Shown here: in pieces, positions 1 to 64,000 of the stretch | How the letters are laid out: each line of letters begins with the position of its first letter | Numbering within the stretch: the stretch's first letter is position 1 | NCBI RefSeq assembly: GCF_009258225.1 | Contig: NZ_CP043617.1 | Location: forward strand, 1,054,001-1,118,000 | DNA length: 64,000 nucleotides | Source of the DNA: Sulfurimonas lithotrophica | Lineage (GTDB): Bacteria > Campylobacterota > Campylobacteria > Campylobacterales > Sulfurimonadaceae | Direction: 5' to 3' | Notes under the pieces: model-generated | Databases searched by the model: none | What the model was told of the DNA's origin: nothing | Seen by the model: the letters and a program-made list of their open reading frames with translations, nothing else | Position numbers and translations under genes: made by a program

Positions 1-1670
1 CATATGCAGATGATTTAGCACCTAAATTAAAAACCGTAGTTAGTTTTGACAAAGAACATGCACAAGAGTTCGGAAAACTAGTACTTCAAGACAGCGGTGG
101 TAGAATGAAGCCTATCGATACATTATCCACTGAAATACTTGCAAAACTAAGCAAATCTGCCAATTTAAAAATCGGTGAATATAAGCTTACTCCTACTCAG
201 GTTATTTTAGGTATGATGATTAAACCCGATGAGTACAGAGATATAAAAATGATACGTACAAAAAAAGAAGAGATAAATAAAATTTTATCTGTTAAAGAAG
301 ACGCAAAATATGCTTCTTTTTCTCAGTTCTTTACGGATTCCGCAAATATAAGAGGATATAAACTGGCTCAATACGTAGAAGAAGCCGTTAGAAAACAACC
401 AAAACACAGAAATCAATTTGACAAAGATATATTACAAGTTGATGAAAGAGTAAATATAGCTTATTCTGTATATACGGGTGCACTATTAAAGATATGGCCG
501 AAACCTAGTGATATGAATAATAAATGGTTTGCAAGTATAGAAGCACTTCAAACTTTTTCTGCGGAAGATTCTTCTAAAGTCAGAGAGATAGCTTTTGCAT
601 ATTTTTCATCCGTAGATACCGGTATTAAAACCGGTGATTGGAGTAGTGCAAATGATGCTCTTGCAAAAATAGCTGAATATCAAAAATTTTACGGTCAAGA
701 AGTATATCCTAGTAAAAATAGAATAGAAGCAGAAATTTTTTACAATAAAGCAAATATTTTTGAAAGACTCTATCCTTTATATCTTTTGGTAGGGTTTGTA
801 CTTTTAGTTTTTAGTTTTATTAAAATAATAAACCATGATTTTAAACTTGGAATTGTTGCCAAGTCTTCATTATGGTTATTAATACTGTTTTTTATAATTC
901 ATACTATCGGTTTGGGTATTCGTTGGTATATATCGGGTCATGCCCCTTGGTCAAACGGATATGAGTCTATGATATATATTGGATGGGCTACGGTTTTAGC
1001 AGGTTTTCTTTTCTCAAAGCATTCCCCTTTAACTATGGCTTCGACCGCGATATTAACAGGATTAATACTTTTTGTAGCACATTTAAACTGGATGGATCCG
1101 CAAGTTACAAACTTGGTTCCTGTACTAAAGTCGTACTGGTTAAGCATCCATGTTGCCACTATTACTGCTAGTTACGGATTTTTAGGTCTTGGTGCATTGC
1201 TTGGTTTTGTAGCTATTATTTTATTTATTTTAAAAACACAAAAAAATGATGCAAAAATTTCAAACTCTATTAAAGAGTTAAATGCCATAAATGAAATGAG
1301 TTTAATGATTGGTCTTGCACTTCTTACGATGGGTAACTTCCTTGGCGGTGTTTGGGCAAATGAGTCTTGGGGACGCTATTGGGGATGGGATCCAAAAGAA
1401 ACATGGGCATTGGTAACTATATTGTTGTATGCGGTGGTTGTGCATCTGAGATTCATTAAAGCATTATACAGCGAGTTTAACTTCGCAGTTATCTCACTTC
1501 TAAGTTATTCAAGTGTTATTATGACTTACTTTGGAGTAAACTACTATCTTGCAGGTCTTCACTCTTATGCAAAAGGTGATCCTGTTCCTATTCCTGATTT
1601 TGTTCCTGTAACATATCTTGTTATAGGTATAGTTATAGCGCTCGCATTTAGAAATAGAAAGCTGGCATAA
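1..1670 (+). CDS. ccsBA: Cytochrome c synthase CcsBA, C-terminal part (5' truncated by window edge)
   Basis: This integral membrane protein attaches heme to apocytochromes c on the periplasmic side (system II maturation). The frame stays open to the window start, and the residues before the first ATG at 105 read QDSGGR then MKPIDT, a continuous family motif, so that ATG is internal and the gene begins upstream. The visible part has a periplasmic domain followed by many membrane helices. The tryptophan-rich heme-handling motif of the CcsA domain, ESWGRYWGWDPKETW, is intact, and several conserved histidines lie between helices. Fused CcsBA proteins are usual in Campylobacterota. The DUF2461 gene follows after 9 bases and hemH comes soon after, so heme synthesis and heme attachment sit in one transcription unit. 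The family is very sure; the true start is outside the window. Confidence 0.95.
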   Translation, partial: YADDLAPKLKTVVSFDKEHAQEFGKLVLQDSGGRMKPIDTLSTEILAKLSKSANLKIGEYKLTPTQVILGMMIKPDEYRDIKMIRTKKEEINKILSVKEDAKYASFSQFFTDSANIRGYKLAQYVEEAVRKQPKHRNQFDKDILQVDERVNIAYSVYTGALLKIWPKPSDMNNKWFASIEALQTFSAEDSSKVREIAFAYFSSVDTGIKTGDWSSANDALAKIAEYQKFYGQEVYPSKNRIEAEIFYNKANIFERLYPLYLLVGFVLLVFSFIKIINHDFKLGIVAKSSLWLLILFFIIHTIGLGIRWYISGHAPWSNGYESMIYIGWATVLAGFLFSKHSPLTMASTAILTGLILFVAHLNWMDPQVTNLVPVLKSYWLSIHVATITASYGFLGLGALLGFVAIILFILKTQKNDAKISNSIKELNAINEMSLMIGLALLTMGNFLGGVWANESWGRYWGWDPKETWALVTILLYAVVVHLRFIKALYSEFNFAVISLLSYSSVIMTYFGVNYYLAGLHSYAKGDPVPIPDFVPVTYLVIGIVIALAFRNRKLA

Positions 1671-1679
1671 AGTAAGAGT

Positions 1680-2384
1680 ATGGATTTTAAAGGTTTTGAT
1701 AAAAAATCATTAACGTTTTTAGAGTCGATTAGACAAAACAATAACAAAGAATGGTTTGAAGCTCATAAAAAAGAGTATGAAGAGTATATTTTAAACCCAT
1801 CACGTCTTTTTGTAGAAGAGATGGGTGAGCATCTGATGGCACTTGAACCGACTCTAAATTTTGAGCCCAAAATAAATAAATCTCTTTTTCGCATCTACCG
1901 CGATACCCGTAGAATGGGTGCAAACAAAGTGCCTCTAAAACACAGAATAGGTTTTGTTTTTTGGCAAGGTGGCGGCAAAAGGCTTCAAAGTTCAGGGTTT
2001 TATATGCATTTTTCTCCCGATGAACTTTTTGTAGCAGTGGGTGTAAGATGGTTTGAGAAACCTATGTTAGATGCATACCGAGAATATATTAAAAATGATG
2101 AAAATAGAGAAAAACTAAAAAATATACTCGATAAAATAACGGCAGATGGTTATAAAGTAATTGACAAAGGTTATAAAAGACTGCCTCGCGGTTTTGATAG
2201 TGATATGTCAAATGCAGATTTGGCTTTATATAAAGGTATGGCTACGTATAAAGTTCTTAAGCCTGAACTTATTTGTGATGGAGATAAGCTTATAGATAAC
2301 CTTTATAAAATATATGAAGATATGTTAGTATTACAACAATTCATGTATGAAGTAAGTTTACGTGTCAAAGAGGATATAGATTGA
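1680..2384 (+). CDS. DUF2461 family protein
   Basis: This 234-residue soluble protein belongs to the DUF2461 (TIGR02453) family, whose biochemical function is not established. The family signature is visible near the N-terminus, with a phenylalanine-rich segment, the NNNKEWFEAHK motif and then FRIYRDTRRM. A central SGFYMHFSPDELFVAVGVRWF segment is also typical. It starts with ATG 9 bases after ccsBA and its stop codon overlaps the TTG start of hemH, so it is translationally coupled within a heme and cytochrome operon. No signal peptide or membrane segment is visible. A role linked to heme cannot be claimed from position alone. Confidence 0.85.
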   Translation: MDFKGFDKKSLTFLESIRQNNNKEWFEAHKKEYEEYILNPSRLFVEEMGEHLMALEPTLNFEPKINKSLFRIYRDTRRMGANKVPLKHRIGFVFWQGGGKRLQSSGFYMHFSPDELFVAVGVRWFEKPMLDAYREYIKNDENREKLKNILDKITADGYKVIDKGYKRLPRGFDSDMSNADLALYKGMATYKVLKPELICDGDKLIDNLYKIYEDMLVLQQFMYEVSLRVKEDID

Positions 2385-3331
2385 AAAAAGAAGCGATAGT
2401 ACTTTTAAATATGGGTGGACCAAACAACCTTAAAGAGGTTGAAATGTTTTTAAAAAACATGTTTAACGACAAAAATATTATCACTGTTAAGAGTTCCCTT
2501 CTTCGTAAGTTTATAGCTACGATGATAACCTTTACAAGAACCGAATCATCACAAGAGATATATGAAAAACTCGGTGGAAAATCCCCTCTTGTAGGACATA
2601 CGAAAAAGCTTGTAAAAAAGCTTCAAGATAAACTCGGTGGTGAGGTAATCGTGGATTTTGTTATGCGTTATACTCCTCCGTTTGCTTCTGAAGTGATACA
2701 ACGTTTAAATAAAGAGAACGTAGATAAAATTTATTTGATACCTTTATACCCTCAATTCTCGACGACAACGACAAAGTCATCACTCGAAGATTTTGAAGAA
2801 CAATACCATTTGCACGGTGGAGATGCACTGCTAACGGAGATAAAACACTTTTTTAAAAATGAAAAATATAATGAAGCCGTTTTAGAAAATATTAAAGAAG
2901 TTATGGGAACTTCAAGCTATGATGAATTTGAGCTTATATTCTCAGCCCACGGTTTACCTCAAAAGATTGTAGATGCCGGTGACGTGTATCAGAAACATAT
3001 TATTAGACATGTAGAGATTTTAAAAGAGATGCTAAGCGAAAAAAACATGAATTTTGCGTCTGTTGATATAGCATATCAATCAAAAGTCGGACCAATGGCA
3101 TGGCTAAGACCATCATTGGATGAAAAACTAGAAGAGTTAAAATCTAAAAAAGTTGTTATCTTTCCTATAGCATTTACGATTGACAATTCTGAAACAGATT
3201 TCGAACTCGAAATCGAGTATCGTGAAATTGCAAGTGAACTTGGTATAAAAGAGTATAAGGTTGCCAGATGCCCAAATGACAGTGATTTGTTTGTAGAAGC
3301 ATTGGCTCAGATATACAAAAAAATGAGATAG
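2381..3331 (+). CDS. hemH: Ferrochelatase
   Basis: Ferrochelatase inserts Fe2+ into protoporphyrin IX, the last step of protoheme synthesis. The 316-residue length fits the bacterial enzyme. The N-terminal LLNMGGP motif is present, as are YPQFSTTT and the catalytic SAHGLP with His190. The acidic ETDFELE helix that lines the metal path lies near residue 272. The start is a TTG that overlaps the stop of the preceding DUF2461 gene (TTGA), which argues for translational coupling. It is followed after 2 bases by a HAD phosphatase. Product heme would feed CcsBA, encoded three genes earlier in the same direction. The assignment is secure. Confidence 0.96.
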   Translation: MKKEAIVLLNMGGPNNLKEVEMFLKNMFNDKNIITVKSSLLRKFIATMITFTRTESSQEIYEKLGGKSPLVGHTKKLVKKLQDKLGGEVIVDFVMRYTPPFASEVIQRLNKENVDKIYLIPLYPQFSTTTTKSSLEDFEEQYHLHGGDALLTEIKHFFKNEKYNEAVLENIKEVMGTSSYDEFELIFSAHGLPQKIVDAGDVYQKHIIRHVEILKEMLSEKNMNFASVDIAYQSKVGPMAWLRPSLDEKLEELKSKKVVIFPIAFTIDNSETDFELEIEYREIASELGIKEYKVARCPNDSDLFVEALAQIYKKMR

Positions 3332-3333
3332 TT

Positions 3334-3963
3334 ATGAAAGTTGTTATATTTGATATGGACGGCACACTGCTCGATTCTCAAAAAGATATAACTATATCGG
3401 TAAACCATGTAAGAAAAACTAACTATAATCTTAAACCTCTAAGTGAAAAGTTTATAGTAGAGGCTATAAATATGGAGGTTAGAAATCTACCGTATCTTTT
3501 TTACGAAACAGAGATTTATGAAGATAGTGCAAGAGATATGTTTGAAAAGCATTATTATGAACAATGTGTAAAAAATCCATACTTATACGACGGTATAGAC
3601 ACTACCTTAAAAACTCTTTTGGATAATGGTATTAAACTCTCAGTAGCAACAAATGCCCCTACAAAATTTGCAAAAAGAATGTTGTCGCATCTAGATGTTG
3701 CACATCTATTTGACGTGATTATAGGTGCAGATAAAATAAATGCTTCAAAACCAAGTCCGAAAATGATTGAATATATTTTAAAATCTTATAATTTTGACTA
3801 TGAAAAACATGAAGCATGGATGATCGGCGATAATTCTAAAGATATGCTCAGTGCGCAAAATGCGGGTATAAACTCGGCTTTTGCTATTTGGGGATTTACC
3901 CCCGAATCAAATCATAATATAGTTATTAATACTCCAAAAGATATTTTAGATATAATACTTTAA
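3334..3963 (+). CDS. HAD-superfamily hydrolase, phosphoglycolate phosphatase-like
   Basis: This 209-residue soluble phosphatase has all four HAD motifs: DMDGTLLDS at the N-terminus with the nucleophilic aspartate, SVATNAPT (motif II), the lysine in ASKPSPKM (motif III) and MIGDNSKDM (motif IV). The helical cap between motifs I and II places it in HAD subfamily IA, near Gph and YqaB-type phosphatases. The natural substrate cannot be read from sequence; phosphoglycolate is only the closest named activity. The gene starts 2 bases after hemH and belongs to the same operon. The next gene follows after 23 bases with a good AGGGGA ribosome binding site, so expression may step up there. Confidence 0.88.
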   Translation: MKVVIFDMDGTLLDSQKDITISVNHVRKTNYNLKPLSEKFIVEAINMEVRNLPYLFYETEIYEDSARDMFEKHYYEQCVKNPYLYDGIDTTLKTLLDNGIKLSVATNAPTKFAKRMLSHLDVAHLFDVIIGADKINASKPSPKMIEYILKSYNFDYEKHEAWMIGDNSKDMLSAQNAGINSAFAIWGFTPESNHNIVINTPKDILDIIL

Positions 3964-3986
3964 AAACTGATTTTAGGGGATTATAA

Positions 3987-5234
3987 ATGTTTAGTATTGA
4001 TATCGTTATATCTTTTGCTTTCATGGCACTTCTTTTTCTAAGACAGATTTCAATAATCAAACATGAAAATAAAATTAATTATGCCCCGCTAATGATAGGT
4101 ATAGGGGCTATAAGTAGTGTTATTCACTTTATAATACACCCTGAGTATAAAGATATCATCTTACTTTTACGCGAATCGTCTTTTCCATTGCTTGTATCGT
4201 TAATATTGTATATAGTTATGAATATAATACACCAAACTATAGAATCTAAACAAAAAAGACTTCAGCATGAATTCACACAAACTTTAATAGAACAAATAAC
4301 ACAACTAAAGCAATATACTACGGAGTTGGAAGTCAAGATAAACGATTCACAAAAAACAGACTTAAAAGCTCAAGAAGAACTAAGAAAAAAATTTAAAGAA
4401 GATATACAAGCACTTGATACTATAAAATCAAACCAAAATATTTTTTTAGAAATGTTTGATGAAATGAAAGCTTTAAATAAAGGTGTTGAAAAAGCATTTC
4501 GAGATTTCGCGGATGTTGAGATGCCATCACTTGATGATGTTGTTCATAAGCATATAGACCTAATCCGTATCTCCGAACAAGATCATTTTAATAAACTAAA
4601 TTCACTCTTGCAAAATATTGTGCAAAATAAGGGAGATATTTCCAAAGACTTAGATGATGTAAAAGCCACTATGGTACAGATTCAAAATTTGGCAAAAAAC
4701 ATATCCGATGCTATTGTGACAAATACGGTTTCAAAAATGGCAAATATATCTAAAGCTTTTGAAGAACAAATAAGTACTTTAAAATCTCACTCGGAGAGTT
4801 TAAACACAGCATTATATGAGAGTGAAAATAAAATATCGCATATTTCAAAAGAGAGTGAAGTTCTTTTAACTCAGATGTCCCTCTCGTCAAAAAAGATGGA
4901 TGAGATGCAAGAACAAAGCTCAAATCTAAGCGATATGTATGTCAAATTAAGAGCTTTAATGAATGATATCGAAACACTTAGAGCAGATTATGTTAAGGCT
5001 CAATCGCAGTTAAGTATGCTATCACGAGAACTTAGAGAATCTCAAGAAGATGATATTAACAATATAAAAGAGCAAATGGAAGATTTAATAGTTCTTTTAA
5101 CAGGTAAAATAGACAACTCTTTGGAAAAACTTCATAAACATTACCATATTTCAAATGAAGAGTTATCTCAAAGTGTTCAGATGCTGGCAAAAAAAGCACA
5201 GCTTCAAAAAGGATACGGTGAAACTAATGTTTAA
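3987..5234 (+). CDS. Membrane-anchored coiled-coil protein of unknown function
   Basis: The family is not recognised. The 415-residue protein begins with about three hydrophobic segments (roughly residues 4-20, 33-50 and 63-83) and then has over 300 residues of charged, heptad-rich sequence that should form a long cytoplasmic coiled coil. Its helical repeat pattern, with runs such as SLSSKKMDEMQEQSSNLSDM, recalls the signalling bundle of chemoreceptors or the rods of RmuC and Smc-like proteins, but the conserved chemoreceptor tip was not found. Its last 8 bases overlap the ATG of the Cache-PAS-GGDEF-EAL gene, so the two are translationally coupled. A role as a scaffold or partner for that protein is an inference. 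Confidence 0.7.
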   Translation: MFSIDIVISFAFMALLFLRQISIIKHENKINYAPLMIGIGAISSVIHFIIHPEYKDIILLLRESSFPLLVSLILYIVMNIIHQTIESKQKRLQHEFTQTLIEQITQLKQYTTELEVKINDSQKTDLKAQEELRKKFKEDIQALDTIKSNQNIFLEMFDEMKALNKGVEKAFRDFADVEMPSLDDVVHKHIDLIRISEQDHFNKLNSLLQNIVQNKGDISKDLDDVKATMVQIQNLAKNISDAIVTNTVSKMANISKAFEEQISTLKSHSESLNTALYESENKISHISKESEVLLTQMSLSSKKMDEMQEQSSNLSDMYVKLRALMNDIETLRADYVKAQSQLSMLSRELRESQEDDINNIKEQMEDLIVLLTGKIDNSLEKLHKHYHISNEELSQSVQMLAKKAQLQKGYGETNV

Positions 5235-7806
5235 AAAACTTAGTACAAAAAGTAAAGTATTATTATTTATTTCCGTATTACTATTTGTTTTTATATCTAT
5301 ACTGATTACAAATATATATTTAACCGAAAAAGAAAACCTGAGCAGAGAAAAAGAACAATATAGGTTAAATACTATAACTGCATATACAAATACTCTTAAT
5401 AATTATGAAATCTCGTATAAAAGTAAGCTAACGTCAATTTTAACTTTGCCGGGAGTTATTGAGAGTATAAAAAATCATGATAGATTAAAGCTTTATTCGT
5501 TAGTCAAAGAAGAATGGGATAATTTAAAAAAAGAAAATAAATATGTAAAAATTTTGCATTTTCATAAAGCCGACGGATATACACTTTTAAGAATGCACAA
5601 TCCTAATAAATATGATGATGATATAGCAAGCAAAAGGGCTATGTGCAGGTATATGCACGAAAGTAAAAAAGCTATTTCGGGCTTTGAAGCGGGAGTACAT
5701 CTGCTGGGATATAGAGTTATGATGCCTGTTTTTTACAATAGTGAATATATAGGTGCTATAGAGATAGGTATAAAACCTAGTTTTATTTTAAGTCAAATGA
5801 AAAAATTCTCTAATGTTTCAGGTGTAATTTTTGCAAAAGAAGCAGATATATTTAGTAAAAAGCTTATAGATAAAGAGAAAATACTTATCGGTAAATATAG
5901 ACTAGAGAGCAATAGTTTAAATGATAAAAGTCTAATCAATCACTTACCCGATGGATATAAGTTAGATAGTGATTTAAGAGTAGAAAAAGATTCAAAGATA
6001 TATGATGTTTATCTATTTGAACATAAAGATTTTAAAGGTGAAGTAAGTGCCAAAACATTGATATTTAACGATATAAGTATCTTAGTTCATAATTTCAACG
6101 AGGCTATTTTAAAAATAGTATTTTTTTCGGTAGTGCTTTTCTTTATACTTGTTTTAACTATAAAGTTTGGATTTGAAAAAACACTTGACAAAATTGATAG
6201 TACAAACAAAGAACTTCTACACAGCGTAGCTTTTTTGAAAAGCCATCAGTTAGCTATGGATGAGTCTAGCATAGTTACAAAATCGGATATTAAAGGACAA
6301 ATTACATATGTTAACGACAACTTCTGCAAGGTAACGGGTTATACAAAAGAAGAAGCGATAGGAAAACCGCATAGCTTACTGAGACATCCTGATAATCCTA
6401 AAGAGATGTTTACAGATTTATGGAAAACTATTAGGTCTAAAAAAGTTTGGAAAGGTATTATGAAAAACAGGGGTAAATACTCAGATTATTGGGTAGATGC
6501 TTCAATATTGCCTATTTTAGACGATAACAACGATATAGTAGAATATATAGCTATAAGACACGATATTACAAAGATGATTGAACAGCAAAACAAGCTTGAT
6601 AATATAGCTAATACAGACACCTTGACAGGCTTAGGAAGCAGATATAAATTAGTCCAAGACATAGCAAATTCTAAAACGCCGGCACTGGCAATATTAAACG
6701 TAGATTCTTTCTCTCAAATTAATGATTTTTACGGTCATGAAAAAGGTGACTTGGTTATTGTTATGTTAGCCAGCATCATAAATTCTATTACTAAAGATAA
6801 TGACTTTAGTCTTTATCATCTTCAAGGTGATGAATTTGTTGTTTTTCATAAAGATGCAAAAAGAGAAGACTTTATTAAAGATATTTTAGATATTCCTCTA
6901 CAGGTTGCAACAAAGCCTATTAAACTCGATGAAGAAGAGATATATTTAAATTTAACTACCGCAATCTCTTTTGAATCTAATGAAAAAATTTTAACTACTG
7001 CCGACATGGCACTAAAAATAGCAAAAAGAGAACATAAAAGTGTAGTTATATACAGTGATGAAATATCGTTAAACGATGAATATAAAAACAATATAAAATG
7101 GGCAAAAAAAATTAAAGAAGCCATAGAGTTTGACAAAATAATACCTGTCTTTCAACCCATAGTAAACAACAGTAGCGGAAAATGGGAAAAGTATGAATCT
7201 TTGGTTAGATTGATAGATGATGACGGAAAATTAATATCACCGTATTTCTTTTTGGAAATATCGAAAAAAACCAAACATTATACCCAAATAACAAAAATAA
7301 TGATTCAAAAATCATTTGATATGTTTAAAGATAAAGATATAGAATTTTCCATCAATTTGACTATTGAAGATATTTTAAATGAGCAAATAAATGATTTTAT
7401 AATAGAGATGCTGGATAAATACAAAATAGGCTCATATGTAGTATTTGAGATTGTTGAATCTGAATCTATAGAAAATTTTAAACAAGTTCACAACTTTATA
7501 GAGAAAATAAAATCGTATAACTGTAAGATTGCTATTGATGATTTTGGAACGGGTTATAGTAACTTTGAGTATTTGATGAAATTAAATGCCGATTATATAA
7601 AAATAGACGGTTCAATGATTAAGTATATAGATAAAAACAAAGAGGCACAACTTGTCGTGTCAACAATTGTAGATTTCGCTAAAAAAATGGGTGTTAAAAC
7701 CATAGCGGAGTTTGTTGAAAATGAAAATATCTTAAAAGAAGTAAAAAAGTTGGGAATAGATTATTCCCAAGGTTACCATTTTAGAGCACCGGAAATAGAA
7801 TTATAA
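5227..7806 (+). CDS. Cache-PAS-GGDEF-EAL c-di-GMP signalling protein
   Basis: This 859-residue membrane sensor probably degrades c-di-GMP. A first membrane helix (about 8-28) and a second (about 300-320) flank a periplasmic sensor that looks like a double-Cache domain of the dCache_3 type, with LHFHKADGYTLLRMHNP visible. A PAS domain follows (ITYVNDNFCKVTGYTKEEA), then a GGDEF domain whose signature is QGDEF at 533-537, so cyclase activity is doubtful. The EAL domain reads ESL at 657 and keeps DDFGTGYS and KTIAEF, so phosphodiesterase activity is plausible. The ATG at 5227 was preferred over an upstream ATG at 5155, because residues from here form a normal signal anchor and overlap the previous stop by only 8 bases. 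Confidence 0.9.
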   Translation: MFKKLSTKSKVLLFISVLLFVFISILITNIYLTEKENLSREKEQYRLNTITAYTNTLNNYEISYKSKLTSILTLPGVIESIKNHDRLKLYSLVKEEWDNLKKENKYVKILHFHKADGYTLLRMHNPNKYDDDIASKRAMCRYMHESKKAISGFEAGVHLLGYRVMMPVFYNSEYIGAIEIGIKPSFILSQMKKFSNVSGVIFAKEADIFSKKLIDKEKILIGKYRLESNSLNDKSLINHLPDGYKLDSDLRVEKDSKIYDVYLFEHKDFKGEVSAKTLIFNDISILVHNFNEAILKIVFFSVVLFFILVLTIKFGFEKTLDKIDSTNKELLHSVAFLKSHQLAMDESSIVTKSDIKGQITYVNDNFCKVTGYTKEEAIGKPHSLLRHPDNPKEMFTDLWKTIRSKKVWKGIMKNRGKYSDYWVDASILPILDDNNDIVEYIAIRHDITKMIEQQNKLDNIANTDTLTGLGSRYKLVQDIANSKTPALAILNVDSFSQINDFYGHEKGDLVIVMLASIINSITKDNDFSLYHLQGDEFVVFHKDAKREDFIKDILDIPLQVATKPIKLDEEEIYLNLTTAISFESNEKILTTADMALKIAKREHKSVVIYSDEISLNDEYKNNIKWAKKIKEAIEFDKIIPVFQPIVNNSSGKWEKYESLVRLIDDDGKLISPYFFLEISKKTKHYTQITKIMIQKSFDMFKDKDIEFSINLTIEDILNEQINDFIIEMLDKYKIGSYVVFEIVESESIENFKQVHNFIEKIKSYNCKIAIDDFGTGYSNFEYLMKLNADYIKIDGSMIKYIDKNKEAQLVVSTIVDFAKKMGVKTIAEFVENENILKEVKKLGIDYSQGYHFRAPEIEL

Positions 7807-7820
7807 ATATAAGGTTGTAG

Positions 7821-8201
7821 ATGCAAATTAGAGTTTATTATGAAGATACGGATACGGGTGGTATAGTTTACCACTCCAACTATTTGAACTTTTGTGAAAG
7901 AGCAAGAAGTGAGACTTTTTTTCAAAAAGGGCTAAGCCCCGATATGCCAACGGGAGGTTTTGTTGTAAAAAAGATTATTGCAAACTACTTAAAGCCTGCA
8001 AAACTAGGTGATTTACTGGATGTAAAAAGTTCACTTAAGCAGATAAAAGCAGCTTCTTTTATTCTTATTCAGAGTGTATATAAAGATGATATTAAACTAT
8101 TTGAAGCTGAGATTATTTTAGCGTATATTAACAGAGAAGGGCATCCTCAAAAGATTGAGGATGAGCTAAAAGAGATTATTGTATCTTTATTCGACGGCTG
8201 A
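7821..8201 (+). CDS. ybgC: YbgC-type acyl-CoA thioesterase
   Basis: This 126-residue single hotdog-fold protein hydrolyses acyl-CoA thioesters; the family often accompanies the Tol-Pal envelope system, which is not encoded here. The N-terminal signature YYEDTDTGGIVYHSNYL contains the catalytic aspartate, and FCERARSE follows as in characterised YbgC proteins. The ATG start lies 14 bases after the stop of the GGDEF-EAL gene, so it is the last gene of the upstream operon. Its end overlaps the convergent gene at 8187 by 15 bases. A perfect 9-base-pair hairpin lies inside its last codons (8142-8163). Confidence 0.93.
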   Translation: MQIRVYYEDTDTGGIVYHSNYLNFCERARSETFFQKGLSPDMPTGGFVVKKIIANYLKPAKLGDLLDVKSSLKQIKAASFILIQSVYKDDIKLFEAEIILAYINREGHPQKIEDELKEIIVSLFDG

Positions 8202-9464
8202 GAAGTGCTTGATAAATCTTGTTTTGGAAGGTTGCAGTAACTCTATAGGGTATTGCATCTGATTATCTACTACTTTTATTTTATATTGTCTGTCTTGTTT
8301 TGTTATTTTATTGAAAAAGTAGTCTATTCCTACAGTAGTAGTATAATTTATCCAATCATAAACAATATCGTTTCCAAGTAATGAGTTTGTTTCGATAAAT
8401 ACAGAATTGTTTTGCGTAATTGAATTTGCTATAACCATACTTTGTCTATCTTCATATTGAGTTAATGATAATATAAGCGGATCGTAGTTAATTTGTGTTG
8501 AAAGTACGTTTGTAGCATTTGTATCATACATAGTGAGTTGAGATATAATCATCGAGCTTTTTACTATAGGCGTATTTACGATAAAAGATCCTCTCTTGAT
8601 TTCTTCGTTCTCAAACAGTTGAGCTTCCAAGTTTGTAGTGCGTCTTGGAATTAAAAATTTTACAACTGTTCTGTTATTATCAGATTCAAGTATAGTATCG
8701 TCTTCTTGGATGCTAAGATTTATTTCTGAGATATTTGCATCTAGAGAATTTACGTTTTTAAAAACCTTCTCTTCATAAGCGGCTAGTTTTTTTCCTGTCG
8801 GCGATTTGTCATAAAAGATTACAAGCGGTGATACGGCTTCTTTTAAAAGTAAATCGCTTTGTGCTTTATAATCAATACCTCCAAAATAGATATTTGAGAG
8901 AGTAGTATTTAAATCTTTTTTGTTTATAGTAGGAAAATATATGTTTTCATAAGGTCTTAAAGAGATAAAAGTTTCTGCACCTTCTTGGGTAAAAGGCGCT
9001 ATTATATACTCAAATCCGTTTTCTTGAATCTCATATAGTGCTTTTTCTATATCTTCGTATTCTTCACTCTCTATATTATATGTTTTTAATTCAAAACTTT
9101 GGTTTCTGGCTAAAAGATAAGCAAAAGAAGCATTAGTCGTAGAAGCTGCATAACGACCTATTTTTTTATAAGGTAACAGTAGTGCTATTTTTAGTTTATT
9201 GCTCACTTGTGAACCAAGATTTAAGATAGATATATTCATCATTCTGATTTCATCTTGTTCTTGATTGTCAAGTTGTCTGTCGGCATGAGCTAAAAATGAT
9301 AATATCATATCATTATCTAAATAATTTTGAAGACATTCTTCATTACACGGGTAGGGGTCTAAATTTTGAATATATGTTTTTGGTAACGGTATATTTGATA
9401 TTAGATAACTTTGTGCATTTAACACAATAGAAAAAAAAGTAATAATGTATAATAGTTTTTTCAT
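8187..9464 (-). CDS. Periplasmic-binding-fold protein, possibly LpoA/LppC-like
   Basis: This 425-residue exported protein has a clear signal peptide (MKKLLYIITFFSIVLNAQS) and no lipobox. After a linker of about 80 residues comes a segment beginning KIALLLPYKKIGRYAAST. It resembles the first strand and helix of type I periplasmic-binding folds, as in branched-chain amino acid receptors and the LpoA/LppC activator of penicillin-binding protein 1A. The later FEYIIAPFTQEGAE and PLVIFYDKSPTGKKL segments fit the same fold. The start overlaps the stop of the preceding glycosylase gene (ATGA). The fold is likely; the role in activating peptidoglycan synthesis is only one possibility. Confidence 0.55.
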   Translation of the reverse strand: MKKLLYIITFFSIVLNAQSYLISNIPLPKTYIQNLDPYPCNEECLQNYLDNDMILSFLAHADRQLDNQEQDEIRMMNISILNLGSQVSNKLKIALLLPYKKIGRYAASTTNASFAYLLARNQSFELKTYNIESEEYEDIEKALYEIQENGFEYIIAPFTQEGAETFISLRPYENIYFPTINKKDLNTTLSNIYFGGIDYKAQSDLLLKEAVSPLVIFYDKSPTGKKLAAYEEKVFKNVNSLDANISEINLSIQEDDTILESDNNRTVVKFLIPRRTTNLEAQLFENEEIKRGSFIVNTPIVKSSMIISQLTMYDTNATNVLSTQINYDPLILSLTQYEDRQSMVIANSITQNNSVFIETNSLLGNDIVYDWINYTTTVGIDYFFNKITKQDRQYKIKVVDNQMQYPIELLQPSKTRFIKHFSAVE

Positions 9465-10117
9465 AAACAGCTCTTTATAGTAATAAGGTCATTAAATGTT
9501 GTTTTTTTGCTCTCCGGATTTCGAAGCAAGAAACTAGGATGATGAATAGGTACAAGTTTGTACTCTTTGAAATCTATTACATGTCCTCTAACGCTTTCAA
9601 AATCTTCATCTATATTCATTATTTTAGCATATGCATCTTTACCTAAGGTAACAATAACCTTTGGTTTTATAAATTCTATCTGGAAAAACAGATAATTTTT
9701 ACATGATTCCCATTCAGAACTTGAAGGTAAGTTGGAATTTAGGGGTTTACATTTTATGGCATGCGTAAAATATATATCATCAACTTGGAGTTCTAAAACA
9801 TTTTCTACCATGTTTTTTAATATTTCGCCGGATCTTCCGGAATAGTATGTATTTGAGTTATCGTCATTTTGCGAAACAGAATAATCGATTATCATTAAGT
9901 CGGCATCTACGTTACCGTATCCTCCCATACTTTGTGAACGAGATTTACTTAGGTCACAAAGATGACATAAAGATATGTTTTGATACAATTGAGAAATATT
10001 TAAAGGTTTCTCATTGTGATAATTGGTGTTTATCGAAAATTGTTCTATATATTCAAAGCCTATGGCTTTTAATCTATATAGATTTTGTAGAAGTGCTAAG
10101 TTTTGAAAAGAGTCCAA
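9461..10117 (-). CDS. Uracil-DNA glycosylase superfamily protein (family 4-like, [4Fe-4S])
   Basis: The 218-residue protein resembles iron-sulfur uracil-DNA glycosylases, which remove uracil from DNA. Four cysteines fit the family pattern: CHLC at 51-54, then a pair separated by 15 residues (IKCKP and WESCKN). The distal HHPSFLLRNP motif is intact. The usual first catalytic motif, GEAPG, is replaced by IIDYSVSQNDD, so the activity or substrate may differ from classic family 4 enzymes. A non-conserved helical extension of about 40 residues precedes the first cysteine pair. It is the first gene of a two-gene unit with the periplasmic-binding-fold protein, and is divergent from the GGDEF-EAL gene. 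Confidence 0.75.
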   Translation of the reverse strand: MDSFQNLALLQNLYRLKAIGFEYIEQFSINTNYHNEKPLNISQLYQNISLCHLCDLSKSRSQSMGGYGNVDADLMIIDYSVSQNDDNSNTYYSGRSGEILKNMVENVLELQVDDIYFTHAIKCKPLNSNLPSSSEWESCKNYLFFQIEFIKPKVIVTLGKDAYAKIMNIDEDFESVRGHVIDFKEYKLVPIHHPSFLLRNPESKKTTFNDLITIKSCL

Positions 10118-10151
10118 TATATGCCCTAAATATGGTTTAATACTTTGTAAT

Positions 10152-10161
10152 TATAATAGGA
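10152..10161 (+). promoter_or_regulatory. Sigma-70 -10 box and overlapping ribosome binding site
   Basis: TATAAT at 10152-10157 is followed by AGGA at 10158-10161 and then the TTG start at 10168. If this -10 box is used, transcription would begin only 3 to 5 bases before the start codon, giving an almost leaderless message. No good -35 element is seen, which is common in Campylobacterota. Confidence 0.45.
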
Positions 10162-10167
10162 TTTGTT

Positions 10168-11736
10168 TTGCAAAAAGATAAAAATGATTTACTAAATGTA
10201 AAAGAATATTTATTAGAATCTTCGTCTGATGTTGAAAAGACCGTAAGTGATATAGCCGAGATAGATTGTAATCAAATGCTTATTCATATATATTCAATAA
10301 TTCATAATACGGTTTTAGTGCAAAATCTCAAGCAAGAACTCTCAAAAAGAGTCGGACACGCCAATGTCGTTTTGCTAAAACATAATGACAGAAATAATAC
10401 AAGAATAGTAATATATAGCTATTATGGAGAAGTTTTTGAGGATAATCTAGAGAGTGAAATTTTAAATGATGTAAACCTTAAAAATACAAAACTTATCAGA
10501 AAATTGCAAGAGTGTAAAACGGAATTTATGAGTAGGTACTTTACCGATCATTTAACACGCTTACCAAATTTATATCAGTTAAGAAAAGATTTAAGCGATA
10601 ATGAAAAAAGCGCTTTAGTCAGTATAGTAGTAGATGACTTTGTAACGATTAACAATTTTTACGGATTTATAGTAGGCGATTACGTCTTAGAACAAGTCGG
10701 AAAATTTTTAATTGAAAACTTGGATGATAAAGTATATAGAGTGTCAGGAACGGAATTTGCGGTAAATATAAATAAAGAGTTGAATTTTTATGAACTCAAA
10801 GAGTACATGAGTAACATGTATAAAAAAATAAAAATCATTCAAGTTGAGTATCAAAATTCAAGAATTACCACAAGTTTAACCTTAGCCTCAAGTGCAAGTA
10901 GTTCAAATGAAAATGTATTTGCCAAAGTCTCAATGGCACTAAAATATGCACAAGAAAACCATCTGCCGTTTTGGATATATGAAGACAGTATGAGGTTTGA
11001 GAATGAGTATGAACAAAACCTCAGTGTATCGTCAAAGGTTCGCCATGCCGTCCAAAACTCTAAAATAGTCCCTTATTTTCAGCCTATATTTGATAACAAA
11101 ACTGAAAAAATCGTTAAATATGAATGTCTAGCCAGACTTCTTGATGAATCCGATAATGTTATTAGTCCTGCTTTATTCTTACCTTTGGCAAAAAAAGTAA
11201 AAGTTTATAATTTAATTACAAAAATTATAATTGAAAAGTCATTTGAAGCTTTTAAAGATAATGATTATGATTTTAGTATCAATTTATCTATAGACGATGT
11301 TATGAGTACGGATATTTTTGAGTTTATTATCGATACACTTAAAAACTCTCCTATTGCCAATAGAGTAATTTTTGAGATTGTAGAATCGGAGGCTATAGTT
11401 GATTTTACAAAAGTGTCTAAATTTATAAATGAAATAAAAAGATATGGTGCAAAAGTAGCTATAGATGATTTTGGAGACGGATATTCTAATTTTTCATATC
11501 TTATAAAAATGGATGTTGATTATATAAAAATAGACGGGTCTCTTATTAAAGACATCGATGTAGATAAGAGTTCGCTTATGGTTGTTGAGACTATAGTTGA
11601 TTTTGCCAGAAAATTAGGGGTTAAAACTATAGCCGAATATGTTCATTCAAGTACGGTACTAGATAAAGTCAAGGAATTGGGAATAGACTTTTCACAAGGA
11701 TTTTATATAGATAAGCCCTCATTGAATATAATGTAA
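10168..11736 (+). CDS. GGDEF-EAL protein with degenerate GGDEF, probable c-di-GMP phosphodiesterase
   Basis: This 522-residue cytoplasmic protein has no membrane segment. An N-terminal region of about 125 residues, without a recognised sensor fold, leads into a GGDEF domain whose signature has decayed to SGTEF (193-197), so it should not make c-di-GMP. The EAL domain starts with ECL at 319 and keeps DDFGDGYS, YIKIDGS and KTIAEYV, consistent with phosphodiesterase or c-di-GMP binding. It is a close paralogue of the C-terminal half of the protein at 5227-7806. The start is a TTG with AGGA six bases upstream; the next in-frame ATG is 36 codons later. It stands alone, divergent from the glycosylase gene. 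Confidence 0.87.
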   Translation: MQKDKNDLLNVKEYLLESSSDVEKTVSDIAEIDCNQMLIHIYSIIHNTVLVQNLKQELSKRVGHANVVLLKHNDRNNTRIVIYSYYGEVFEDNLESEILNDVNLKNTKLIRKLQECKTEFMSRYFTDHLTRLPNLYQLRKDLSDNEKSALVSIVVDDFVTINNFYGFIVGDYVLEQVGKFLIENLDDKVYRVSGTEFAVNINKELNFYELKEYMSNMYKKIKIIQVEYQNSRITTSLTLASSASSSNENVFAKVSMALKYAQENHLPFWIYEDSMRFENEYEQNLSVSSKVRHAVQNSKIVPYFQPIFDNKTEKIVKYECLARLLDESDNVISPALFLPLAKKVKVYNLITKIIIEKSFEAFKDNDYDFSINLSIDDVMSTDIFEFIIDTLKNSPIANRVIFEIVESEAIVDFTKVSKFINEIKRYGAKVAIDDFGDGYSNFSYLIKMDVDYIKIDGSLIKDIDVDKSSLMVVETIVDFARKLGVKTIAEYVHSSTVLDKVKELGIDFSQGFYIDKPSLNIM

Positions 11737-11742
11737 AAAAGG

Positions 11743-11768
11743 TGCTATAATTATCTAAATGTAGATAA
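11743..11768 (+). promoter_or_regulatory. Extended -10 promoter with dyad at the predicted transcription start
   Basis: TGCTATAAT (11743-11751) is an extended -10 box upstream of the hybrid kinase gene. It runs directly into the inverted repeat TTATCTA-aatg-TAGATAA (11751-11768), a 7-base-pair dyad that would cover the start of transcription. It could be an operator or a 5' hairpin; no regulator is implied by the sequence. Confidence 0.5.
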
Positions 11769-11785
11769 AAAAGGTTAAAGTATTT

Positions 11786-13615
11786 ATGAGTAGATTTAAG
11801 TTATCTATAAAATTGAAAGTTACACTAATACTTGTGTTGTTAAGTATATTTTTTATAACTATTTTATATCTAACAATTAATAAAATAATAACAAACGACA
11901 TATTAAAAATAGAACATCAAAAAGCAGAAATAATCCTTAAAACCGTTGAACCCACAATAGCCGTAAACCATTTTTTAGAACTTAATAAAGAAAATAAAGA
12001 ATTTATAAAAAAACTTTTGGAAAATGAAGATATTATGGGGATATGCGTTCACTTTAACGAAAAGCTTTTTTTTATGAAAATGCCAGATAAAGATGCCGAG
12101 TTGTTTAGGTTGGAATACCCTATAAAAGATGTAGTTTCAAATGAAGAAATAGGAACAATTTTACTTCATTATACAAAAAAACATTATAACAAAACAGTTA
12201 AAACCTTACATACACGTTTTATAGTAATATCGATTTTAATTATAGCCGTTGTTATATTGGTTTATTTTATCGTGCAGTATATGTTTAAATCATTGGTTAA
12301 AATTTCAGAGGTTATAGCAAACTACAAAATAGGCGATAAGATAGATTTTTCACATATTAAACATGAAGAGGAGACTTCTAAGGTTATTACGATTATATCT
12401 GACCTTGTAAAACGTATCAATAAGCATAATCATCAGATGCAACTTAAACAAGAAGAATTACAAGAAGCTCGTGAAAATGCTGAAGCTGCCAGTAGATTTA
12501 AGTCGGAATTTTTAGCAAATATGAGTCATGAGATTCGTACCCCTATGAACGGTGTATTGGGATTTGTGGAAAAGCTTTCTAAAAGTGAAAAAGACCCTGA
12601 ACGCTTAAAGCAGTTTAAGATTATTAAAAATTCAGGTGAAACTCTGCTTAGTATTATAAATGATATTTTGGATCTCTCAAAAATTGAAACAGGTAAAATG
12701 GAACTAGAATACCATCCTTATAATATTAAACAACTGTTTGATGATACTGCTTCTATTTTTACCGAATTGATAAGCAATAAAAATATAACTTTTAAAAGTA
12801 ATATAGACGAAAAAATACCTAGTTGTTTGTTGGTCGATCAGCTACGTTTAAAGCAAGTAGTATTTAACCTATTAAGTAATGCAGTTAAGTTTACGTCTCA
12901 AAACGGTACTATAAGATTGGATGCAAATATAGTAAATGATACTTTGCATTGTTCTGTAATTGACAGCGGTGTCGGAATAGCAAAAGAAAATCAAATAAAA
13001 ATATTTGAAGCATTTGGACAGGAAGATACTTCAACAACGAGAAAATTTGGAGGTACAGGTCTAGGTCTTTCAATTTCATATAAATTAATATCTATGATGG
13101 GCGGAAAATTAAACGTAAAAAGTCAACTTGATAAAGGTAGTGAGTTTTATTTTGATATTCCACTACATTATTGTGATGAAGATACGGAGTTAGACAATAA
13201 TTCTATAATAGACGAAGAATATTCTTTTAACGATGTTATCTCCTCAAATGCACATATCTTGGTTGTAGAAGACAATAAAACAAATCAATTATTACTTGGT
13301 ATGATTTTAGAGGAACTTGGTTTTACCTACGATGTGGCAAACGATGGTTTAGAGTCATTGGAACTTTTTAAAAATAATGATTACGATATTGTTTTAATGG
13401 ATGAAAATATGCCGAATATGAACGGTATTGAAGCAACTAAAAAAATAAGAAAAATTGAAAATAAAAACTCTTTAAAGAAAACACCTATTATTGCCGTTAC
13501 GGCAAATGCTTTGGCAGAAGACAGAAATCGATTTTTAGAGTCCGGAATGGATGAATATATTAGTAAGCCTTATACCGAAGATGATATATTAAAAATACTA
13601 CGTAAGTTTTTATAA
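11786..13615 (+). CDS. Hybrid sensor histidine kinase with receiver domain
   Basis: The 609-residue protein is a membrane two-component kinase. A first helix (about 11-31) and a second (about 144-166) enclose a periplasmic sensor of roughly 110 residues that matches no domain I recognise. A short cytoplasmic linker and coiled coil lead to the HisKA domain with phosphorylatable His248 (MSHEIRTP). The ATPase domain has the N box (NLLSNAVKFT), DSGVGI and GGTGLGLSIS. A C-terminal receiver begins near residue 490 with phospho-acceptor Asp539 (VLMDENMP) and the conserved lysine in YISKPY. No partner phosphotransfer protein or output regulator is adjacent. It has its own extended -10 promoter and ends at a bidirectional hairpin. 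Confidence 0.94.
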   Translation: MSRFKLSIKLKVTLILVLLSIFFITILYLTINKIITNDILKIEHQKAEIILKTVEPTIAVNHFLELNKENKEFIKKLLENEDIMGICVHFNEKLFFMKMPDKDAELFRLEYPIKDVVSNEEIGTILLHYTKKHYNKTVKTLHTRFIVISILIIAVVILVYFIVQYMFKSLVKISEVIANYKIGDKIDFSHIKHEEETSKVITIISDLVKRINKHNHQMQLKQEELQEARENAEAASRFKSEFLANMSHEIRTPMNGVLGFVEKLSKSEKDPERLKQFKIIKNSGETLLSIINDILDLSKIETGKMELEYHPYNIKQLFDDTASIFTELISNKNITFKSNIDEKIPSCLLVDQLRLKQVVFNLLSNAVKFTSQNGTIRLDANIVNDTLHCSVIDSGVGIAKENQIKIFEAFGQEDTSTTRKFGGTGLGLSISYKLISMMGGKLNVKSQLDKGSEFYFDIPLHYCDEDTELDNNSIIDEEYSFNDVISSNAHILVVEDNKTNQLLLGMILEELGFTYDVANDGLESLELFKNNDYDIVLMDENMPNMNGIEATKKIRKIENKNSLKKTPIIAVTANALAEDRNRFLESGMDEYISKPYTEDDILKILRKFL

Positions 13616-13618
13616 ATA

Positions 13619-13645
13619 TATAAAGTCCAACTAAAGGACTTTATA
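13619..13645. terminator. Bidirectional terminator hairpin
   Basis: A perfect 10-base-pair stem, TATAAAGTCC paired with GGACTTTATA around the loop AACTAAA, lies between the convergent hybrid kinase and superoxide reductase genes. U-tracts are weak on both sides, so termination in either direction is inferred from the hairpin and its position. Confidence 0.6.
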
Positions 13646-13653
13646 GTGTTAAA

Positions 13654-14040
13654 TTATTCAGCTACCGCTACTTCAACAGGAGTTGATTCCCAAATACCGT
13701 GTTTAGTACAGTAACCGTGTGCAATTAGGTTTAGTTTTTTACCCATTGGACGGATGTTGAAAGTAACTTCTGCATGAGATTTTTCATTTCCTAGAGTTCC
13801 CGGAACAAAAGAAGCTGAAGCTAATTTAGTTTCACCGTTAAACAGTGTAATACTCTCAATATAGTGATCAAAATCATCAGGGTGAGTATATTCATTACCC
13901 ATTTTAACATTCACTGAAAGTATTTCACCTTTTTTAGCTTCACCATCTACCGTAATGAACGGTGAATGACGGTCAATAAGATCCTTTTTTGCTTCTCTTT
14001 CTACTGTATCGATATCAACGTATTTGTTAATTTTTGGCAT
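13654..14040 (-). CDS. Superoxide reductase (class II, neelaredoxin type)
   Basis: This 128-residue protein should reduce superoxide to hydrogen peroxide at a mononuclear iron with four histidines and one cysteine. The motifs expected of the catalytic domain are in order: DRHSPFI near residue 24, THPDDFDHYIE with two ligand histidines, and HGYCTKHGIWES carrying the cysteine and the last histidine. The usual EKH lysine motif is DRH here. There is no N-terminal rubredoxin-like desulforedoxin domain, so it is the short class. The gene stands alone with an AAGGAA ribosome binding site and fits a microaerobic lifestyle. Confidence 0.88.
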   Translation of the reverse strand: MPKINKYVDIDTVEREAKKDLIDRHSPFITVDGEAKKGEILSVNVKMGNEYTHPDDFDHYIESITLFNGETKLASASFVPGTLGNEKSHAEVTFNIRPMGKKLNLIAHGYCTKHGIWESTPVEVAVAE

Positions 14041-14201
14041 TTTTATTCCTTTTAAATTATGTTATGCGAAATTGTATCTTGAAATATATTTTATAAAGTT
14101 AAACAAGAGTTTATTTATCTTCTTTAAGTATTTTTTAATTTATACTGATTTAACCATAAAAAAGGTAAAATCCGACTTATTTAATTTATAAAGAGTTATA
14201 G

Positions 14202-16220
14202 ATGTTAAAACCACTTTTAATAGAAATAGGAGTTGAAGAACTTCCAGCCGTACCGCTTTTAAAACAACTAGAAAATATTGAAAAGAAATATGTAGATATT
14301 TTACAAGAGTATTCACTTTTATGTGAATTTGAATTTTACTATACACCTCGTCGTTTAGTTTTATGGCATCCTGAGTTTAAACTTTCTCAAGATGATTCTA
14401 CCGAAGAGTTTTTTGGAGCACCTACGGCAGTAGCTTTTAAAGACGGTGAAGCTACACCCGCTGCACTTGGTTTTGCCAAAAAATGCGGTGTAAGCATAGA
14501 TGAAATCGGTCGCGGTGAAAAAAACGGCAAAGAAGTTCTTTACTATAAAAAAGATGTAAAAGGACAAGCTTCAGAGACTCTTTTAAACGAGATTATTACA
14601 AAATGGATTATGTCGCTTGATTTTGGTAAATCAATGAGATGGGCTAGCAATAATGAAAGTTTTATACGTCCTATTCGTTGGTTAAATGTTATGCTTGGTG
14701 ATGAGCTTGTAGATGCAGAACTTTTTGGCGTAAAGTCTGATAAACATACCTTTGTTCACCGTATTAGTAATTTTGAGTCTATATCTATTGGTGGTGCAAA
14801 AGAGTACTTTAATACTTTAAAAGAGGGTGGTGTAACTCTTTATCAAGATCAAAGACGTAAAGATATTTTAGACGCATTTGTAAAACTAGAAAAAGACAAC
14901 GGCGTTAAGATAGAAGTAGATGAAGACCTTCTTGATGAAGTTGTAGCTATTACGGAGAATCCTACACCGCTTTTAGGTAGTTTTGATGAGGAGTTCTTAA
15001 CTCTTCCTCCTGAAGTAATCATTACCTCTATGAAAGAGCATCAACGTTATTTCCCCGTATTTAAAGACGGTAAATTAATCAATAAGTTTTGTGTAGTCTC
15101 AAACGCGCTTACAAATGATTTTTCAGATGTTATAGAGGGTAATGAAAGAGTTCTTCGCCCGCGTTTAGCGGATGGACTTTTCTTTTGGGAAAATGATTTA
15201 AAAAATGGACTAAGTATAGACGGGCTTGAAAAAGTTGCATTTTTTAAAGGTCTTGGAAGTGTTAAAGATAAAATAGAACGTGAGAGCAAAATTGCTAATA
15301 AACTTTTTGATATTTATACACCTGATGCTAACAAAGATGATTTAAATACTGCTATATCTTTAGCAAAAGCTGACTTGATGAGTGAGATGGTTTATGAGTT
15401 TACGGAACTTCAAGGTGTTATGGGTGGTTACTATGCACTAAAAGCAGGGCATTCACAAGAAGTTGCTACAGCTATAAGCGAGCAGTATCTGCCTGAAGGT
15501 GAAGATAGTGAACTGCCATCTACTAAACTCTCCGCTATCGTAGCTATGAGTTTAAAACTTGATACTTTAATAGCTCTGTTTAGTATAAACCAAATACCTA
15601 CAGGTTCTCGTGATCCGTTTGCACTTCGTCGTGCCGTAAACGGAATTATACGTATAACAGAGAGTCAAGGATTTGAATTTGATATTGTAAATACAGTAAA
15701 AGAGTTATTAGATGCTTATACGGAATTTGATTTATCTAAACTTGAAGCATTTATACTTGAACGTGTTAAGCAATACTACAAAGTTAATCCTTCGATAGTT
15801 GAAGCTGTACTGGCATCAGGTGAAAGAGAACTTTTAGCTATCGGTAAAAAGATAGAAGCACTGAACAACATTGCAAACTCAGATAACTTTAAAGAGGCTA
15901 CATCTACATTTAAAAGGGTTTCAAATATCACAAAAGATATTGATTTGACTAAAGAGATGCCAGTAAATGAGTCTTTATTTGAAGAGGAAGCAGAAAAAGT
16001 ACTAAATGCTGAGTTTAATAAGGCAAAGGCTGATAGTTATGAGAGTTATGAACAAGAGTTGGATGCACTCTTATCACTTAAACCGTACCTTGATAAATTT
16101 TTTGAAGATGTAATGGTAAATGCCGAGGATGAAAAAGTAAGAGACAACCGTAAATCTTTAGTGGCAAATATATACAAAAGTATTTTAAATATAGCAGATA
16201 TCAAAGAAGTATCAATTTAA
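14202..16220 (+). CDS. glyS: Glycine--tRNA ligase beta subunit
   Basis: This is the 672-residue beta subunit of the bacterial alpha2-beta2 glycyl-tRNA synthetase, which charges tRNA-Gly in the cytoplasm. The N-terminus LLIEIGVEELPA is the family signature, followed by ARRL-type PRRLVLW, FGKSMRW, FIRPIRWLN and TENPTPLLGSFDEEFLTLP. The C-terminal anticodon-binding-like region contains GSRDPFALRRAVNGI. The alpha subunit gene (glyQ) is not in this window, so the subunits are encoded apart, as in other Campylobacterota. An FAD-dependent oxidoreductase gene follows 5 bases later and is probably cotranscribed. The identification is secure. Confidence 0.97.
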   Translation: MLKPLLIEIGVEELPAVPLLKQLENIEKKYVDILQEYSLLCEFEFYYTPRRLVLWHPEFKLSQDDSTEEFFGAPTAVAFKDGEATPAALGFAKKCGVSIDEIGRGEKNGKEVLYYKKDVKGQASETLLNEIITKWIMSLDFGKSMRWASNNESFIRPIRWLNVMLGDELVDAELFGVKSDKHTFVHRISNFESISIGGAKEYFNTLKEGGVTLYQDQRRKDILDAFVKLEKDNGVKIEVDEDLLDEVVAITENPTPLLGSFDEEFLTLPPEVIITSMKEHQRYFPVFKDGKLINKFCVVSNALTNDFSDVIEGNERVLRPRLADGLFFWENDLKNGLSIDGLEKVAFFKGLGSVKDKIERESKIANKLFDIYTPDANKDDLNTAISLAKADLMSEMVYEFTELQGVMGGYYALKAGHSQEVATAISEQYLPEGEDSELPSTKLSAIVAMSLKLDTLIALFSINQIPTGSRDPFALRRAVNGIIRITESQGFEFDIVNTVKELLDAYTEFDLSKLEAFILERVKQYYKVNPSIVEAVLASGERELLAIGKKIEALNNIANSDNFKEATSTFKRVSNITKDIDLTKEMPVNESLFEEEAEKVLNAEFNKAKADSYESYEQELDALLSLKPYLDKFFEDVMVNAEDEKVRDNRKSLVANIYKSILNIADIKEVSI

Positions 16221-16225
16221 TATAT

Positions 16226-17320
16226 ATGTACGATATAGCAATAGTCGGAGCAGGAATCAACGGTTCTAGTGTTGCTTATGAGTTTGTACAAGCAGGTAAA
16301 AACGTAGTCATATTTGACGAGAGTGCTATTGCAGCAGGCGGAAGCGGTGCAGCAGGTGCTTTCATATCTCCTAAGTTTTCAAAAGCGGGTGAATTAAAAG
16401 AGTTGATTCACGAAGCTTTTGTGTATTCTACAAGTTTTTATGAAAAACATTTCCCTAAACTTTACACTAAAACAAGACTGCTACATTTTGCACAAGATGA
16501 TAAAGATGCAGATATTTTAAAGTACTATAAAAAACACACATCTTTAAAGCTTTATGATGAGAATCCAACTGGTCTGGATGCAGAATATATATCATTGGAT
16601 TCAGGCATAGTAGATGCAAAAAGTATGTGTGAAGCTTTATGCGAAGGTGCAAGGTTTATAAAAGAGAAAATAAATACACTTGTTTATGAAGACTCATATT
16701 GGGTATTAAATGATACATATGCGGCAAAAGAGGTCGTACTCGCAACAGGCGCATATAAATCTTTGTTAAATGAGACATATATAAAACTTCGCGGTGTATG
16801 GGGGCATAGAATAGATATTAAAACCTCCACAAAAAATGAAAATTCAATCCATCAGTTTGTGTCAATCTCGCCAAATAAAGACGGTGTATTGGCTATCGGG
16901 GCTACACATAATGTTCACTACCATCCTGAGAGTTCAAAAGAACCATATGATTTTAGCGAGGGGAGGATAGAGCTGTTGGAAAAAGCTACTCGTACGCTTG
17001 ATTTGGAAAATGTAGAGGTTATAAAAGATTATGTGGGTTTAAGAAGCGGTAGTTTTGACTATTTACCGCTTTTAGGAGCTATTGTAAATTCTAAAGAGAC
17101 ACTTGCAATGGGTGAGAAAAATATAAGAGTTAAAAAGCCTGACTTTGAAAATTTTACTTACTATCCGAATCTTTATATGATAAACGGTAACGGTGGATAC
17201 GGATTTGTTTTAGCTCCGTACTTGGCAAAAAAGTTATCTGATTTTATTTTAAGAGGGAAAAAAATCGATAAGGTTTTAAGCCCCGCAAGATTTTTTGCCA
17301 GATGGGTTAAAAAATCCTAA
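16226..17320 (+). CDS. FAD-dependent oxidoreductase (DAO family), MnmC C-domain-like
   Basis: The 364-residue protein opens with a dinucleotide-binding motif (DIAIVGAGINGSSVAYE) and belongs to the D-amino-acid-oxidase-like FAD family. The GGSGAAGAFISPKFSK segment resembles the GASGN-x-AG-x-x-x-P-x-x-SK motif of the MnmC oxidoreductase domain, which removes the carboxymethyl group of cmnm5-modified tRNA uridine. The C-terminal NGNGGYGFVLAPYLA is a typical FAD-contact motif. A stand-alone MnmC(o) is therefore plausible, but glycine oxidase-like activities cannot be excluded. It lies 5 bases behind glyS and overlaps the convergent diguanylate cyclase gene by 4 bases. Confidence 0.75.
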   Translation: MYDIAIVGAGINGSSVAYEFVQAGKNVVIFDESAIAAGGSGAAGAFISPKFSKAGELKELIHEAFVYSTSFYEKHFPKLYTKTRLLHFAQDDKDADILKYYKKHTSLKLYDENPTGLDAEYISLDSGIVDAKSMCEALCEGARFIKEKINTLVYEDSYWVLNDTYAAKEVVLATGAYKSLLNETYIKLRGVWGHRIDIKTSTKNENSIHQFVSISPNKDGVLAIGATHNVHYHPESSKEPYDFSEGRIELLEKATRTLDLENVEVIKDYVGLRSGSFDYLPLLGAIVNSKETLAMGEKNIRVKKPDFENFTYYPNLYMINGNGGYGFVLAPYLAKKLSDFILRGKKIDKVLSPARFFARWVKKS

Positions 17321-18648
17321 CTGTATATATAAACAGCATCTCTGCCTGAATCTTTAGCCTCATATAAAGCTTCATCAGCCATTTTAAACAGTTCTTCTAA
17401 ATTATCTGAATGCTCAGGAAAGCTAGATATACCAATACTTACAGTCATATTTATTTTATTTTTATCTATATTAAACTGATTGTTTTTTACTTTTTCTTTT
17501 ATTCTTAAAGAGATTTCTAAAGCTGTATTTATACTCGCCTCCGGAAGCACTAATGCAAATTCTTCACCGCCGTAACGGATGGCATAATCGGATGAACGGA
17601 TGGCCTTACTAAAGAGTTTGGATAGTTCTACAAGTACAGTATCTCCTGTTTGGTGACCGAAAGTATCGTTTATGGATTTAAAATGATCTACGTCTATAAG
17701 TATTACCGATAGATTTCTGTTATGTCTTTTTGCTTTTGTAAGTTCATTTTTAATTTCTTTTTTTATAACATTTCTATTATAAAGCCGTGTTAGAGAATCA
17801 TGATTTGCCATATCTTCAAGATGTTGCTTTAAAATCAAATTGTTTAGTGCTACGCCAAGTTGTTCGGTTGCGATATCTAAAAACTTTATCTTGTTTGTAT
17901 ATGTGTTTTTTATGCATATATCCGATAAACATTTTGTATAAGTTGTAACATAACCTCTTTTTTTAGAGTCTATAACGATATCCGAAGTGTTTTCACAAAG
18001 TGCATCTTCAACAAATATATCTACATACTCTTTCGAATCAAATATGATTTTTGTCATTGTACTTTTTGGAAAACAACAACCGTTTGATATCACTCTTGTT
18101 GAATTTTTTAGAAGCTCATCTATATTGTGAAACATATTTATTGTATTTGTCAGTTCATTAAGACAGCTTAACTCTTTTAGTAGTCTTTTTTCTTCGAGTT
18201 CATGTTCTTTTTCTTTAGTAATATCTTCAATAATACCTTCATAACCGGTAATTTTATTTTCTATTACAATTGCATATTTTGTCATTCGGATATGTTTGAT
18301 ATTGCCGTTTGTATCTATAAATGATGTATCAATCTGTTTAGAACGTTTAGTATCTTTTTGTAGTTTTTCTTCAAGGGTTCTTATTTTCTTAAGTTCACTT
18401 TGTTGCCAATGAACTTTTTCATAAAAACATGAACCTATCATCTCTTTTGGTAAGATTCCGAAAATATACTTTATCCCATCTGTAACATAGTTTACTCTAT
18501 AATCCGTATCGTACATATAAGACATAAATTTATGAGATAAGTGCTTTGTAAATTTGTTTATATTTTGTTTGCTATATACACCTGCTTGGGTGTCATTATC
18601 TATATTATTTTGAAGATTTTTATAATCCTCGTAATCCATAATCGACAT
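17317..18648 (-). CDS. PAS-GGDEF diguanylate cyclase
   Basis: This 443-residue soluble protein should make c-di-GMP from GTP. A PAS fold (YDTDYRVNYVTDGIKYIFGI, then IEDITKEKEHE) occupies about residues 45-150. A middle region of roughly 120 residues follows, GAF-like in size, with several cysteines including an NGCCFP motif. The C-terminal GGDEF domain begins at HDSLTRLYNRN and has an intact RYGGEEF active site. Among the four GGDEF/EAL proteins in this window it is the only one with a canonical cyclase motif. It is transcribed alone or with the unknown gene at 18677, which lies 28 bases upstream in the same direction. Confidence 0.93.
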   Translation of the reverse strand: MSIMDYEDYKNLQNNIDNDTQAGVYSKQNINKFTKHLSHKFMSYMYDTDYRVNYVTDGIKYIFGILPKEMIGSCFYEKVHWQQSELKKIRTLEEKLQKDTKRSKQIDTSFIDTNGNIKHIRMTKYAIVIENKITGYEGIIEDITKEKEHELEEKRLLKELSCLNELTNTINMFHNIDELLKNSTRVISNGCCFPKSTMTKIIFDSKEYVDIFVEDALCENTSDIVIDSKKRGYVTTYTKCLSDICIKNTYTNKIKFLDIATEQLGVALNNLILKQHLEDMANHDSLTRLYNRNVIKKEIKNELTKAKRHNRNLSVILIDVDHFKSINDTFGHQTGDTVLVELSKLFSKAIRSSDYAIRYGGEEFALVLPEASINTALEISLRIKEKVKNNQFNIDKNKINMTVSIGISSFPEHSDNLEELFKMADEALYEAKDSGRDAVYIYS

Positions 18649-18676
18649 ATTTGTTTTTTCCCCTTTTTTTGAAAAA

Positions 18677-19411
18677 CTACTCGATTCTTTTAATTATAGG
18701 AGGATTACTCATAAAAGAACCTTTAAAAGCATAAGCACGCGTATCTTTTGCTTTGCCTTGTGCAAGTGGATGCAAAAAGTAAGATTGTTCTATACATTCG
18801 TCTGCATTGTAATTTCTATCGTGTAAAAAGACAACTTCTTTTCCAAGTTCTTTTGCTTTTATGGCAATATCTCTGGCATAGTTTTTTATGCCTATATGTT
18901 GAGGGTCATATTTATGTCCGACACCCATAAATACAAACTTGCCGGTTAATCTTATATTTGCAGCGTCTTGGTAGTTCATAGTTTTTTCAAAAAGAGTAAG
19001 TTGATCGGAGTTGTATAGGTCTAAATCAACTGCAAATTTATCTAAAATGGACGTAGTCTCAATATTTGCAAGATTAATATTAAAAAGATATTTAATCTCA
19101 ATAAGCTTACCCTTGTATTCTCTTTTTGTAGCTTGGTATAAAAGGTTTGACATATCGTCAAAGTTTAATTCTTCAAAGTCTCCGTTAAATTCATATCCCT
19201 GAGAAGCTAAAGAGCTGTTTGTGTTATAGCCTACAGGACTCATACAAGGGTTAAATAAAAATATAGTTCCCGCTACATGTTTTCTTTTCTTTTTTAGTTT
19301 TAGTTCCAAATCTTTTGTAGTTATTTTCTCATTGTCTTCATTTATATATATGTAGTGTTCAACTAAAAACTCATCATCAAATTTTGTATCAAATCTTCCA
19401 AAAATCTGCAT
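18677..19411 (-). CDS. Conserved hypothetical protein
   Basis: The family is not recognised. The 244-residue protein lacks a signal peptide and membrane helices. Two features stand out: an N-terminal half containing VAGTIFLFNPCMSPVGYNT, and a C-terminal half with KFVFMGVGHKYDPQH and GKEVVFLHDRNYN. The first faintly recalls the LMLNPS motif of DUF1643 proteins, and the alternation of beta strands and helices suggests an alpha/beta fold, but neither is strong enough to name it. It starts with ATG and lies upstream of the PAS-GGDEF gene in the same direction, and is divergent from the ElyC-like gene. Confidence 0.6.
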   Translation of the reverse strand: MQIFGRFDTKFDDEFLVEHYIYINEDNEKITTKDLELKLKKKRKHVAGTIFLFNPCMSPVGYNTNSSLASQGYEFNGDFEELNFDDMSNLLYQATKREYKGKLIEIKYLFNINLANIETTSILDKFAVDLDLYNSDQLTLFEKTMNYQDAANIRLTGKFVFMGVGHKYDPQHIGIKNYARDIAIKAKELGKEVVFLHDRNYNADECIEQSYFLHPLAQGKAKDTRAYAFKGSFMSNPPIIKRIE

Positions 19412-19463
19412 AAAATATACTCTCTTACTTATTATTAAATGAAATTATAGCTAAAATTCAAGC

Positions 19464-20210
19464 ATGGATTTTGGATTTATACTAAAAAAAACTATTACAT
19501 TTTTTGTTGAACCGATGGGATTAGTAGTAAGTATATTCGCTTTAGGCTTGTATTTTTTATATATACAAAAAAATAGATATGCAAAAATATCATTAAGTGC
19601 TTCTTTTGGCTTTTTAGTTCTTTTCTCTTATCCGCCTTTTTCAAATTTTTTACTCAAAAACTTAGAAAATAAATATGAAAATTATCAATATGATAAAAAT
19701 TTAAAGTATATACATGTCTTAGGCGGTGGACATAACTCTGACAACACACAACCTTTAAGTTCAAGACTCTCTGATGCTTCAACAAAAAGGGTGCTTGAGG
19801 GTATTATTATTCACAAAAATACTCCAGATTCAAAACTAATCTTTACAGGTCATAAAGGCAAGACAAATACACCAACAGCTGTTATGAATGCAAATTTGGC
19901 ATTGGTACTTGGAGTTGAAAAGAAAAATATAATCATAAATCCAAAAGCAAAAGATACTTATGAAGAAGCAGAGTTTTCAAAAACACTCGTGGGGAAAAAT
20001 AAATTTGTATTGGTTACATCTGCTACGCACATGCCAAGAGCTATGATGTTGTTTAAAAATAAAGGGATGAACCCTGTTGCTGCTCCGACTTACTTTAAAA
20101 AATCAGGGGAGTATGATTTTTTACAACTTCCCAGTACGACGAGTTTTGAAAGAAGTCGTATGGCTATACATGAATATTTAGGTATATTATGGACAAAGTT
20201 ACGTGGCTAA
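19464..20210 (+). CDS. DUF218 (ElyC/SanA/YdcF-like) membrane protein
   Basis: The 248-residue protein has two N-terminal membrane helices (about 15-32 and 42-60) followed by a DUF218 domain facing the periplasm. The domain shows YIHVLGGGHNSD, SRLSDASTKRVLEG, KLIFTGHKG, KDTYEEAEF and LVTSATHMPRAMMLF, the standard pattern of ElyC-like proteins. Escherichia coli ElyC affects peptidoglycan and lipid-carrier metabolism, but its exact reaction is not settled, so none is claimed here. Its end overlaps the GTG start of the AlkD-like gene by 8 bases. Further downstream comes a lytic transglycosylase gene in the same direction. Confidence 0.85.
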   Translation: MDFGFILKKTITFFVEPMGLVVSIFALGLYFLYIQKNRYAKISLSASFGFLVLFSYPPFSNFLLKNLENKYENYQYDKNLKYIHVLGGGHNSDNTQPLSSRLSDASTKRVLEGIIIHKNTPDSKLIFTGHKGKTNTPTAVMNANLALVLGVEKKNIIINPKAKDTYEEAEFSKTLVGKNKFVLVTSATHMPRAMMLFKNKGMNPVAAPTYFKKSGEYDFLQLPSTTSFERSRMAIHEYLGILWTKLRG

Positions 20211-21294
20211 GCTTTTAAAAGAACTATATAATAAACAATATATTGACTATCTGGCATCAAACATAGTAAAAAACTATAAAACATTTAAAACCGATAGTTT
20301 TAAAAAAGCTATTTTTTATAAAGGCTGGGAAGATTTAGAACTAAAACAAAGGATGAGGCATATTGCATCTACTCTTGGAGAGTACCTACCGAGTGAATAT
20401 ATAAAAGCTATAGATATTTTAGAAAAGACTTTTAAAGATGTTGATAGCAAATACGCTTTAGAAAATATGCTTTTTCAAGACTTTGTAGAGGTTTACGGTT
20501 TAGATGAGTTTGATACTTCTATGATGGCTTTAGAAACATTTACAGTTGGTTCCAGTAGTGAATTTGCCATAAGGCAGTTTATATTAAAATATCCAAAAAA
20601 AACAATGACTCAGATGCAAAAATGGGCTAAGAGTGAAAACGAACACGTAAGACGTTTGGCATCTGAAGGGTGCAGACCAAGACTTCCTTGGGCAATTGCA
20701 CTTCCTGAGTTTAAAAAAGATCCAAGTCAAGTTATAAAAATACTCGATGTTTTAAAAGATGATGAGAGTGAGTATGTTCGTAAAAGCGTTGCCAATAATT
20801 TAAATGATATCTCAAAAGACAATCCCGAGATTACAATAAATTTAGCTAAAAAATGGATAGGAAACTCTAAAAATACGGACAAGCTTTTAAAGCATGGATG
20901 CAGGACACTCCTAAAAGCATCAGAGGTAGATGCTTTAGAGATTTTTGGTATAAAAAAAGCAAAACATATTACGCTTGAAGCAATCTCGATACAAAAAAAA
21001 GTAGAGATGGGAAGTGAGTTGGAGTTTAGCTTTACAATTAACTCTAAAAAAAATTTAGGTTATTTAAGAGTTGAATACCAAATGGAATTTCTAAGACAGA
21101 ATAATAAATACTCAAAAAAGATGTTTAAAATTTGTGAAGGTGAATATTTGCAAAATAATAAAACTATTCAAAAAAGACACTCTTTTAAACCTATATCTAC
21201 TCGTAAGTATTATGCGGGAGTTCATAGGTTGCATCTGTATGTAAACGGAGAGATTTTTAAGTCCTTTGAATTTAAACTTGTTACAATTACATAA
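20203..21294 (+). CDS. DNA alkylation repair protein, AlkD/HEAT-like
   Basis: This 363-residue protein looks like an AlkC/AlkD-type DNA alkylation repair enzyme, a family of HEAT-like helical repeats that excises alkylated bases. Its N-terminal part carries YKGWEDLELKQRMRHI, and the middle contains EFAIRQFILKYP, EHVRRLASEGCRPRLPWA and SEYVRKSVANNLNDISKD, characteristic of the AlkC-like branch. About 100 C-terminal residues form a beta-rich domain (ISIQKKVEMGSELEFSF onward), also known in AlkC-like proteins. The start is GTG, overlapping the previous stop by 8 bases. Lesion specificity cannot be judged by eye. Confidence 0.85.
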   Translation: MAKLLKELYNKQYIDYLASNIVKNYKTFKTDSFKKAIFYKGWEDLELKQRMRHIASTLGEYLPSEYIKAIDILEKTFKDVDSKYALENMLFQDFVEVYGLDEFDTSMMALETFTVGSSSEFAIRQFILKYPKKTMTQMQKWAKSENEHVRRLASEGCRPRLPWAIALPEFKKDPSQVIKILDVLKDDESEYVRKSVANNLNDISKDNPEITINLAKKWIGNSKNTDKLLKHGCRTLLKASEVDALEIFGIKKAKHITLEAISIQKKVEMGSELEFSFTINSKKNLGYLRVEYQMEFLRQNNKYSKKMFKICEGEYLQNNKTIQKRHSFKPISTRKYYAGVHRLHLYVNGEIFKSFEFKLVTIT

Positions 21295-21308
21295 AAAAAA
21301 GAGTTGAT

Positions 21309-22463
21309 TTGCGTATATTTGTATTATTTGTTTTAGCATTAAGTTTTTTTGGTTGTAGTACTAAAGTGCCTTGTAATTGTAAATGTCCAAAATGCCCAAA
21401 AGACGAGAGTAAGGTTTTTGTATATAATGAACCTGAAATAACGGTTTATAAAGAGCCTCAACAACTCTCAAAAGCACAAGTATATTATAAAAAACAAGTG
21501 AGTTACGTTAGAAAAAAAGCAGCACCGTATTGGGGAGAAAAAGCTCAAGTTGCAGATAAATTTAACTACGTAAAATATGCAAAAGACTTTAAAGCACGTA
21601 CAATTATCAACTTCCAAAACGGTGTAATACGTGTAGAAACGACGGATACGGCTAATCCGTTAAGAACTTTAAAAGAAGTTATTGCAAGCACACTCTTAAA
21701 CACTCAAAATCCAGAAACAGTTGACTTGTTCTCAAGCAGGCATACTATTCATGTAGGTGAGCCTTTTTTATTTAACAGGGTCAAAGATCATGACGGTGAG
21801 CCAATTCGCTGGGTTTGGAGGGCAAACAGATATGCACAGCATCTTATAGACACTGGATTAAAAAAGGACGCGATAAAAACAAGTACAGGAGTAAAAAAGC
21901 GTTACTATGTTACTTTTAAAATGAAGCAAGATAACTACTCAAATAGTTCTGAGCTAAATTATGCATCCATAGTAAAAAAACAAGCAAAACGATTCGGACT
22001 TGAACCTGCTTTGATTTTTGCTCTTATTGAAACAGAAAGCCATTTTAACCAGTTCGCGACAAGTGCCATACCTGCTTATGGTCTGATGCAGGTAGTACCA
22101 CATTCAGCAGGACGAGATGCCTGGGAGTTTTTAACACAACGTCCGGGTCAACCCACTAGAAACTATCTTTTTGATGCAAGAAACAATATAGAGATGGGCA
22201 GTGCATATGTACACATACTTTTTAACCGTTATTTGTCTGATGTGAAAAATCCTGAAAATCGTGAGCTGTGTGTTATTGCAGCATATAATACCGGAAGCGG
22301 TAATGTTCTTAGAAGTTTTCATAAAAATAAAGATATTGCAGTATCTAAAATAAACAGACTATCTCCGGATGCACTCTACAAGCACTTAAGACAAAAACTA
22401 CCCTATAAAGAAACAAGAGACTACATCAAAAAAGTAACAAGTGCTAAAAAACACTATCTATAA
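21309..22463 (+). CDS. mltC: Membrane-bound lytic murein transglycosylase C-like lipoprotein
   Basis: This 384-residue lipoprotein should cleave peptidoglycan glycan strands to 1,6-anhydro ends. The lipobox LSFFGC ends the signal peptide at about residue 16. An MltC-type N-terminal domain (DUF3393) covers about residues 65-205, and the SLT catalytic domain follows with the glutamate in ALIETESHFN, then AYGLMQV and AAYNTGSGNV. Immediately behind the acylated cysteine is an unusual cluster, PCNCKCPKC, giving five cysteines within 16 residues. The start is TTG, the last of three tightly packed genes after ElyC-like and AlkD-like. It overlaps the convergent L,D-transpeptidase by 20 bases. Confidence 0.92.
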   Translation: MRIFVLFVLALSFFGCSTKVPCNCKCPKCPKDESKVFVYNEPEITVYKEPQQLSKAQVYYKKQVSYVRKKAAPYWGEKAQVADKFNYVKYAKDFKARTIINFQNGVIRVETTDTANPLRTLKEVIASTLLNTQNPETVDLFSSRHTIHVGEPFLFNRVKDHDGEPIRWVWRANRYAQHLIDTGLKKDAIKTSTGVKKRYYVTFKMKQDNYSNSSELNYASIVKKQAKRFGLEPALIFALIETESHFNQFATSAIPAYGLMQVVPHSAGRDAWEFLTQRPGQPTRNYLFDARNNIEMGSAYVHILFNRYLSDVKNPENRELCVIAAYNTGSGNVLRSFHKNKDIAVSKINRLSPDALYKHLRQKLPYKETRDYIKKVTSAKKHYL

Positions 22464-23250
22464 CTAAAACGTATTTACCTGCTAACTCATGGTTTTTTGG
22501 ATTTTGCGGTTCTGGTTCATATGGATGTAACCACTCTGTACCATTTAAAAGGTGTGCAAAAAAAACGAAGTTGTTATCCAAAAATCTATTTAGATTTTCA
22601 CTCATCCTTATGCATCCGTGAGATTGTACTCTGCCAAAGGTTTGCGTACCGCTGTGTGCATGCATGGCAAAGTTTAGTTTGCTTTTTATTAGTTTCCACT
22701 TTTTTTTGTCTTTTATTTTATTTCCGTCTTTATCAAATGAGTTGTATCTAACACTGTTTTGTTTTCCGAAATAAAATACAAATCTTCCTTTTTCTCCATA
22801 TGGTCTTGTTATATTGTCTTCTAAAAATTTTCCATCGGATCGCCAACCGCTTTTTATATCAAACAGTCCTACCGGACTTTTTATATAGTGGTCTTCACCT
22901 TTTTTAGTTTCTATCTCTCTGTCTATATCACCGCTTGATATAAAGTCAAATCCTATAGGGAAAAAATCTCTTTCACATTCATCCCATACTGTTAAAATAA
23001 GTACTTGCTTTGATAAATCTATAAGTGAAACGAACTGTGTGTATGTGAATTTGTCTTGTTCCATAAGCAAATATTCTTTTGCATTTTCAAAATAAGACTC
23101 GCTTAGTTTAAACTTTTTATCTCTGTCTTGAATATTTGATTTTAAAATAACTTTTTCATAAAAATCTTTTTTGATTTCTTCTAAGTCGTAAGCAAAAAGT
23201 TGTAGAAAAGTTGATGAAAGAAGTGTAGCTATTATAAATTTTAAAAGCAC
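22444..23250 (-). CDS. L,D-transpeptidase family protein (YkuD)
   Basis: The 268-residue exported protein carries a YkuD catalytic domain that acts on peptidoglycan stem peptides, either as an L,D-transpeptidase or as an L,D-carboxypeptidase of the Csd6/Pgp2 kind known in Campylobacterota. The N-terminus is a signal peptide ending near LFAYD. The catalytic motif HAHSGTQTFGRVQSHGCIRM, with its histidine and nucleophilic cysteine, is complete. The start is GTG, 7 bases after an AAGG ribosome binding site that lies inside a perfect 10-base-pair hairpin. Its 3' end overlaps the convergent mltC gene, another peptidoglycan enzyme. Confidence 0.88.
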   Translation of the reverse strand: MLLKFIIATLLSSTFLQLFAYDLEEIKKDFYEKVILKSNIQDRDKKFKLSESYFENAKEYLLMEQDKFTYTQFVSLIDLSKQVLILTVWDECERDFFPIGFDFISSGDIDREIETKKGEDHYIKSPVGLFDIKSGWRSDGKFLEDNITRPYGEKGRFVFYFGKQNSVRYNSFDKDGNKIKDKKKWKLIKSKLNFAMHAHSGTQTFGRVQSHGCIRMSENLNRFLDNNFVFFAHLLNGTEWLHPYEPEPQNPKNHELAGKYVLVIDSVF

Positions 23251-23279
23251 TCATAAACCTTGGTTGTTTAGGTTTATGA
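23251..23279 (-). promoter_or_regulatory. Hairpin covering the ribosome binding site of the L,D-transpeptidase gene
   Basis: On the minus strand TCATAAACCT pairs perfectly with AGGTTTATGA around a 9-base loop. The 3' arm contains the AGG of the ribosome binding site and ends directly against the GTG start codon. The hairpin could hide the site and limit translation; a terminator for the upstream CDGSH gene is less likely because no U-tract follows at once. Confidence 0.55.
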
Positions 23280-23300
23280 CAGCAATAAGCGTACCAATGA

Positions 23301-23570
23301 TTAAACTTTTTTACCTATGTCGCTATCGCTATAAAAACTATGAGTACCATCACAAAAAGGAAAGTTTTTACTTGCTTTGCATCTACATATAAGATATGGT
23401 TTAGTTTTTTCAACCACGAGCTTTTTCGGCAGGCATTTTGTTACTTCGTGACTTCCGTCGCAAAATACACCGTCTTTACTTCTTCCACATTGGCAAATAA
23501 GGTATTCTTTTCCGGCTTCAAGAGTTTCACCTTTTGGTTTGTTAAAAGCTACAATCGCTTCATCACACAT
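23301..23570 (-). CDS. CDGSH iron-sulfur domain protein with two domains
   Basis: The 89-residue soluble protein has two tandem CDGSH zinc-finger-like motifs that in this family each bind a redox-active [2Fe-2S] cluster through three cysteines and one histidine. The first is CQCGRSKDGVFCDGSH and the second CRCKASKNFPFCDGTH, both complete. Proteins of this size and arrangement are common in bacteria and are thought to act in electron transfer or cluster handling, but no specific partner is shown. It lies between a small membrane protein gene and the L,D-transpeptidase gene, all on the minus strand. Confidence 0.92.
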   Translation of the reverse strand: MCDEAIVAFNKPKGETLEAGKEYLICQCGRSKDGVFCDGSHEVTKCLPKKLVVEKTKPYLICRCKASKNFPFCDGTHSFYSDSDIGKKV

Positions 23571-23580
23571 TTTAAACCCC

Positions 23581-23763
23581 TTATCTAAGTAAGTTTTTTT
23601 TCATAAAGATATAAAAAAATGCTAAAAAAGGAACAAATATAACTCCGATAGTCCAAAAAACTTTTGCTTTTTTATCGACAAATTCACTTCTTAATATAGA
23701 AAAAATAGTATAAACCCAAAATACGACGAACAGTAAAAAGATTGTTATAGTAACATTACTCAT
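23581..23763 (-). CDS. Small membrane protein, PLDc_N-like
   Basis: This 60-residue protein has two membrane helices separated by a short charged loop, with SEFVDKKAKVFWTIGVIFVPFLAFF as the core of the match to the phospholipase D N-terminal (PLDc_N) small membrane protein type. Such proteins usually occur alone, without the catalytic PLD domain, and their role is unknown. A strong AAGGAG ribosome binding site precedes the ATG, which supports translation. It is followed after 10 bases by the CDGSH gene. Confidence 0.75.
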   Translation of the reverse strand: MSNVTITIFLLFVVFWVYTIFSILRSEFVDKKAKVFWTIGVIFVPFLAFFYIFMKKNLLR

Positions 23764-23846
23764 AACTTACTCCTTGTATTTTTTAATATATCTACCATTG
23801 TAATATTTATTAAATTAAACGACTTATAATTATAATAACTAATATT

Positions 23847-24362
23847 TTATTTTAGATTTTTTTTGTATTTATTTGAATAATGTGTAGCACTTACTATATC
23901 GCCGATTATAGCTTTATGGTATAGGTATGGTCTTTTTATATTTCTAATCACGTAACGACCGCCCGAAGTAGTTACCACCTCTAAAGTTCCTATGTCTATA
24001 ATATCTTTTAGGGTTTGGTTGATAGGTTTTATATATATGCTTCTGATATCTTCTAGGTTTATGGGAAAAATCTCTTTTACCTTATGACCCTTTAGTATGA
24101 TAAGTCTTTTCTCAGTTAGCAGGCAGTGGTATGATTTTTTCTCTTTTATCTCTTGCATATTAACAAAAAAAGTACGTATAACCAAAACTGCACCGATAAC
24201 GCCTATTTCATACTCGTAACCTATAAAAAGAAGTGCAAATCCCAGTAGGTACAACAAGGCTATAGAAGTGTAAAAAGTGATTGATATATCTGCTTTTGCA
24301 AGTACGGATTCGTCTTTATGAAGAATTTTATCGATGTTGTTCATAGATACCTCTTTGAACAA
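23847..24362 (-). CDS. Membrane protein with bacterial PH-like (YdbT/bPH2) domain
   Basis: The 171-residue protein has two adjacent membrane helices (about residues 30-48 and 52-68), then a soluble beta-rich domain with CLLTEKRLIILKGHKVKEIFPINLEDI, which matches bacterial pleckstrin-homology-like domains such as bPH2. Such proteins are widespread and mostly uncharacterised. An alternative ATG at codon 7 (MNNIDK, 24344) is equally possible and would shorten it to 165 residues. It is divergent from the CopD-like gene, with the promoter region between them. Confidence 0.75.
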   Translation of the reverse strand: MFKEVSMNNIDKILHKDESVLAKADISITFYTSIALLYLLGFALLFIGYEYEIGVIGAVLVIRTFFVNMQEIKEKKSYHCLLTEKRLIILKGHKVKEIFPINLEDIRSIYIKPINQTLKDIIDIGTLEVVTTSGGRYVIRNIKRPYLYHKAIIGDIVSATHYSNKYKKNLK

Positions 24363-24411
24363 TATTGTATCAAAACTTTCAAGTGAGTATATGAAATTTA
24401 TACTATTTATG

Positions 24412-24440
24412 TATAATCACTGCAATTTTTTAACAGGAGA
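24412..24440 (+). promoter_or_regulatory. Promoter -10 box and ribosome binding site of the CopD-like gene
   Basis: TATAAT at 24412-24417 and AGGAGA at 24435-24440 precede the ATG at 24446 with normal spacing. No -35 consensus is visible. Confidence 0.6.
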
Positions 24441-24445
24441 GATTT

Positions 24446-24889
24446 ATGGAAGCAGTTTATCCGTATGCTCATATTATTCATTTGATTTTGGCGATTATGT
24501 TTTTGGGGTATGTATTTAGTGATTTGGCAGTTATATCTACACTTAAAGGTAAGTTCTCTAAAGAAACACAGCAAGAGATAAACCAAACACTAGGAAAAAG
24601 AAGCTTTAAAATTTTTCCGCTGACTCTTTTGTTTTTAATCCTTACAGGCGGAATGATGATGTCAAGATACATCAACTCAGATGCAGGTTTTTTTGAGACG
24701 GATCTTCAAAAAATCCTAATGTTTAAAATAGCCTTGGTCTTAGTTATAGCTGCAGGCGTACTCTCAAACCTATATGTAAAACTAACAAAAGGCAAAAAAA
24801 GCAACTTCATGGAAAACCACTTTCATAAGCTGGTAATTGTTCTAGGTGTTTTAATAGTTGTATCTGCTAAATGGATGTTTTTGGTTTAG
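24446..24889 (+). CDS. Four-helix membrane protein, CopD-like
   Basis: This 147-residue protein consists almost wholly of four hydrophobic segments with conserved histidines near the membrane faces (YAHIIHLILAIMFLG, and FHKLVIVLG near the end). This arrangement fits the CopD/DUF2269-like family of small membrane proteins, some of which bind heme or are linked with copper. Neither ligand nor substrate can be shown from sequence. The gene has a clear promoter and ribosome binding site and is transcribed alone; the next gene is convergent, 9 bases beyond its stop. Confidence 0.65.
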   Translation: MEAVYPYAHIIHLILAIMFLGYVFSDLAVISTLKGKFSKETQQEINQTLGKRSFKIFPLTLLFLILTGGMMMSRYINSDAGFFETDLQKILMFKIALVLVIAAGVLSNLYVKLTKGKKSNFMENHFHKLVIVLGVLIVVSAKWMFLV

Positions 24890-24898
24890 TTAATACTA

Positions 24899-25171
24899 CT
24901 AATCCGTACCAATAGCAACAATTGATTCCACATTATTGAAGTTTATTATCAATTTATGGTCATCCTGAGCAGCACTTAATTTATTTCTATCAAAAGAAAA
25001 TTTATAGACAGATTGCTTATTGTTTTTATTGTACTTTTCGTATTCCTTTAGTAGCTTTTCCTTATATTTATTTTTATCTTCTTTATGATTTGTTATATCT
25101 ATAATCAAACCAGATTTTAGATAAATTTTTATATTCCATATGCTTCCACTTTTTATTTCTTTTTTTGACAT
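24899..25171 (-). CDS. Small hypothetical protein
   Basis: The 90-residue protein is not recognised. It is lysine-rich, with no signal peptide, and looks like a small beta-rich fold (IWNIKIYLKSGLIIDIT at the start, HKLIINFNNVESIVAIGTD at the end) around a charged helix. The ATG has an AAGGA ribosome binding site at normal distance, which supports it as a real gene. It lies in an AT-rich pocket together with the DUF3465 gene and a gap of 269 bases, the least densely coded part of the window. That suggests an accessory locus. Confidence 0.55.
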   Translation of the reverse strand: MSKKEIKSGSIWNIKIYLKSGLIIDITNHKEDKNKYKEKLLKEYEKYNKNNKQSVYKFSFDRNKLSAAQDDHKLIINFNNVESIVAIGTD

Positions 25172-25440
25172 TTTTAATCCTTTGTGTTGAGTGGTTTTTA
25201 TAGATTAACTATTTATTCAAAGAATATTATATACAAAATAGCCGAATATATTCAAATATATGAACATATAAAAATATTGACGATTAAATTATTAAAAATG
25301 TCATGTTTTTGCTGATTTTGTATATTTTTTTAAAACTCCATACACTCTTAAATATCTCTTGTATTTCTATTGTTAGTATCACTTTGTTTGTTTAAAGTTA
25401 GAAAAAAATAGAAATTTAGTTACATAAATAGATGTAAGTA

Positions 25441-25779
25441 CTATTGATACCTTTTACCATTATATTCCAACCAACCATCACTATGACGTTTTTGCGGGTC
25501 ATGATGTGTCCAATGAACAACACCACCTTTTGCATTGTTTTCGTACTCACCACAAAAATCTATTAAATCACCTTTTTGAAGTGAATGAATTTTTGGTGCT
25601 AAATCAATATTATGAGCAATTAATAATGTTCTTCCGGATGGTTCTTTTATTATAAATCTTTGATGCCGACTACCTTTGTTGTCATCACTAAGTAATCTAA
25701 TTACAGTTCCAGAACCACACATTAGTGTTCCAGCAAATAATTCAAGACTCATAACGAGTACTAATAATATTTTTTTCAT
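25441..25779 (-). CDS. Secreted DUF3465 family protein
   Basis: The 112-residue protein has a signal peptide (MKKILLVLVMSLELFAG) and a mature domain matching DUF3465. The signature GGVVHWTHHDPQKRHSDGWLEYNGKRYQ region at the C-terminus carries several conserved histidines and an aspartate. The domain resembles small OB-like or nuclease-like secreted proteins, but no activity is established. A GGAG ribosome binding site precedes the ATG. Family members are scattered among proteobacteria, so horizontal acquisition is possible. It is preceded by a gap of 269 bases in which no gene, RNA or repeat was recognised. Confidence 0.75.
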   Translation of the reverse strand: MKKILLVLVMSLELFAGTLMCGSGTVIRLLSDDNKGSRHQRFIIKEPSGRTLLIAHNIDLAPKIHSLQKGDLIDFCGEYENNAKGGVVHWTHHDPQKRHSDGWLEYNGKRYQ

Positions 25780-25853
25780 TTAAACTCCAGTTTTATTTTT
25801 CCATATAACGTTTAAAATGAGCAATCAAAAAGCCATCCGCGTGTTTTTTATAT

Positions 25854-28223
25854 CTACAACTCCACAAGCCGCTCAAACATCTCTTTTATCTCCATCTCAT
25901 GACTTATTAGAAATATCTGTCTGTATTGTTCTTTTATGGTGTGAAATGCTTCTAATATCTCCATGCGACGGCTCTCGTCTTGGCTTCCAAACACTTCATC
26001 AAACGCTAAAAATCCTATGGAACTTGCACCGCTTAACTCGGTAAGTGTTTTACTTATTGCTATGCGAAGTACCAAGTTGGCAAGGTCTATTTCCCCTCCG
26101 CTAAAGCGCTCTATTGGGTACTTTTTGCCCTCATCGTAGATGAAAAAGTCAAAGTCGTTGCTTACTTCTATGTGTTGGTATTTACCTTTTGTTATGCGTG
26201 AGTACATATCGGATGCTATTGTAGAGATGCGTGGTGCTACCTTGGAGTTAAGACGTGTTTTAAACTCTGCAAGGCTCGTTTTTATTTTTTCATAATCCTG
26301 CAAGTCGTCTTTTTTTGTTTGTACTTTTTTAAGTTGTTCTTCGTTGTTATCAAGTGAGCTTTGAGTATTTTTTACATCTCCATCTATACGTGTAACTTCT
26401 ACTTTTATATCATGTATAGTTTCCGTTTGCTCTTCAACACTTTTTAAAGCCTGTTCATGTTGTACGACTTTTTGTTTGTGTGCATTCTCATCGTAAACTA
26501 CTTTTTGAAACTCTAGCTCTTTTTCTTGATGTTCTTTAGTTAGTTTTTCTATATTTTCATTTACTTTTGCCAAATCTATTTTAACCGCTTTATGTCTTTT
26601 TAGCTCAGTCTCCAGAGAAAGTATATGTTTGTACTTTGGTGTCAGCACATCATTGTTTTTTTGTAACTTTTCATGCACAGAAGCATCGTACTTAAAGACT
26701 TCAAGCTCTTTTAGTTCATCTTTGTTTTTCAGCCCTTTAAGTTCTATCTCTTTAAAGTGCTCTTTTGCTTTTTGCAAATCTTGAAGTTTGCTTGTTATGA
26801 TGTTTAGGTTTTTACTCAGTTCTTGGAACTCTTTTTCTTTTACTTTTCTTTGCTCGATTAGTTTTGCTTTTTGCTCTTGTACATTTTTGAGCTGAGTATT
26901 GTACTCATCTATCTTTTTTTGGTGTGTACCTTGCACTATGGAGTTTAGTGAGTTTATTACCTTGTCGTACTCCTCTAAAAGTGGTCTTGTACATGTCGGA
27001 CATTCAGATTCACTTCCAAGCTCTTCCAAACTTTGTATTTTAGCATTTGTCTCATCTATGATTCTCTGCTCTGATGCTCGCTCAATAAGTATCTCTTGCT
27101 CTATAGTATGCTTTGCTTCAATGCCGTCTTGTCGGATAGAGAGGTCTTGTTCGAGGTTCTTTGCATCGAAGCTGTACTGCTCGTGGAGCTCACACTCTTT
27201 TTCAAGTTTATGAATATCAGCTTTGGCTTGGCTGTAGCGTTCCCTTAGTTGGACTTGCTCTTTTTGAAGTCCTTCACGTTTTAGATGCTTCTCTTTTAAA
27301 CCCTCTTGTTTTTTCAAATCTTCTTGCAGACCAAGGTACTCTTTTTTTACATTTGCCAAAGAGTTTAGTTCCTCTTGTTTGTGTTCTAGTTCATAGTTCT
27401 CGGCTATGAGTTTTGCTTGGTTTATAAGCTCTATGCTTTTATTGCTTGATATTAGTTCAAGTCCCGCATAAAGCTTTTGTTTTAGCTCTTTTGTCTTTAC
27501 AAAAACATCAAGCTCTTTTTTTATGACTGACTCTTTGTCTTTTAGAGAGATAAGCTCTTTAGTTTTGTTTTGTTCATCTTTTACAAGCAGGTGTTTTTTC
27601 TCTTTGTTTTGTTTTATAAGTTCCTGTTTTGCTTTTATATCTTCATCGCTTAAAAGCACCTCCGCAAAAGCTTTTATCTCACGTCCTAACTCACGGCTTT
27701 TCTCGACTAGCTCTTTTTCTACAAAATCTATTTTCTCCAGTCCTAAAAGACGGCGTATCATCTTTTTACGCTCTTCATTTTTGAGTGTACTCAGACTTGC
27801 AAGCTCTTTTTGTGATGCAAAAAGTGTATGCATAAATGCATCCTTACCCATCCCTGTAAGTTTTGTTATGGCAGTAGTTACCTCTTTTGCACCCGTAGTC
27901 GTAACTTCGCCGTTTTTTAAAAGCTTGGCATTTGCACTCATGGCTTTTCCGCGAAACTCACGGATAACTTTATAGAGTGCATCTTCAAACTCAAACTCAA
28001 GCTCGACTACTACCGCATCTTTAGCAGAAGCTCCTGCATTTCTTAGCAGGTCTTTATTTCCCCGTTTTTTAGCTTCTCCAAACAGGGCAAAAAGTATCGC
28101 CTCAAATATGGTAGATTTTCCGCTTCCGTTTTTTCCAATGATACCGATAAGCCCCTCACCGAACTCTATATCATATGAAGTGTATTTTTTAAAGTTTTCA
28201 AGATGCAACTTAGTTAGTATCAT
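25854..28223 (-). CDS. sbcC: SbcC/Rad50-type DNA repair ATPase
   Basis: This 789-residue ATPase pairs with SbcD in a nuclease complex that processes DNA ends and hairpins. The Walker A motif GKNGSGKST lies near the N-terminus, and two long coiled-coil arms surround the zinc hook CPTC (in SECPTCTRPLL). The C-terminal signature FSGGEIDLANLVLRIA and Walker B FLAFDEVFG are intact. It is shorter than E. coli SbcC, as is usual for this lineage. The ATG at 28223 is preferred over the upstream one at 28247, because it gives the standard MILTKLHLENFKKY start and overlaps the sbcD stop by only 14 bases. Confidence 0.94.
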   Translation of the reverse strand: MILTKLHLENFKKYTSYDIEFGEGLIGIIGKNGSGKSTIFEAILFALFGEAKKRGNKDLLRNAGASAKDAVVVELEFEFEDALYKVIREFRGKAMSANAKLLKNGEVTTTGAKEVTTAITKLTGMGKDAFMHTLFASQKELASLSTLKNEERKKMIRRLLGLEKIDFVEKELVEKSRELGREIKAFAEVLLSDEDIKAKQELIKQNKEKKHLLVKDEQNKTKELISLKDKESVIKKELDVFVKTKELKQKLYAGLELISSNKSIELINQAKLIAENYELEHKQEELNSLANVKKEYLGLQEDLKKQEGLKEKHLKREGLQKEQVQLRERYSQAKADIHKLEKECELHEQYSFDAKNLEQDLSIRQDGIEAKHTIEQEILIERASEQRIIDETNAKIQSLEELGSESECPTCTRPLLEEYDKVINSLNSIVQGTHQKKIDEYNTQLKNVQEQKAKLIEQRKVKEKEFQELSKNLNIITSKLQDLQKAKEHFKEIELKGLKNKDELKELEVFKYDASVHEKLQKNNDVLTPKYKHILSLETELKRHKAVKIDLAKVNENIEKLTKEHQEKELEFQKVVYDENAHKQKVVQHEQALKSVEEQTETIHDIKVEVTRIDGDVKNTQSSLDNNEEQLKKVQTKKDDLQDYEKIKTSLAEFKTRLNSKVAPRISTIASDMYSRITKGKYQHIEVSNDFDFFIYDEGKKYPIERFSGGEIDLANLVLRIAISKTLTELSGASSIGFLAFDEVFGSQDESRRMEILEAFHTIKEQYRQIFLISHEMEIKEMFERLVEL

Positions 28224-29346
28224 CTTGCACCTCTTCGTATGAAGCAAAAAGTTCTTGGATTTTATTTTTTAGTCTGTCATACTCTTGCTCTTTTGCATCT
28301 TCTTTTATATGTTCTAAAAAAAACTCTTCAAGACTCATAGCTTCTACTTCACTGACATCACTTTCATTTGTTGCGTGTTTAAACTCTCTTTTTATATTTA
28401 CGCTCATGGCATCTTTAATGTGCTCTTTTATATCTGAATTTTGAATCTCAATAGATTGCATCGGGGTAAGGTTTTTTAGTTTTACTTCTACTATTGCATC
28501 TGTAGTATCAGACACATCTATGGATGCTAAAGAGTTCTCATAATCTTCACAGTCTATCTCTTTAGTAATAATAGGGCGTATATCTATCTCTTTGTACTCG
28601 ACATCCAGTGAGCCAAACAGTGATGCTTTATCTTCTAGTGTAAGTTCTATAAAACCTTTAGAGTTTCGTTTATCGTTTAGGCTTGTACGTTCGGTTGAAC
28701 CGCTGTAGTAAACGTTTTCATGTTTTCCCACTTGTCCAAAACCGTGCCAGTGCCCGAGTGCTACATAATCCATTTTAGCAAATATATACTCTTTATCTTT
28801 TGGGTACACCCACTCGCCAAATTCTTGCATCAGGTAGTGTGCTCCAACGGAGCAGTGCATCATCATGATGTTCTTTTTGTTTTCATCTATGCTTTTTTCA
28901 CAAAGCTCTATTTGTGAAAGTGCCTTTGTGTCGTCGTTCATATGGGGCAGGGTGTGAAATGCTACGTCTTTAAACTCTATTTTTTTATACACCTGATTGT
29001 ACGATACGTGTATGTTTTTAAAACTGTTAAAAATTTTGAGTATAGGTGAACTTAGATTTGTTCTAGGGGTAGAGTGGTTTCCTGCTATCAAAATGAAAGG
29101 AATATTTAACTCATCTATTATTTTAAACTTCTCAAGTGCAAAAGTTATAGCGCGGTTACTTGGACTCGCTCTGTGAAACAGATCGCCTGTGTGGATTATA
29201 TAGTCAGGTTTTATGGTTTTTATTTGCTCAAGAACCTGAGAAAAGGCATCGTAAAAATCTGCTTCTCTTTGGTTTATGTTTTTTTCATTTAAAATATCTA
29301 AGTCGTTAAAACCCAAGTGGGTGTCGCTAAAGTGAACAATCTTCAT
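28210..29346 (-). CDS. sbcD: SbcD/Mre11-type exonuclease subunit
   Basis: The 378-residue metallophosphoesterase is the nuclease partner of SbcC. Its motifs are complete: FSDTHLG at the N-terminus, HTGDLFH, AGNHSTPR, then MMHCSVGAH and ALGHWHG, which together hold two metal ions. The C-terminal 80 residues should form the helical contact with SbcC. It is followed by sbcC with a 14-base overlap. It starts 31 bases after the stop of the outer-membrane protein gene, so it may be cotranscribed with the Lol-like exporter genes. Confidence 0.95.
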   Translation of the reverse strand: MKIVHFSDTHLGFNDLDILNEKNINQREADFYDAFSQVLEQIKTIKPDYIIHTGDLFHRASPSNRAITFALEKFKIIDELNIPFILIAGNHSTPRTNLSSPILKIFNSFKNIHVSYNQVYKKIEFKDVAFHTLPHMNDDTKALSQIELCEKSIDENKKNIMMMHCSVGAHYLMQEFGEWVYPKDKEYIFAKMDYVALGHWHGFGQVGKHENVYYSGSTERTSLNDKRNSKGFIELTLEDKASLFGSLDVEYKEIDIRPIITKEIDCEDYENSLASIDVSDTTDAIVEVKLKNLTPMQSIEIQNSDIKEHIKDAMSVNIKREFKHATNESDVSEVEAMSLEEFFLEHIKEDAKEQEYDRLKNKIQELFASYEEVQDDTN

Positions 29347-29377
29347 AAGGGTATAATAGTGTGATTTAACTTAAAAT

Positions 29378-30427
29378 TTAGTAGTTCCATTTGATTTGTA
29401 GCCATACAAAGTCGCTTACCGGTTTAGAACCAAATTCGCTTAAATCATTACCGCTGTTTTTATTGTATGATATATCCGCATCTATATTATTTTTAAAACT
29501 GTAACTTATTCCGATTTTATTTTGCATAGAATCATCGTCTAAGTTTGTATAGTTTTTGGCATAGATGCTAAAGTAGAGTATGTTGTATGGCTCTTTTTGT
29601 GTCAGCTGTGTTACGAAGTAATCATCCTCATCGTTTAAATACTCACTTATAACAGTCAACTCATAATCGGTCAAATATCGTAAGCCAACAAGATATGCTT
29701 CGTCTGCGTTTATAACTTTGGCATATTCGCCGTGTATTTCAAAATTTGTTTGAAGGTTTTTAGAAAAATCTATACCGATTTTGTCATCTTTTTTATTTGA
29801 ATAGTTGTATATAAAATCTATATCCGTATCAAAATAAAGCAGGTATAAACGAGTTGCTAAATTGTTTGAATTTTTGTCAAAGTCTTGATTTATAGCATTA
29901 CTTGATGGCAGATATACAAAATCAAAACTAAGGTTTTTTAAATCCCCTATAAAGCTTTTGTTATAGCTGTATTTTAAAATGCTATATCCTTCTCTAACTT
30001 GTGTAGGCTGAGACGGGTCTTTTTCTCTGTCAAAAAATGCGACGGGGTTGAAAAAGTAACCTTTTCCCCATTTTAGACTTTTTTTACCTGCCAAAAATGA
30101 GTTGTATGTATCTAGTTTTGCTTCAAAATAGAGTTCGTTTACTACTAAATCATCTTCGTTTTGTTTATTGTTTATATAATCACGCGTATAGATTACGGAA
30201 CTCTCAAACGTCAGTTGTTCATAAAAATATGAAAAATCAAAAAGAGCTTCTGTATGAATGTAGTTTTGATATTTATCATCGCCTTTGTCTAGTTTTTGAA
30301 GTCTGTCGTCAACTCTTAGATATCCACCGTACTCGTATTTTTTGGGCTTAACGTCGGATATATCAAAATCATATTCATTACCCATAAGTAAAGCGACAGA
30401 TAAAAAGACGATAAAGAGTTTTAACAT
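29378..30427 (-). CDS. Putative outer-membrane beta-barrel protein
   Basis: This 349-residue protein begins with a signal peptide (MLKLFIVFLSVALLMG) and continues with alternating aromatic and polar strands, many ending in Phe or Tyr. The C-terminal residue series VWLQIKWNY ends in an aromatic residue. This pattern is typical of outer-membrane barrels. No specific family is recognised; TonB box, plug domain and porin loop signatures are absent. It is the last of four closely spaced genes (7 bases after the LolA-like gene) with an ABC ATPase and permease, which suggests that it forms the outer-membrane end of that export path. The barrel nature is likely; the role is inference. Confidence 0.65.
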   Translation of the reverse strand: MLKLFIVFLSVALLMGNEYDFDISDVKPKKYEYGGYLRVDDRLQKLDKGDDKYQNYIHTEALFDFSYFYEQLTFESSVIYTRDYINNKQNEDDLVVNELYFEAKLDTYNSFLAGKKSLKWGKGYFFNPVAFFDREKDPSQPTQVREGYSILKYSYNKSFIGDLKNLSFDFVYLPSSNAINQDFDKNSNNLATRLYLLYFDTDIDFIYNYSNKKDDKIGIDFSKNLQTNFEIHGEYAKVINADEAYLVGLRYLTDYELTVISEYLNDEDDYFVTQLTQKEPYNILYFSIYAKNYTNLDDDSMQNKIGISYSFKNNIDADISYNKNSGNDLSEFGSKPVSDFVWLQIKWNY

Positions 30428-30434
30428 TCTTTGC

Positions 30435-31148
30435 TTATCTTCTTAGATTTGATGCTTTAGATAGATTATCAAGCGTAAAAGCCTCGTCCGGAAACTTTTT
30501 AGGTAAAATCTTCCCGTAAATCATTATAGATTTATACCCCTTATACATAGGTGATTCTGTCTCAATTACTGACGGTCTTACTATGTTGTCCCCAAAATCT
30601 TTTAACTTTTTATAATAAAGCGTTTTTATAAGCAGCTTTGTTGAAGTATAACACTCTATTTGAAGCGGTGTCATACTTTTTTTATCTACTTGCATGATAA
30701 GTTTGTCATAAGAGACAGTATCGTTTTTTGCTTTTAGCGTAAGTAAAAGATACTCTTTTTTTTCTTCTTGTTTTTCTACATTGTACTCAGTTGAAAAGTC
30801 AAGCCTCATAATATCTGCGTTATTAAATACACCCCCAACTACCGACTGCATCGATGTAATGCGGATAGGGCGACCCACATTTGGAATATATAGCCACATA
30901 TTGTCACCCAAACGAAGGGTTGAACGACCTTTTTCACTGTCGGGTGACAAAAATAGCGAGACCATTTTTTCTTTGTCTTTTTTTGCCTGAAAAAGTATAA
31001 ACTCTTTTTTTGCACCGTCCGGTTCAATATTTATAAGTTTCTTATACATCTGCGCTGAAACAGGCGTGAGATTTCTGTCTATTTTTTCTAATATATCTGA
31101 AGAAAATACCGAGATAACTGATGCCAATAATATAATTAAATACTTCAT
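30435..31148 (-). CDS. LolA-fold outer-membrane lipoprotein-sorting protein
   Basis: The 237-residue periplasmic protein has a signal peptide (MKYLIILLASVISVFS) and the sequence pattern of the COG2834 LolA-like family: KKEFILFQAKKDKEKMVSLF, DNMWLYIPNVGRPIRI and RLDFSTEY. These proteins have an open beta-barrel that carries lipid or lipid anchors across the periplasm. This branch often accompanies MacB-like ABC transporters and is distinct from the housekeeping LolA. It lies 9 bases after the permease gene and 7 bases before the outer-membrane protein gene. The cargo is unknown. Confidence 0.8.
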   Translation of the reverse strand: MKYLIILLASVISVFSSDILEKIDRNLTPVSAQMYKKLINIEPDGAKKEFILFQAKKDKEKMVSLFLSPDSEKGRSTLRLGDNMWLYIPNVGRPIRITSMQSVVGGVFNNADIMRLDFSTEYNVEKQEEKKEYLLLTLKAKNDTVSYDKLIMQVDKKSMTPLQIECYTSTKLLIKTLYYKKLKDFGDNIVRPSVIETESPMYKGYKSIMIYGKILPKKFPDEAFTLDNLSKASNLRR

Positions 31149-31157
31149 AATATTCTC

Positions 31158-32396
31158 CTAGTTTTGTCTTAGTGCATCTACGGGGTTTAGTTTTGCAGCT
31201 TTTCTAGCCGGCGATATAGATGCAACAAGAGAGATAATAATGACTATTATCCCTACAATTAAAACCTCATTTGTTTGAAGGGTCGGATTTAGTATTAAGT
31301 CACTTTGGCGACCAAAAGAGAAAGTTATTCCGACCGTGTTTATAATAAAAACAAAAATATACGATAGTATAGTTCCAAGGATTGTTCCAAATACTCCTAG
31401 CATCAAACCCTCAGCCAAAAAAAGTTTTGTAATGGTACTTGGAGTAGTACCCATAGCCGCAATCGTACCAATCTCTTTAATACGCTCATAAACGCTCATG
31501 ATCATCACGTTTAAAACAGATATAAGTACTATGGATATTAAAATGATTTTAATAGATATGTCCATAATATCAAGCATCTTGACTATGTTATAAAAAGGAG
31601 TTAGCTTTTTCCAACTATGTATCTCAAAAACAGGCTTATCATTTTTGTTTTTCATTTTTGTTAGCGGTTTTAGATAAAGCATCATTTTTTCAAGATTTTT
31701 TACATCTTTTAAACGGATAACTACTTCGCTTACTTCTACTTTTTTTAGACGAAGAAGTTTTTTAACATCGTTTATATGTATGTAGCCGTCTCTTCCACCG
31801 GGACCCGAAATAGGCTCTATACTTCCTGTTACTTTAAAGTTGAGCCCGTTTACCGAGCCTTTTTGATTTGTAGCTACAAGTACTATCGTATCGCCTTTTT
31901 TGACTTTCATACCTTTTGTTATAAGCTCTGGAACTAAAATGTTTCCTTCTTTTAATAGAGTATTCTCTTTAGCATCGACTCTTGATTTAAACAGAGGTAG
32001 CGTCTTAGTTTCGTTTTCAGGATCGATGCCATTTAGTCTTATACCCGTAGATGCTACATAGTTTGAAAACATTGCACTTAGTTTTAACCTAAATGTATAA
32101 GATTCTATAAGCTCGCTGGTATCTAAAAACTCTTTGATTTTATCTATTTGTTTTTCATTTAGGTTTTTATCTAAAGGCAGGTTATCTACAGATGCAATAT
32201 AGCCTTTTTTGTGGATTTGGATATGTCCAAGCATCGAGTCCGTTACTTGAGAGATCATGTATGATTTAAAGCTACCTGAGAGTGCCGCATATATCAACAC
32301 AAACATAACACCTATGGTTATTAAACTGGCTGTAAGTAATGTTCTTCTCCCACTTCTGAGTAAATTTCTAAAAGACATTTTTATGATATTTTTCAT
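31158..32396 (-). CDS. ABC transporter permease, FtsX/MacB/LolE-like
   Basis: The 412-residue inner-membrane protein has one N-terminal helix (about 20-42), a large periplasmic MacB-type core domain (about 45-255), and three C-terminal helices carrying the FtsX fold (ISVLNVMIMSVYERIKEIGTIAAMG is its signature loop). This is the topology of MacB, LolC and LolE, which act by mechanotransmission and do not pass substrate through the membrane. It overlaps the ATPase gene by 4 bases. Because one permease gene is present, a homodimer is expected. The substrate, probably lipid or lipoprotein given the neighbouring LolA-fold protein, is inferred. Confidence 0.92.
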   Translation of the reverse strand: MKNIIKMSFRNLLRSGRRTLLTASLITIGVMFVLIYAALSGSFKSYMISQVTDSMLGHIQIHKKGYIASVDNLPLDKNLNEKQIDKIKEFLDTSELIESYTFRLKLSAMFSNYVASTGIRLNGIDPENETKTLPLFKSRVDAKENTLLKEGNILVPELITKGMKVKKGDTIVLVATNQKGSVNGLNFKVTGSIEPISGPGGRDGYIHINDVKKLLRLKKVEVSEVVIRLKDVKNLEKMMLYLKPLTKMKNKNDKPVFEIHSWKKLTPFYNIVKMLDIMDISIKIILISIVLISVLNVMIMSVYERIKEIGTIAAMGTTPSTITKLFLAEGLMLGVFGTILGTILSYIFVFIINTVGITFSFGRQSDLILNPTLQTNEVLIVGIIVIIISLVASISPARKAAKLNPVDALRQN

Positions 32397-33079
32397 GATG
32401 CAACCCTTTTGTCATCTGTTATAACACCATCTACAAGTGTTATGATTCTATCTACTGCAGTTACTATCTTTTCGTCATGTGTTGCAAATATAAAGGTTGT
32501 ATTAAACTCTTTTTGAATATTTCGCATAAGTGTTATGATTTGATTTGAGGTGTCGGTATCTAAGTTTGCCGTAGGCTCATCCGCAAAAACTATTTTCGGG
32601 TTTGTTACGAGAGCCCTCGCAATAGCTACACGCTGACGCTGACCACCTGAGAGTTGATCGGGGAATTTATCTTTTTGGTCAAGCATATCAACATCTTCAA
32701 GAAGTTTCATTATTCGTTTGTGACGTTCGTCTTTTGGCAGATTTTGAATCATAATAAGTGGATACTCTATATTTTCATAAACACTAAGTACGGGGATAAG
32801 GTTAAAGCTTTGAAAGATAAAACCAATATTTTGGCCTCTAAAGTTTGCTAAATCTGTCCTGTTTAATACAGTAACGTCAATACCCTCTATGGTTATTTTT
32901 CCATCGGTAGGTTTATCTAAACAGCCGATAAGATTAAGTACCGTACTTTTTCCGCTACCGCTTGGTCCGACTATGGCGACAAATTCTCCATGTTCTATAG
33001 TCAAGTTTAAATCTTTTATGACTTTTAAATCAACTTCACCCATTTTATAGGTTTTATTTACATGTTCATTGGCAATCAT
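32393..33079 (-). CDS. ABC transporter ATP-binding protein, LolD-like
   Basis: This 228-residue ATPase energises the adjacent FtsX/MacB-like permease. Walker A (GPSGSGKST), the Q-loop in IFQSFNL, the signature LSGGQRQRVAIARAL, Walker B (IVFADEPTANLD) and the switch histidine in FATHDE are all intact, and the sequence is of the LolD/MacB-N class. A GGGGG-type ribosome binding site and a TATAAT box lie upstream. The palindrome at 33117-33129 may control the four-gene unit. It is the first gene of that unit. Confidence 0.93.
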   Translation of the reverse strand: MIANEHVNKTYKMGEVDLKVIKDLNLTIEHGEFVAIVGPSGSGKSTVLNLIGCLDKPTDGKITIEGIDVTVLNRTDLANFRGQNIGFIFQSFNLIPVLSVYENIEYPLIMIQNLPKDERHKRIMKLLEDVDMLDQKDKFPDQLSGGQRQRVAIARALVTNPKIVFADEPTANLDTDTSNQIITLMRNIQKEFNTTFIFATHDEKIVTAVDRIITLVDGVITDDKRVAS

Positions 33080-33106
33080 TTATAACCCCCTGTGTTGTAA
33101 AATAAT

Positions 33107-33129
33107 ATTATATGCACATTAACTTAATG
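33107..33129 (-). promoter_or_regulatory. Promoter with palindromic operator candidate before the Lol-like operon
   Basis: The minus strand has a TATAAT -10 box at 33107-33112. Just upstream lies the perfect palindrome CATTAAcTTAATG (33117-33129), located where it would sit between the -35 and -10 regions. An overlapping TTAAC/GTTAA repeat extends to 33133. A dimeric repressor site is plausible, but the regulator is unknown. Confidence 0.5.
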
Positions 33130-33141
33130 TTAAGGAGAGTT

Positions 33142-33870
33142 TTAATACTTTATTTTAGCTAGATAGAGTCCATTTGGAGTTGCAGGTTTGATTTTATATT
33201 GTTTTTTACAATCTAACTGTTCTTTTATTTGAGTTGCATCTAGGTTTAAAAGCGCACCTACCATTAAACGTATTTGACTTCTTAAAAAACCGTTTGCTTC
33301 AAAGTTTAAAACAATTAGATCATCTTTTTTATATGCGTAAGCTTTATATATCTCTCTAGTGGTAGAGTTTATTTCACTTCCTGTTTTCATAAACTCCCTA
33401 AAATCATGTTCACCTATAAAAAGAGATATATTTTTTTGGATGCTTTTAAAATCTGCATCTGTATAGAAACTTATAAAATCATCTTCAAAAGGATTGGATT
33501 CATTTGTTTTAATAAGATAGCGATAAACCCTTGATTTTGCAGAGTATCTTGCATGAAATTCAGCATCTACCTCTTTAATGGATAAAATTTTTATAGAATT
33601 TGGAAGCATCTCGTTTAAAATACGTTTTAGTTTTTTTAAATCATTCCAAAATTCAGGCAAGTCTATATGAAAAGTTTGACCGCTTGCATGGACTCCCTTG
33701 TCTGTTCTCCCGCTAGGCTGTGGCTTTGAAGTAATATTTAACTCATTAAATATATATTCAATCTGTCCAAATATAGTGTTTTTTGTTTCGGTTTGGGTTT
33801 GTGAACCCAAAAAGTGGGTACCGTTGTAAGAACAGGTTATAAGGGCTCTCATACTAAAACTTGGCGACAA
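33142..33870 (-). CDS. truA: tRNA pseudouridine synthase A
   Basis: This 242-residue enzyme makes pseudouridine at positions 38-40 of tRNA anticodon stems. The catalytic aspartate is in SGRTDKGVHA, and other family motifs are present: NGTHFLGSQ, AKSRVYRYLI and ANGFLRSQIRLMVGAL. It overlaps the LptF/LptG-like gene upstream by 17 bases and is the last gene of a six-gene operon running from glmU. From memory, the same order is found in Campylobacter jejuni. No unusual features were noticed. Confidence 0.96.
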   Translation of the reverse strand: MSPSFSMRALITCSYNGTHFLGSQTQTETKNTIFGQIEYIFNELNITSKPQPSGRTDKGVHASGQTFHIDLPEFWNDLKKLKRILNEMLPNSIKILSIKEVDAEFHARYSAKSRVYRYLIKTNESNPFEDDFISFYTDADFKSIQKNISLFIGEHDFREFMKTGSEINSTTREIYKAYAYKKDDLIVLNFEANGFLRSQIRLMVGALLNLDATQIKEQLDCKKQYKIKPATPNGLYLAKIKY

Positions 33871-34879
33871 TAGTTTTGCGATATATCATATACGTACCTA
33901 TCAACCATACTATAGCAATAGTAGGGATAGCATAAAAAAACAACGGTACCCATAACAATTGTATGGATTCATAGAAAACAATGATCCCAAGAAACATATA
34001 AAGATATGCCTTTCCTTTGTTATGTCTAACGTGTACTATACCAATACTTGCAGCAAGAAATAGCGACATCATCGGAAATAAACTCATTAGTGTATCGGTA
34101 ATAAATGTTTTATATTTTCTACCGATATCAAAGTCCGACTGCCAATATTCCAATGGTGTTTCATATTTTACTAAATCGGTTGTCAAAGAACTGTTTATAT
34201 ACATGGTGTCAAAATTTATTTGTGAAAATTTATCTTTAGAATAACTATAGCCTTCGCCGTTTGTTAGCTTTAATCTTAAAAGACTTGTTTCATTGATAAT
34301 TTTAGCTTTTTTTGCACTTATCAGCACCTCTTCATTATCTTGTTTATTTTTTTTGAATAAAAACACATCTTCAAAAGTATCGTCCGGATTGTCTTTTCCT
34401 ATATACAGTAACCAAGGGCCGAATTTATGTCCAAATTCAGAAGCTGATAGGTTGAATTTTGCTTGGGACTTTTTATATGCAATAAAGTTTTTAGAGAGTG
34501 TTTTTGCATGCGGATATAGTACAAAAAAGTTTAAAAAGAGCAGTACAGCCAATAGGGCAGCCGGTTTTAATAATGTTTTTATAATAAAATTTGGATGGAT
34601 ACCAAGAGAAAACAATACAATTATTTCATTGTCGTTTGATAGCTTAAACAGTGTTAGTGTCGCAGCTATAAAAAATGAAAAAGGCAGAGTAAAGAAAAAT
34701 ACATCTGGGAGTACAAAAATATACATTTTTGTCATCTCCCAGATTGAAAGTTGAACAACAGCCGTATATGTAGCTAACTTAATTAAAAATATAACTGAAG
34801 CTATTGAAAAAAGCGGTAAAAAAACAGATAAAAAAAGTACGGATAAATTGTTTATAATATATTTTTGTAATATTTTCAT
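33854..34879 (-). CDS. LptF/LptG family permease
   Basis: The 341-residue inner-membrane protein is of the YjgP/YjgQ type that draws lipopolysaccharide from the membrane as part of LptB2FG. Its six-helix plan is visible, with three helices before (about 12-120) and three after a periplasmic beta-jellyroll domain (about 125-255). The opening LQKYIINNLSVLF is the family start. Whether it is LptF or LptG cannot be decided, since the partner and lptB are outside the window. Its end overlaps truA by 17 bases and it lies 3 bases after the prepilin peptidase gene. Confidence 0.9.
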   Translation of the reverse strand: MKILQKYIINNLSVLFLSVFLPLFSIASVIFLIKLATYTAVVQLSIWEMTKMYIFVLPDVFFFTLPFSFFIAATLTLFKLSNDNEIIVLFSLGIHPNFIIKTLLKPAALLAVLLFLNFFVLYPHAKTLSKNFIAYKKSQAKFNLSASEFGHKFGPWLLYIGKDNPDDTFEDVFLFKKNKQDNEEVLISAKKAKIINETSLLRLKLTNGEGYSYSKDKFSQINFDTMYINSSLTTDLVKYETPLEYWQSDFDIGRKYKTFITDTLMSLFPMMSLFLAASIGIVHVRHNKGKAYLYMFLGIIVFYESIQLLWVPLFFYAIPTIAIVWLIGTYMIYRKTIVAKF

Positions 34880-34882
34880 TCT

Positions 34883-35701
34883 CTAGTAATTTGCCTCTAT
34901 AAAACTTTTAATAGGTGTATCAAAAATATAAACAATAAAAGTAGCAAGGGCTAAAAACGGCACAAACGGTACACGTTGTTCTTCTGCACTTTTATTGTGA
35001 ACTGCCACCATAACGGGTAGTGCTAAAACAGCAGATAAAAATATCGCTACTAATGTAAGATGAGTTCCCAAAAGAGCGCCCATTGTAGCTGCTACCATAA
35101 TATCGCCTTCACCCATAGCCTCTATGTAAGGGTATCTTTGATAGTGTTTGGTCCAAGGTGTTAAAGTTTTGTTAGCAACTCTATGTGCAGATGAAGTTAG
35201 TATATAAGAGAGTGAAAATCTTAAGAGTGTAAATCCGCCTGCAAATAATAGAGCATTTTGAAAGTTATTTATAAACCCTTCCATATTCCACGCACCTAAA
35301 ATAGCAAAAACTATAGCTAAAAGATTAATTGAGTCGGGAATCATTTTATATTTAAAATCTATCATGGCAAGGACCAAAAGCATTGAAAAACTTAAGTATA
35401 TAAATATTATAGGTACTGAAAAACTATACTTTTGAACTAAAACAGCAAATAAAATACCGGATATAAACTCTATGATAGGGTATTGTTTAGATATATTGGC
35501 TTGGCAATATGCACATTTTCCTCTTAAAAATATCCATGAGAAAATAGGTATGTTATGCCAAGGTTTTAATTTGTTGTTGCATGAATAACAATGAGACGAT
35601 ATAAAAACAATACTTTCATCATTTGGAATTCTAAGTATTACTACATTTAAAAAAGATCCAAAAACTATTCCAAATACAAATGCTAAAATCATCTCAATCA
35701 T
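34883..35701 (-). CDS. Type IV prepilin peptidase (leader peptidase/N-methyltransferase)
   Basis: The 272-residue membrane aspartic protease removes the leader of type IV prepilin-like proteins and methylates the new N-terminus. The cytoplasmic loop has two CxxC pairs (CYSC and CAYC), which places it in the bifunctional class. The catalytic aspartates are in AMIDFKYKMIPD and MGEGDIMVAA, the GxGD site. Eight or so hydrophobic helices are visible. No pilin or secretion genes are nearby, so its substrates are elsewhere in the genome. Its start overlaps the uppS stop by 4 bases and it is in the truA-glmU operon. Confidence 0.93.
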   Translation of the reverse strand: MIEMILAFVFGIVFGSFLNVVILRIPNDESIVFISSHCYSCNNKLKPWHNIPIFSWIFLRGKCAYCQANISKQYPIIEFISGILFAVLVQKYSFSVPIIFIYLSFSMLLVLAMIDFKYKMIPDSINLLAIVFAILGAWNMEGFINNFQNALLFAGGFTLLRFSLSYILTSSAHRVANKTLTPWTKHYQRYPYIEAMGEGDIMVAATMGALLGTHLTLVAIFLSAVLALPVMVAVHNKSAEEQRVPFVPFLALATFIVYIFDTPIKSFIEANY

Positions 35702-36375
35702 TTAAGCCCTCCAAAACGGCGTTCTATTTTTTTAAACTCTTTTATAATCTTTTCAAGCTCTTTAGCAGAAAAGTCAGGCCATAAAATGTCTCTAAAGAAA
35801 AATTCTGCATATGCAGCCTGCCATAAAAGATAATTAGACAACCTATGGTCACCGCCTGTACGAATAAGTAAGTCAACATCGTGTTTACAATCGAGTGCAT
35901 TTGAGAGCATCTCCTCTGTTATATCGTTTTGAGAATCTTTAATCTTGTTTACGGCACGTAAAAGCTCATCTTTTGCACCGTAGTTTAGAGCCAAAGATTG
36001 AACAAGTCCGTCACAGTGGGCAGTTTTTTCCTTAACCTCTTTTATGGTTTTTTGAAGAGGTTTTGAAAAAGCTCTTATATCTCCAATAGGTTCAAATCTA
36101 ATATTGTTTTTTAAATAAGTATCAAGCTCACTTTTTAAATACTTTTCAAGAAGTTTCATTAAAAATTCTACTTCTAAACGGGGACGTTTCCAATTCTCGG
36201 TTGAGAAGGCATATAGAGTTAAGCGTTCGATATCTTTATGAACTGCACAAAATTCCGTGATTTCACGTACGACTTCTGCACCTGCTTCATGACCTTTAAC
36301 TCTTTTTTTGCCTTTGAGCTCAGCCCATCTGCCGTTCCCGTCCATAATAATAGCTATATGTTTTGCTTGATTCAT
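35698..36375 (-). CDS. uppS: Undecaprenyl diphosphate synthase
   Basis: This 225-residue cis-prenyltransferase makes the C55 lipid carrier for peptidoglycan and other surface polymers. The N-terminal catalytic motif IAIIMDGNGRWAE is present, then TLYAFSTENWKRP, the allylic substrate region and DLLIRTGGDHRLSNYLLWQAAYAE with the conserved arginines. The downstream prepilin peptidase gene overlaps by 4 bases; coaBC lies 18 bases upstream. The place beside glmU and LptF/G fits an envelope-biogenesis operon. The identification is secure. Confidence 0.97.
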   Translation of the reverse strand: MNQAKHIAIIMDGNGRWAELKGKKRVKGHEAGAEVVREITEFCAVHKDIERLTLYAFSTENWKRPRLEVEFLMKLLEKYLKSELDTYLKNNIRFEPIGDIRAFSKPLQKTIKEVKEKTAHCDGLVQSLALNYGAKDELLRAVNKIKDSQNDITEEMLSNALDCKHDVDLLIRTGGDHRLSNYLLWQAAYAEFFFRDILWPDFSAKELEKIIKEFKKIERRFGGLK

Positions 36376-36393
36376 TTTTGTATTATATCTTTT

Positions 36394-37662
36394 TTATATA
36401 TCTTTTGCGTGTTCAAGAATTTCGTAAGCTACACTTAGTTTGTCTGCATCTGCTATGGACTCAATCTTATCGGCTTTTATAAATTCGACTTTGTTTGTAT
36501 CGCTTCCGAAACTGCTGCTGTCTTTTAAGATATTTAAACATACTGCATCAAGTTCTTTCTTGTCAAGCATATTTGTTGCATTTTTATGTGCATTTTGTGC
36601 ATCCATCTCGGCTTTAAAACCGATTGTAGTTATATCTGTTTTATCTATTAAATCAAGCACGTCAACGTTTTGTGTTAATTTCAGATCCCACTCTTCGCCA
36701 AGTGTAGCTTTTTTGAGTTTTCCTTCTTGCGCAAACTTAGGTATATAGTCACTAATTGCAGCTGCCATAAAAAGATAGGGTTTTTTTTGTATTAGTTGAA
36801 TCTGCTCTGAATTCATAAGTGAAGGTTTAGATAGTTTTCCTTTTTTGGCAATTCTTATAGAATCGGTTAGATATTCCAACATTTCATGCGTGTCATCAAC
36901 GTCTATTGTATGTATATCTAAAGGTAAGTCATTTTCTCTTCTAGTAGATATAAGGTTTACGTCCGCACCTTTACAGTAAAGTGCAATCGCAAGTGCCGAA
37001 GCCATCTTGCCGCTTGAGAAATTTGAAATATATCTAACATCGTCAATTTTCTCAACTGTACCGCCACCGGTAACTATGACACGTCTGTCACTCCAAAATT
37101 CATCACTCATAAGCGCTTTTGCTATTTGCCAAAATATCTCTAAAGGCTCAGCCATAGCGCCATTTCCTTCAGTTTTACAAGCTAACTCTTTTGTTTGTGT
37201 ATCTATCAGTTCATAATTTGCCAGTGCTAACATTTTTAGATTAGCTTGTGTTATAGGGTTATATAACATATTTGTATTTGCAGAAGGAGCTAAAAGTTTT
37301 TTATCTTCATAGGCAAGGGCACATTGAAGTAGCATATTATCCGCTATTGCATTCGCAAGTTTTGCAATCGTATTTGCGGATGCAGGAGCTATAACAAATA
37401 AGTCTGCCCATTCTCCGATTTTTATATGGTTGAAGTCATTGCTCCAATCTTCATTAGTATCGTCCAGAACTTTATTTGATGTTAATGTTTCAAAAGTTAG
37501 CGGCGTTATGAATTTTTTCGCACTCTGAGTCATAACAACTCTAACTTCGGCACCTGCTTTTGTTAGTAGTCTTATAAGCTCAAGTGATTTGTAGATTGCG
37601 ATAGAGCCTGTTACACCTAAAAGTATTTTTTTGTCTTTAAGTAAATTTGTTGGTATTAGCAT
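36394..37662 (-). CDS. coaBC: Bifunctional phosphopantothenoylcysteine decarboxylase / phosphopantothenate-cysteine ligase
   Basis: The 422-residue enzyme performs two successive steps of coenzyme A synthesis. The N-terminal flavin-dependent decarboxylase (CoaC, about 1-190) begins LLGVTGSIAIYKSLELIR, with the active histidine in FNHIKIGEWAD and the APANTN-like segment APSANTNMLYNP. The C-terminal ligase (CoaB, about 195-422) starts RRVIVTGGGTVEKIDDVRYISNFSSGKMA and contains AAAISDYIPK and TIGFKAE. Both domains are complete. It is 9 bases behind glmU and 18 before uppS in the operon. Confidence 0.97.
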   Translation of the reverse strand: MLIPTNLLKDKKILLGVTGSIAIYKSLELIRLLTKAGAEVRVVMTQSAKKFITPLTFETLTSNKVLDDTNEDWSNDFNHIKIGEWADLFVIAPASANTIAKLANAIADNMLLQCALAYEDKKLLAPSANTNMLYNPITQANLKMLALANYELIDTQTKELACKTEGNGAMAEPLEIFWQIAKALMSDEFWSDRRVIVTGGGTVEKIDDVRYISNFSSGKMASALAIALYCKGADVNLISTRRENDLPLDIHTIDVDDTHEMLEYLTDSIRIAKKGKLSKPSLMNSEQIQLIQKKPYLFMAAAISDYIPKFAQEGKLKKATLGEEWDLKLTQNVDVLDLIDKTDITTIGFKAEMDAQNAHKNATNMLDKKELDAVCLNILKDSSSFGSDTNKVEFIKADKIESIADADKLSVAYEILEHAKDI

Positions 37663-37671
37663 TTTAAAACC

Positions 37672-38976
37672 TTATTTTTTGCCGAAAAATGTATAGTAAA
37701 AATCTTTTACAATTCTCAGTTTTGTTCTACTTATTGCTAGAACACCTTTTTCTATTTTCTGGCTTGTAACAGTTGTCCCCGCCGCTATCATTACGTCATC
37801 TTCTATTGTTACAGGTGCTACAAGTTGGCTGTCACTCCCTATAAATACATTTTTACCAATTATAGTTTTGTATTTGTTTATACCGTCGTAGTTACATGTA
37901 ATTGTCCCTGCACCTATGTTTGTACCTTCATCTATCTCTGCATCTCCAAGATAACTCAAATGTCCGGCTTTTACACCTCTTAGTGTACTTTTTTTAACTT
38001 CTACAAAGTTACCTATATGTGTATCCTCTATATTCGAAGCAGGACGAAGGTGTGCAAGTGGTCCTACATCTGAATTTTTAACAATAGAATCTTCTATGAC
38101 TGAGCCTGATTTTATATGCGAATTTTGTATAAGTGTGTCACCTGTGATACGACATCCGTTTTCAATTATACATTCACCAATAAATTTGACACTTTCTTCT
38201 ATATAAGTTGTTGATGGAAGTTGCATAATTACACCTTCTCTCATCCAGTGTAATTTTATTCTATCTTGCATAATAACTTCTGAATCACTTAAGTCTTTTT
38301 TTGAATTGACACCTTTAAAGTATTCTTCATCAACAAGTAAAGGTTTAATGTCAAGATTGTCATCTTTAGCCATTGATATAACATCAGTCAGGTAGTATTC
38401 TTTTTGTGCATTGTCGTTACTCAAAAGTGGAATGTATTTTTCAATAACAGCTTTAGAAAAAGCATAAACACCTGCATTTACGGTTGAGATTTTTAATTCA
38501 TCTTCGGATGCGTCTTTTTGTTCGACTATATATTGAACTTGGTTGTTTTGAATTTTAACACGTCCGTAACCATCAGGATTTTGCAGATCAAAAATAGACA
38601 TGATGATATCTGCATCCGTATCTATAAAACCTTGTAATGAAGAGGCATCTATTAGTGGCATATCACCGTTTAATACTAAAACTCTTTCATACTTTGGTTT
38701 TATGTTTTTCATTGCACCGCCGGTTCCCGGAAAGTTATCTGCATCTTGAATAACAAAATTTATGTCATCAAAGTAGTTCTGCATCTCTTCTTGAACCTTT
38801 TCTTTTTGATGTGCTATAACAACAGATATATCATCGCTTAGTTCTTTTGAAGCCTTTATAATATGATAAAGCATTGGCTTACCGCAAATACTGTGTAAAA
38901 CCTTTGCTTTATTAGACTTCATGCGACTACCTTGACCTGCTGCAAGGATTACTATACTTATGTTGTTTTTATTCAT
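37672..38976 (-). CDS. glmU: Bifunctional UDP-N-acetylglucosamine pyrophosphorylase / glucosamine-1-phosphate N-acetyltransferase
   Basis: This 434-residue enzyme makes UDP-GlcNAc for peptidoglycan and lipopolysaccharide. The nucleotidyltransferase half starts [21 protein letters not shown] and includes the NGDMPLID metal site. The C-terminal half is a left-handed beta helix of hexapeptide repeats, with [18 protein letters not shown] and [17 protein letters not shown], the acetyl-CoA and sugar binding parts. It is the first gene of the six-gene minus-strand operon and is divergent from motA, with about 106 bases between the two starts holding both promoters. Confidence 0.97.
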
Positions 38977-39082
38977 TTAAAACTTCTTTATATCTTTTTT
39001 GTTGATAGAATTTTATCATTTAAGAGATAATTTTAAAGTAAAGTGGTATTATAAGACAATTATTTTTCATAGAGGCTATTAT

Positions 39083-39844
39083 ATGGATTTAGGTACGGTC
39101 ATTGGTTTAGTGTTAATTCTCGCACTTCTTGCAGGTGCGATGGCGATGGGTGTCGGTATCGGTGCATATATCGATATTCCGTCTGTATTAATCGTTATTG
39201 GTGGTTCAATGGGTGCCTTGATGATTGCTTTTAAACCTATACAAATGAAGAAGTTTATCAAAGTATTTATGATTGCTATAAAGCCACCTGAAGAGGATGT
39301 TTCTGAACTTATAAAAAAACTTGTAGCATATTCTTCAAAGGCAAGAAAAGACGGTCTCTTGGCATTAGAGGGTGATGCAAACAATGAAGAAAACGAATTC
39401 CTTAGAAAGGGTCTCTCAATGGCAATTGACGGGAGTGAGCCTGATACTATCCGCAATCTTTTAGAGATAGATATGGAACAAACAAGTACCCGTCATAAAT
39501 CTCATTCTTCAATTTTTTCGACTTGGGCAGGTATTGCAGGAGCTTTTGGTATGATAGGTACACTTATCGGTCTGGTTGCCATGCTTTTAAATATGGCTGA
39601 CCCATCGGCAATCGGGCCTTCTATGGCAGTTGCCTTACTTACAACTATGTACGGTGCTATAATCGGGAACGTTCTTGGAGCACCCGTGGCAAATATTTTA
39701 AATATTAGAAATGATGATGAAATGCTAATAAAAGAGATAGTACTGACGGGAATTATGTCTATACAAGACGGAGATGCACCAAGAGATCTTGAAGCAAAAC
39801 TACTTGCATATCTTCCGCCTGAACACAGAGAGAGCAGTATCTAA
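39083..39844 (+). CDS. motA: Flagellar motor stator protein MotA
   Basis: MotA forms the ion channel of the flagellar motor stator with MotB. The 253-residue protein has four membrane helices, two at the N-terminus (LVLILALLAGAMAMG onward) and two after a cytoplasmic loop (about 150-205, with AGAFGMIGTLIGLVAML). The ATG at 39083 was chosen over the open frame from 38999: it gives the standard MDLGTVIGL start, while the upstream codons fall in the intergenic promoter region with a TATTAT box near 39048. motB follows 2 bases after the stop. The mapping to proton or sodium use cannot be read here. Confidence 0.95.
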   Translation: MDLGTVIGLVLILALLAGAMAMGVGIGAYIDIPSVLIVIGGSMGALMIAFKPIQMKKFIKVFMIAIKPPEEDVSELIKKLVAYSSKARKDGLLALEGDANNEENEFLRKGLSMAIDGSEPDTIRNLLEIDMEQTSTRHKSHSSIFSTWAGIAGAFGMIGTLIGLVAMLLNMADPSAIGPSMAVALLTTMYGAIIGNVLGAPVANILNIRNDDEMLIKEIVLTGIMSIQDGDAPRDLEAKLLAYLPPEHRESSI

Positions 39845-39846
39845 TA

Positions 39847-40623
39847 ATGGCTAGAAAAAAATGTCCGGAATGTGAAACATGTTTACCGGCTTGGTTAGCC
39901 GCATTTGGAGATTTAATGTCTCTGTTATTATGTTTCTTTGTACTTCTCTTGTCTATGTCTAGTATGGATGCGAAGAAAATATCAGAAGCCATAGGTTCAC
40001 TCTCGGGAGCGATGAGTGTTTTAGAAGGTGGAATTAAAACAGAAATTTCAAGAGAACGTATCCAAGAATCTACACCTATTGAAACTCAAGAAGAGACTAC
40101 TCAACAAGTAAATAAAGTTACACAAGCAGTCATTGATGCAAACGAAATGATGGAAAAAGGGCACGGTCCTACCATATCTATGGAAGAAGCTCAAGAAGGC
40201 TTTAAAATTGAACTGCCTTCATCACTGCTTTTTAAACCGGGAACTGCTACGATTTATAATGAAGATGCCCTGTTGTTTTTAAAACGTATAGCATTGATAA
40301 TAGGAGAGATGCCAAATAGTATTAAGGTTAGTGTGCAAGGGCATACAGACAATGTACCACCAAGTAAAAACTCTCCTTTTAAAGATAACTGGGAACTCTC
40401 ATCTGCAAGAGGAATATCCGTACTTCAAGAGTTGATATTAGACGGTGTGGATCCAAAACGTATAAGTGCAGCAGGTTTCGCGGAGTTTACCCCAAAAGCT
40501 ACAAATGCAACAAAGAACGGTAGGGCAAAAAACCGCCGTGTAGAGATACATTTCTTTGGTTCAAACGCTGAGAACGAAGGAAAAATTAAAAAATCAGTTC
40601 TTGATAAGGCTGCAGCTCAGTAA
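39847..40623 (+). CDS. motB: Flagellar motor protein MotB
   Basis: MotB anchors the stator to peptidoglycan. The 258-residue protein has a short cytoplasmic tail with three cysteines (KKCPECETCLP), then the single membrane helix AAFGDLMSLLLCFFVLLLSMS with the ion-carrying aspartate. A periplasmic OmpA-like domain (about 120-240) follows, with VQGHTDNVPP, NWELSSARG and NRRVEI. It lies 2 bases after motA and its stop overlaps the fliP start. The assignment is secure. Confidence 0.96.
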   Translation: MARKKCPECETCLPAWLAAFGDLMSLLLCFFVLLLSMSSMDAKKISEAIGSLSGAMSVLEGGIKTEISRERIQESTPIETQEETTQQVNKVTQAVIDANEMMEKGHGPTISMEEAQEGFKIELPSSLLFKPGTATIYNEDALLFLKRIALIIGEMPNSIKVSVQGHTDNVPPSKNSPFKDNWELSSARGISVLQELILDGVDPKRISAAGFAEFTPKATNATKNGRAKNRRVEIHFFGSNAENEGKIKKSVLDKAAAQ

Positions 40624-41357
40624 TGATTAGAATATTATTATTTTTAGTGGCTTTGGCTTCATTTTTAGGAGCTGAGGCTATAACCGTTCCTACGATGAAT
40701 TTTAACCTATCTTCTCCGGATACACCGCAGCAGTTGGTTAGCTCGTTAAATGTACTTGTAGTACTGACTTTATTATTTTTAGCACCGTCAATGGTGCTTG
40801 TAATGACAACCTTTACAAGGTTTGTTATAGTATTTGGTTTTTTACGTCAAGCTCTCGGTACTCAACAAGTCCCACCTACGCAGCTTTTAGTTATGCTTGC
40901 AATGATACTTACTTTTTTTGTAATGGAGCCAATAGGTACAAAAGCGTATGAAGATGGAATAAAGCCTTATGTAGAAGAAAAGATAGGTTATGAAGAAGCA
41001 TTTGATAAAACAGCATTACCATTTAAAAACTTTATGATTAGAAATACAAGAGAAAAAGATTTAGCTCTTTTTTTTAGAATTAGAGAGATGGAAAACCCAA
41101 AAAGCGTTGCAGATGTGCCACTCTCGGTTGTAATTCCTGCATTTGTTATAAGTGAGCTTAAAACTGCGTTTGAAATAGGTTTTTTACTTTTTTTACCGTT
41201 TTTGGTTATTGATATGGTTGTAGCATCTATACTTATGTCTATGGGTATGATGATGCTCCCACCGGTAATGATATCCCTACCTTTTAAAATACTCGTATTT
41301 GTTCTTATTGACGGATGGAACCTGCTTATCGGTAATCTTATAGCATCTATAAAGTAG
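40623..41357 (+). CDS. fliP: Flagellar export apparatus protein FliP
   Basis: FliP is a core membrane component of the flagellar type III export gate. The 244-residue protein has a signal-peptide-like N-terminus (MIRILLFLVALASFLGAEA), then the family motifs MTTFTRFVIVFGFLRQALG, TQQVPPTQLL and VVIPAFVISELKTAFEIGFLLFLPF, and the C-terminal DMVVASILMSMGMMMLPPV. It starts on the last base of the motB stop, so motA, motB and fliP form one unit. In C. jejuni fliP is next to glmU (from memory); here motAB is inserted between them. Confidence 0.97.
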   Translation: MIRILLFLVALASFLGAEAITVPTMNFNLSSPDTPQQLVSSLNVLVVLTLLFLAPSMVLVMTTFTRFVIVFGFLRQALGTQQVPPTQLLVMLAMILTFFVMEPIGTKAYEDGIKPYVEEKIGYEEAFDKTALPFKNFMIRNTREKDLALFFRIREMENPKSVADVPLSVVIPAFVISELKTAFEIGFLLFLPFLVIDMVVASILMSMGMMMLPPVMISLPFKILVFVLIDGWNLLIGNLIASIK

Positions 41358-41367
41358 GAGAAAAATA

Positions 41368-42474
41368 TTGGAATGTAAACACTTCGGTGAATGTGGTGCG
41401 TGTAAGGTATATGAAAATGGATATGAAGCACAACTAAATCAAAAATTAAAAATAAATTATGATAGATTTAAAAACTTTTATAACGGAGATATTAAGGTAT
41501 TTAAATCTCCAATTCAAAACTACCGCTCACGTGCCGAATTTAAAGTATGGCATGTTGAAGATGATATTTTTTATGCCATGAATCATATAGAACATAAAGG
41601 CGTAGTGCTTATAGATGAATGTCCACAAGTAAATATACATATTGAAATACTTATGCCAAAGCTTTTAAAAAAAATACAAGAAAAAAATATCGGTTTTAAA
41701 CTCTTTGGAGCAGATTTTTTAAGTTCGCAAAGCGGTGAAATAGTAGTATCTCTTCTTTATCATAGAAAACTTGATGATGAGTGGCAAAGTTTAGTTAAAG
41801 AGATAGCTGATGAGCTTGGCATCTATATTATAGGAAGAAGCAGAAAACAAAAGTTGATTGTTGGTCAAGACTACATAACAGAGAGTTTAAATATAAACAA
41901 TGAGACATATAAGTTTAACTATATAGAAAACAGTTTCACACAACCAAATGCAAAAGTGAATGAGCAGATGATTGAGTGGGCAATATCGTCCTTAGAAGAT
42001 ACCGATAAAGATCTGCTGGAACTATATTGCGGTGCAGGAAACTTTACAATACCTTTTGCAAAAAAATTTAATAAAGTTTTAGCTACCGAAATTTCAAAGT
42101 CTTCAATAAATGCAGCTAAGAGCAATATGAAACTTAATGATATAGAAAATATTGAATTTGTCCGTATGAGTGTAGAAGAGTTTGTCGGGGCACTTGATGG
42201 TGTAAGAGAATTTAGAAGGATGCAACATATAGATATAAATACCTATGATATTGATACTATATTTGTAGATCCACCTAGAAGTGGAATGGATTTGGCTTCT
42301 TGTAATTTTAGTACAAGGATGGATAATATTATTTATATATCGTGTAATCCTGAAACGCTGGTACGAGATTTAGAGATTTTGTCTAAGACGCACAAAGTTG
42401 TTGATATGGCACTCTTTGATCAGTTTCCATATACAAACCATGTAGAGATGGGTGTTAAGTTAAAAAGGTATTAG
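41368..42474 (+). CDS. trmA: tRNA (uracil-5-)-methyltransferase
   Basis: This 368-residue SAM-dependent enzyme makes 5-methyluridine at position 54 of tRNA. The SAM-binding motif LELYCGAGNFTIPFA, the DPPRSGMD motif and the catalytic cysteine in YISCNPETLVRDL are intact, with the base glutamate in the final NHVEMGV. Its length and lack of a TRAM domain fit TrmA and argue against RlmC or RlmD. It also contains an N-terminal CxxCxxC-like stretch (CKHFGECGACKVYE). The start is TTG with a TAGGAG ribosome binding site, 10 bases after fliP. Confidence 0.92.
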   Translation: MECKHFGECGACKVYENGYEAQLNQKLKINYDRFKNFYNGDIKVFKSPIQNYRSRAEFKVWHVEDDIFYAMNHIEHKGVVLIDECPQVNIHIEILMPKLLKKIQEKNIGFKLFGADFLSSQSGEIVVSLLYHRKLDDEWQSLVKEIADELGIYIIGRSRKQKLIVGQDYITESLNINNETYKFNYIENSFTQPNAKVNEQMIEWAISSLEDTDKDLLELYCGAGNFTIPFAKKFNKVLATEISKSSINAAKSNMKLNDIENIEFVRMSVEEFVGALDGVREFRRMQHIDINTYDIDTIFVDPPRSGMDLASCNFSTRMDNIIYISCNPETLVRDLEILSKTHKVVDMALFDQFPYTNHVEMGVKLKRY

Positions 42475-42475
42475 C

Positions 42476-42799
42476 ATGAAATATATATTTTTATTTATCA
42501 TATTTACGATGTTTTTGTATTCCGATGAAATAAAAAGAATGGAATTGATTGTTGATGACATTACTAAACTGAGAACGGAACTTGAGAACTGTAGAAAAAA
42601 TTCTTTACAAATTAAAAACCTTGAAAAACAATTAGAAAAATATAAAAAACTTTTAATATCCAAAGATAAAGAAATAAAAAGTAAAAAATATATTGTACGC
42701 TATAAAGAAAAAATAAAAGTTAAGGAATGTAAAGTAAATACTATGGATAAACCAAATAAATTTCCAAAATTAATATTAAAAGACAAATATAAAAACTAA
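42476..42799 (+). CDS. Small exported coiled-coil protein of unknown function
   Basis: The family is not recognised. The 107-residue protein has a hydrophobic N-terminus (MKYIFLFIIFTMFLYSDE) likely to be a signal peptide, then a lysine- and glutamate-rich coiled coil (about 22-72) and a basic tail. It begins one base after the trmA stop, so translation is probably coupled. The next gene has its own promoter. Only the overall layout supports export. Confidence 0.6.
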   Translation: MKYIFLFIIFTMFLYSDEIKRMELIVDDITKLRTELENCRKNSLQIKNLEKQLEKYKKLLISKDKEIKSKKYIVRYKEKIKVKECKVNTMDKPNKFPKLILKDKYKN

Positions 42800-42859
42800 A
42801 ATAATCTATTTATTTGTATAGTTATTTTAATGTGTTTATATTAAATGAAATAAAGATGA

Positions 42860-42865
42860 TATAAT
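42860..42865 (+). promoter_or_regulatory. Sigma-70 -10 box upstream of the RCK-domain gene
   Basis: TATAAT lies 22 bases before the GTG start at 42888, in an 88-base AT-rich gap. It marks the likely start of the aroB-region transcription unit. No -35 consensus is seen. Confidence 0.55.
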
Positions 42866-42887
42866 ACATCAAAAAATAAGTGCCTAA

Positions 42888-44294
42888 GTGAAAAAAATAT
42901 TAATTATAAGTGACGGTAGCACCGGAAAACATTTTGTTGACAGGGTTATCCAAACATATACGTCGGAAAATATATATTATGTTGTAGAAACTAAAGCTGT
43001 TGAACACGAAGAATATAATCCTGCACGTTTTAAATTTTACGAATTTGATCCGACAAGCCTTCACAAATTGGCAAATCTGCTAAAGATGGATTTTGTTCAA
43101 GTAATTATTTTGATGAATGATGAAAATGAAGCAAAATATACGCTTAAAAATATACGCTCTTTAAAAAATAAAGTAAGAATAATACTACTTGATAATTGGG
43201 GTATAGAAAATACCGATCCAGATACGGTATTGGTCAATTCTAACGAGATTGTTGCTTCAAGATTAATTGATTATCTTCCAAATGTTCCTGTAATTGCACA
43301 AAATGTCGGTATAGGTGAGGGTGAAATAATGGAAGTATTAGTTCCGTTTGGAAGCTCTTTTGTATATAGACACATCGGTGTTATTGAGCAAAAAGATTGG
43401 CGAATAGTAGCTATATACAGAAATAGAAAGCTTATTATGCCTTCTCGCAGACGTATGATACAGCCAAATGATTTACTTTTACTTGTTGGGCAACCATCGG
43501 TTTTAAAATCAGTATATCGTGCTATTAAACGTGAGCTTGGGCAATTTCCGGAGCCTTTTGGTTCAAATATATATTTATACATAGATATGGATATTATATG
43601 CAAAGATACAATAAAAGAATTGGTTCGCCGTTCTATATTTATACATCAAAAATTTAATCATAATCTTATCATAAGGGTTATAAATCCAAATGATATAGAT
43701 ACTTTGCAATATATAAAAGAACAAGCCGACTTAAATGTAATAGTAGATATAAAATATGACAATATACCTTTTGATATAAGTTTTTTCGATGATATTCAAA
43801 ACTATCATGTAGGTCTCGTTATTGTCTCAAAAGAGACATTTAAACATACCAAAACTAGAAATATGCTTTATGAATCGCATGTACCGGTTTTAAAAATGGC
43901 GAACAAATCTTTTTCATCCGTAAAGGATGCCGCATTAATATTAAGCGATAATAGAGATTTAGAAAAAATATCGACTACGATATATGATATTTCCGAACAA
44001 ATGGGATTTAATATAGATCTGTATGATTATCAAAATGAACATGAAGCTTACAAAGAACAGGTTATAGAGCATTATTATAATCTTTCAACTATATTTTCAA
44101 AAAATATAAAAGTATTAAAAGAGAATGAGAATCCTATAAAAATATTAAGTCAAAAAGATGATTTTATACATATTTTACCTTTTACGTTTAAACTGACAAA
44201 AAAGCGTTTATATTCTCTTTTTTCTACAGATAGTGAAAAACTTTATTTTAAACTGGATGATTATCATCAGATTTTCATACCCGTGCAGTTGTGA
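42888..44294 (+). CDS. RCK (TrkA-N/TrkA-C) domain protein without channel domain
   Basis: The 468-residue cytoplasmic protein resembles COG3400. An N-terminal TrkA-N-like Rossmann region (KILIISDGSTGKHFVDRVIQ, then VIILMNDENEAKYTLKNIR) spans about residues 1-130. A TrkA-C domain (EGEIMEVLVPFGSSFVYRHIG to LLLVGQPSVL) covers about 135-215. The C-terminal 250 residues are specific to this family. Such proteins usually gate K+ transporters by nucleotide binding, but no channel or Trk membrane subunit is encoded here. The dinucleotide motif GDGSTG differs from the usual GxGxxG. The start is GTG. Confidence 0.78.
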   Translation: MKKILIISDGSTGKHFVDRVIQTYTSENIYYVVETKAVEHEEYNPARFKFYEFDPTSLHKLANLLKMDFVQVIILMNDENEAKYTLKNIRSLKNKVRIILLDNWGIENTDPDTVLVNSNEIVASRLIDYLPNVPVIAQNVGIGEGEIMEVLVPFGSSFVYRHIGVIEQKDWRIVAIYRNRKLIMPSRRRMIQPNDLLLLVGQPSVLKSVYRAIKRELGQFPEPFGSNIYLYIDMDIICKDTIKELVRRSIFIHQKFNHNLIIRVINPNDIDTLQYIKEQADLNVIVDIKYDNIPFDISFFDDIQNYHVGLVIVSKETFKHTKTRNMLYESHVPVLKMANKSFSSVKDAALILSDNRDLEKISTTIYDISEQMGFNIDLYDYQNEHEAYKEQVIEHYYNLSTIFSKNIKVLKENENPIKILSQKDDFIHILPFTFKLTKKRLYSLFSTDSEKLYFKLDDYHQIFIPVQL

Positions 44295-44361
44295 TTTAGC
44301 AAAATATTAGTAAAAATTAAGTATTATCTACCAAATATTAAATTTTACGTTTGGACAGATG

Positions 44362-45417
44362 ATGCAGGTAAACATTCCCCTTAAAAAAACAATAGACAAT
44401 TCATATGATATAACAATAGACTCTTTGCCTAAGTTACACTTTGATAAAAAAGTAGCAATTATAACCAATACTACCGTATCCGACTTGCATTTAGATTATT
44501 TAAAAGAAAGAATAACCGCAAAAGAATTAATAGTCGTAACATTACCAGATGGAGAACAGTATAAAAATCAAGAAAGTATAAATAAGATTTTAAATGCATT
44601 ATTTGAGAACAGATTTAACAGAAAGTCTTTACTTATAGCTTTTGGCGGCGGTGTAATAGGCGATATGACAGGCTTTGCAGCAAGTATCTATCAGAGAGGA
44701 ATTGATTTTATACAAATTCCTACTACTCTTTTATCCCAGGTAGATGCAAGTGTCGGCGGTAAAACAGGTATGAACAATGAATACGGAAAAAATTTAGTTG
44801 GTGCATTTCATCAGCCAAAAGCAGTATATATTGATCCATACTTTTTAAAAACACTGCCTTTGCGTGAATTTGGTGCTGGCTTTGCAGAGATTGTAAAAAT
44901 GGCAGTTACTTTTAATAAAGATTTTTTTGAATTTTTACAAGATGCGGATATGCGAGATGAACAAACTTTAATTGAAGCTATTACAAGAGCGGTAAAAACC
45001 AAAGCCGAAGTAGTTGCAAAAGATGAAAAAGAACACGGTATTCGAGCGGCACTAAATTATGGACATACTTTTGGTCATGTCATAGAAAATGAGACAAAGT
45101 ATGAGAAGTACTTACACGGTGAAGCTGTAGCTATTGGTATGGTTATGGCAAATGAACTCGCTTGCAGTATGGGGTTGATAAGCAATGATGAGGCTGTAGC
45201 CGTCAAGTTTTTGTTAGAAAAATATAGTTTACCGGTGGACTATGAGATTAAAGATATTCAGAAATTTTATGATGCTTTCTTTTTAGATAAAAAAAGTTCT
45301 GACAGCAAAATAACCTTTATTATTCCAAAAGGCATCGGAGATGTAGTCATAAGTGATGAGTGTTCAAAAGAATTGCTTATTTCAGTCTTGGAAAAATTTG
45401 GAGTAGATAATGGTTAA
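44362..45417 (+). CDS. aroB: 3-dehydroquinate synthase
   Basis: AroB makes 3-dehydroquinate, the second step of the shikimate pathway. The 351-residue protein shows PDGEQYKN, the NAD-binding AFGGGVIGDMTGFAASIYQRG, PTTLLSQVDASVGGKTGMN, and the metal ligands in FAEIVKMA, NYGHTFGHVIE and LHGEAVAIGM. Two adjacent ATG codons (44359 and 44362) are possible; the second sits at better distance from GGA at 44353. mscS-like overlaps it by 8 bases. It opens a block, aroB-mscS-mtaB-ftsH-like, that from memory matches H. pylori HP0283-HP0286. Confidence 0.96.
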   Translation: MQVNIPLKKTIDNSYDITIDSLPKLHFDKKVAIITNTTVSDLHLDYLKERITAKELIVVTLPDGEQYKNQESINKILNALFENRFNRKSLLIAFGGGVIGDMTGFAASIYQRGIDFIQIPTTLLSQVDASVGGKTGMNNEYGKNLVGAFHQPKAVYIDPYFLKTLPLREFGAGFAEIVKMAVTFNKDFFEFLQDADMRDEQTLIEAITRAVKTKAEVVAKDEKEHGIRAALNYGHTFGHVIENETKYEKYLHGEAVAIGMVMANELACSMGLISNDEAVAVKFLLEKYSLPVDYEIKDIQKFYDAFFLDKKSSDSKITFIIPKGIGDVVISDECSKELLISVLEKFGVDNG

Positions 45418-47083
45418 AAAACTTTTTATTATCTTCTTTGTTTTTTTGATTAGTTTTTCCAATCTTAGTGCAGAAAATAAAAAAGTAAACTCAACAGAAC
45501 AACGTTCTAAGAGTGCAGATTTGGAAGATAAAAAAAAGACTGAAGAGTCCAACAATATAAAAATCGGACAGTATTTTACCCTCTTGAATGAACTCGAATC
45601 AGAGATATCCAAAGAAAAGGTATGGACAAAAAGTTATGAAACATACTTAACTGCACTTGAAGTACGTTCGAGTTTAAATGAAATTAGAGAAAGAATAAAA
45701 TATTTAAAGAAAAGACAGCGTAAACAGTCGGTAAAAGAAGAATTAAGAGCACTAGAGGCTAAAGAAAAGATTATTGCCACACAAGTTGCACAACTTAAAG
45801 ATAACTATTCGGCTCCGTTTTCAGAACTAATAACTCCTCCCAAAATTGATGAAGCTCCAAAAATATCTAATCCGTTTGATATTTTTGCAGGTATATCTTT
45901 TATCAAAAAAGTAAATACCGATTTTGAAGCATATATGAAAAACAAAGAAGAACTTACCAAGCTAATAGCACTGTTAGAGCGTGAAAACAAGATATACAAT
46001 TCCATTAGAGAGATAGACTCAAAAAACAACTACCTAGAACAAGCTGCGACAAAGCAAAAACAGCTTGACAGATTTAAAAATGCATTAGGTACAATTTCCG
46101 CAGCGGCAGAGGTGTACGAGAGACGTTTAGAGGTCTTAGATGTAAATATAAACAAAGAGATACAAGATCAAGTTTATAAACTTGCTAAGATAGGTATTTT
46201 AGTAGTTGTTGTGTTTTTTATCTTTTTCTTATTAAAACTTGCGGTTAAAAAATATTTTACCGATAATGAACGTTTTTATATGGCGAACAAGGCTATTAAC
46301 TTTAGTAACTTTACCCTTATAATTTTAATAGTCTTTTTTAACTATATAGAAAATGCAAGTTATCTTGTTACAATACTCGGTTTTGCATCTGCAGGTATAG
46401 CGATTGCCATGAAAGACTGGTTTATGTCTATACTTGGTTGGTTAGTCATAGTCTTTGGAGGAAGCATCCATGTCGGAGATAGAATCAGGGTAGATATGGA
46501 CGGGATGAAATATGTCGGTGACGTAATGGATATATCGCCTATGCGTATGACTATTTTAGAAGATATAACACTAACATCAATTAGAGCAAATAGACGTGCA
46601 GGTAGGATTATATTTGTACCGAACAACTATATATTTACCAGAATGGTAGCAAACTATACGCACTCATCACTAAAAACCGTTTGGGACGGAATAAAGATAA
46701 CCATTACTTTTGAATCAAATCATAAAAAAGCAATGAGCATAGCTAAAGAGATTACCAAAAAGTATTCCAAGGGCTATACAGATATAACTAGAAAACAGTT
46801 AAACAAATTAAGACATCATTATAGTCTTAAAAATACGAGTGTTGAACCTAGAATTTTTTCTTTTATTGAGAGTAACGGTGTTGATATTGAAGCTTGGTAT
46901 CTAACAAATGCTTATGCTACATTGACACTTAGAAGTGTTATCAGTACGGAGATTGTGGATGCTTTTAAAGATGAACCTGATATAACCATAGCATATCCTA
47001 CTCAAATGATTCATATGGAAGCTTCTGCAAAAAATAAACCTACAACACCAATAGAACAAGACGATGCGACGGTGACTTTATAG
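45410..47083 (+). CDS. MscS-family mechanosensitive ion channel
   Basis: The 557-residue protein has a signal peptide (LFIIFFVFLISFSNLSA), a periplasmic coiled-coil domain of about 220 residues, membrane helices from about 263, and an MscS domain. The pore helix is ASAGIAIAMKDWFMSILGW, followed by GGSIHVGDRIRVDMDGMKYVGDVMDISPMRMTI, the beta domain signature. Such channels release solutes on hypo-osmotic shock. The long N-terminal extension resembles larger MscK-like forms. It overlaps aroB by 8 bases and ends immediately before the mtaB start codon. Confidence 0.92.
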   Translation: MVKKLFIIFFVFLISFSNLSAENKKVNSTEQRSKSADLEDKKKTEESNNIKIGQYFTLLNELESEISKEKVWTKSYETYLTALEVRSSLNEIRERIKYLKKRQRKQSVKEELRALEAKEKIIATQVAQLKDNYSAPFSELITPPKIDEAPKISNPFDIFAGISFIKKVNTDFEAYMKNKEELTKLIALLERENKIYNSIREIDSKNNYLEQAATKQKQLDRFKNALGTISAAAEVYERRLEVLDVNINKEIQDQVYKLAKIGILVVVVFFIFFLLKLAVKKYFTDNERFYMANKAINFSNFTLIILIVFFNYIENASYLVTILGFASAGIAIAMKDWFMSILGWLVIVFGGSIHVGDRIRVDMDGMKYVGDVMDISPMRMTILEDITLTSIRANRRAGRIIFVPNNYIFTRMVANYTHSSLKTVWDGIKITITFESNHKKAMSIAKEITKKYSKGYTDITRKQLNKLRHHYSLKNTSVEPRIFSFIESNGVDIEAWYLTNAYATLTLRSVISTEIVDAFKDEPDITIAYPTQMIHMEASAKNKPTTPIEQDDATVTL

Positions 47084-48331
47084 ATGAAAAAAGTTTATTT
47101 TAAAACATTTGGCTGTCGTACAAATCTTTATGACTCACAAGTTATGATTGGTGCACTTAAAGACTATGAAGTAACACAAAATGAAAATGAAGCTGATGCA
47201 ATAGTGATAAATTCTTGTACGGTTACAAACGGAGCTGATTCGCACGTTCGCACATATATCTCCCATATAGAAAAGACATCAAAAGCAAAGATATTTTTAA
47301 CAGGTTGTGGAGCTCATACCAAAGGTGAGAGTTTACTCTCTGCAGGTAGAGTACATGGAGTATTCGGTCAGAGTGAAAAATTAAAGATAGATTCACTTTT
47401 AAGTGAAGAAAAGCCGTATTATAATCCAGGTGATTTAAACCATATAGATAATGCTATAGTAGATGATTTTGTAGGTAAGAGCAGGGCGTTTATCAAAGTC
47501 CAAGAGGGCTGTGATTTCCGTTGTTCCTACTGTATTATCCCGTATGTTCGCGGAGATGCAAGAAGTATGAATGAAGAAAAAATACTCGAACAAATTTCAC
47601 GCCTCGCATTAAACGGTTTTGGAGAATTTATTTTAACAGGTACAAATGTCGGAAGTTACGGAAAAGGTAATAACTCGTCTATGGCAAATCTGATGAAAAA
47701 AATATCTCAAATAAGAGGTGTTAGACGTATTCGTTTAGGAAGTATTGAACCTATCCAAATTACGGATGAGTTTAAGGAGGTACTAGACGAGCCTTGGCTT
47801 GAAAAGCATCTGCATATTGCTCTTCAGCATACATCTCCTAAAATGCTAAAACTTATGAATAGAAGAAATGTATATAAGCAAGACAGAGAACTTTTTGAAT
47901 TTTTATCAAACAAAGGTTTTGCAATTGGGACTGATTTTATTACCGGACATCCGGGTGAAAGTGAAGAGATATGGAAAGAAGCCATAAAAAATTTAAATGA
48001 ACTTCCACTTACGCATCTACACGCTTTTACATACTCAAAACGTGATGGAACACCATCTGCAAATATGAAACCTGAAGTAAACGGTAAACTAGCAAAAGAG
48101 AGACTTCATCAAGTTGAATCAATTATAAAAGAAAAAAACTATAGCTTTAGAAAAAATAACAATTTGCCACTTGATGTTTTGATAGAAAGTCAAAGAGAGG
48201 ATGGTCTTTATCAGGGCTTTGATCAGTTTTTTAATAAACTTCTTTTAAAATCAGATGAAGATATGCTTGGAAACTGGATAAGTGTTGATAAGTATGAAAT
48301 CAAGAGGGAGAATAACTATGCTGAACTTTAA
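47084..48331 (+). CDS. mtaB: tRNA (N6-threonylcarbamoyladenosine(37)-C2)-methylthiotransferase MtaB
   Basis: This 415-residue radical-SAM enzyme converts t6A37 to ms2t6A in tRNA. The N-terminal UPF0004 domain begins FKTFGCRTNLYDSQ and has further cysteines in VINSCTVTN and FLTGCGAH for one cluster. The radical-SAM cysteines are in EGCDFRCSYCIIPYVRG. The length and GCRTN motif fit MtaB better than MiaB or RimO. A short C-terminal TRAM-like part remains. It begins directly after the mscS stop and overlaps the FtsH-like gene by 14 bases. Confidence 0.93.
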   Translation: MKKVYFKTFGCRTNLYDSQVMIGALKDYEVTQNENEADAIVINSCTVTNGADSHVRTYISHIEKTSKAKIFLTGCGAHTKGESLLSAGRVHGVFGQSEKLKIDSLLSEEKPYYNPGDLNHIDNAIVDDFVGKSRAFIKVQEGCDFRCSYCIIPYVRGDARSMNEEKILEQISRLALNGFGEFILTGTNVGSYGKGNNSSMANLMKKISQIRGVRRIRLGSIEPIQITDEFKEVLDEPWLEKHLHIALQHTSPKMLKLMNRRNVYKQDRELFEFLSNKGFAIGTDFITGHPGESEEIWKEAIKNLNELPLTHLHAFTYSKRDGTPSANMKPEVNGKLAKERLHQVESIIKEKNYSFRKNNNLPLDVLIESQREDGLYQGFDQFFNKLLLKSDEDMLGNWISVDKYEIKRENNYAEL

Positions 48332-49958
48332 AACTAATAGACTTTTAATTTACATATCGTCATTTTTTATTATTATCTTGGTTCTTTTTGCAGTGTTTAG
48401 AGATAACTCTGAATCTATAACACTTCTTGAGGCAAAAAAAATCTTAAATGAAAAAAGTGTAGAAAACGTAGTCGTAACAAAAGAGTATGTATTTTTAAAA
48501 ACTCAAAATGGCTTATACAAAATAGCTTCTTCACAAGTAAATCCAAGTATGTTTGAAGGTTATAAAGTTGAAGTGGGAAATGAAAGTAATATAATCCTTT
48601 ATCTTTTTCTTCTTGTTTTTATATTGGGTCTTGGTTCTTTAGGAATTAAACTACTTTTAAATCATTTAAATAAAGATCTTCCAAGCCTAAGGCAGTCTTC
48701 TAGACCGATTATGGGAGAGAGTGTTAGAATAGAATCTATAAAGAGTGATGTGGGTTTTGATGATATAGGCGGAATAAGTGATGTTAAGGTTGAACTTGAA
48801 GAGATAATTGACTTTATGAAAAATCCAAAGCGTTATAAAAGTTTTGGAGCTCGTCTTCCTCGTGGCGTATTATTAGTAGGTCCTCCGGGTGTGGGTAAGA
48901 CTATGATAGCAAAAGCTGTTGCAAGTGAGGCGGATGCTCCGTTTTTTTACCAAAGCGGTGCTTCTTTTGTTCAAATATATGTAGGTATGGGTGCAAAAAG
49001 GGTTCATGAGCTTTTTAATGCTGCAAAGAAAAATGCGCCGTCAATTATATTTATCGATGAGATAGATGCAGTAGGTAAAAAAAGAGACGGTCAAAGAAAT
49101 GATGAACGTGAAGCTACTCTAAATCAACTTCTTACTGAGATGGACGGTTTTGAAGCATCCAGCGGTGTTATAGTAGTGGCTGCTACAAATAAAATAGATG
49201 TTTTAGATGATGCATTGCTTCGTGCAGGGCGTTTTGATAGACGTATATTTGTTGAATTACCTACAAAAATAGAGCGTGCATCTATACTTGCAAAATATTT
49301 GGATAAAGTTCCACATTCGCTTGATGTATCTGTTGTAGCGAATATGACTGTAGGATTTAACGGTGCATCTTTAGCTGCACTTGTAAATGAAGCTGCTCTT
49401 TTATCACTTCGTCAAAATGATATGCAAGTAACACTTGAACACTTTGAACAGGTAAAAGACAAAGTGATGTTTGGTAAGAAAAAACTTCAAATATTATCTG
49501 ATAAGCAAAAACAGTATCGTATAACATATCAAGCTGCTAAAGTTATAATAGCAACATATTTTGATATACCTTTTGAGAAGTTGATTTTAAGTAATGAAAG
49601 GTTGACTCCTGCTACGGATGAGCCGTTTATAAAACATGAACTTGAAAATAGGGTTAAAATGCTTCTAGCGGGTACTGTAGCTTGTTCTATGAGATATAGC
49701 GAACATTCAAGCAGTGCAAAACAAGACTTGGATGAAGCCAAAGAGTTGGTTGAAAAGATGATTAACGAGTATTGCATGGGTGAAAATATTTATGCTTCTG
49801 ATAATGAAAAAGAAACTACTATGAATAAACTTTATGAAAATGTATCAAAGTTGTTATCATCATTGTCTTCTGTAATGCAAAGAGTTGAAGGTGATTTAAA
49901 CGAGTTTGAAAGTATTTCAAAAAGAAAAGTAAAAGAGTATCTTGATGAAATTCTTTAG
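48318..49958 (+). CDS. FtsH-like AAA+ membrane protein lacking the zinc protease motif
   Basis: The 546-residue protein has the FtsH layout: helix (about 9-27), a small periplasmic domain, second helix (about 92-112), then an AAA+ ATPase. Walker A (GPPGVGKT, 188-195), Walker B (IIFIDEID, 243-250), the FVQIYVGMGA pore loop and RAGRFDRR are intact. The protease domain is present but its HEAGH zinc site reads QAAKV (405-409), so it should not hydrolyse protein. The third-ligand aspartate position is kept (D470). The ATG at 48318 gives a normal start with GAGGGA upstream; the frame extends to 48282. H. pylori has a shorter ftsH-like gene at the same place (from memory). Confidence 0.9.
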   Translation: MLNFKTNRLLIYISSFFIIILVLFAVFRDNSESITLLEAKKILNEKSVENVVVTKEYVFLKTQNGLYKIASSQVNPSMFEGYKVEVGNESNIILYLFLLVFILGLGSLGIKLLLNHLNKDLPSLRQSSRPIMGESVRIESIKSDVGFDDIGGISDVKVELEEIIDFMKNPKRYKSFGARLPRGVLLVGPPGVGKTMIAKAVASEADAPFFYQSGASFVQIYVGMGAKRVHELFNAAKKNAPSIIFIDEIDAVGKKRDGQRNDEREATLNQLLTEMDGFEASSGVIVVAATNKIDVLDDALLRAGRFDRRIFVELPTKIERASILAKYLDKVPHSLDVSVVANMTVGFNGASLAALVNEAALLSLRQNDMQVTLEHFEQVKDKVMFGKKKLQILSDKQKQYRITYQAAKVIIATYFDIPFEKLILSNERLTPATDEPFIKHELENRVKMLLAGTVACSMRYSEHSSSAKQDLDEAKELVEKMINEYCMGENIYASDNEKETTMNKLYENVSKLLSSLSSVMQRVEGDLNEFESISKRKVKEYLDEIL

Positions 49959-50466
49959 TGGTTTTTCTCTGCAAAATGAATCGTATCTGTTTAATGAATA
50001 TATAAAAGATAGCGAGTACACCGTATGCGGTTTTTCATATGGTGCAATTAAAGCATATGAGTATGCATTAAAAGAAATTCAAAACGGAAGAAGGATAGAT
50101 ACGCTTCAACTTCTCTCACCCGCTTTTTTTCAGAGTAAAGATACAAAATTTAAGCGTTTACAGCTTATGGCTTATAGAAAAAATGAAGAAGTTTATTTAA
50201 ACCAGTTTCTGAATTCTTGTTTTTATCCGTATGAAAAAAAGATAGTTGAACGCTCAACTACTGTAATAAGCGAACTAGAAGAGTTGTTAAATTATGAATG
50301 GGATATGGAAGTACTAGATGATTTGAATTCAAAAGGTATAAATATAGAGGTATATTTAGGTGGAGTAGATGCCATAGTAGATGCAGAAGCTGCAAAAGAT
50401 TTTTTTAAAAATGTAGCTACGGTTACATATATAAAAGAAGCAAACCATTTTTTACAATTATCGTAA
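49945..50466 (+). CDS. bioV: Pimeloyl-ACP methyl ester esterase, BioV type
   Basis: This 173-residue alpha/beta hydrolase is likely BioV, the Campylobacterota enzyme that releases pimeloyl-ACP for biotin synthesis. It starts MKFFSGFSLQNES and has the nucleophile in VCGFSYGAIKA (Ser31), RLQLMAYRKNEE and a C-terminal GGVDAIVDA and NHFLQLS that could hold the acid and the histidine. Similarity to H. pylori BioV is judged from memory. The ATG at 49945 was preferred over the TTG at 49942, and it overlaps the FtsH-like stop by 14 bases. No other biotin gene is in the window. Confidence 0.78.
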   Translation: MKFFSGFSLQNESYLFNEYIKDSEYTVCGFSYGAIKAYEYALKEIQNGRRIDTLQLLSPAFFQSKDTKFKRLQLMAYRKNEEVYLNQFLNSCFYPYEKKIVERSTTVISELEELLNYEWDMEVLDDLNSKGINIEVYLGGVDAIVDAEAAKDFFKNVATVTYIKEANHFLQLS

Positions 50467-50493
50467 TAACTATTAAAATATAAAGGAAAAAAT

Positions 50494-51027
50494 ATGAGCG
50501 AAATTAAAATTGGCGTAATAACTGCAAGTGATAGGGCTAGTAAAGGTATATACGATGATATAAGCGGTGTAGCTATACAAGATACTATGAAAGATTACTT
50601 AAAAAGCGAGTTTGAGATAGTATATAGATGCATTCCCGATGAACAAGACCAAATTGAAAGCACTATGAAAGAGTTGTGCGATGATGAAAAATGTTGTCTT
50701 GTAGTAACTACAGGCGGAACAGGACCTGCACTTCGCGACGTAACACCTGAAGCTACCCAAAATGTATGTCAAAAGATGATGCCGGGCTTTGGTGAGCTTA
50801 TGCGCCAAGTAAGCCTTCAATACGTACCTACAGCTATTTTATCTCGTCAAACTGCAGGGATTAGAGGAAACTCTTTGATTATAAATTTACCGGGAAAACC
50901 AAAATCTATTCGTGAGTGTTTAGATGCAGTTTTTCCTGCAGTTCCGTATTGTATTGATTTAATTGAAGGACCTTTTATTGAAACAGATGAGGATGTAATA
51001 AAAGCTTTTAGACCAAAGCAGAAGTAA
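50494..51027 (+). CDS. mog: Molybdopterin adenylyltransferase
   Basis: The 177-residue enzyme activates molybdopterin with AMP before molybdenum insertion. Family motifs are KIGVITASDRASKGIYDD, LVVTTGGTGPALRDVTPEAT, GFGELMRQVSL and NLPGKPKSIRECL. The MPT-binding TGGTG loop is intact. An AAAGGA ribosome binding site precedes the ATG. It follows bioV by 27 bases and is likely on the same transcript. Campylobacterota use molybdenum enzymes such as periplasmic nitrate reductase and formate dehydrogenase, none of which is in this window. Confidence 0.95.
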   Translation: MSEIKIGVITASDRASKGIYDDISGVAIQDTMKDYLKSEFEIVYRCIPDEQDQIESTMKELCDDEKCCLVVTTGGTGPALRDVTPEATQNVCQKMMPGFGELMRQVSLQYVPTAILSRQTAGIRGNSLIINLPGKPKSIRECLDAVFPAVPYCIDLIEGPFIETDEDVIKAFRPKQK

Positions 51028-51051
51028 ATTTTTTTAATTAAAGCTCTTATA

Positions 51052-51861
51052 ATGTCAAAATTAAGTTCAAAGCTGGAAGTTTTAAAGTTAACATATCAAA
51101 AACCATTAGAGTGGTTTAGAAGGTTTAGATGTTTTGTAGGTAGTATAGTAGTATCTATACTTTTTATAATAGGTATAGTTTTTAGTATATTTATATATAA
51201 TTTACCGGATATAGAAAATACATCATTTGAAAAGTTAAAAGAACTGACAGAAAAAAAAGTTAAATCTAAACTTGTAAATAAAAATAACTATTTTCGATGG
51301 ACACCTTTACGAAAAGTAAACAGGGATTATCTTTATGCCATAGTTATGGCAGAAGATGCTAAATTCTTTACGCATAAGGGTATTAACTATGATGCCTTAG
51401 TAGATGCTATGGCAAAAAACTATAAATCCGATACTTACAGTTACGGTGCGAGTACTATAACACAGCAGGTTGCAAAAAATATCTATCTATCAAACAATAA
51501 GACAATATATAGAAAACTCCAAGAGTTTTTTATCACTAAAAGACTAGAAAAAAAGTTTACTAAAAATCAAATTTTAGAAATATATTTTAACTTGGCTGAA
51601 TTTGGTCCGGATATATATGGGATAAGAGCTGCTTCATATAGAATTTTTAAGAAAAGCCCTATGAAAATCAATGCTGCCGAAGGTGCTTTTTTGTCATTGT
51701 TATTACCTAGTCCAAGAAGATATTACTACTCAATAGTACAAAATCACAATATAACAAATAAACAAAAGAAAAAAATAAAAAGAGTTTTAAACGATATGCG
51801 TTTTATGGAATTTATCAGTTATAAACAGTACGAAAAATACCTTAACTACAATTATTTTTAA
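51052..51861 (+). CDS. mtgA: Monofunctional peptidoglycan glycosyltransferase
   Basis: This 269-residue GT51 enzyme polymerises lipid II into glycan strands. One N-terminal membrane helix (about 27-47) anchors it. Motifs: AEDAKFFTHKGINYDA with the catalytic glutamate, YGASTITQQVAKN, RKLQEFFITKRLEKKFTKNQILEIYFN and the FGPDIYGIRAAS region. The transpeptidase domain is absent, so it is the MtgA type. It lies 24 bases after mog; the promoter for the next gene follows. Confidence 0.94.
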   Translation: MSKLSSKLEVLKLTYQKPLEWFRRFRCFVGSIVVSILFIIGIVFSIFIYNLPDIENTSFEKLKELTEKKVKSKLVNKNNYFRWTPLRKVNRDYLYAIVMAEDAKFFTHKGINYDALVDAMAKNYKSDTYSYGASTITQQVAKNIYLSNNKTIYRKLQEFFITKRLEKKFTKNQILEIYFNLAEFGPDIYGIRAASYRIFKKSPMKINAAEGAFLSLLLPSPRRYYYSIVQNHNITNKQKKKIKRVLNDMRFMEFISYKQYEKYLNYNYF

Positions 51862-51890
51862 AATGCTATATAAATGCTATTTTTTAAGTG

Positions 51891-51896
51891 TACAAT
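51891..51896 (+). promoter_or_regulatory. -10 box (TACAAT) before the small unknown gene
   Basis: TACAAT lies 27 bases before the ATG at 51924, with AAAGGA nearer the start. No -35 consensus is seen. Confidence 0.4.
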
Positions 51897-51923
51897 ATAG
51901 TGAAGCAGTATTAAAGGATTTAA

Positions 51924-52265
51924 ATGACACTTGTTGAATTATTTACAGACTATATAGTAAACAGAAAAGATTTAAGAGATTATGTACAAGAGAGAAAAAC
52001 TCGAAATGAAAGAGGGGAGTTTAACGATACAAAACTTATAACGGCTCAGGAAAACCTTGATAAACTAAAAAAGGAAGACTTAAAGACTTATGAGCAGATG
52101 TATATGATTTTAGATAAGATTATGAAAGCAGATAGAGGTCATTATGTTGAATACTCTATAAATTTTACTAAAGCTATCTTAAAAATGTACAGGGGTCATT
52201 CTACACCCGAGGATGTTTGTAAAGAATATGCAAAAGAGTTGACACACCGTTATAATGACGCATAA
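51924..52265 (+). CDS. Small conserved-looking protein of unknown function
   Basis: The family is not recognised. The 113-residue protein has no signal peptide or membrane helix, is rich in charged residues and looks all-helical (LRDYVQERKTRNERGEF, ENLDKLKKEDLKTYEQMY, HYVEYSINFTKAILKMYRGH). It has a -10 box and an AAAGGA ribosome binding site, supporting expression by itself. It precedes the Sdh-like fusion gene by 56 bases, a gap with its own -10-like TAAAAT. Confidence 0.6.
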   Translation: MTLVELFTDYIVNRKDLRDYVQERKTRNERGEFNDTKLITAQENLDKLKKEDLKTYEQMYMILDKIMKADRGHYVEYSINFTKAILKMYRGHSTPEDVCKEYAKELTHRYNDA

Positions 52266-52321
52266 GTTTAAATTACGATTTAAATGATAAAATACTTCAA
52301 TTTGAAATTTAGGAAATTAAA

Positions 52322-53455
52322 ATGAATAATAAATTGAATATTGAAGTTTATAAATTTAACCATGAACAAGATTATCTTCCATATTACAAATATTACAGTA
52401 TAGACTATAGTTTGAATGATACGCTTGATGATATATTAACCAATATAAATTCAGTAGAAAAGCTAAGCTATGAAAAAGGATGTAACGTAGTTATTAATAA
52501 TTTGTTCGTAAATACATCTGAAACTATCGAAAATATTATTAAAAAAACAGGGAACAATCTAACTATAGAGCCTATTAGTAAGTATCGTTGTAAAAATGAT
52601 TTAATAATCAATAAAGATGATTATTTAAACAAATTAAATAGATTTAATCAGTTTTTGAATGATGAAGAATTGAATAAATACAAAAAATCCCTTGAATTAA
52701 TGTATTACTCTTCAAATACTATTAATTATAATAGAGATTATATCGGCGATCACTCATTAGTAATAGCTTATGATATTATTAATACAAAGCCGGAATTTAA
52801 AGAATCTATTTTAAATATATTGTCCGAAGCTAATACAGGTATTTATCACTACACTTCATCAAAAAATCGTTTATTTTCTTATGATGCTAATATAGAAGAA
52901 AAAGTTGAATTTTTATTTGAACTAGTTACTGAATATACAAAACCATCTTTAACTCAAAATAAATATATATCAAAATTATATGAAAAGTTTAAAAAACAAG
53001 AGATAGAAACAAAAACTGTAATTTCTCAAAATAATGTAGAGATTAAGCAAAGTTTTGAAGGTTTTAATATAGCGTATTATAGTGTTGATAGAGATTTAGA
53101 TATAGAAAGCTTTATAGAAAAATCAAAAGCTTCTTTAGTTAAGACAAATATGCAACACGCAAATCTTCCAAAAAGAGTTTATAAACAAAATACTAGGCTT
53201 ATTTATATGATTGCTGCAGATATACTTTTAGAAGCTAAAGATAACAATGCCGATTTTATTATTATTAAAGACGAAACTTTAGTCGATGTTTTTGATAAAG
53301 AACAAGATAAACTAGCTTCACTTAGCGGTAGAGAGATTGATCTAAGTATCATAACTTACAATCAGTTTTTAATGCTATTAAACGGTGAAAAAGATAAAGC
53401 CGTTTTAGGGCTTGATAAAAATAAAGTTAAAATTGAATTTTTGGCTTCGGCTTAG
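52322..53455 (+). CDS. SdhB-SdhE-like fusion protein lacking most iron-sulfur cysteines
   Basis: The 377-residue protein parallels the genuine SdhB and SdhE encoded nearby. Residues 6-112 follow the SdhB ferredoxin domain (EVYKFNHEQDYLPYY, GNNLTIEPIS, DLIINKDDYLNK). Residues 113-215 follow the second SdhB domain in order and length. Residues 248-375 follow the second half of SdhE (DNNADF, SGREIDL, then the tail). Of the cysteines that hold the clusters in SdhB and SdhE, only Cys54 is kept in position; Cys90 is the only other. It cannot bind the usual clusters, so a structural or regulatory role is more likely. From memory a DUF5644 family in campylobacters may be the same; a search is needed. 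Confidence 0.8.
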   Translation: MNNKLNIEVYKFNHEQDYLPYYKYYSIDYSLNDTLDDILTNINSVEKLSYEKGCNVVINNLFVNTSETIENIIKKTGNNLTIEPISKYRCKNDLIINKDDYLNKLNRFNQFLNDEELNKYKKSLELMYYSSNTINYNRDYIGDHSLVIAYDIINTKPEFKESILNILSEANTGIYHYTSSKNRLFSYDANIEEKVEFLFELVTEYTKPSLTQNKYISKLYEKFKKQEIETKTVISQNNVEIKQSFEGFNIAYYSVDRDLDIESFIEKSKASLVKTNMQHANLPKRVYKQNTRLIYMIAADILLEAKDNNADFIIIKDETLVDVFDKEQDKLASLSGREIDLSIITYNQFLMLLNGEKDKAVLGLDKNKVKIEFLASA

Positions 53456-53474
53456 AATTAAATAGAAATTCTAA
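53452..53474. terminator. AT-rich dyad between convergent genes
   Basis: TTAGAATT pairs with AATTCTAA around a 7-base loop. The dyad covers the stop codons of the Sdh-like fusion gene and of the exonuclease III gene. A weak bidirectional terminator is possible. Confidence 0.35.
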
Positions 53475-54234
53475 TACCTACAGGGCAGTGATCTGAACCG
53501 GCTATATCATCTAAGATAAATGCGTCTTCAAGATTCTCTGCCAAATCTTCAGATATAAAAAAGTAATCAATTCTCCAGCCAACGTTTTTTACCCTTGCAT
53601 TTGCACGATATGACCACCATGAGTATCTATCTAACTCATCACCGTTTACATATCTAAATGTATCTATATAGCCGTATTCAAGAAGTTTATCTATCCATTC
53701 TCTTTCAATCGGTAAAAAACCTGATGTTTTAGAATTGGCTTTTGGATTTTTTAAATCAATCTCTTTATGTGCTGTATTTACGTCACCACAAATTATTATA
53801 GATTTTCCCTCTTCTTTTAGTTTTTCACAATGAATTAAAAAATCATCATAAAATTTCATTTTATAATTTAGTCTTTCTTCATCTTTTTGCCCATTTGGAA
53901 AATATACGTTAAAAAGTACTGTATCTCCAAAGTGATTCTCAATGATTCTTCCCTCGTTTAATATATCTATATGATTTGCATTAGAAGTATTGTTTGATTT
54001 TATTGATGAAAACGTTGCCGTACCGCTATAACCTTTTTTTTCTGCCGAGTTTACATCCAATTCTAAGAATTCTTTGTCAAAAAGATTATCAGGAATTTGT
54101 TCTTTAAGAGCTTTTATCTCTTGTAGGCATAATATGTCCGGTTGACGTTCATCTATCCATTTAAGCGCTTCTTTGTTAGCTACGGCACGTATTCCATTTA
54201 CATTCCAAGATATTATCTCTATTGAATCAGACAT
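53458..54234 (-). CDS. xth: Exodeoxyribonuclease III (AP endonuclease)
   Basis: This 258-residue enzyme cleaves DNA at abasic sites and degrades strands from the 3' end. The family motifs are all present: ISWNVNGIRA, CLQEIKA, FPNGQKDEERLNYK, CGDVNTAHKEIDL, WSYRANARVKNVGWRIDYF and SDHCPVGI. The first asparagine and the glutamate of LQEIK bind the metal. It is transcribed alone, lying between the Sdh-like fusion gene (convergent) and the sdh operon terminator. Confidence 0.96.
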   Translation of the reverse strand: MSDSIEIISWNVNGIRAVANKEALKWIDERQPDILCLQEIKALKEQIPDNLFDKEFLELDVNSAEKKGYSGTATFSSIKSNNTSNANHIDILNEGRIIENHFGDTVLFNVYFPNGQKDEERLNYKMKFYDDFLIHCEKLKEEGKSIIICGDVNTAHKEIDLKNPKANSKTSGFLPIEREWIDKLLEYGYIDTFRYVNGDELDRYSWWSYRANARVKNVGWRIDYFFISEDLAENLEDAFILDDIAGSDHCPVGIRISI

Positions 54235-54280
54235 TTATTGTTCCATATGTATTAAATTTATTTGGGAAATTATATCAAAA

Positions 54281-54315
54281 GAAAAAAAGAAGATTCTTGG
54301 AGAAACCAAGAATCT
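54281..54315 (-). terminator. Rho-independent terminator of the sdhABE operon
   Basis: On the minus strand AGATTCTTGG, loop TTTCT, CCAAGAATCT forms a perfect 10-base-pair stem followed by TCTTTTTTTC. It lies 18 bases after the sdhE stop and ends the operon. Confidence 0.9.
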
Positions 54316-54332
54316 AAAAAAGTTAAAGTTTT

Positions 54333-55214
54333 TTAAACAAAGTTAACTTTAGCAACGTGATGTTTAAGACCAAGCTCTTCTGCAGAACAACCTAGTGCTA
54401 AACCGACCATTTGTTGCATGTGTAAAACAGGAAGTTCAACTTCACGCCCTATAGCTTCAGATGCATGGTGAGTTTGAGTATCTAGTTTTAGATGACAAAG
54501 TGGACACGGAGTTACCATCCAGTCCGCATTGTTATCCATAGCTCCGGCAATTGCATTACCTGTTAAAGTTGCAGCTGTTTTTGGAGCTTGAAGCTCAACA
54601 TGAAAACCACAACATTTGTTTTTTTCGTTATAGTCAACATTTTGACCGCCACAAGCTATAATCAAGTCATCTAACGAAGTAGGGTTGTATGCACTCTCTG
54701 CAGTTTTATGAGTTTGATTTTGAAGTTCGGACGGACGTATATTATGACATCCGTAAAACGGTGCAATATTAAATTGACTAAGTGGAGTTTTTACCATTTG
54801 TGCAATTTTATCAAGACCGATATCATCGATAATAGCATATAAGAAGTGAGTAACTTCAGATGTGCCTTTATATTCTAGTCCTACTTCTGCAAGTTTTTCG
54901 TTAACTTCTGCTTTTAGTTTAGGATTTGAATCTAAACGGTGTTTAGTCATAGCAGTATTTAGTTGACATGTATTACATATAGTTACCATAGTAAGACCAT
55001 GTTTCTCTGCATATGCGATATTTCTAGCATTTAGTACTAATGATAAAAAATCATCATAATCCTGAAGGTGTGAAGCTCCACAACATGAAGCTTCAGTTAG
55101 TTCTATAAGCTCAATTCCAAGCTTATCGGCAACTGCCATAGTTGACATCATTTGTTCAGGAGTACTTTGCTTAGCTGTACAGCCGGTAAAAAGTGCGTAT
55201 TTTAATTTTCCCAT
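54333..55214 (-). CDS. sdhE: Succinate dehydrogenase / fumarate reductase subunit E (HdrB-like, CCG domains)
   Basis: This 293-residue subunit links the SdhAB part to the membrane in type-E enzymes. It has two CCG (cysteine-rich) domains with Cys12, Cys44-45, Cys80, Cys83, and Cys156, Cys188, Cys201-202, Cys237, Cys240, the pattern of HdrB that carries an unusual iron-sulfur cluster. No classical heme-b membrane anchor gene is present. Bioinformatic names sdhC and mfrE are also used. It lies 9 bases after sdhB, and a strong terminator follows. Confidence 0.9.
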   Translation of the reverse strand: MGKLKYALFTGCTAKQSTPEQMMSTMAVADKLGIELIELTEASCCGASHLQDYDDFLSLVLNARNIAYAEKHGLTMVTICNTCQLNTAMTKHRLDSNPKLKAEVNEKLAEVGLEYKGTSEVTHFLYAIIDDIGLDKIAQMVKTPLSQFNIAPFYGCHNIRPSELQNQTHKTAESAYNPTSLDDLIIACGGQNVDYNEKNKCCGFHVELQAPKTAATLTGNAIAGAMDNNADWMVTPCPLCHLKLDTQTHHASEAIGREVELPVLHMQQMVGLALGCSAEELGLKHHVAKVNFV

Positions 55215-55223
55215 TGTTATCTC

Positions 55224-56204
55224 CTAAAACTTAACTGTTGATGATGATTTAACAAGTTTTTTAATCTCATCAAGGTTCTCTGATTTTGTAATTGCCCATG
55301 GTGGAACAATTTTACCTTTTCTGAACATTTTAAGTGCAACAGGTATATGTTTAACAATAGCCGGTCCTTCAGAATATAAAACAAGTCCACCCTCATCAAG
55401 GATACCGTTTTTAGCAATAGAATGTTTAAATCCTACAGCGTGACGAGTAGCTACATTACTTGTTGCAACACCCTCTTTAAATAGCATCTGGTGAAGTTTC
55501 GTAATCTTATCGATAGGATTAACTTCTTTTGGACATACTTCTGCACATTCAAAACATTTAACACAGTCCCAAACACCTTGGCTTTCAGAATGAAGCTCAG
55601 TAAGTCTTTCTTTATGAGCTTGGTCACGTACATCAGCTTCAAAACGATAAGCTTTTGCAAATGCCGCAGGACCCATAAAATTCTCGTTTATTTCAACGAC
55701 AGGACATGCATAGTGACAAGCTCCACATTGGATACAAATGTCAGCATCTAAAAGTGCTTCGGCTTCATCCTGAGTTACAATATGCTCATGTTCTGGGTTT
55801 TCATCAACATCTGAGATTAGGAATGGGTGAATTGCATCGTGTTTTTGCCAGAAATCACCTTTATCTATAATCATATCTTTGACTGATCGTTTAATACTTA
55901 ACGGCTCAATTGTAAGTTCGTTACCAAATAACTCAATCATTGAAGTCATACTTTCTTTACACGCCAGTGTACTTCTACCGTTTACTTTTATAGCACATGC
56001 TCCACATATGCCGTGACGACAGCTTCTTCTATAAGAAAAACTTCCGTCGTGATCCCATTTAATTCTGTTTAGTATATCTAATACAACTTCTTCAGAAGTT
56101 ACATCCATTTCATAATCTTCATAGTATGGAAGATAATCATCATCAGCGTTAAAACGAAATACTTTAAAGTTTACTTTTTGTGTTGTAATACCATCTGTAC
56201 TCAT
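55224..56204 (-). CDS. sdhB: Succinate dehydrogenase / fumarate reductase iron-sulfur subunit
   Basis: The 326-residue subunit passes electrons between FAD and the quinone side. It has the [2Fe-2S] cysteines 62, 67, 70 and 82 in SCRHGICGACAI, and two ferredoxin-like sets, 157-167 (CIQCGACHYAC) and 214-224 (CVKCFECAEVC). The second set is of four cysteines in each, indicating two [4Fe-4S]-type or a mixed arrangement. A C-terminal tail of some 60 residues is longer than in E. coli SdhB. It is 17 bases after sdhA and 9 before sdhE. It is the apparent template of the fusion gene at 52322. Confidence 0.95.
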   Translation of the reverse strand: MSTDGITTQKVNFKVFRFNADDDYLPYYEDYEMDVTSEEVVLDILNRIKWDHDGSFSYRRSCRHGICGACAIKVNGRSTLACKESMTSMIELFGNELTIEPLSIKRSVKDMIIDKGDFWQKHDAIHPFLISDVDENPEHEHIVTQDEAEALLDADICIQCGACHYACPVVEINENFMGPAAFAKAYRFEADVRDQAHKERLTELHSESQGVWDCVKCFECAEVCPKEVNPIDKITKLHQMLFKEGVATSNVATRHAVGFKHSIAKNGILDEGGLVLYSEGPAIVKHIPVALKMFRKGKIVPPWAITKSENLDEIKKLVKSSSTVKF

Positions 56205-56221
56205 AACTCTACCTCCCTTAC

Positions 56222-57934
56222 CTAGTATGTTCTTGCTTTAAGTTCATGTTTGCCAAGAACGACATCCATGTAATCGAGTGAAATATCACCGTTTTCATCC
56301 ATATAAGCCATCGTGTGCTTTAAAAAGTTCTCATCATCTCTTTGCTCAAAGTCTTCTCTATAGTGTGCACCACGACTCTCATTACGAGCTATTGCACTCT
56401 CTACGATAAATGCAGAGTAATCAATCATATGACCAAGCTCGATAGCTTCTTGAAGTTCTGTGTTAAATACTTTAGATTTGTCTTTAATACGGATGTTTTT
56501 AAATCTAGCTCTTATCTCTTTTACTTTTGCGACAGCTTTTTCAAGAGTCTCTTTTGTTCTGAATGCACCTGCATTTTCAGTCATAGTATCTTGAAGTTCA
56601 ACACGAAGACCAGGTACAGTTTCGTCACCATTGTTATTTAGTATAAAATCGATTTCTGCCAATGCAGTAGAAGCATCTGATTCGGTTGCCTCACGCAACT
56701 CGATATCATCAACTTCTGCAACCATCGTTTTACCGACATAACGACCGAATAAAAGCGCTTCAAGAACTGAGTTTGCACCAAGACGGTTTGCTCCGTGAAC
56801 AGATACACATGAACACTCACCTGCTGCATAAAAACCTTCTACAAACTCATTATTATTTTTGCGTACATTACCTGCGATATTTACAGGTATTCCACCCATA
56901 GAATAGTGTGCCGTAGCTGAGATTAGGATTGGTTCTTTAATCATATCAAGACCTAAGAAAGTGATAGCTAAATCACGAAGTTCAGGAAGTCTTTCCATGA
57001 TTAAGTCTTTTCCTAAGTGAGTAACATCAATATAAACAGCATCTTTTCTTGGACCGACACCGCGACCTTCGCGAATCTCATTTAAAATTGCACGAGACAC
57101 AACATCACGAGAAGCCAATTCCATAGCGTTTGGAGCATATTTTTCCATAAAACGCTCACCTTCTGAGTTAAAAAGACGCCCACCTTCACCACGGGCAGCT
57201 TCAGAGATTAAAACACCGTTTCCTGAGAGACCTGACGGGTGGAATTGAACAAATTCCATATCTTCAAGCGGTAAACCGTGACGAGCAACAATAGAAAGAC
57301 CGTCACCGGTATTTGCGTGAGCGTTAGAATTGATTTTATATGAGCGAGCATATCCACCTGTTGCAAACATAACTTGTTTACAGTTGAAAATAGCCATTTG
57401 CATATCACGAATGTTAAAAGCTATAACACCTGATACTTTCCCGTCTTTATAGATGATATCAGCAGCATACCACTCATCCCAAAATTTTACACCTACACGA
57501 TGGGCTTGCTCATAAATTGTTTGTAATAATGTAAGTCCTGTTCTGTCTTTTGCATAACAAGCACGAGGTGAGCTTTGTCCACCAAAAGGGCGTTGTGCGA
57601 TTTTTCCATCTTTGTTACGGCTGAATGCCGCACCCATTCTCTCTGCCCAGCGAATAGTTTCCGGTGCATTTTTACACATAAACTCAACCGCATCTTGATC
57701 GGCTAGATAATCAGCCCCTTTAACAGTGTCAAATTCATGAAGTTCAACAGAATCTTCATCACTAAAAGCTGCGTTTACGCCACCTTGAGCTGCACCTGAG
57801 TGACTTCTTAAAGGGTGGAGTTTTGTAATAACCGCGACTTTTTTTCCTGCATTTTGCAACTCTCTTGCTGCTGCACATCCCGCAAGACCTGCACCAACAA
57901 TAATTGCATCGTAAGTATAAATAGGAATACTCAT
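56222..57934 (-). CDS. sdhA: Succinate dehydrogenase / fumarate reductase flavoprotein subunit
   Basis: This 570-residue subunit oxidises succinate or reduces fumarate with covalently bound FAD. It shows [18 protein letters not shown], the flavin-linking histidine in [13 protein letters not shown], then [17 protein letters not shown], a catalytic arginine region and SMGGIPV. There is no twin-arginine signal, unlike the periplasmic MfrA of Wolinella and Campylobacter, so the enzyme faces the cytoplasm. Direction of the reaction is not fixed by sequence. A strong AAGGAA ribosome binding site precedes the ATG; it is first of the sdhABE operon. Confidence 0.95.
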
Positions 57935-58072
57935 TAGCTTTCCTTAAAAATTAGAATATAATATAAAGTGATTTTACCGAAATTAGTCTTGTTGTAGATT
58001 AAAATAAGACAAACCGAATATGAACTACAACAGTGTTACAAAATAACACATTTGAGGTCAAAATATGGTGTG

Positions 58073-59275
58073 TTAAATATTCACACCTTCCATATCTCTT
58101 TTTTGTGAAATTCTATTTTTACCACCTGATTTTGCGAATGCTAAAATTTGTTTAGCTTCTGCTATGGCATTATTTAATACTACATTGTTTGGTTTTATGT
58201 AGAAACCTCCGGATACGGTTATTTGAACAGGTACTTTTGTCTGAGTTACAAATTTTAATTCCGAGATAGCTTCACGAACAGCTTCCATATCTTTGTAAGC
58301 TTTTTCTTTTGAGTCTCTGGATAATATTACGGTAAATTGATTATAGTCCGTTCTTGCTATAACATCTGTAGGTTGTTCAAATAAAGATATTGTATATGCT
58401 ATTTTTTTAAGAGCGGCTTGAGAAAATTCTTGATTAAAAGCTCTATTTGTTTTTGAAAAATTATCTACTTCTAAAATAGTAACAGATGTAAAATTATTCT
58501 CTTTAAAATTTTTCTTTAGAGCATATTCGGAAACCAAACCTTTATTATTGTTGATTTTAGTTATTGGGTCTATGTTGTTTGGATTGTCTTTTACATCAGG
58601 TTTTTTTCTCATTCTAATAGAGATAGAATCTGCTTCTAAAGTACTTATTTGATAGTCTTTTTTACTTTTAGAAGGTGCTTGTAGGTATGCAATGTCATTA
58701 TATATTTTTTTAAGTCTGGAGTAATACCATAGGAAACTAAAAGTTACCAGAACAAAAGCAACTATAGCTATTTTCATCATAAATTGAAGTTTTTGTTTGT
58801 TATAGCCTACATTTTTAAATATTATTGAGTTTATTTGTTTTTCTAAAGTTATATAAGCTTTGTCAAAATCAGATTTAACGTCATGTGATTGATTCGGGGA
58901 TTTATAGTATGTATAAGCTTTTTCATTAAAAATCTCAATTAGATTAGACAACTTTTCTAAATCATTGTTATACTCATTTGAATTATTTAAAAAGTATTTT
59001 CCCGTAATATCGTATTCGTAGAGTTCTCTTAATTTATTGATTTGGTATTGTAACTCTGTGCTTTTACCGTTATACTGAATTAGAGCAAGTTCTAAATCTT
59101 TTTTATCTATTTGTTTTAATGTTTTAATTATTTGTTTTTGTTGATTTAATATGTCAGTCTTAACAAAAGAGTTATTTTGTTCAAACGTAAATAATACGGC
59201 TGAAGCAGAAATTAATGTAAATATACTAAAAAATACCAATATGTTTTTAAATACATTTTTTATAGATATTTTCAT
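58073..59275 (-). CDS. Membrane protein with degenerate GGDEF domain
   Basis: The 400-residue protein has membrane helices at about 10-30 and 168-188, with a periplasmic, mostly helical region between them. The cytoplasmic part is a GGDEF fold (DPITKINNNKGLVSEYALK, then ARTDYNQFTVIL and SGGFYIKPNNV) in which the catalytic motif GG[DE]EF has become DYNQF. It should be inactive as a cyclase and may act as a receptor or structural element. Its gene is upstream of nothing on its strand but a 138-base gap before sdhA, and is divergent from thiL. Confidence 0.8.
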   Translation of the reverse strand: MKISIKNVFKNILVFFSIFTLISASAVLFTFEQNNSFVKTDILNQQKQIIKTLKQIDKKDLELALIQYNGKSTELQYQINKLRELYEYDITGKYFLNNSNEYNNDLEKLSNLIEIFNEKAYTYYKSPNQSHDVKSDFDKAYITLEKQINSIIFKNVGYNKQKLQFMMKIAIVAFVLVTFSFLWYYSRLKKIYNDIAYLQAPSKSKKDYQISTLEADSISIRMRKKPDVKDNPNNIDPITKINNNKGLVSEYALKKNFKENNFTSVTILEVDNFSKTNRAFNQEFSQAALKKIAYTISLFEQPTDVIARTDYNQFTVILSRDSKEKAYKDMEAVREAISELKFVTQTKVPVQITVSGGFYIKPNNVVLNNAIAEAKQILAFAKSGGKNRISQKRDMEGVNI

Positions 59276-59344
59276 AAATGTTTCTCCAATTAATGCTATA
59301 ATTTTGATATTATAACATATATTAATTATATCTGGTTATATCGG

Positions 59345-59350
59345 TATAAT
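59345..59350 (+). promoter_or_regulatory. -10 box (TATAAT) for thiL
   Basis: TATAAT lies 28 bases before the TTG start at 59378 in the divergent gap between the degenerate GGDEF gene and thiL. A T-rich stretch without a -35 consensus is upstream. Confidence 0.5.
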
Positions 59351-59377
59351 TTCAGTAATTATTTAAAAGAAAAATAT

Positions 59378-60196
59378 TTGAATTTAGAAGACTATTTTAT
59401 TTCACGTTTTAATAATGTTAGTATTGGAGATGATGGGGCATGTATAGAGAACTTTGTATATTCTAAGGATGCTTTTTTTGAAAATGTTCATTTTAAAACA
59501 GAATGGATGAGTTATTATCAAATAGCTAAAAAAGCCATGTTTGTAAATATTTCCGATGCAATAGCTATGAATGCAAAGCCGATGTACGCACTTTTAGCTG
59601 TTGCAATGCCAAAAACAATAACAAAGCATCAGATGTCTGAACTTGTACGTGGGTTTGAAGATATTGCAAAAAAATATTCCGTAGAGATTATCGGCGGCGA
59701 TACCATTGCTAACACTAAACTTGATATTACCGTTACGATTATTTCAAAAACTAACAAACCGCTTTACAGAAAAGGTGTTAGGAAAAATGATGTTTTTGCT
59801 TACACGGGCGAACTTGGAAAAAGTAAAAAAGATTTAACCAAACTTCTAAGAGGCGGAAAGATAAATGAAAAGTCAAAATTTATAGATATAAAGCTAAGAG
59901 ATAAGTTTATATCCCAAAATATGAGATTTTTGAATGCCGGAATGGATATTTCAGATGGACTTTTTACTGATTTGGATAAAATGATGCATGTAAATAACAT
60001 AGGTATAAAATTTTATAAAAATATAGATAAGAAAATCGGCTGCAGCGGTGAAGAGTATGAGATGTTGATCTCCTTTGATAAACGGCACAAAAAAGCTATG
60101 ATTAGGCGTTCTAAATTATCTAGAACAAAACTGACTATTTTTGCAAAAGTAAAAAGAGTTAAAAATATTTTTAAATGTAAGGCAAATCATTTTTAG
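59378..60196 (+). CDS. thiL: Thiamine-monophosphate kinase
   Basis: ThiL phosphorylates thiamine phosphate to the cofactor thiamine diphosphate. The 272-residue protein is shorter than the usual 310-330 residues but has the expected order of motifs: SIGDDGACI, NISDAIAMNAKPMYALLAVAMP, IIGGDTIAN, DVFAYTGELGKS and GMDISDGLFTDLDKM. The shortening is mainly in the C-terminal part. The start is TTG. It lies 7 bases before truD; the same pair is known in C. jejuni (from memory). Confidence 0.88.
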   Translation: MNLEDYFISRFNNVSIGDDGACIENFVYSKDAFFENVHFKTEWMSYYQIAKKAMFVNISDAIAMNAKPMYALLAVAMPKTITKHQMSELVRGFEDIAKKYSVEIIGGDTIANTKLDITVTIISKTNKPLYRKGVRKNDVFAYTGELGKSKKDLTKLLRGGKINEKSKFIDIKLRDKFISQNMRFLNAGMDISDGLFTDLDKMMHVNNIGIKFYKNIDKKIGCSGEEYEMLISFDKRHKKAMIRRSKLSRTKLTIFAKVKRVKNIFKCKANHF

Positions 60197-60203
60197 GAAA
60201 GTA

Positions 60204-61277
60204 ATGGACAGATTTTATTCTTTAAACCACGCAAGTATAGATTTTCATTTTAAACAAAGTGCTCGTGATTTTGTTGTTGATGAAATTCCGCTTTATGAGT
60301 TTAGCGGTGAAGGTGAGCATCTTATTTTGCATGTAAGAAAGAAAAACCTCTCTACGATGGAACTTGTTGGCATCCTAGCAAAATATCTTGGAATTAAAAA
60401 CAAAGAGATAGGATATGCGGGCTTAAAAGATAAACATGCAATGACAAAGCAATATATCTCCCTTCATAAGAAATATGAAGAGAAACTAGATAAATTTGAG
60501 CATGAAGGTATTAAAATACTTTCAAAAACATATCATAACAATAAAATCAGAATAGGGCATCTTAGTTCAAATAGGTTTTACATAAGACTTAAAAAAGTAA
60601 ATCCTACGGATGCAAAAAAAATTGATGAAGCATTAAACATTATATCTAAGCAGGGAATGCCCAACTTTTTTGGTTATCAACGATTCGGTAATGATGGAAA
60701 CAATCATATAGACGGTGAAAAAATTGCAAAAGGTGAAAAAAAAGAGCGTAACGTAAAGGTAAGAAAACTTTTAATCAGCGCGTACCAAAGTCATCTTTTT
60801 AATCTTTGGTTAAGCAGAAGATTGGAGATAAACTCTTTAGTATCAAGTTTTAATATTAAAGAGTTAGAAAATTTATTGAATATGCCAAAAACGGAAATCA
60901 AAAAGCTAAAAATACAGGAACATCCATTTAAACTTATAGAGGGTGATATAATGGAACATTATCCTTATGGAAGACTTTTTGAATTTGATCAAAGTGAAGA
61001 TGATTTTAAAAGATTTTACAAAAGAGATATAAGCGTTACCGGTCTGTTGTGCGGAAAGAAAACCAGAATTGCCACAGGGTTGGCCAGAGATATAGAAAAA
61101 GATTTTGATGACGATATAAACGCAGACGGTGCAAGAAGATACGCTTGGGTTTATCCAACGGATATAGAAGGTAGGTTTAATAACCAAGAAGCCCAATATG
61201 AACTAAATTTTACACTTCCAAAAGGCTCTTACGCAACGGTTCTTATAGAAGAAATAGCTAAACGTAGGCTTATTTAA
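60204..61277 (+). CDS. truD: tRNA pseudouridine synthase D
   Basis: TruD converts U13 of tRNA to pseudouridine. The 357-residue protein shows DFVVDEIPLYEFSGEGEHL, the catalytic aspartate in IGYAGLKDKHAMTKQY, GMPNFFGYQRFG and LISAYQSHLFNLWLSRR, all typical. The insertion (TRUD) domain lies in the middle. It follows thiL by 7 bases and precedes psd by 24 bases in the same direction. Confidence 0.96.
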   Translation: MDRFYSLNHASIDFHFKQSARDFVVDEIPLYEFSGEGEHLILHVRKKNLSTMELVGILAKYLGIKNKEIGYAGLKDKHAMTKQYISLHKKYEEKLDKFEHEGIKILSKTYHNNKIRIGHLSSNRFYIRLKKVNPTDAKKIDEALNIISKQGMPNFFGYQRFGNDGNNHIDGEKIAKGEKKERNVKVRKLLISAYQSHLFNLWLSRRLEINSLVSSFNIKELENLLNMPKTEIKKLKIQEHPFKLIEGDIMEHYPYGRLFEFDQSEDDFKRFYKRDISVTGLLCGKKTRIATGLARDIEKDFDDDINADGARRYAWVYPTDIEGRFNNQEAQYELNFTLPKGSYATVLIEEIAKRRLI

Positions 61278-61301
61278 AAAGATAATTAAGGGAAATATTA
61301 T

Positions 61302-62120
61302 ATGAAAAGACACATAACATCGATTATTTCACAAACTTTTGGAAAGTTTGCCAAAAAAGAATTTTTACCATCTATTCAAACAATGATAAACAAAACATAT
61401 ATCTCTATGATGGGTTTAGATATGACAGAGTTTAATCCTGCAAGCTCATACTCATCTTTAAATAAGCTTTTTACAAGAAAGTTAGAAAAACCTAGAGAAT
61501 TTTCTTTAGACGCAGATGATTTTATATCTCCGTGTGATTCGTGGATATCCGCTTGTGGGGAGATTAAAGAAGACACAGCCTTACAAATTAAAGGGATGCA
61601 ATACAATTGTAGCGATTTTTTAGGTAAAGAGTTTTTTGCAGAGGAGAAAGAGATAATAAAAAACGGAGTATTTATAAACTTTTATCTATCTCCAAAAGAT
61701 TATCATAGATATCATATGCCAATAAACACTAAGGTTTTAAAGGTTGTACACATACCGGGGAAATTTTATCCGGTTAACTTGCCTTCACTAAAAAAAAGGT
61801 TTAATCTTTTTATTGAAAATGAACGTGTAGTTTTAAAATGTCAAGCACAAAATAATAAGATTTTTTATATGGTTTTAGTTAGCGCACTTAATGTAGGTGT
61901 GATGAATATTAGTTTTGAACCAAAAATTAAAACAAATGCAGATATAATTAATAGTCGTGTATATGAATATAAAAGTCAAAACTTGGATAAAGGTCAAGAT
62001 TTTGGATGTTTTGAAATGGGTTCGACTATAGTCATCCTGGCTGAAAAAGATATGTTGGATTTAAGTATAAAAACTAATGACAATGTAAAATACGGACAAA
62101 CAATAGCAAAGGTAATATAA
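61302..62120 (+). CDS. psd: Phosphatidylserine decarboxylase proenzyme
   Basis: Psd makes phosphatidylethanolamine from phosphatidylserine at the inner membrane. The 272-residue proenzyme cleaves itself at the GST triad near the C-terminus (FEMGSTIVIL), turning the serine into the pyruvoyl cofactor. The motifs SLNKLFTRKLEKPRE, SPCDSWISACGEI and the histidine-containing LSPKDYHRYHMP are present. The usual LGST motif reads MGST. It follows truD with an AAGGGAAAT-like ribosome binding site. Confidence 0.93.
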   Translation: MKRHITSIISQTFGKFAKKEFLPSIQTMINKTYISMMGLDMTEFNPASSYSSLNKLFTRKLEKPREFSLDADDFISPCDSWISACGEIKEDTALQIKGMQYNCSDFLGKEFFAEEKEIIKNGVFINFYLSPKDYHRYHMPINTKVLKVVHIPGKFYPVNLPSLKKRFNLFIENERVVLKCQAQNNKIFYMVLVSALNVGVMNISFEPKIKTNADIINSRVYEYKSQNLDKGQDFGCFEMGSTIVILAEKDMLDLSIKTNDNVKYGQTIAKVI

Positions 62121-62127
62121 AAGAATT

Positions 62128-62913
62128 ATGTTTGATACAAAAGAGCAATTAGAAGAGTATATTGAAAAAATTTTTAATAATTTAGAATTGTTCGAATGGG
62201 ATGTATTGCATGTATCTACAAATACGGATAGAGCCGAAGTGATAGAAATTTTAGCTAAAAAATTTGTACATGAGAGTTTAAAAAACGATATTAACTTTTT
62301 ATACATAACAGATATAGAAAATATAAAATACAATAAAATTAAGCAGGCTATGTTTAAAGAGATAGTCGGTGAATGGGTATTTTTCTGTGATGATGTTTTA
62401 TCTTACTCAAAAGATGATGCTTTAAATGCAGTGAAAAAAGAAGGTAGAGTTAATTTTATAAATAAAATCGTAAGTAGTTATTTTCAAAAGTTTCATAGTA
62501 TAATTTTTACTGAAATGTTTGACTCGTTTTTAGAGTTATTTAACAATATGCCTATTACAAAAAATAAACAGATATTTATAGATAAAATATTGCAAAGTAG
62601 TTTAAATAGAGATGCAAAATCGATTACTATTCGTAAATTTAGTCAATTATACGGCAGAGTAAGAATAGCACAAGACTTAAAAAATAAAGAAATAACTAAA
62701 TTAAATTTAAGAATAAAAGAATTAATGAGTAAATTGCATAGTACTCAAGATATCAATTATGATGAAGATAATGAACTTTTATATGATATAGAAGATTTAC
62801 AAGAAGATTTGGAAGACCTGGAAGAAAAAGGCTTATACGAGTTTGATGAATTAATAGCAAAACTCAGAGAAAATATGTTGGAATCTATGCGTATAGCCAG
62901 CTTAGGTGTTTAA
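62128..62913 (+). CDS. Unknown protein with acidic coiled coil
   Basis: The family is not recognised. The 261-residue protein has no signal peptide. Residues 1-155 look like an alpha/beta or helical domain (EWDVLHVSTNTDRAEVIEIL, VGEWVFFCDDVLSYSKDDAL). The rest is a coiled coil with a very acidic stretch (DEDNELLYDIEDLQEDLEDL). It starts 7 bases after psd and is presumably cotranscribed with it. It is convergent with ychF, 4 bases apart. No function can be offered. Confidence 0.6.
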   Translation: MFDTKEQLEEYIEKIFNNLELFEWDVLHVSTNTDRAEVIEILAKKFVHESLKNDINFLYITDIENIKYNKIKQAMFKEIVGEWVFFCDDVLSYSKDDALNAVKKEGRVNFINKIVSSYFQKFHSIIFTEMFDSFLELFNNMPITKNKQIFIDKILQSSLNRDAKSITIRKFSQLYGRVRIAQDLKNKEITKLNLRIKELMSKLHSTQDINYDEDNELLYDIEDLQEDLEDLEEKGLYEFDELIAKLRENMLESMRIASLGV

Positions 62914-62917
62914 GCTT

Positions 62918-64000
62918 CTATACATTAAATCTAAAGTGCATTACATCACCGTCTTGCACAATATATTCTTTACCTTCAAGTCTCATTTTACCCGCTTCTT
63001 TTGACTTTTGTTCACCGCCACAAGATATAAAATCATCATAAGATATAACTTCTGCACGGATAAAACCTTTTTCAAAATCGTTATGAATAGCAGCTGCAGC
63101 ACGCGGTGCAGTTGAGTTTTGTCTTATTGTCCATGCACGTACCTCTTTTACACCTGCGGTAAAATAACTCATAAGACCAAGTTTATCAAAACCTTTATGG
63201 ATAATCTGTTCAAGTCCGGATTCTTCAACGCCAAGCTCGTCTAAAAACTCTTTAGCTTCTTCATCATCCAAACCTACTAGTTCTTCTTCAACTTTGGCAC
63301 AAAGTTTTATAAGCTCACAGTTATTCTTATGGGCATGTTCTTTTAGAACTTTTACGTATTCATTATCTTCTAAAAGACCGTCTTCATCAGTATTTGCACC
63401 ATACATTATCTCTTTGTTTGTTAAAAACCTAACTTCTTGGTTTAGTTGTTTGTACTCATCAGTATCGGCTTTAGAGAAATTCCTTGCAAGGTTTCCTTCA
63501 CCTAAGAACTCCAACAGCTCTTCTGCTACATCTAAGATGGCTTTCGCGCTTTTATCGGCTTTAGCTTGTCTTTTAAGTCTATCGATACGATTTGATAACA
63601 CCTCTATATCTGCTAAGATAAGTTCACCTTCGATTATCTCAACATCACGAAGTGGGTCTATACTTCCTTCGTTATGAACAATGTTTTCATCATCAAAACA
63701 TCTGACTATTTGTAAGATAACTTCTGTTTCGCGTATGTTTGACAAGAATTTATTTCCAAGCCCTTCACCTTTACTGGCACCCTTTACAAGTCCTGCAATA
63801 TCTACAAAGTCAAGTGTGGAGTATTGGATGCGTTCAGGATTTACTATTTTTGCAAGTTCTGCAAGTCTTGAATCAGGTACCGGAACGATTGCTTTATTTG
63901 GCTCTATAGTACAAAAAGGGTAGTTTGCAGCTTCTGCATTTTGTGCTTTTGTCAGTGCGTTGAAAGTTGTTGATTTACCTACGTTTGGAAGTCCTACTAG
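62918..64000 (-). CDS. ychF: Redox-regulated ribosome-associated ATPase YchF (5' truncated by window edge)
   Basis: YchF (Obg family, also called OLA1) is a conserved P-loop ATPase that binds ribosomes and affects stress responses. The reading frame stays open to the window end, where the P-loop GLPNVGKSTTFNAL is visible, so about eight N-terminal residues are missing; an internal ATG at 63745 is not the start. Also present are NYPFCTIEPN, VDIAGLVKGASKGEGLGNKFL, the long coiled-coil hairpin and a C-terminal TGS domain (EVRAWTIRQNSTAPRAAAAIH, VIQD-like YIVQDGDVMHFRFNV). The identity is secure. Confidence 0.97.
   Translation of the reverse strand, partial: LVGLPNVGKSTTFNALTKAQNAEAANYPFCTIEPNKAIVPVPDSRLAELAKIVNPERIQYSTLDFVDIAGLVKGASKGEGLGNKFLSNIRETEVILQIVRCFDDENIVHNEGSIDPLRDVEIIEGELILADIEVLSNRIDRLKRQAKADKSAKAILDVAEELLEFLGEGNLARNFSKADTDEYKQLNQEVRFLTNKEIMYGANTDEDGLLEDNEYVKVLKEHAHKNNCELIKLCAKVEEELVGLDDEEAKEFLDELGVEESGLEQIIHKGFDKLGLMSYFTAGVKEVRAWTIRQNSTAPRAAAAIHNDFEKGFIRAEVISYDDFISCGGEQKSKEAGKMRLEGKEYIVQDGDVMHFRFNV

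Follow-up and report, generated by a model that had tools for sequence, protein, structure and literature searches.

A cluster-free SdhB-SdhE fusion protein of the DUF5644 family encoded beside the sdhABE genes of Sulfurimonas lithotrophica

The window analyzed here is a stretch of 64,000 nucleotides from Sulfurimonas lithotrophica (contig NZ_CP043617.1, positions 1,054,001 to 1,118,000). It carries the sdhABE genes of a type-E SDH and, close to them, an open reading frame whose ATG has the sequence AGGA 7 bases to its 5' side. The genes of this region and the parts of the encoded protein are as follows.

52322..53455, + strand: gene for the cluster-free SdhB-SdhE fusion, a 377-aa member of the DUF5644 family (open reading frame call, Pfam, hhalign, AlphaFold model, superposition)
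52322..52657, + strand: residues 1-112, almost certainly the N-terminal (Fer2_3) domain of SdhB with the [2Fe-2S] ligands gone and the cluster loop largely deleted (Pfam PF13085 2.5e-6; BLASTP E 2e-17; hhalign; ligand columns)
52643..52930, + strand: residues 108-203, DUF5644, almost certainly the SdhB dicluster domain without its cysteines (PF18712 5.9e-7; hhalign E 2.4e-5 alone; 0/200 shuffles; model 1-214 on FrdB)
53000..53452, + strand: residues 227-377, almost certainly the second CCG domain and C-terminus of SdhE/HdrB with the cluster motifs gone (hhalign E 5e-19; HdrB 5odc_B Z 17.4, 142 residues)
53458..54234, - strand: exodeoxyribonuclease III-type gene, which we take to be xth from its sequence, within a conserved block (query XthA)
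54333..55214, - strand: real SdhE, 12 Cys (Pfam and NCBIfam; Cys count)
55224..56204, - strand: real SdhB, 12 Cys (Pfam and NCBIfam; Cys count)
56222..57934, - strand: SdhA flavoprotein with the SHSGAAQGG motif (sequence)

Two other reading frames of the window may be mentioned. A 113-aa frame just upstream of the fusion gene (51924-52265, + strand) has only sub-cut-off matches (CdiI_4, 0.02), and 48282-49958 (+ strand) encodes an FtsH-like AAA protein that has a Peptidase_M41 match (1.5e-9), lacks the HExxH motif and looks catalytically dead.

In the 377-residue protein, Pfam finds Fer2_3 at residues 6-101 (2.5e-6), DUF5644 at residues 108-203 (5.9e-7) and, below the cut-off, HdrB-like_C at residues 288-366 (2.1e-5). 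The DUF5644 match scores 29.9 bits against a cut-off of 25, which places the protein in PF18712. NCBIfam gives weak N-terminal matches of the SdhB/FrdB type, the best at 6e-8 and far under the curated cut-offs, and a single weak match to Spx (0.0027). By BLASTP, the real SdhB of the window aligns with residues 2-112 at 33% over 122 positions (single-comparison E-value 2e-17) and the real SdhE with residues 289-374 at 23% over 86 positions (single-comparison E-value 2e-6). When a family alignment of 47 rows was compared with SdhB by hhalign, residues 4-202 fell on SdhB 10-241 with a pairwise E-value of 1.5e-30, and the C-terminal part of the family matched SdhE 141-293 with a pairwise E-value of 5e-19. 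The DUF5644 region alone matched the dicluster domain of SdhB (E 2.4e-5, probability 75.5, score 36.7); none of 200 column shuffles reached this score, the maximum being 21.1, and the same region had no match to SdhE (probability 0.8). Short segments named in the original prediction are also present in both, namely DYLPYY (residue 17, SdhB 23), LTIEP (80, SdhB 97), DNNAD (307, SdhE 227) and GRE (336, SdhE 256). The pattern D[YF]LPYY is found in 20 of 28 type-E SdhB proteins and 39 of 46 fused paralogues. DYLPYY was rejected as a mark of the SDH-linked members, since unlinked members have it too.

The AlphaFold model of the protein has a mean pLDDT of 91.1 and a pTM of 0.86. Foldseek placed the crystal structure 3KWL at rank 1, followed by FrdB/SdhB chains and, from rank 26, HdrB chains; ubiquitin-like structures were also among the structural matches. 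Residues 1-214 of the model superpose by VIA-align on FrdB 1kf6_B (Z 17.7, 204 residues, rmsd 3.7) and have the ferredoxin-like plus dicluster fold of SdhB/FrdB. Residues 227-376 superpose on HdrB 5odc_B (Z 17.4, 142 residues, rmsd 2.5) and represent one of the two CCG domains of SdhE/HdrB, the profile match being confined to SdhE 141-293. The protein had been proposed to read as an SdhB paralogue from end to end that continues into the second SdhE CCG domain, in the order of the operon, and a profile-profile search and a superposition had been named as the checks; profiles, AlphaFold model and superposition now agree on it. We are nearly certain that the protein consists of both domains of SdhB (residues 1-214) joined to the second CCG domain of SdhE (residues 227-377), without cluster ligands. 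Because the profile comparison, the shuffles and the superposition on FrdB point the same way, DUF5644 is best regarded as the SdhB dicluster domain without its cysteines. The family was already known as a DUF and its identity appears to be new; searches of the open-licence PMC literature, as distinct from subscription journals and preprints, yielded no account of a relation between DUF5644 and SdhB/SdhE.

The loss of the cluster ligands extends to the whole family. Cysteine occupies each of the 12 SdhB ligand columns in 28/28 type-E SdhB rows, whereas in 79 aligned family members (8 of the 40 loci of one set were left out as copies or wrong) it occurs at these columns in 0, 0, 1, 3, 0, 0, 0, 0, 9, 0, 1 and 0 rows, respectively. 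Most of the [2Fe-2S] loop is missing. Two cysteines remain in the window protein (54 and 90), of which just C54 lies on a ligand column in our alignment, so the earlier statement that 11 of 12 SdhB cysteines are gone is a fair one. The cysteine ligands of the three SdhB/FrdB clusters are thus not in place, and with no cysteine after residue 90 the CCG cluster motifs of SdhE/HdrB are absent as well, as had also been noted. Compared with the type-E SdhB (55224-56204) and SdhE (54333-55214), the protein has the fold, the order and many core residues in common but differs in the ligands, the [2Fe-2S] loop and the SdhE part, which is the second domain only. SdhB and CCG domains are also joined in one chain in TfrB of the methanogen thiol:fumarate reductase, where the cluster cysteines are present. 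The N-terminal part of the window protein matches TfrB (PRK06259) with an E of 1e-6 and the fusion is common to both, but the ligands are not; TfrB was outside the trees described below.

The family occurs in three forms: a short fusion as in the window, a long fusion of about 500 aa that is H. pylori-like, and two adjacent genes. The second gene of the split loci encodes 274-281 residues with 0-7 Cys in all 13 examined. For that of Sulfurospirillum arcachonense, the predicted model (pLDDT 83.9) has a complete HdrB fold with both CCG domains and superposes on HdrB 5odc_B (Z 28.8, 270 residues, rmsd 2.8) and on residues 231-495 of 3KWL (Z 27.8). By eye, the split SdhE-like members (L127:7686-8513 and relatives, alignment A4) have SSYxS with an invariant Ser in place of the former CxxC, as if the old cluster site had been put to a new use.

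The structure 3KWL was released in 2010 and is tabulated as of unknown function (PMC3397514, table entry). It belongs to the same family as the window protein by the PF18712 cut-off, by phmmer, where it is the best relative among solved structures (1.5e-11, ahead of E. coli FrdB at 8.7e-4), and by superposition on the model (Z 27.4, 365 residues, rmsd 3.5). The two differ in the first CCG-like domain, which is retained in 3KWL and in the split form of Sulfurospirillum but lost in the window protein. Since residues 231-495 match the complete SdhE-like model of Sulfurospirillum, 3KWL can be read as a whole cluster-free SdhB-SdhE. It is probably HP0468 of H. pylori, because the H. pylori-like genome in our sample (G153) has a single DUF5644 match whose protein (L053) reads nearly letter for letter as 3KWL, and HP0468 is named as a DUF5644 protein where the proteins shared by Helicobacter with sheathed flagella are tabulated (PMC9570263). 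The same genome was not among the SdhE matches in the NF042965 search. HP0468 is also listed as a hypothetical protein, a GWAS hit, that is upregulated by hydrogen (PMC6090961). In the excerpted text of a paper on W. succinogenes SdhABE (PMC2680327) no such factor is named.

The trees point to a single origin of each half. Of the 69 rows of the SdhB-half tree, the 31 that are paralogues are set apart by a single branch with support of 100/100, and a branch with 99/95 separates FrdB, MfrB, other SdhB and two SdhB of family f5 (perhaps Nautiliaceae, which is our guess) from the paralogue and the other type-E SdhB. The 29 paralogue rows of the SdhE-half tree (50 rows) form one group, also with 100/100. 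Paralogue rows are long branches; as FrdB rows are long too, it can be argued that long-branch attraction would draw the paralogue toward FrdB and not toward SdhB. The simplest reading is one duplication of the type-E sdhB-sdhE pair that took place within the Campylobacterota once f5 had diverged; by our presence criterion, none of the seven sampled f5 genomes has a family match. A recent local duplication is ruled out by the single old origin of each half; the family is an old one, known to Pfam and with a solved member. The proposal of a duplicated and fused sdhB-sdhE that has been retained therefore stands with regard to its retention by selection and not with regard to copying beside the present operon.

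Rates of divergence were compared over 15 loci. Across 105 pairs, SdhE averages 75% identity and SdhB 67%, against 40% for the paralogue, which is the lowest of the three in every pair. The dN/dS is 0.06-0.32 in 12 of 13 pairs (two of the 12 have dS above 1.8), and the remaining pair is saturated. The family evolves fast but under purifying selection.

The genes around the paralogue recur, whole or in part, as a block in the order xth-sdhE-sdhB-sdhA-(GGDEF)-thiL-truD (window 52322-61277 and compared loci), in which thiL and truD are names that we presume from the sequence. The paralogue lies before xth in the window, between xth and sdhE in either direction (L091, L092, L129; L073, L075), between sdhA and the GGDEF gene and divergent (L031, L071, L076, L078), upstream of sdhA in the same direction (L043, L044, L045, L077, L079, L114, L145, L201) or after thiL or truD (L121, L128, L202, L203). 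The next open reading frame in L043 is sdhA, and the stop codon of the paralogue overlaps it. The sole paralogue match in L199, L200, L204, L205 and L206 is inside sdhB itself, and the paralogue is absent there. By the gene tree, SDH-linked members have switched arrangement around the sdhABE-thiL-truD block six times or more while the gene stayed beside sdhABE. Thirteen of the 15 genomes with both the family and a type-E SDH have them within about 5 kb, and in the two exceptions (G210, G266) the genes are on different contigs. sdhA is within the fetched stretch at 20 of 76 paralogue loci. The alignment of fused paralogues (A3) holds 46 of 80 loci, the other 34 being split, cut, close copies or real SdhB (L141, L146, L149, L150). 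Campylobacter- and Sulfurospirillum-type loci have the gene beside thiL/truD and no sdhABE, which may reflect a loss of the formerly neighbouring sdhABE. No constant neighbour other than SDH and thiL/truD was found in the 40 loci compared, where neighbours differ between families. In the five Mfr-type genomes compared (G020, G023, G102, G194, G215), over 100 kb separates the gene from the mfr-type sdhE. One metagenome-assembled contig titled Fluviicola (L072) carries a Sulfurimonas-like sdhABE whose SdhA, SdhB and SdhE are 77-89% identical to those of the window, and it is probably mis-binned.

Occurrence was counted in 298 Campylobacterota genomes. The family was scored as present with a PF18712 match at E 1e-3 (156 genomes, 143 over the cut-off) or an A1 profile match below 1e-45 (34 more), the full A1 tally of 247 including real SdhB and SdhE. 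SdhE was scored as present with NF042965 below 1e-30 (116 of 140 matches at 1e-3), and genomes over the Mfr family cut-off (44) were classed as Mfr and the other 72 as type-E. One PF18712 place (G285 C19, L067) lies in a kinase-like open reading frame and was dropped, with G285 still counted through another place; as several genomes occur in both collections, once as a G and once as an L locus, not every row is independent. Outside the Campylobacterota the coverage was one collection scan and 14 control genomes. By these definitions the family is in 190 genomes and SdhE in 116, with both in 54, the family only in 136, SdhE only in 62 and neither in 46. The two are negatively associated (Fisher odds ratio 0.29, p 1.2e-6, kinship uncorrected). 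The family is present in 39 of 44 Mfr-type genomes and absent from 5, and present in 15 of 72 type-E genomes and absent from 57. A match to the SdhB/FrdB family is found in all 298 genomes, over the cut-off in 296.

These counts rule out a strict dependence on type-E SDH and make the originally suggested tie to the type-E enzyme doubtful. With 57 of 72 type-E genomes lacking the family and 136 genomes having it with no SdhE hit, it is not a dedicated type-E factor. Nor can it be required for type-E SDH, as those 57 genomes do without it and the FAD-attachment motif of SdhA is the same with and without the paralogue (SHSGAAQGG in 15/15 and 5/5 loci, respectively). From its distribution, the family could at best assist type-E SDH, which can dispense with it, and it still functions, in the old way or a new one, in genomes left without SdhE.

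With no SdhB-type cluster left through which electrons could pass, the protein would act by binding, and a structural role is more probable than one in electron transfer. The linkage to sdhABE and the retained SdhB scaffold make a complex II flavoprotein the likeliest partner, which would be SdhA, or FrdA/MfrA where sdhABE is absent. We consider that the gene product is best explained overall as a pseudo-subunit of complex II that docks on its flavoproteins as a holding or maturation partner, with a probability of roughly 0.4. It would dock in the place of SdhB and may hold the flavoprotein during folding, FAD attachment or flavin shielding until the cluster-loaded SdhB-SdhE or FrdB comes; the docking and maturation role taken by itself is tentative. 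Elsewhere, the niche of flavoprotein maturation is filled by SdhE/SDHAF2 (Pfam Sdh5), which would have the proposed role alone in common with the window protein; PF03937 is not among the Pfam matches of the latter at E up to 10. The niche seems open in this phylum, since a search for Sdh5 (PF03937) in 101 Campylobacterota genomes gave none, as against 2 of 14 controls. Several observations count against the role. The family is missing from 57 type-E and 5 Mfr-type genomes, and in the five Mfr-type genomes compared it is far from the mfr-type sdhE. Some genomes without the family and, judging from the absence of Sdh5 in the sample, without a known flavinylation factor still carry dhsB-type subunits. 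If the [2Fe-2S] loop is a main contact with SdhA, its removal weakens the case for docking in the manner of SdhB.

In the strongest rival explanation, the protein no longer belongs to complex II and its SdhB-SdhE scaffold serves as an adaptor for something else, such as the cell envelope, flagella or signaling, with the proximity to sdhABE a relic. This would fit the 136 genomes that keep the family with no SdhE hit and the Campylobacter-, Helicobacter- and Arcobacter-type neighbours, which are not SDH genes but, to judge from their sequences, thiL/truD, pepF-like and murA-like genes. The tabulation of HP0468 with the sheathed-flagellum proteins (PMC9570263) fits it as well. An adaptor is nevertheless somewhat unlikely, as 13 of 15 type-E genomes with the family keep the two together despite at least six changes of arrangement and no other constant neighbour has come to light.

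A decoy or regulator would compete with SdhB(-SdhE) for SdhA, or with SdhB for SdhE, and limit complex II under some conditions. The whole SdhB scaffold, and in the long and split forms the whole SdhE scaffold, is retained without clusters, the gene is optional among type-E genomes (15/72), and it is arranged separately at several loci, including the four divergent ones. Against this, genomes without the type-E enzyme keep the family, and the eight loci in which it is the first gene in the sdhABE direction hold a position that would be odd for an inhibitor, which leaves such a function unlikely. Less probable again is an accessory subunit without redox function that stays permanently on complex II or another respiratory complex and binds real SdhB/SdhE or the membrane: that the SdhB-like and SdhE-like parts are fused or adjacent suggests continued pairing, and the gene is linked to sdhABE, yet the 57 type-E genomes do without it and its sequence changes far more quickly than those of SdhB and SdhE. 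A decaying pseudogene or a chance resemblance, which fast divergence and patchy presence might suggest, is scarcely credible and is already contradicted by the open frame, the confident fold, the dN/dS values and the single old origin.

The results give an identity to a DUF carried by 190 of the 298 Campylobacterota genomes sampled and to the 3KWL structure, and they describe a respiratory electron wire that was copied and then kept without its metal. If the pseudo-subunit reading is extended to the family, a cluster-free type-E arm (SdhB plus all or half of SdhE) in many Campylobacterota, including Helicobacter and Campylobacter, would serve as a placeholder for the maturation or protection of complex II flavoproteins, replace a factor of the SDHAF2 type and have outlived its source enzyme; this broader proposal is rather doubtful at present. 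The identity of the family also makes testable the question of how the Campylobacterota mature their complex II flavoproteins without factors of the Sdh5 type.
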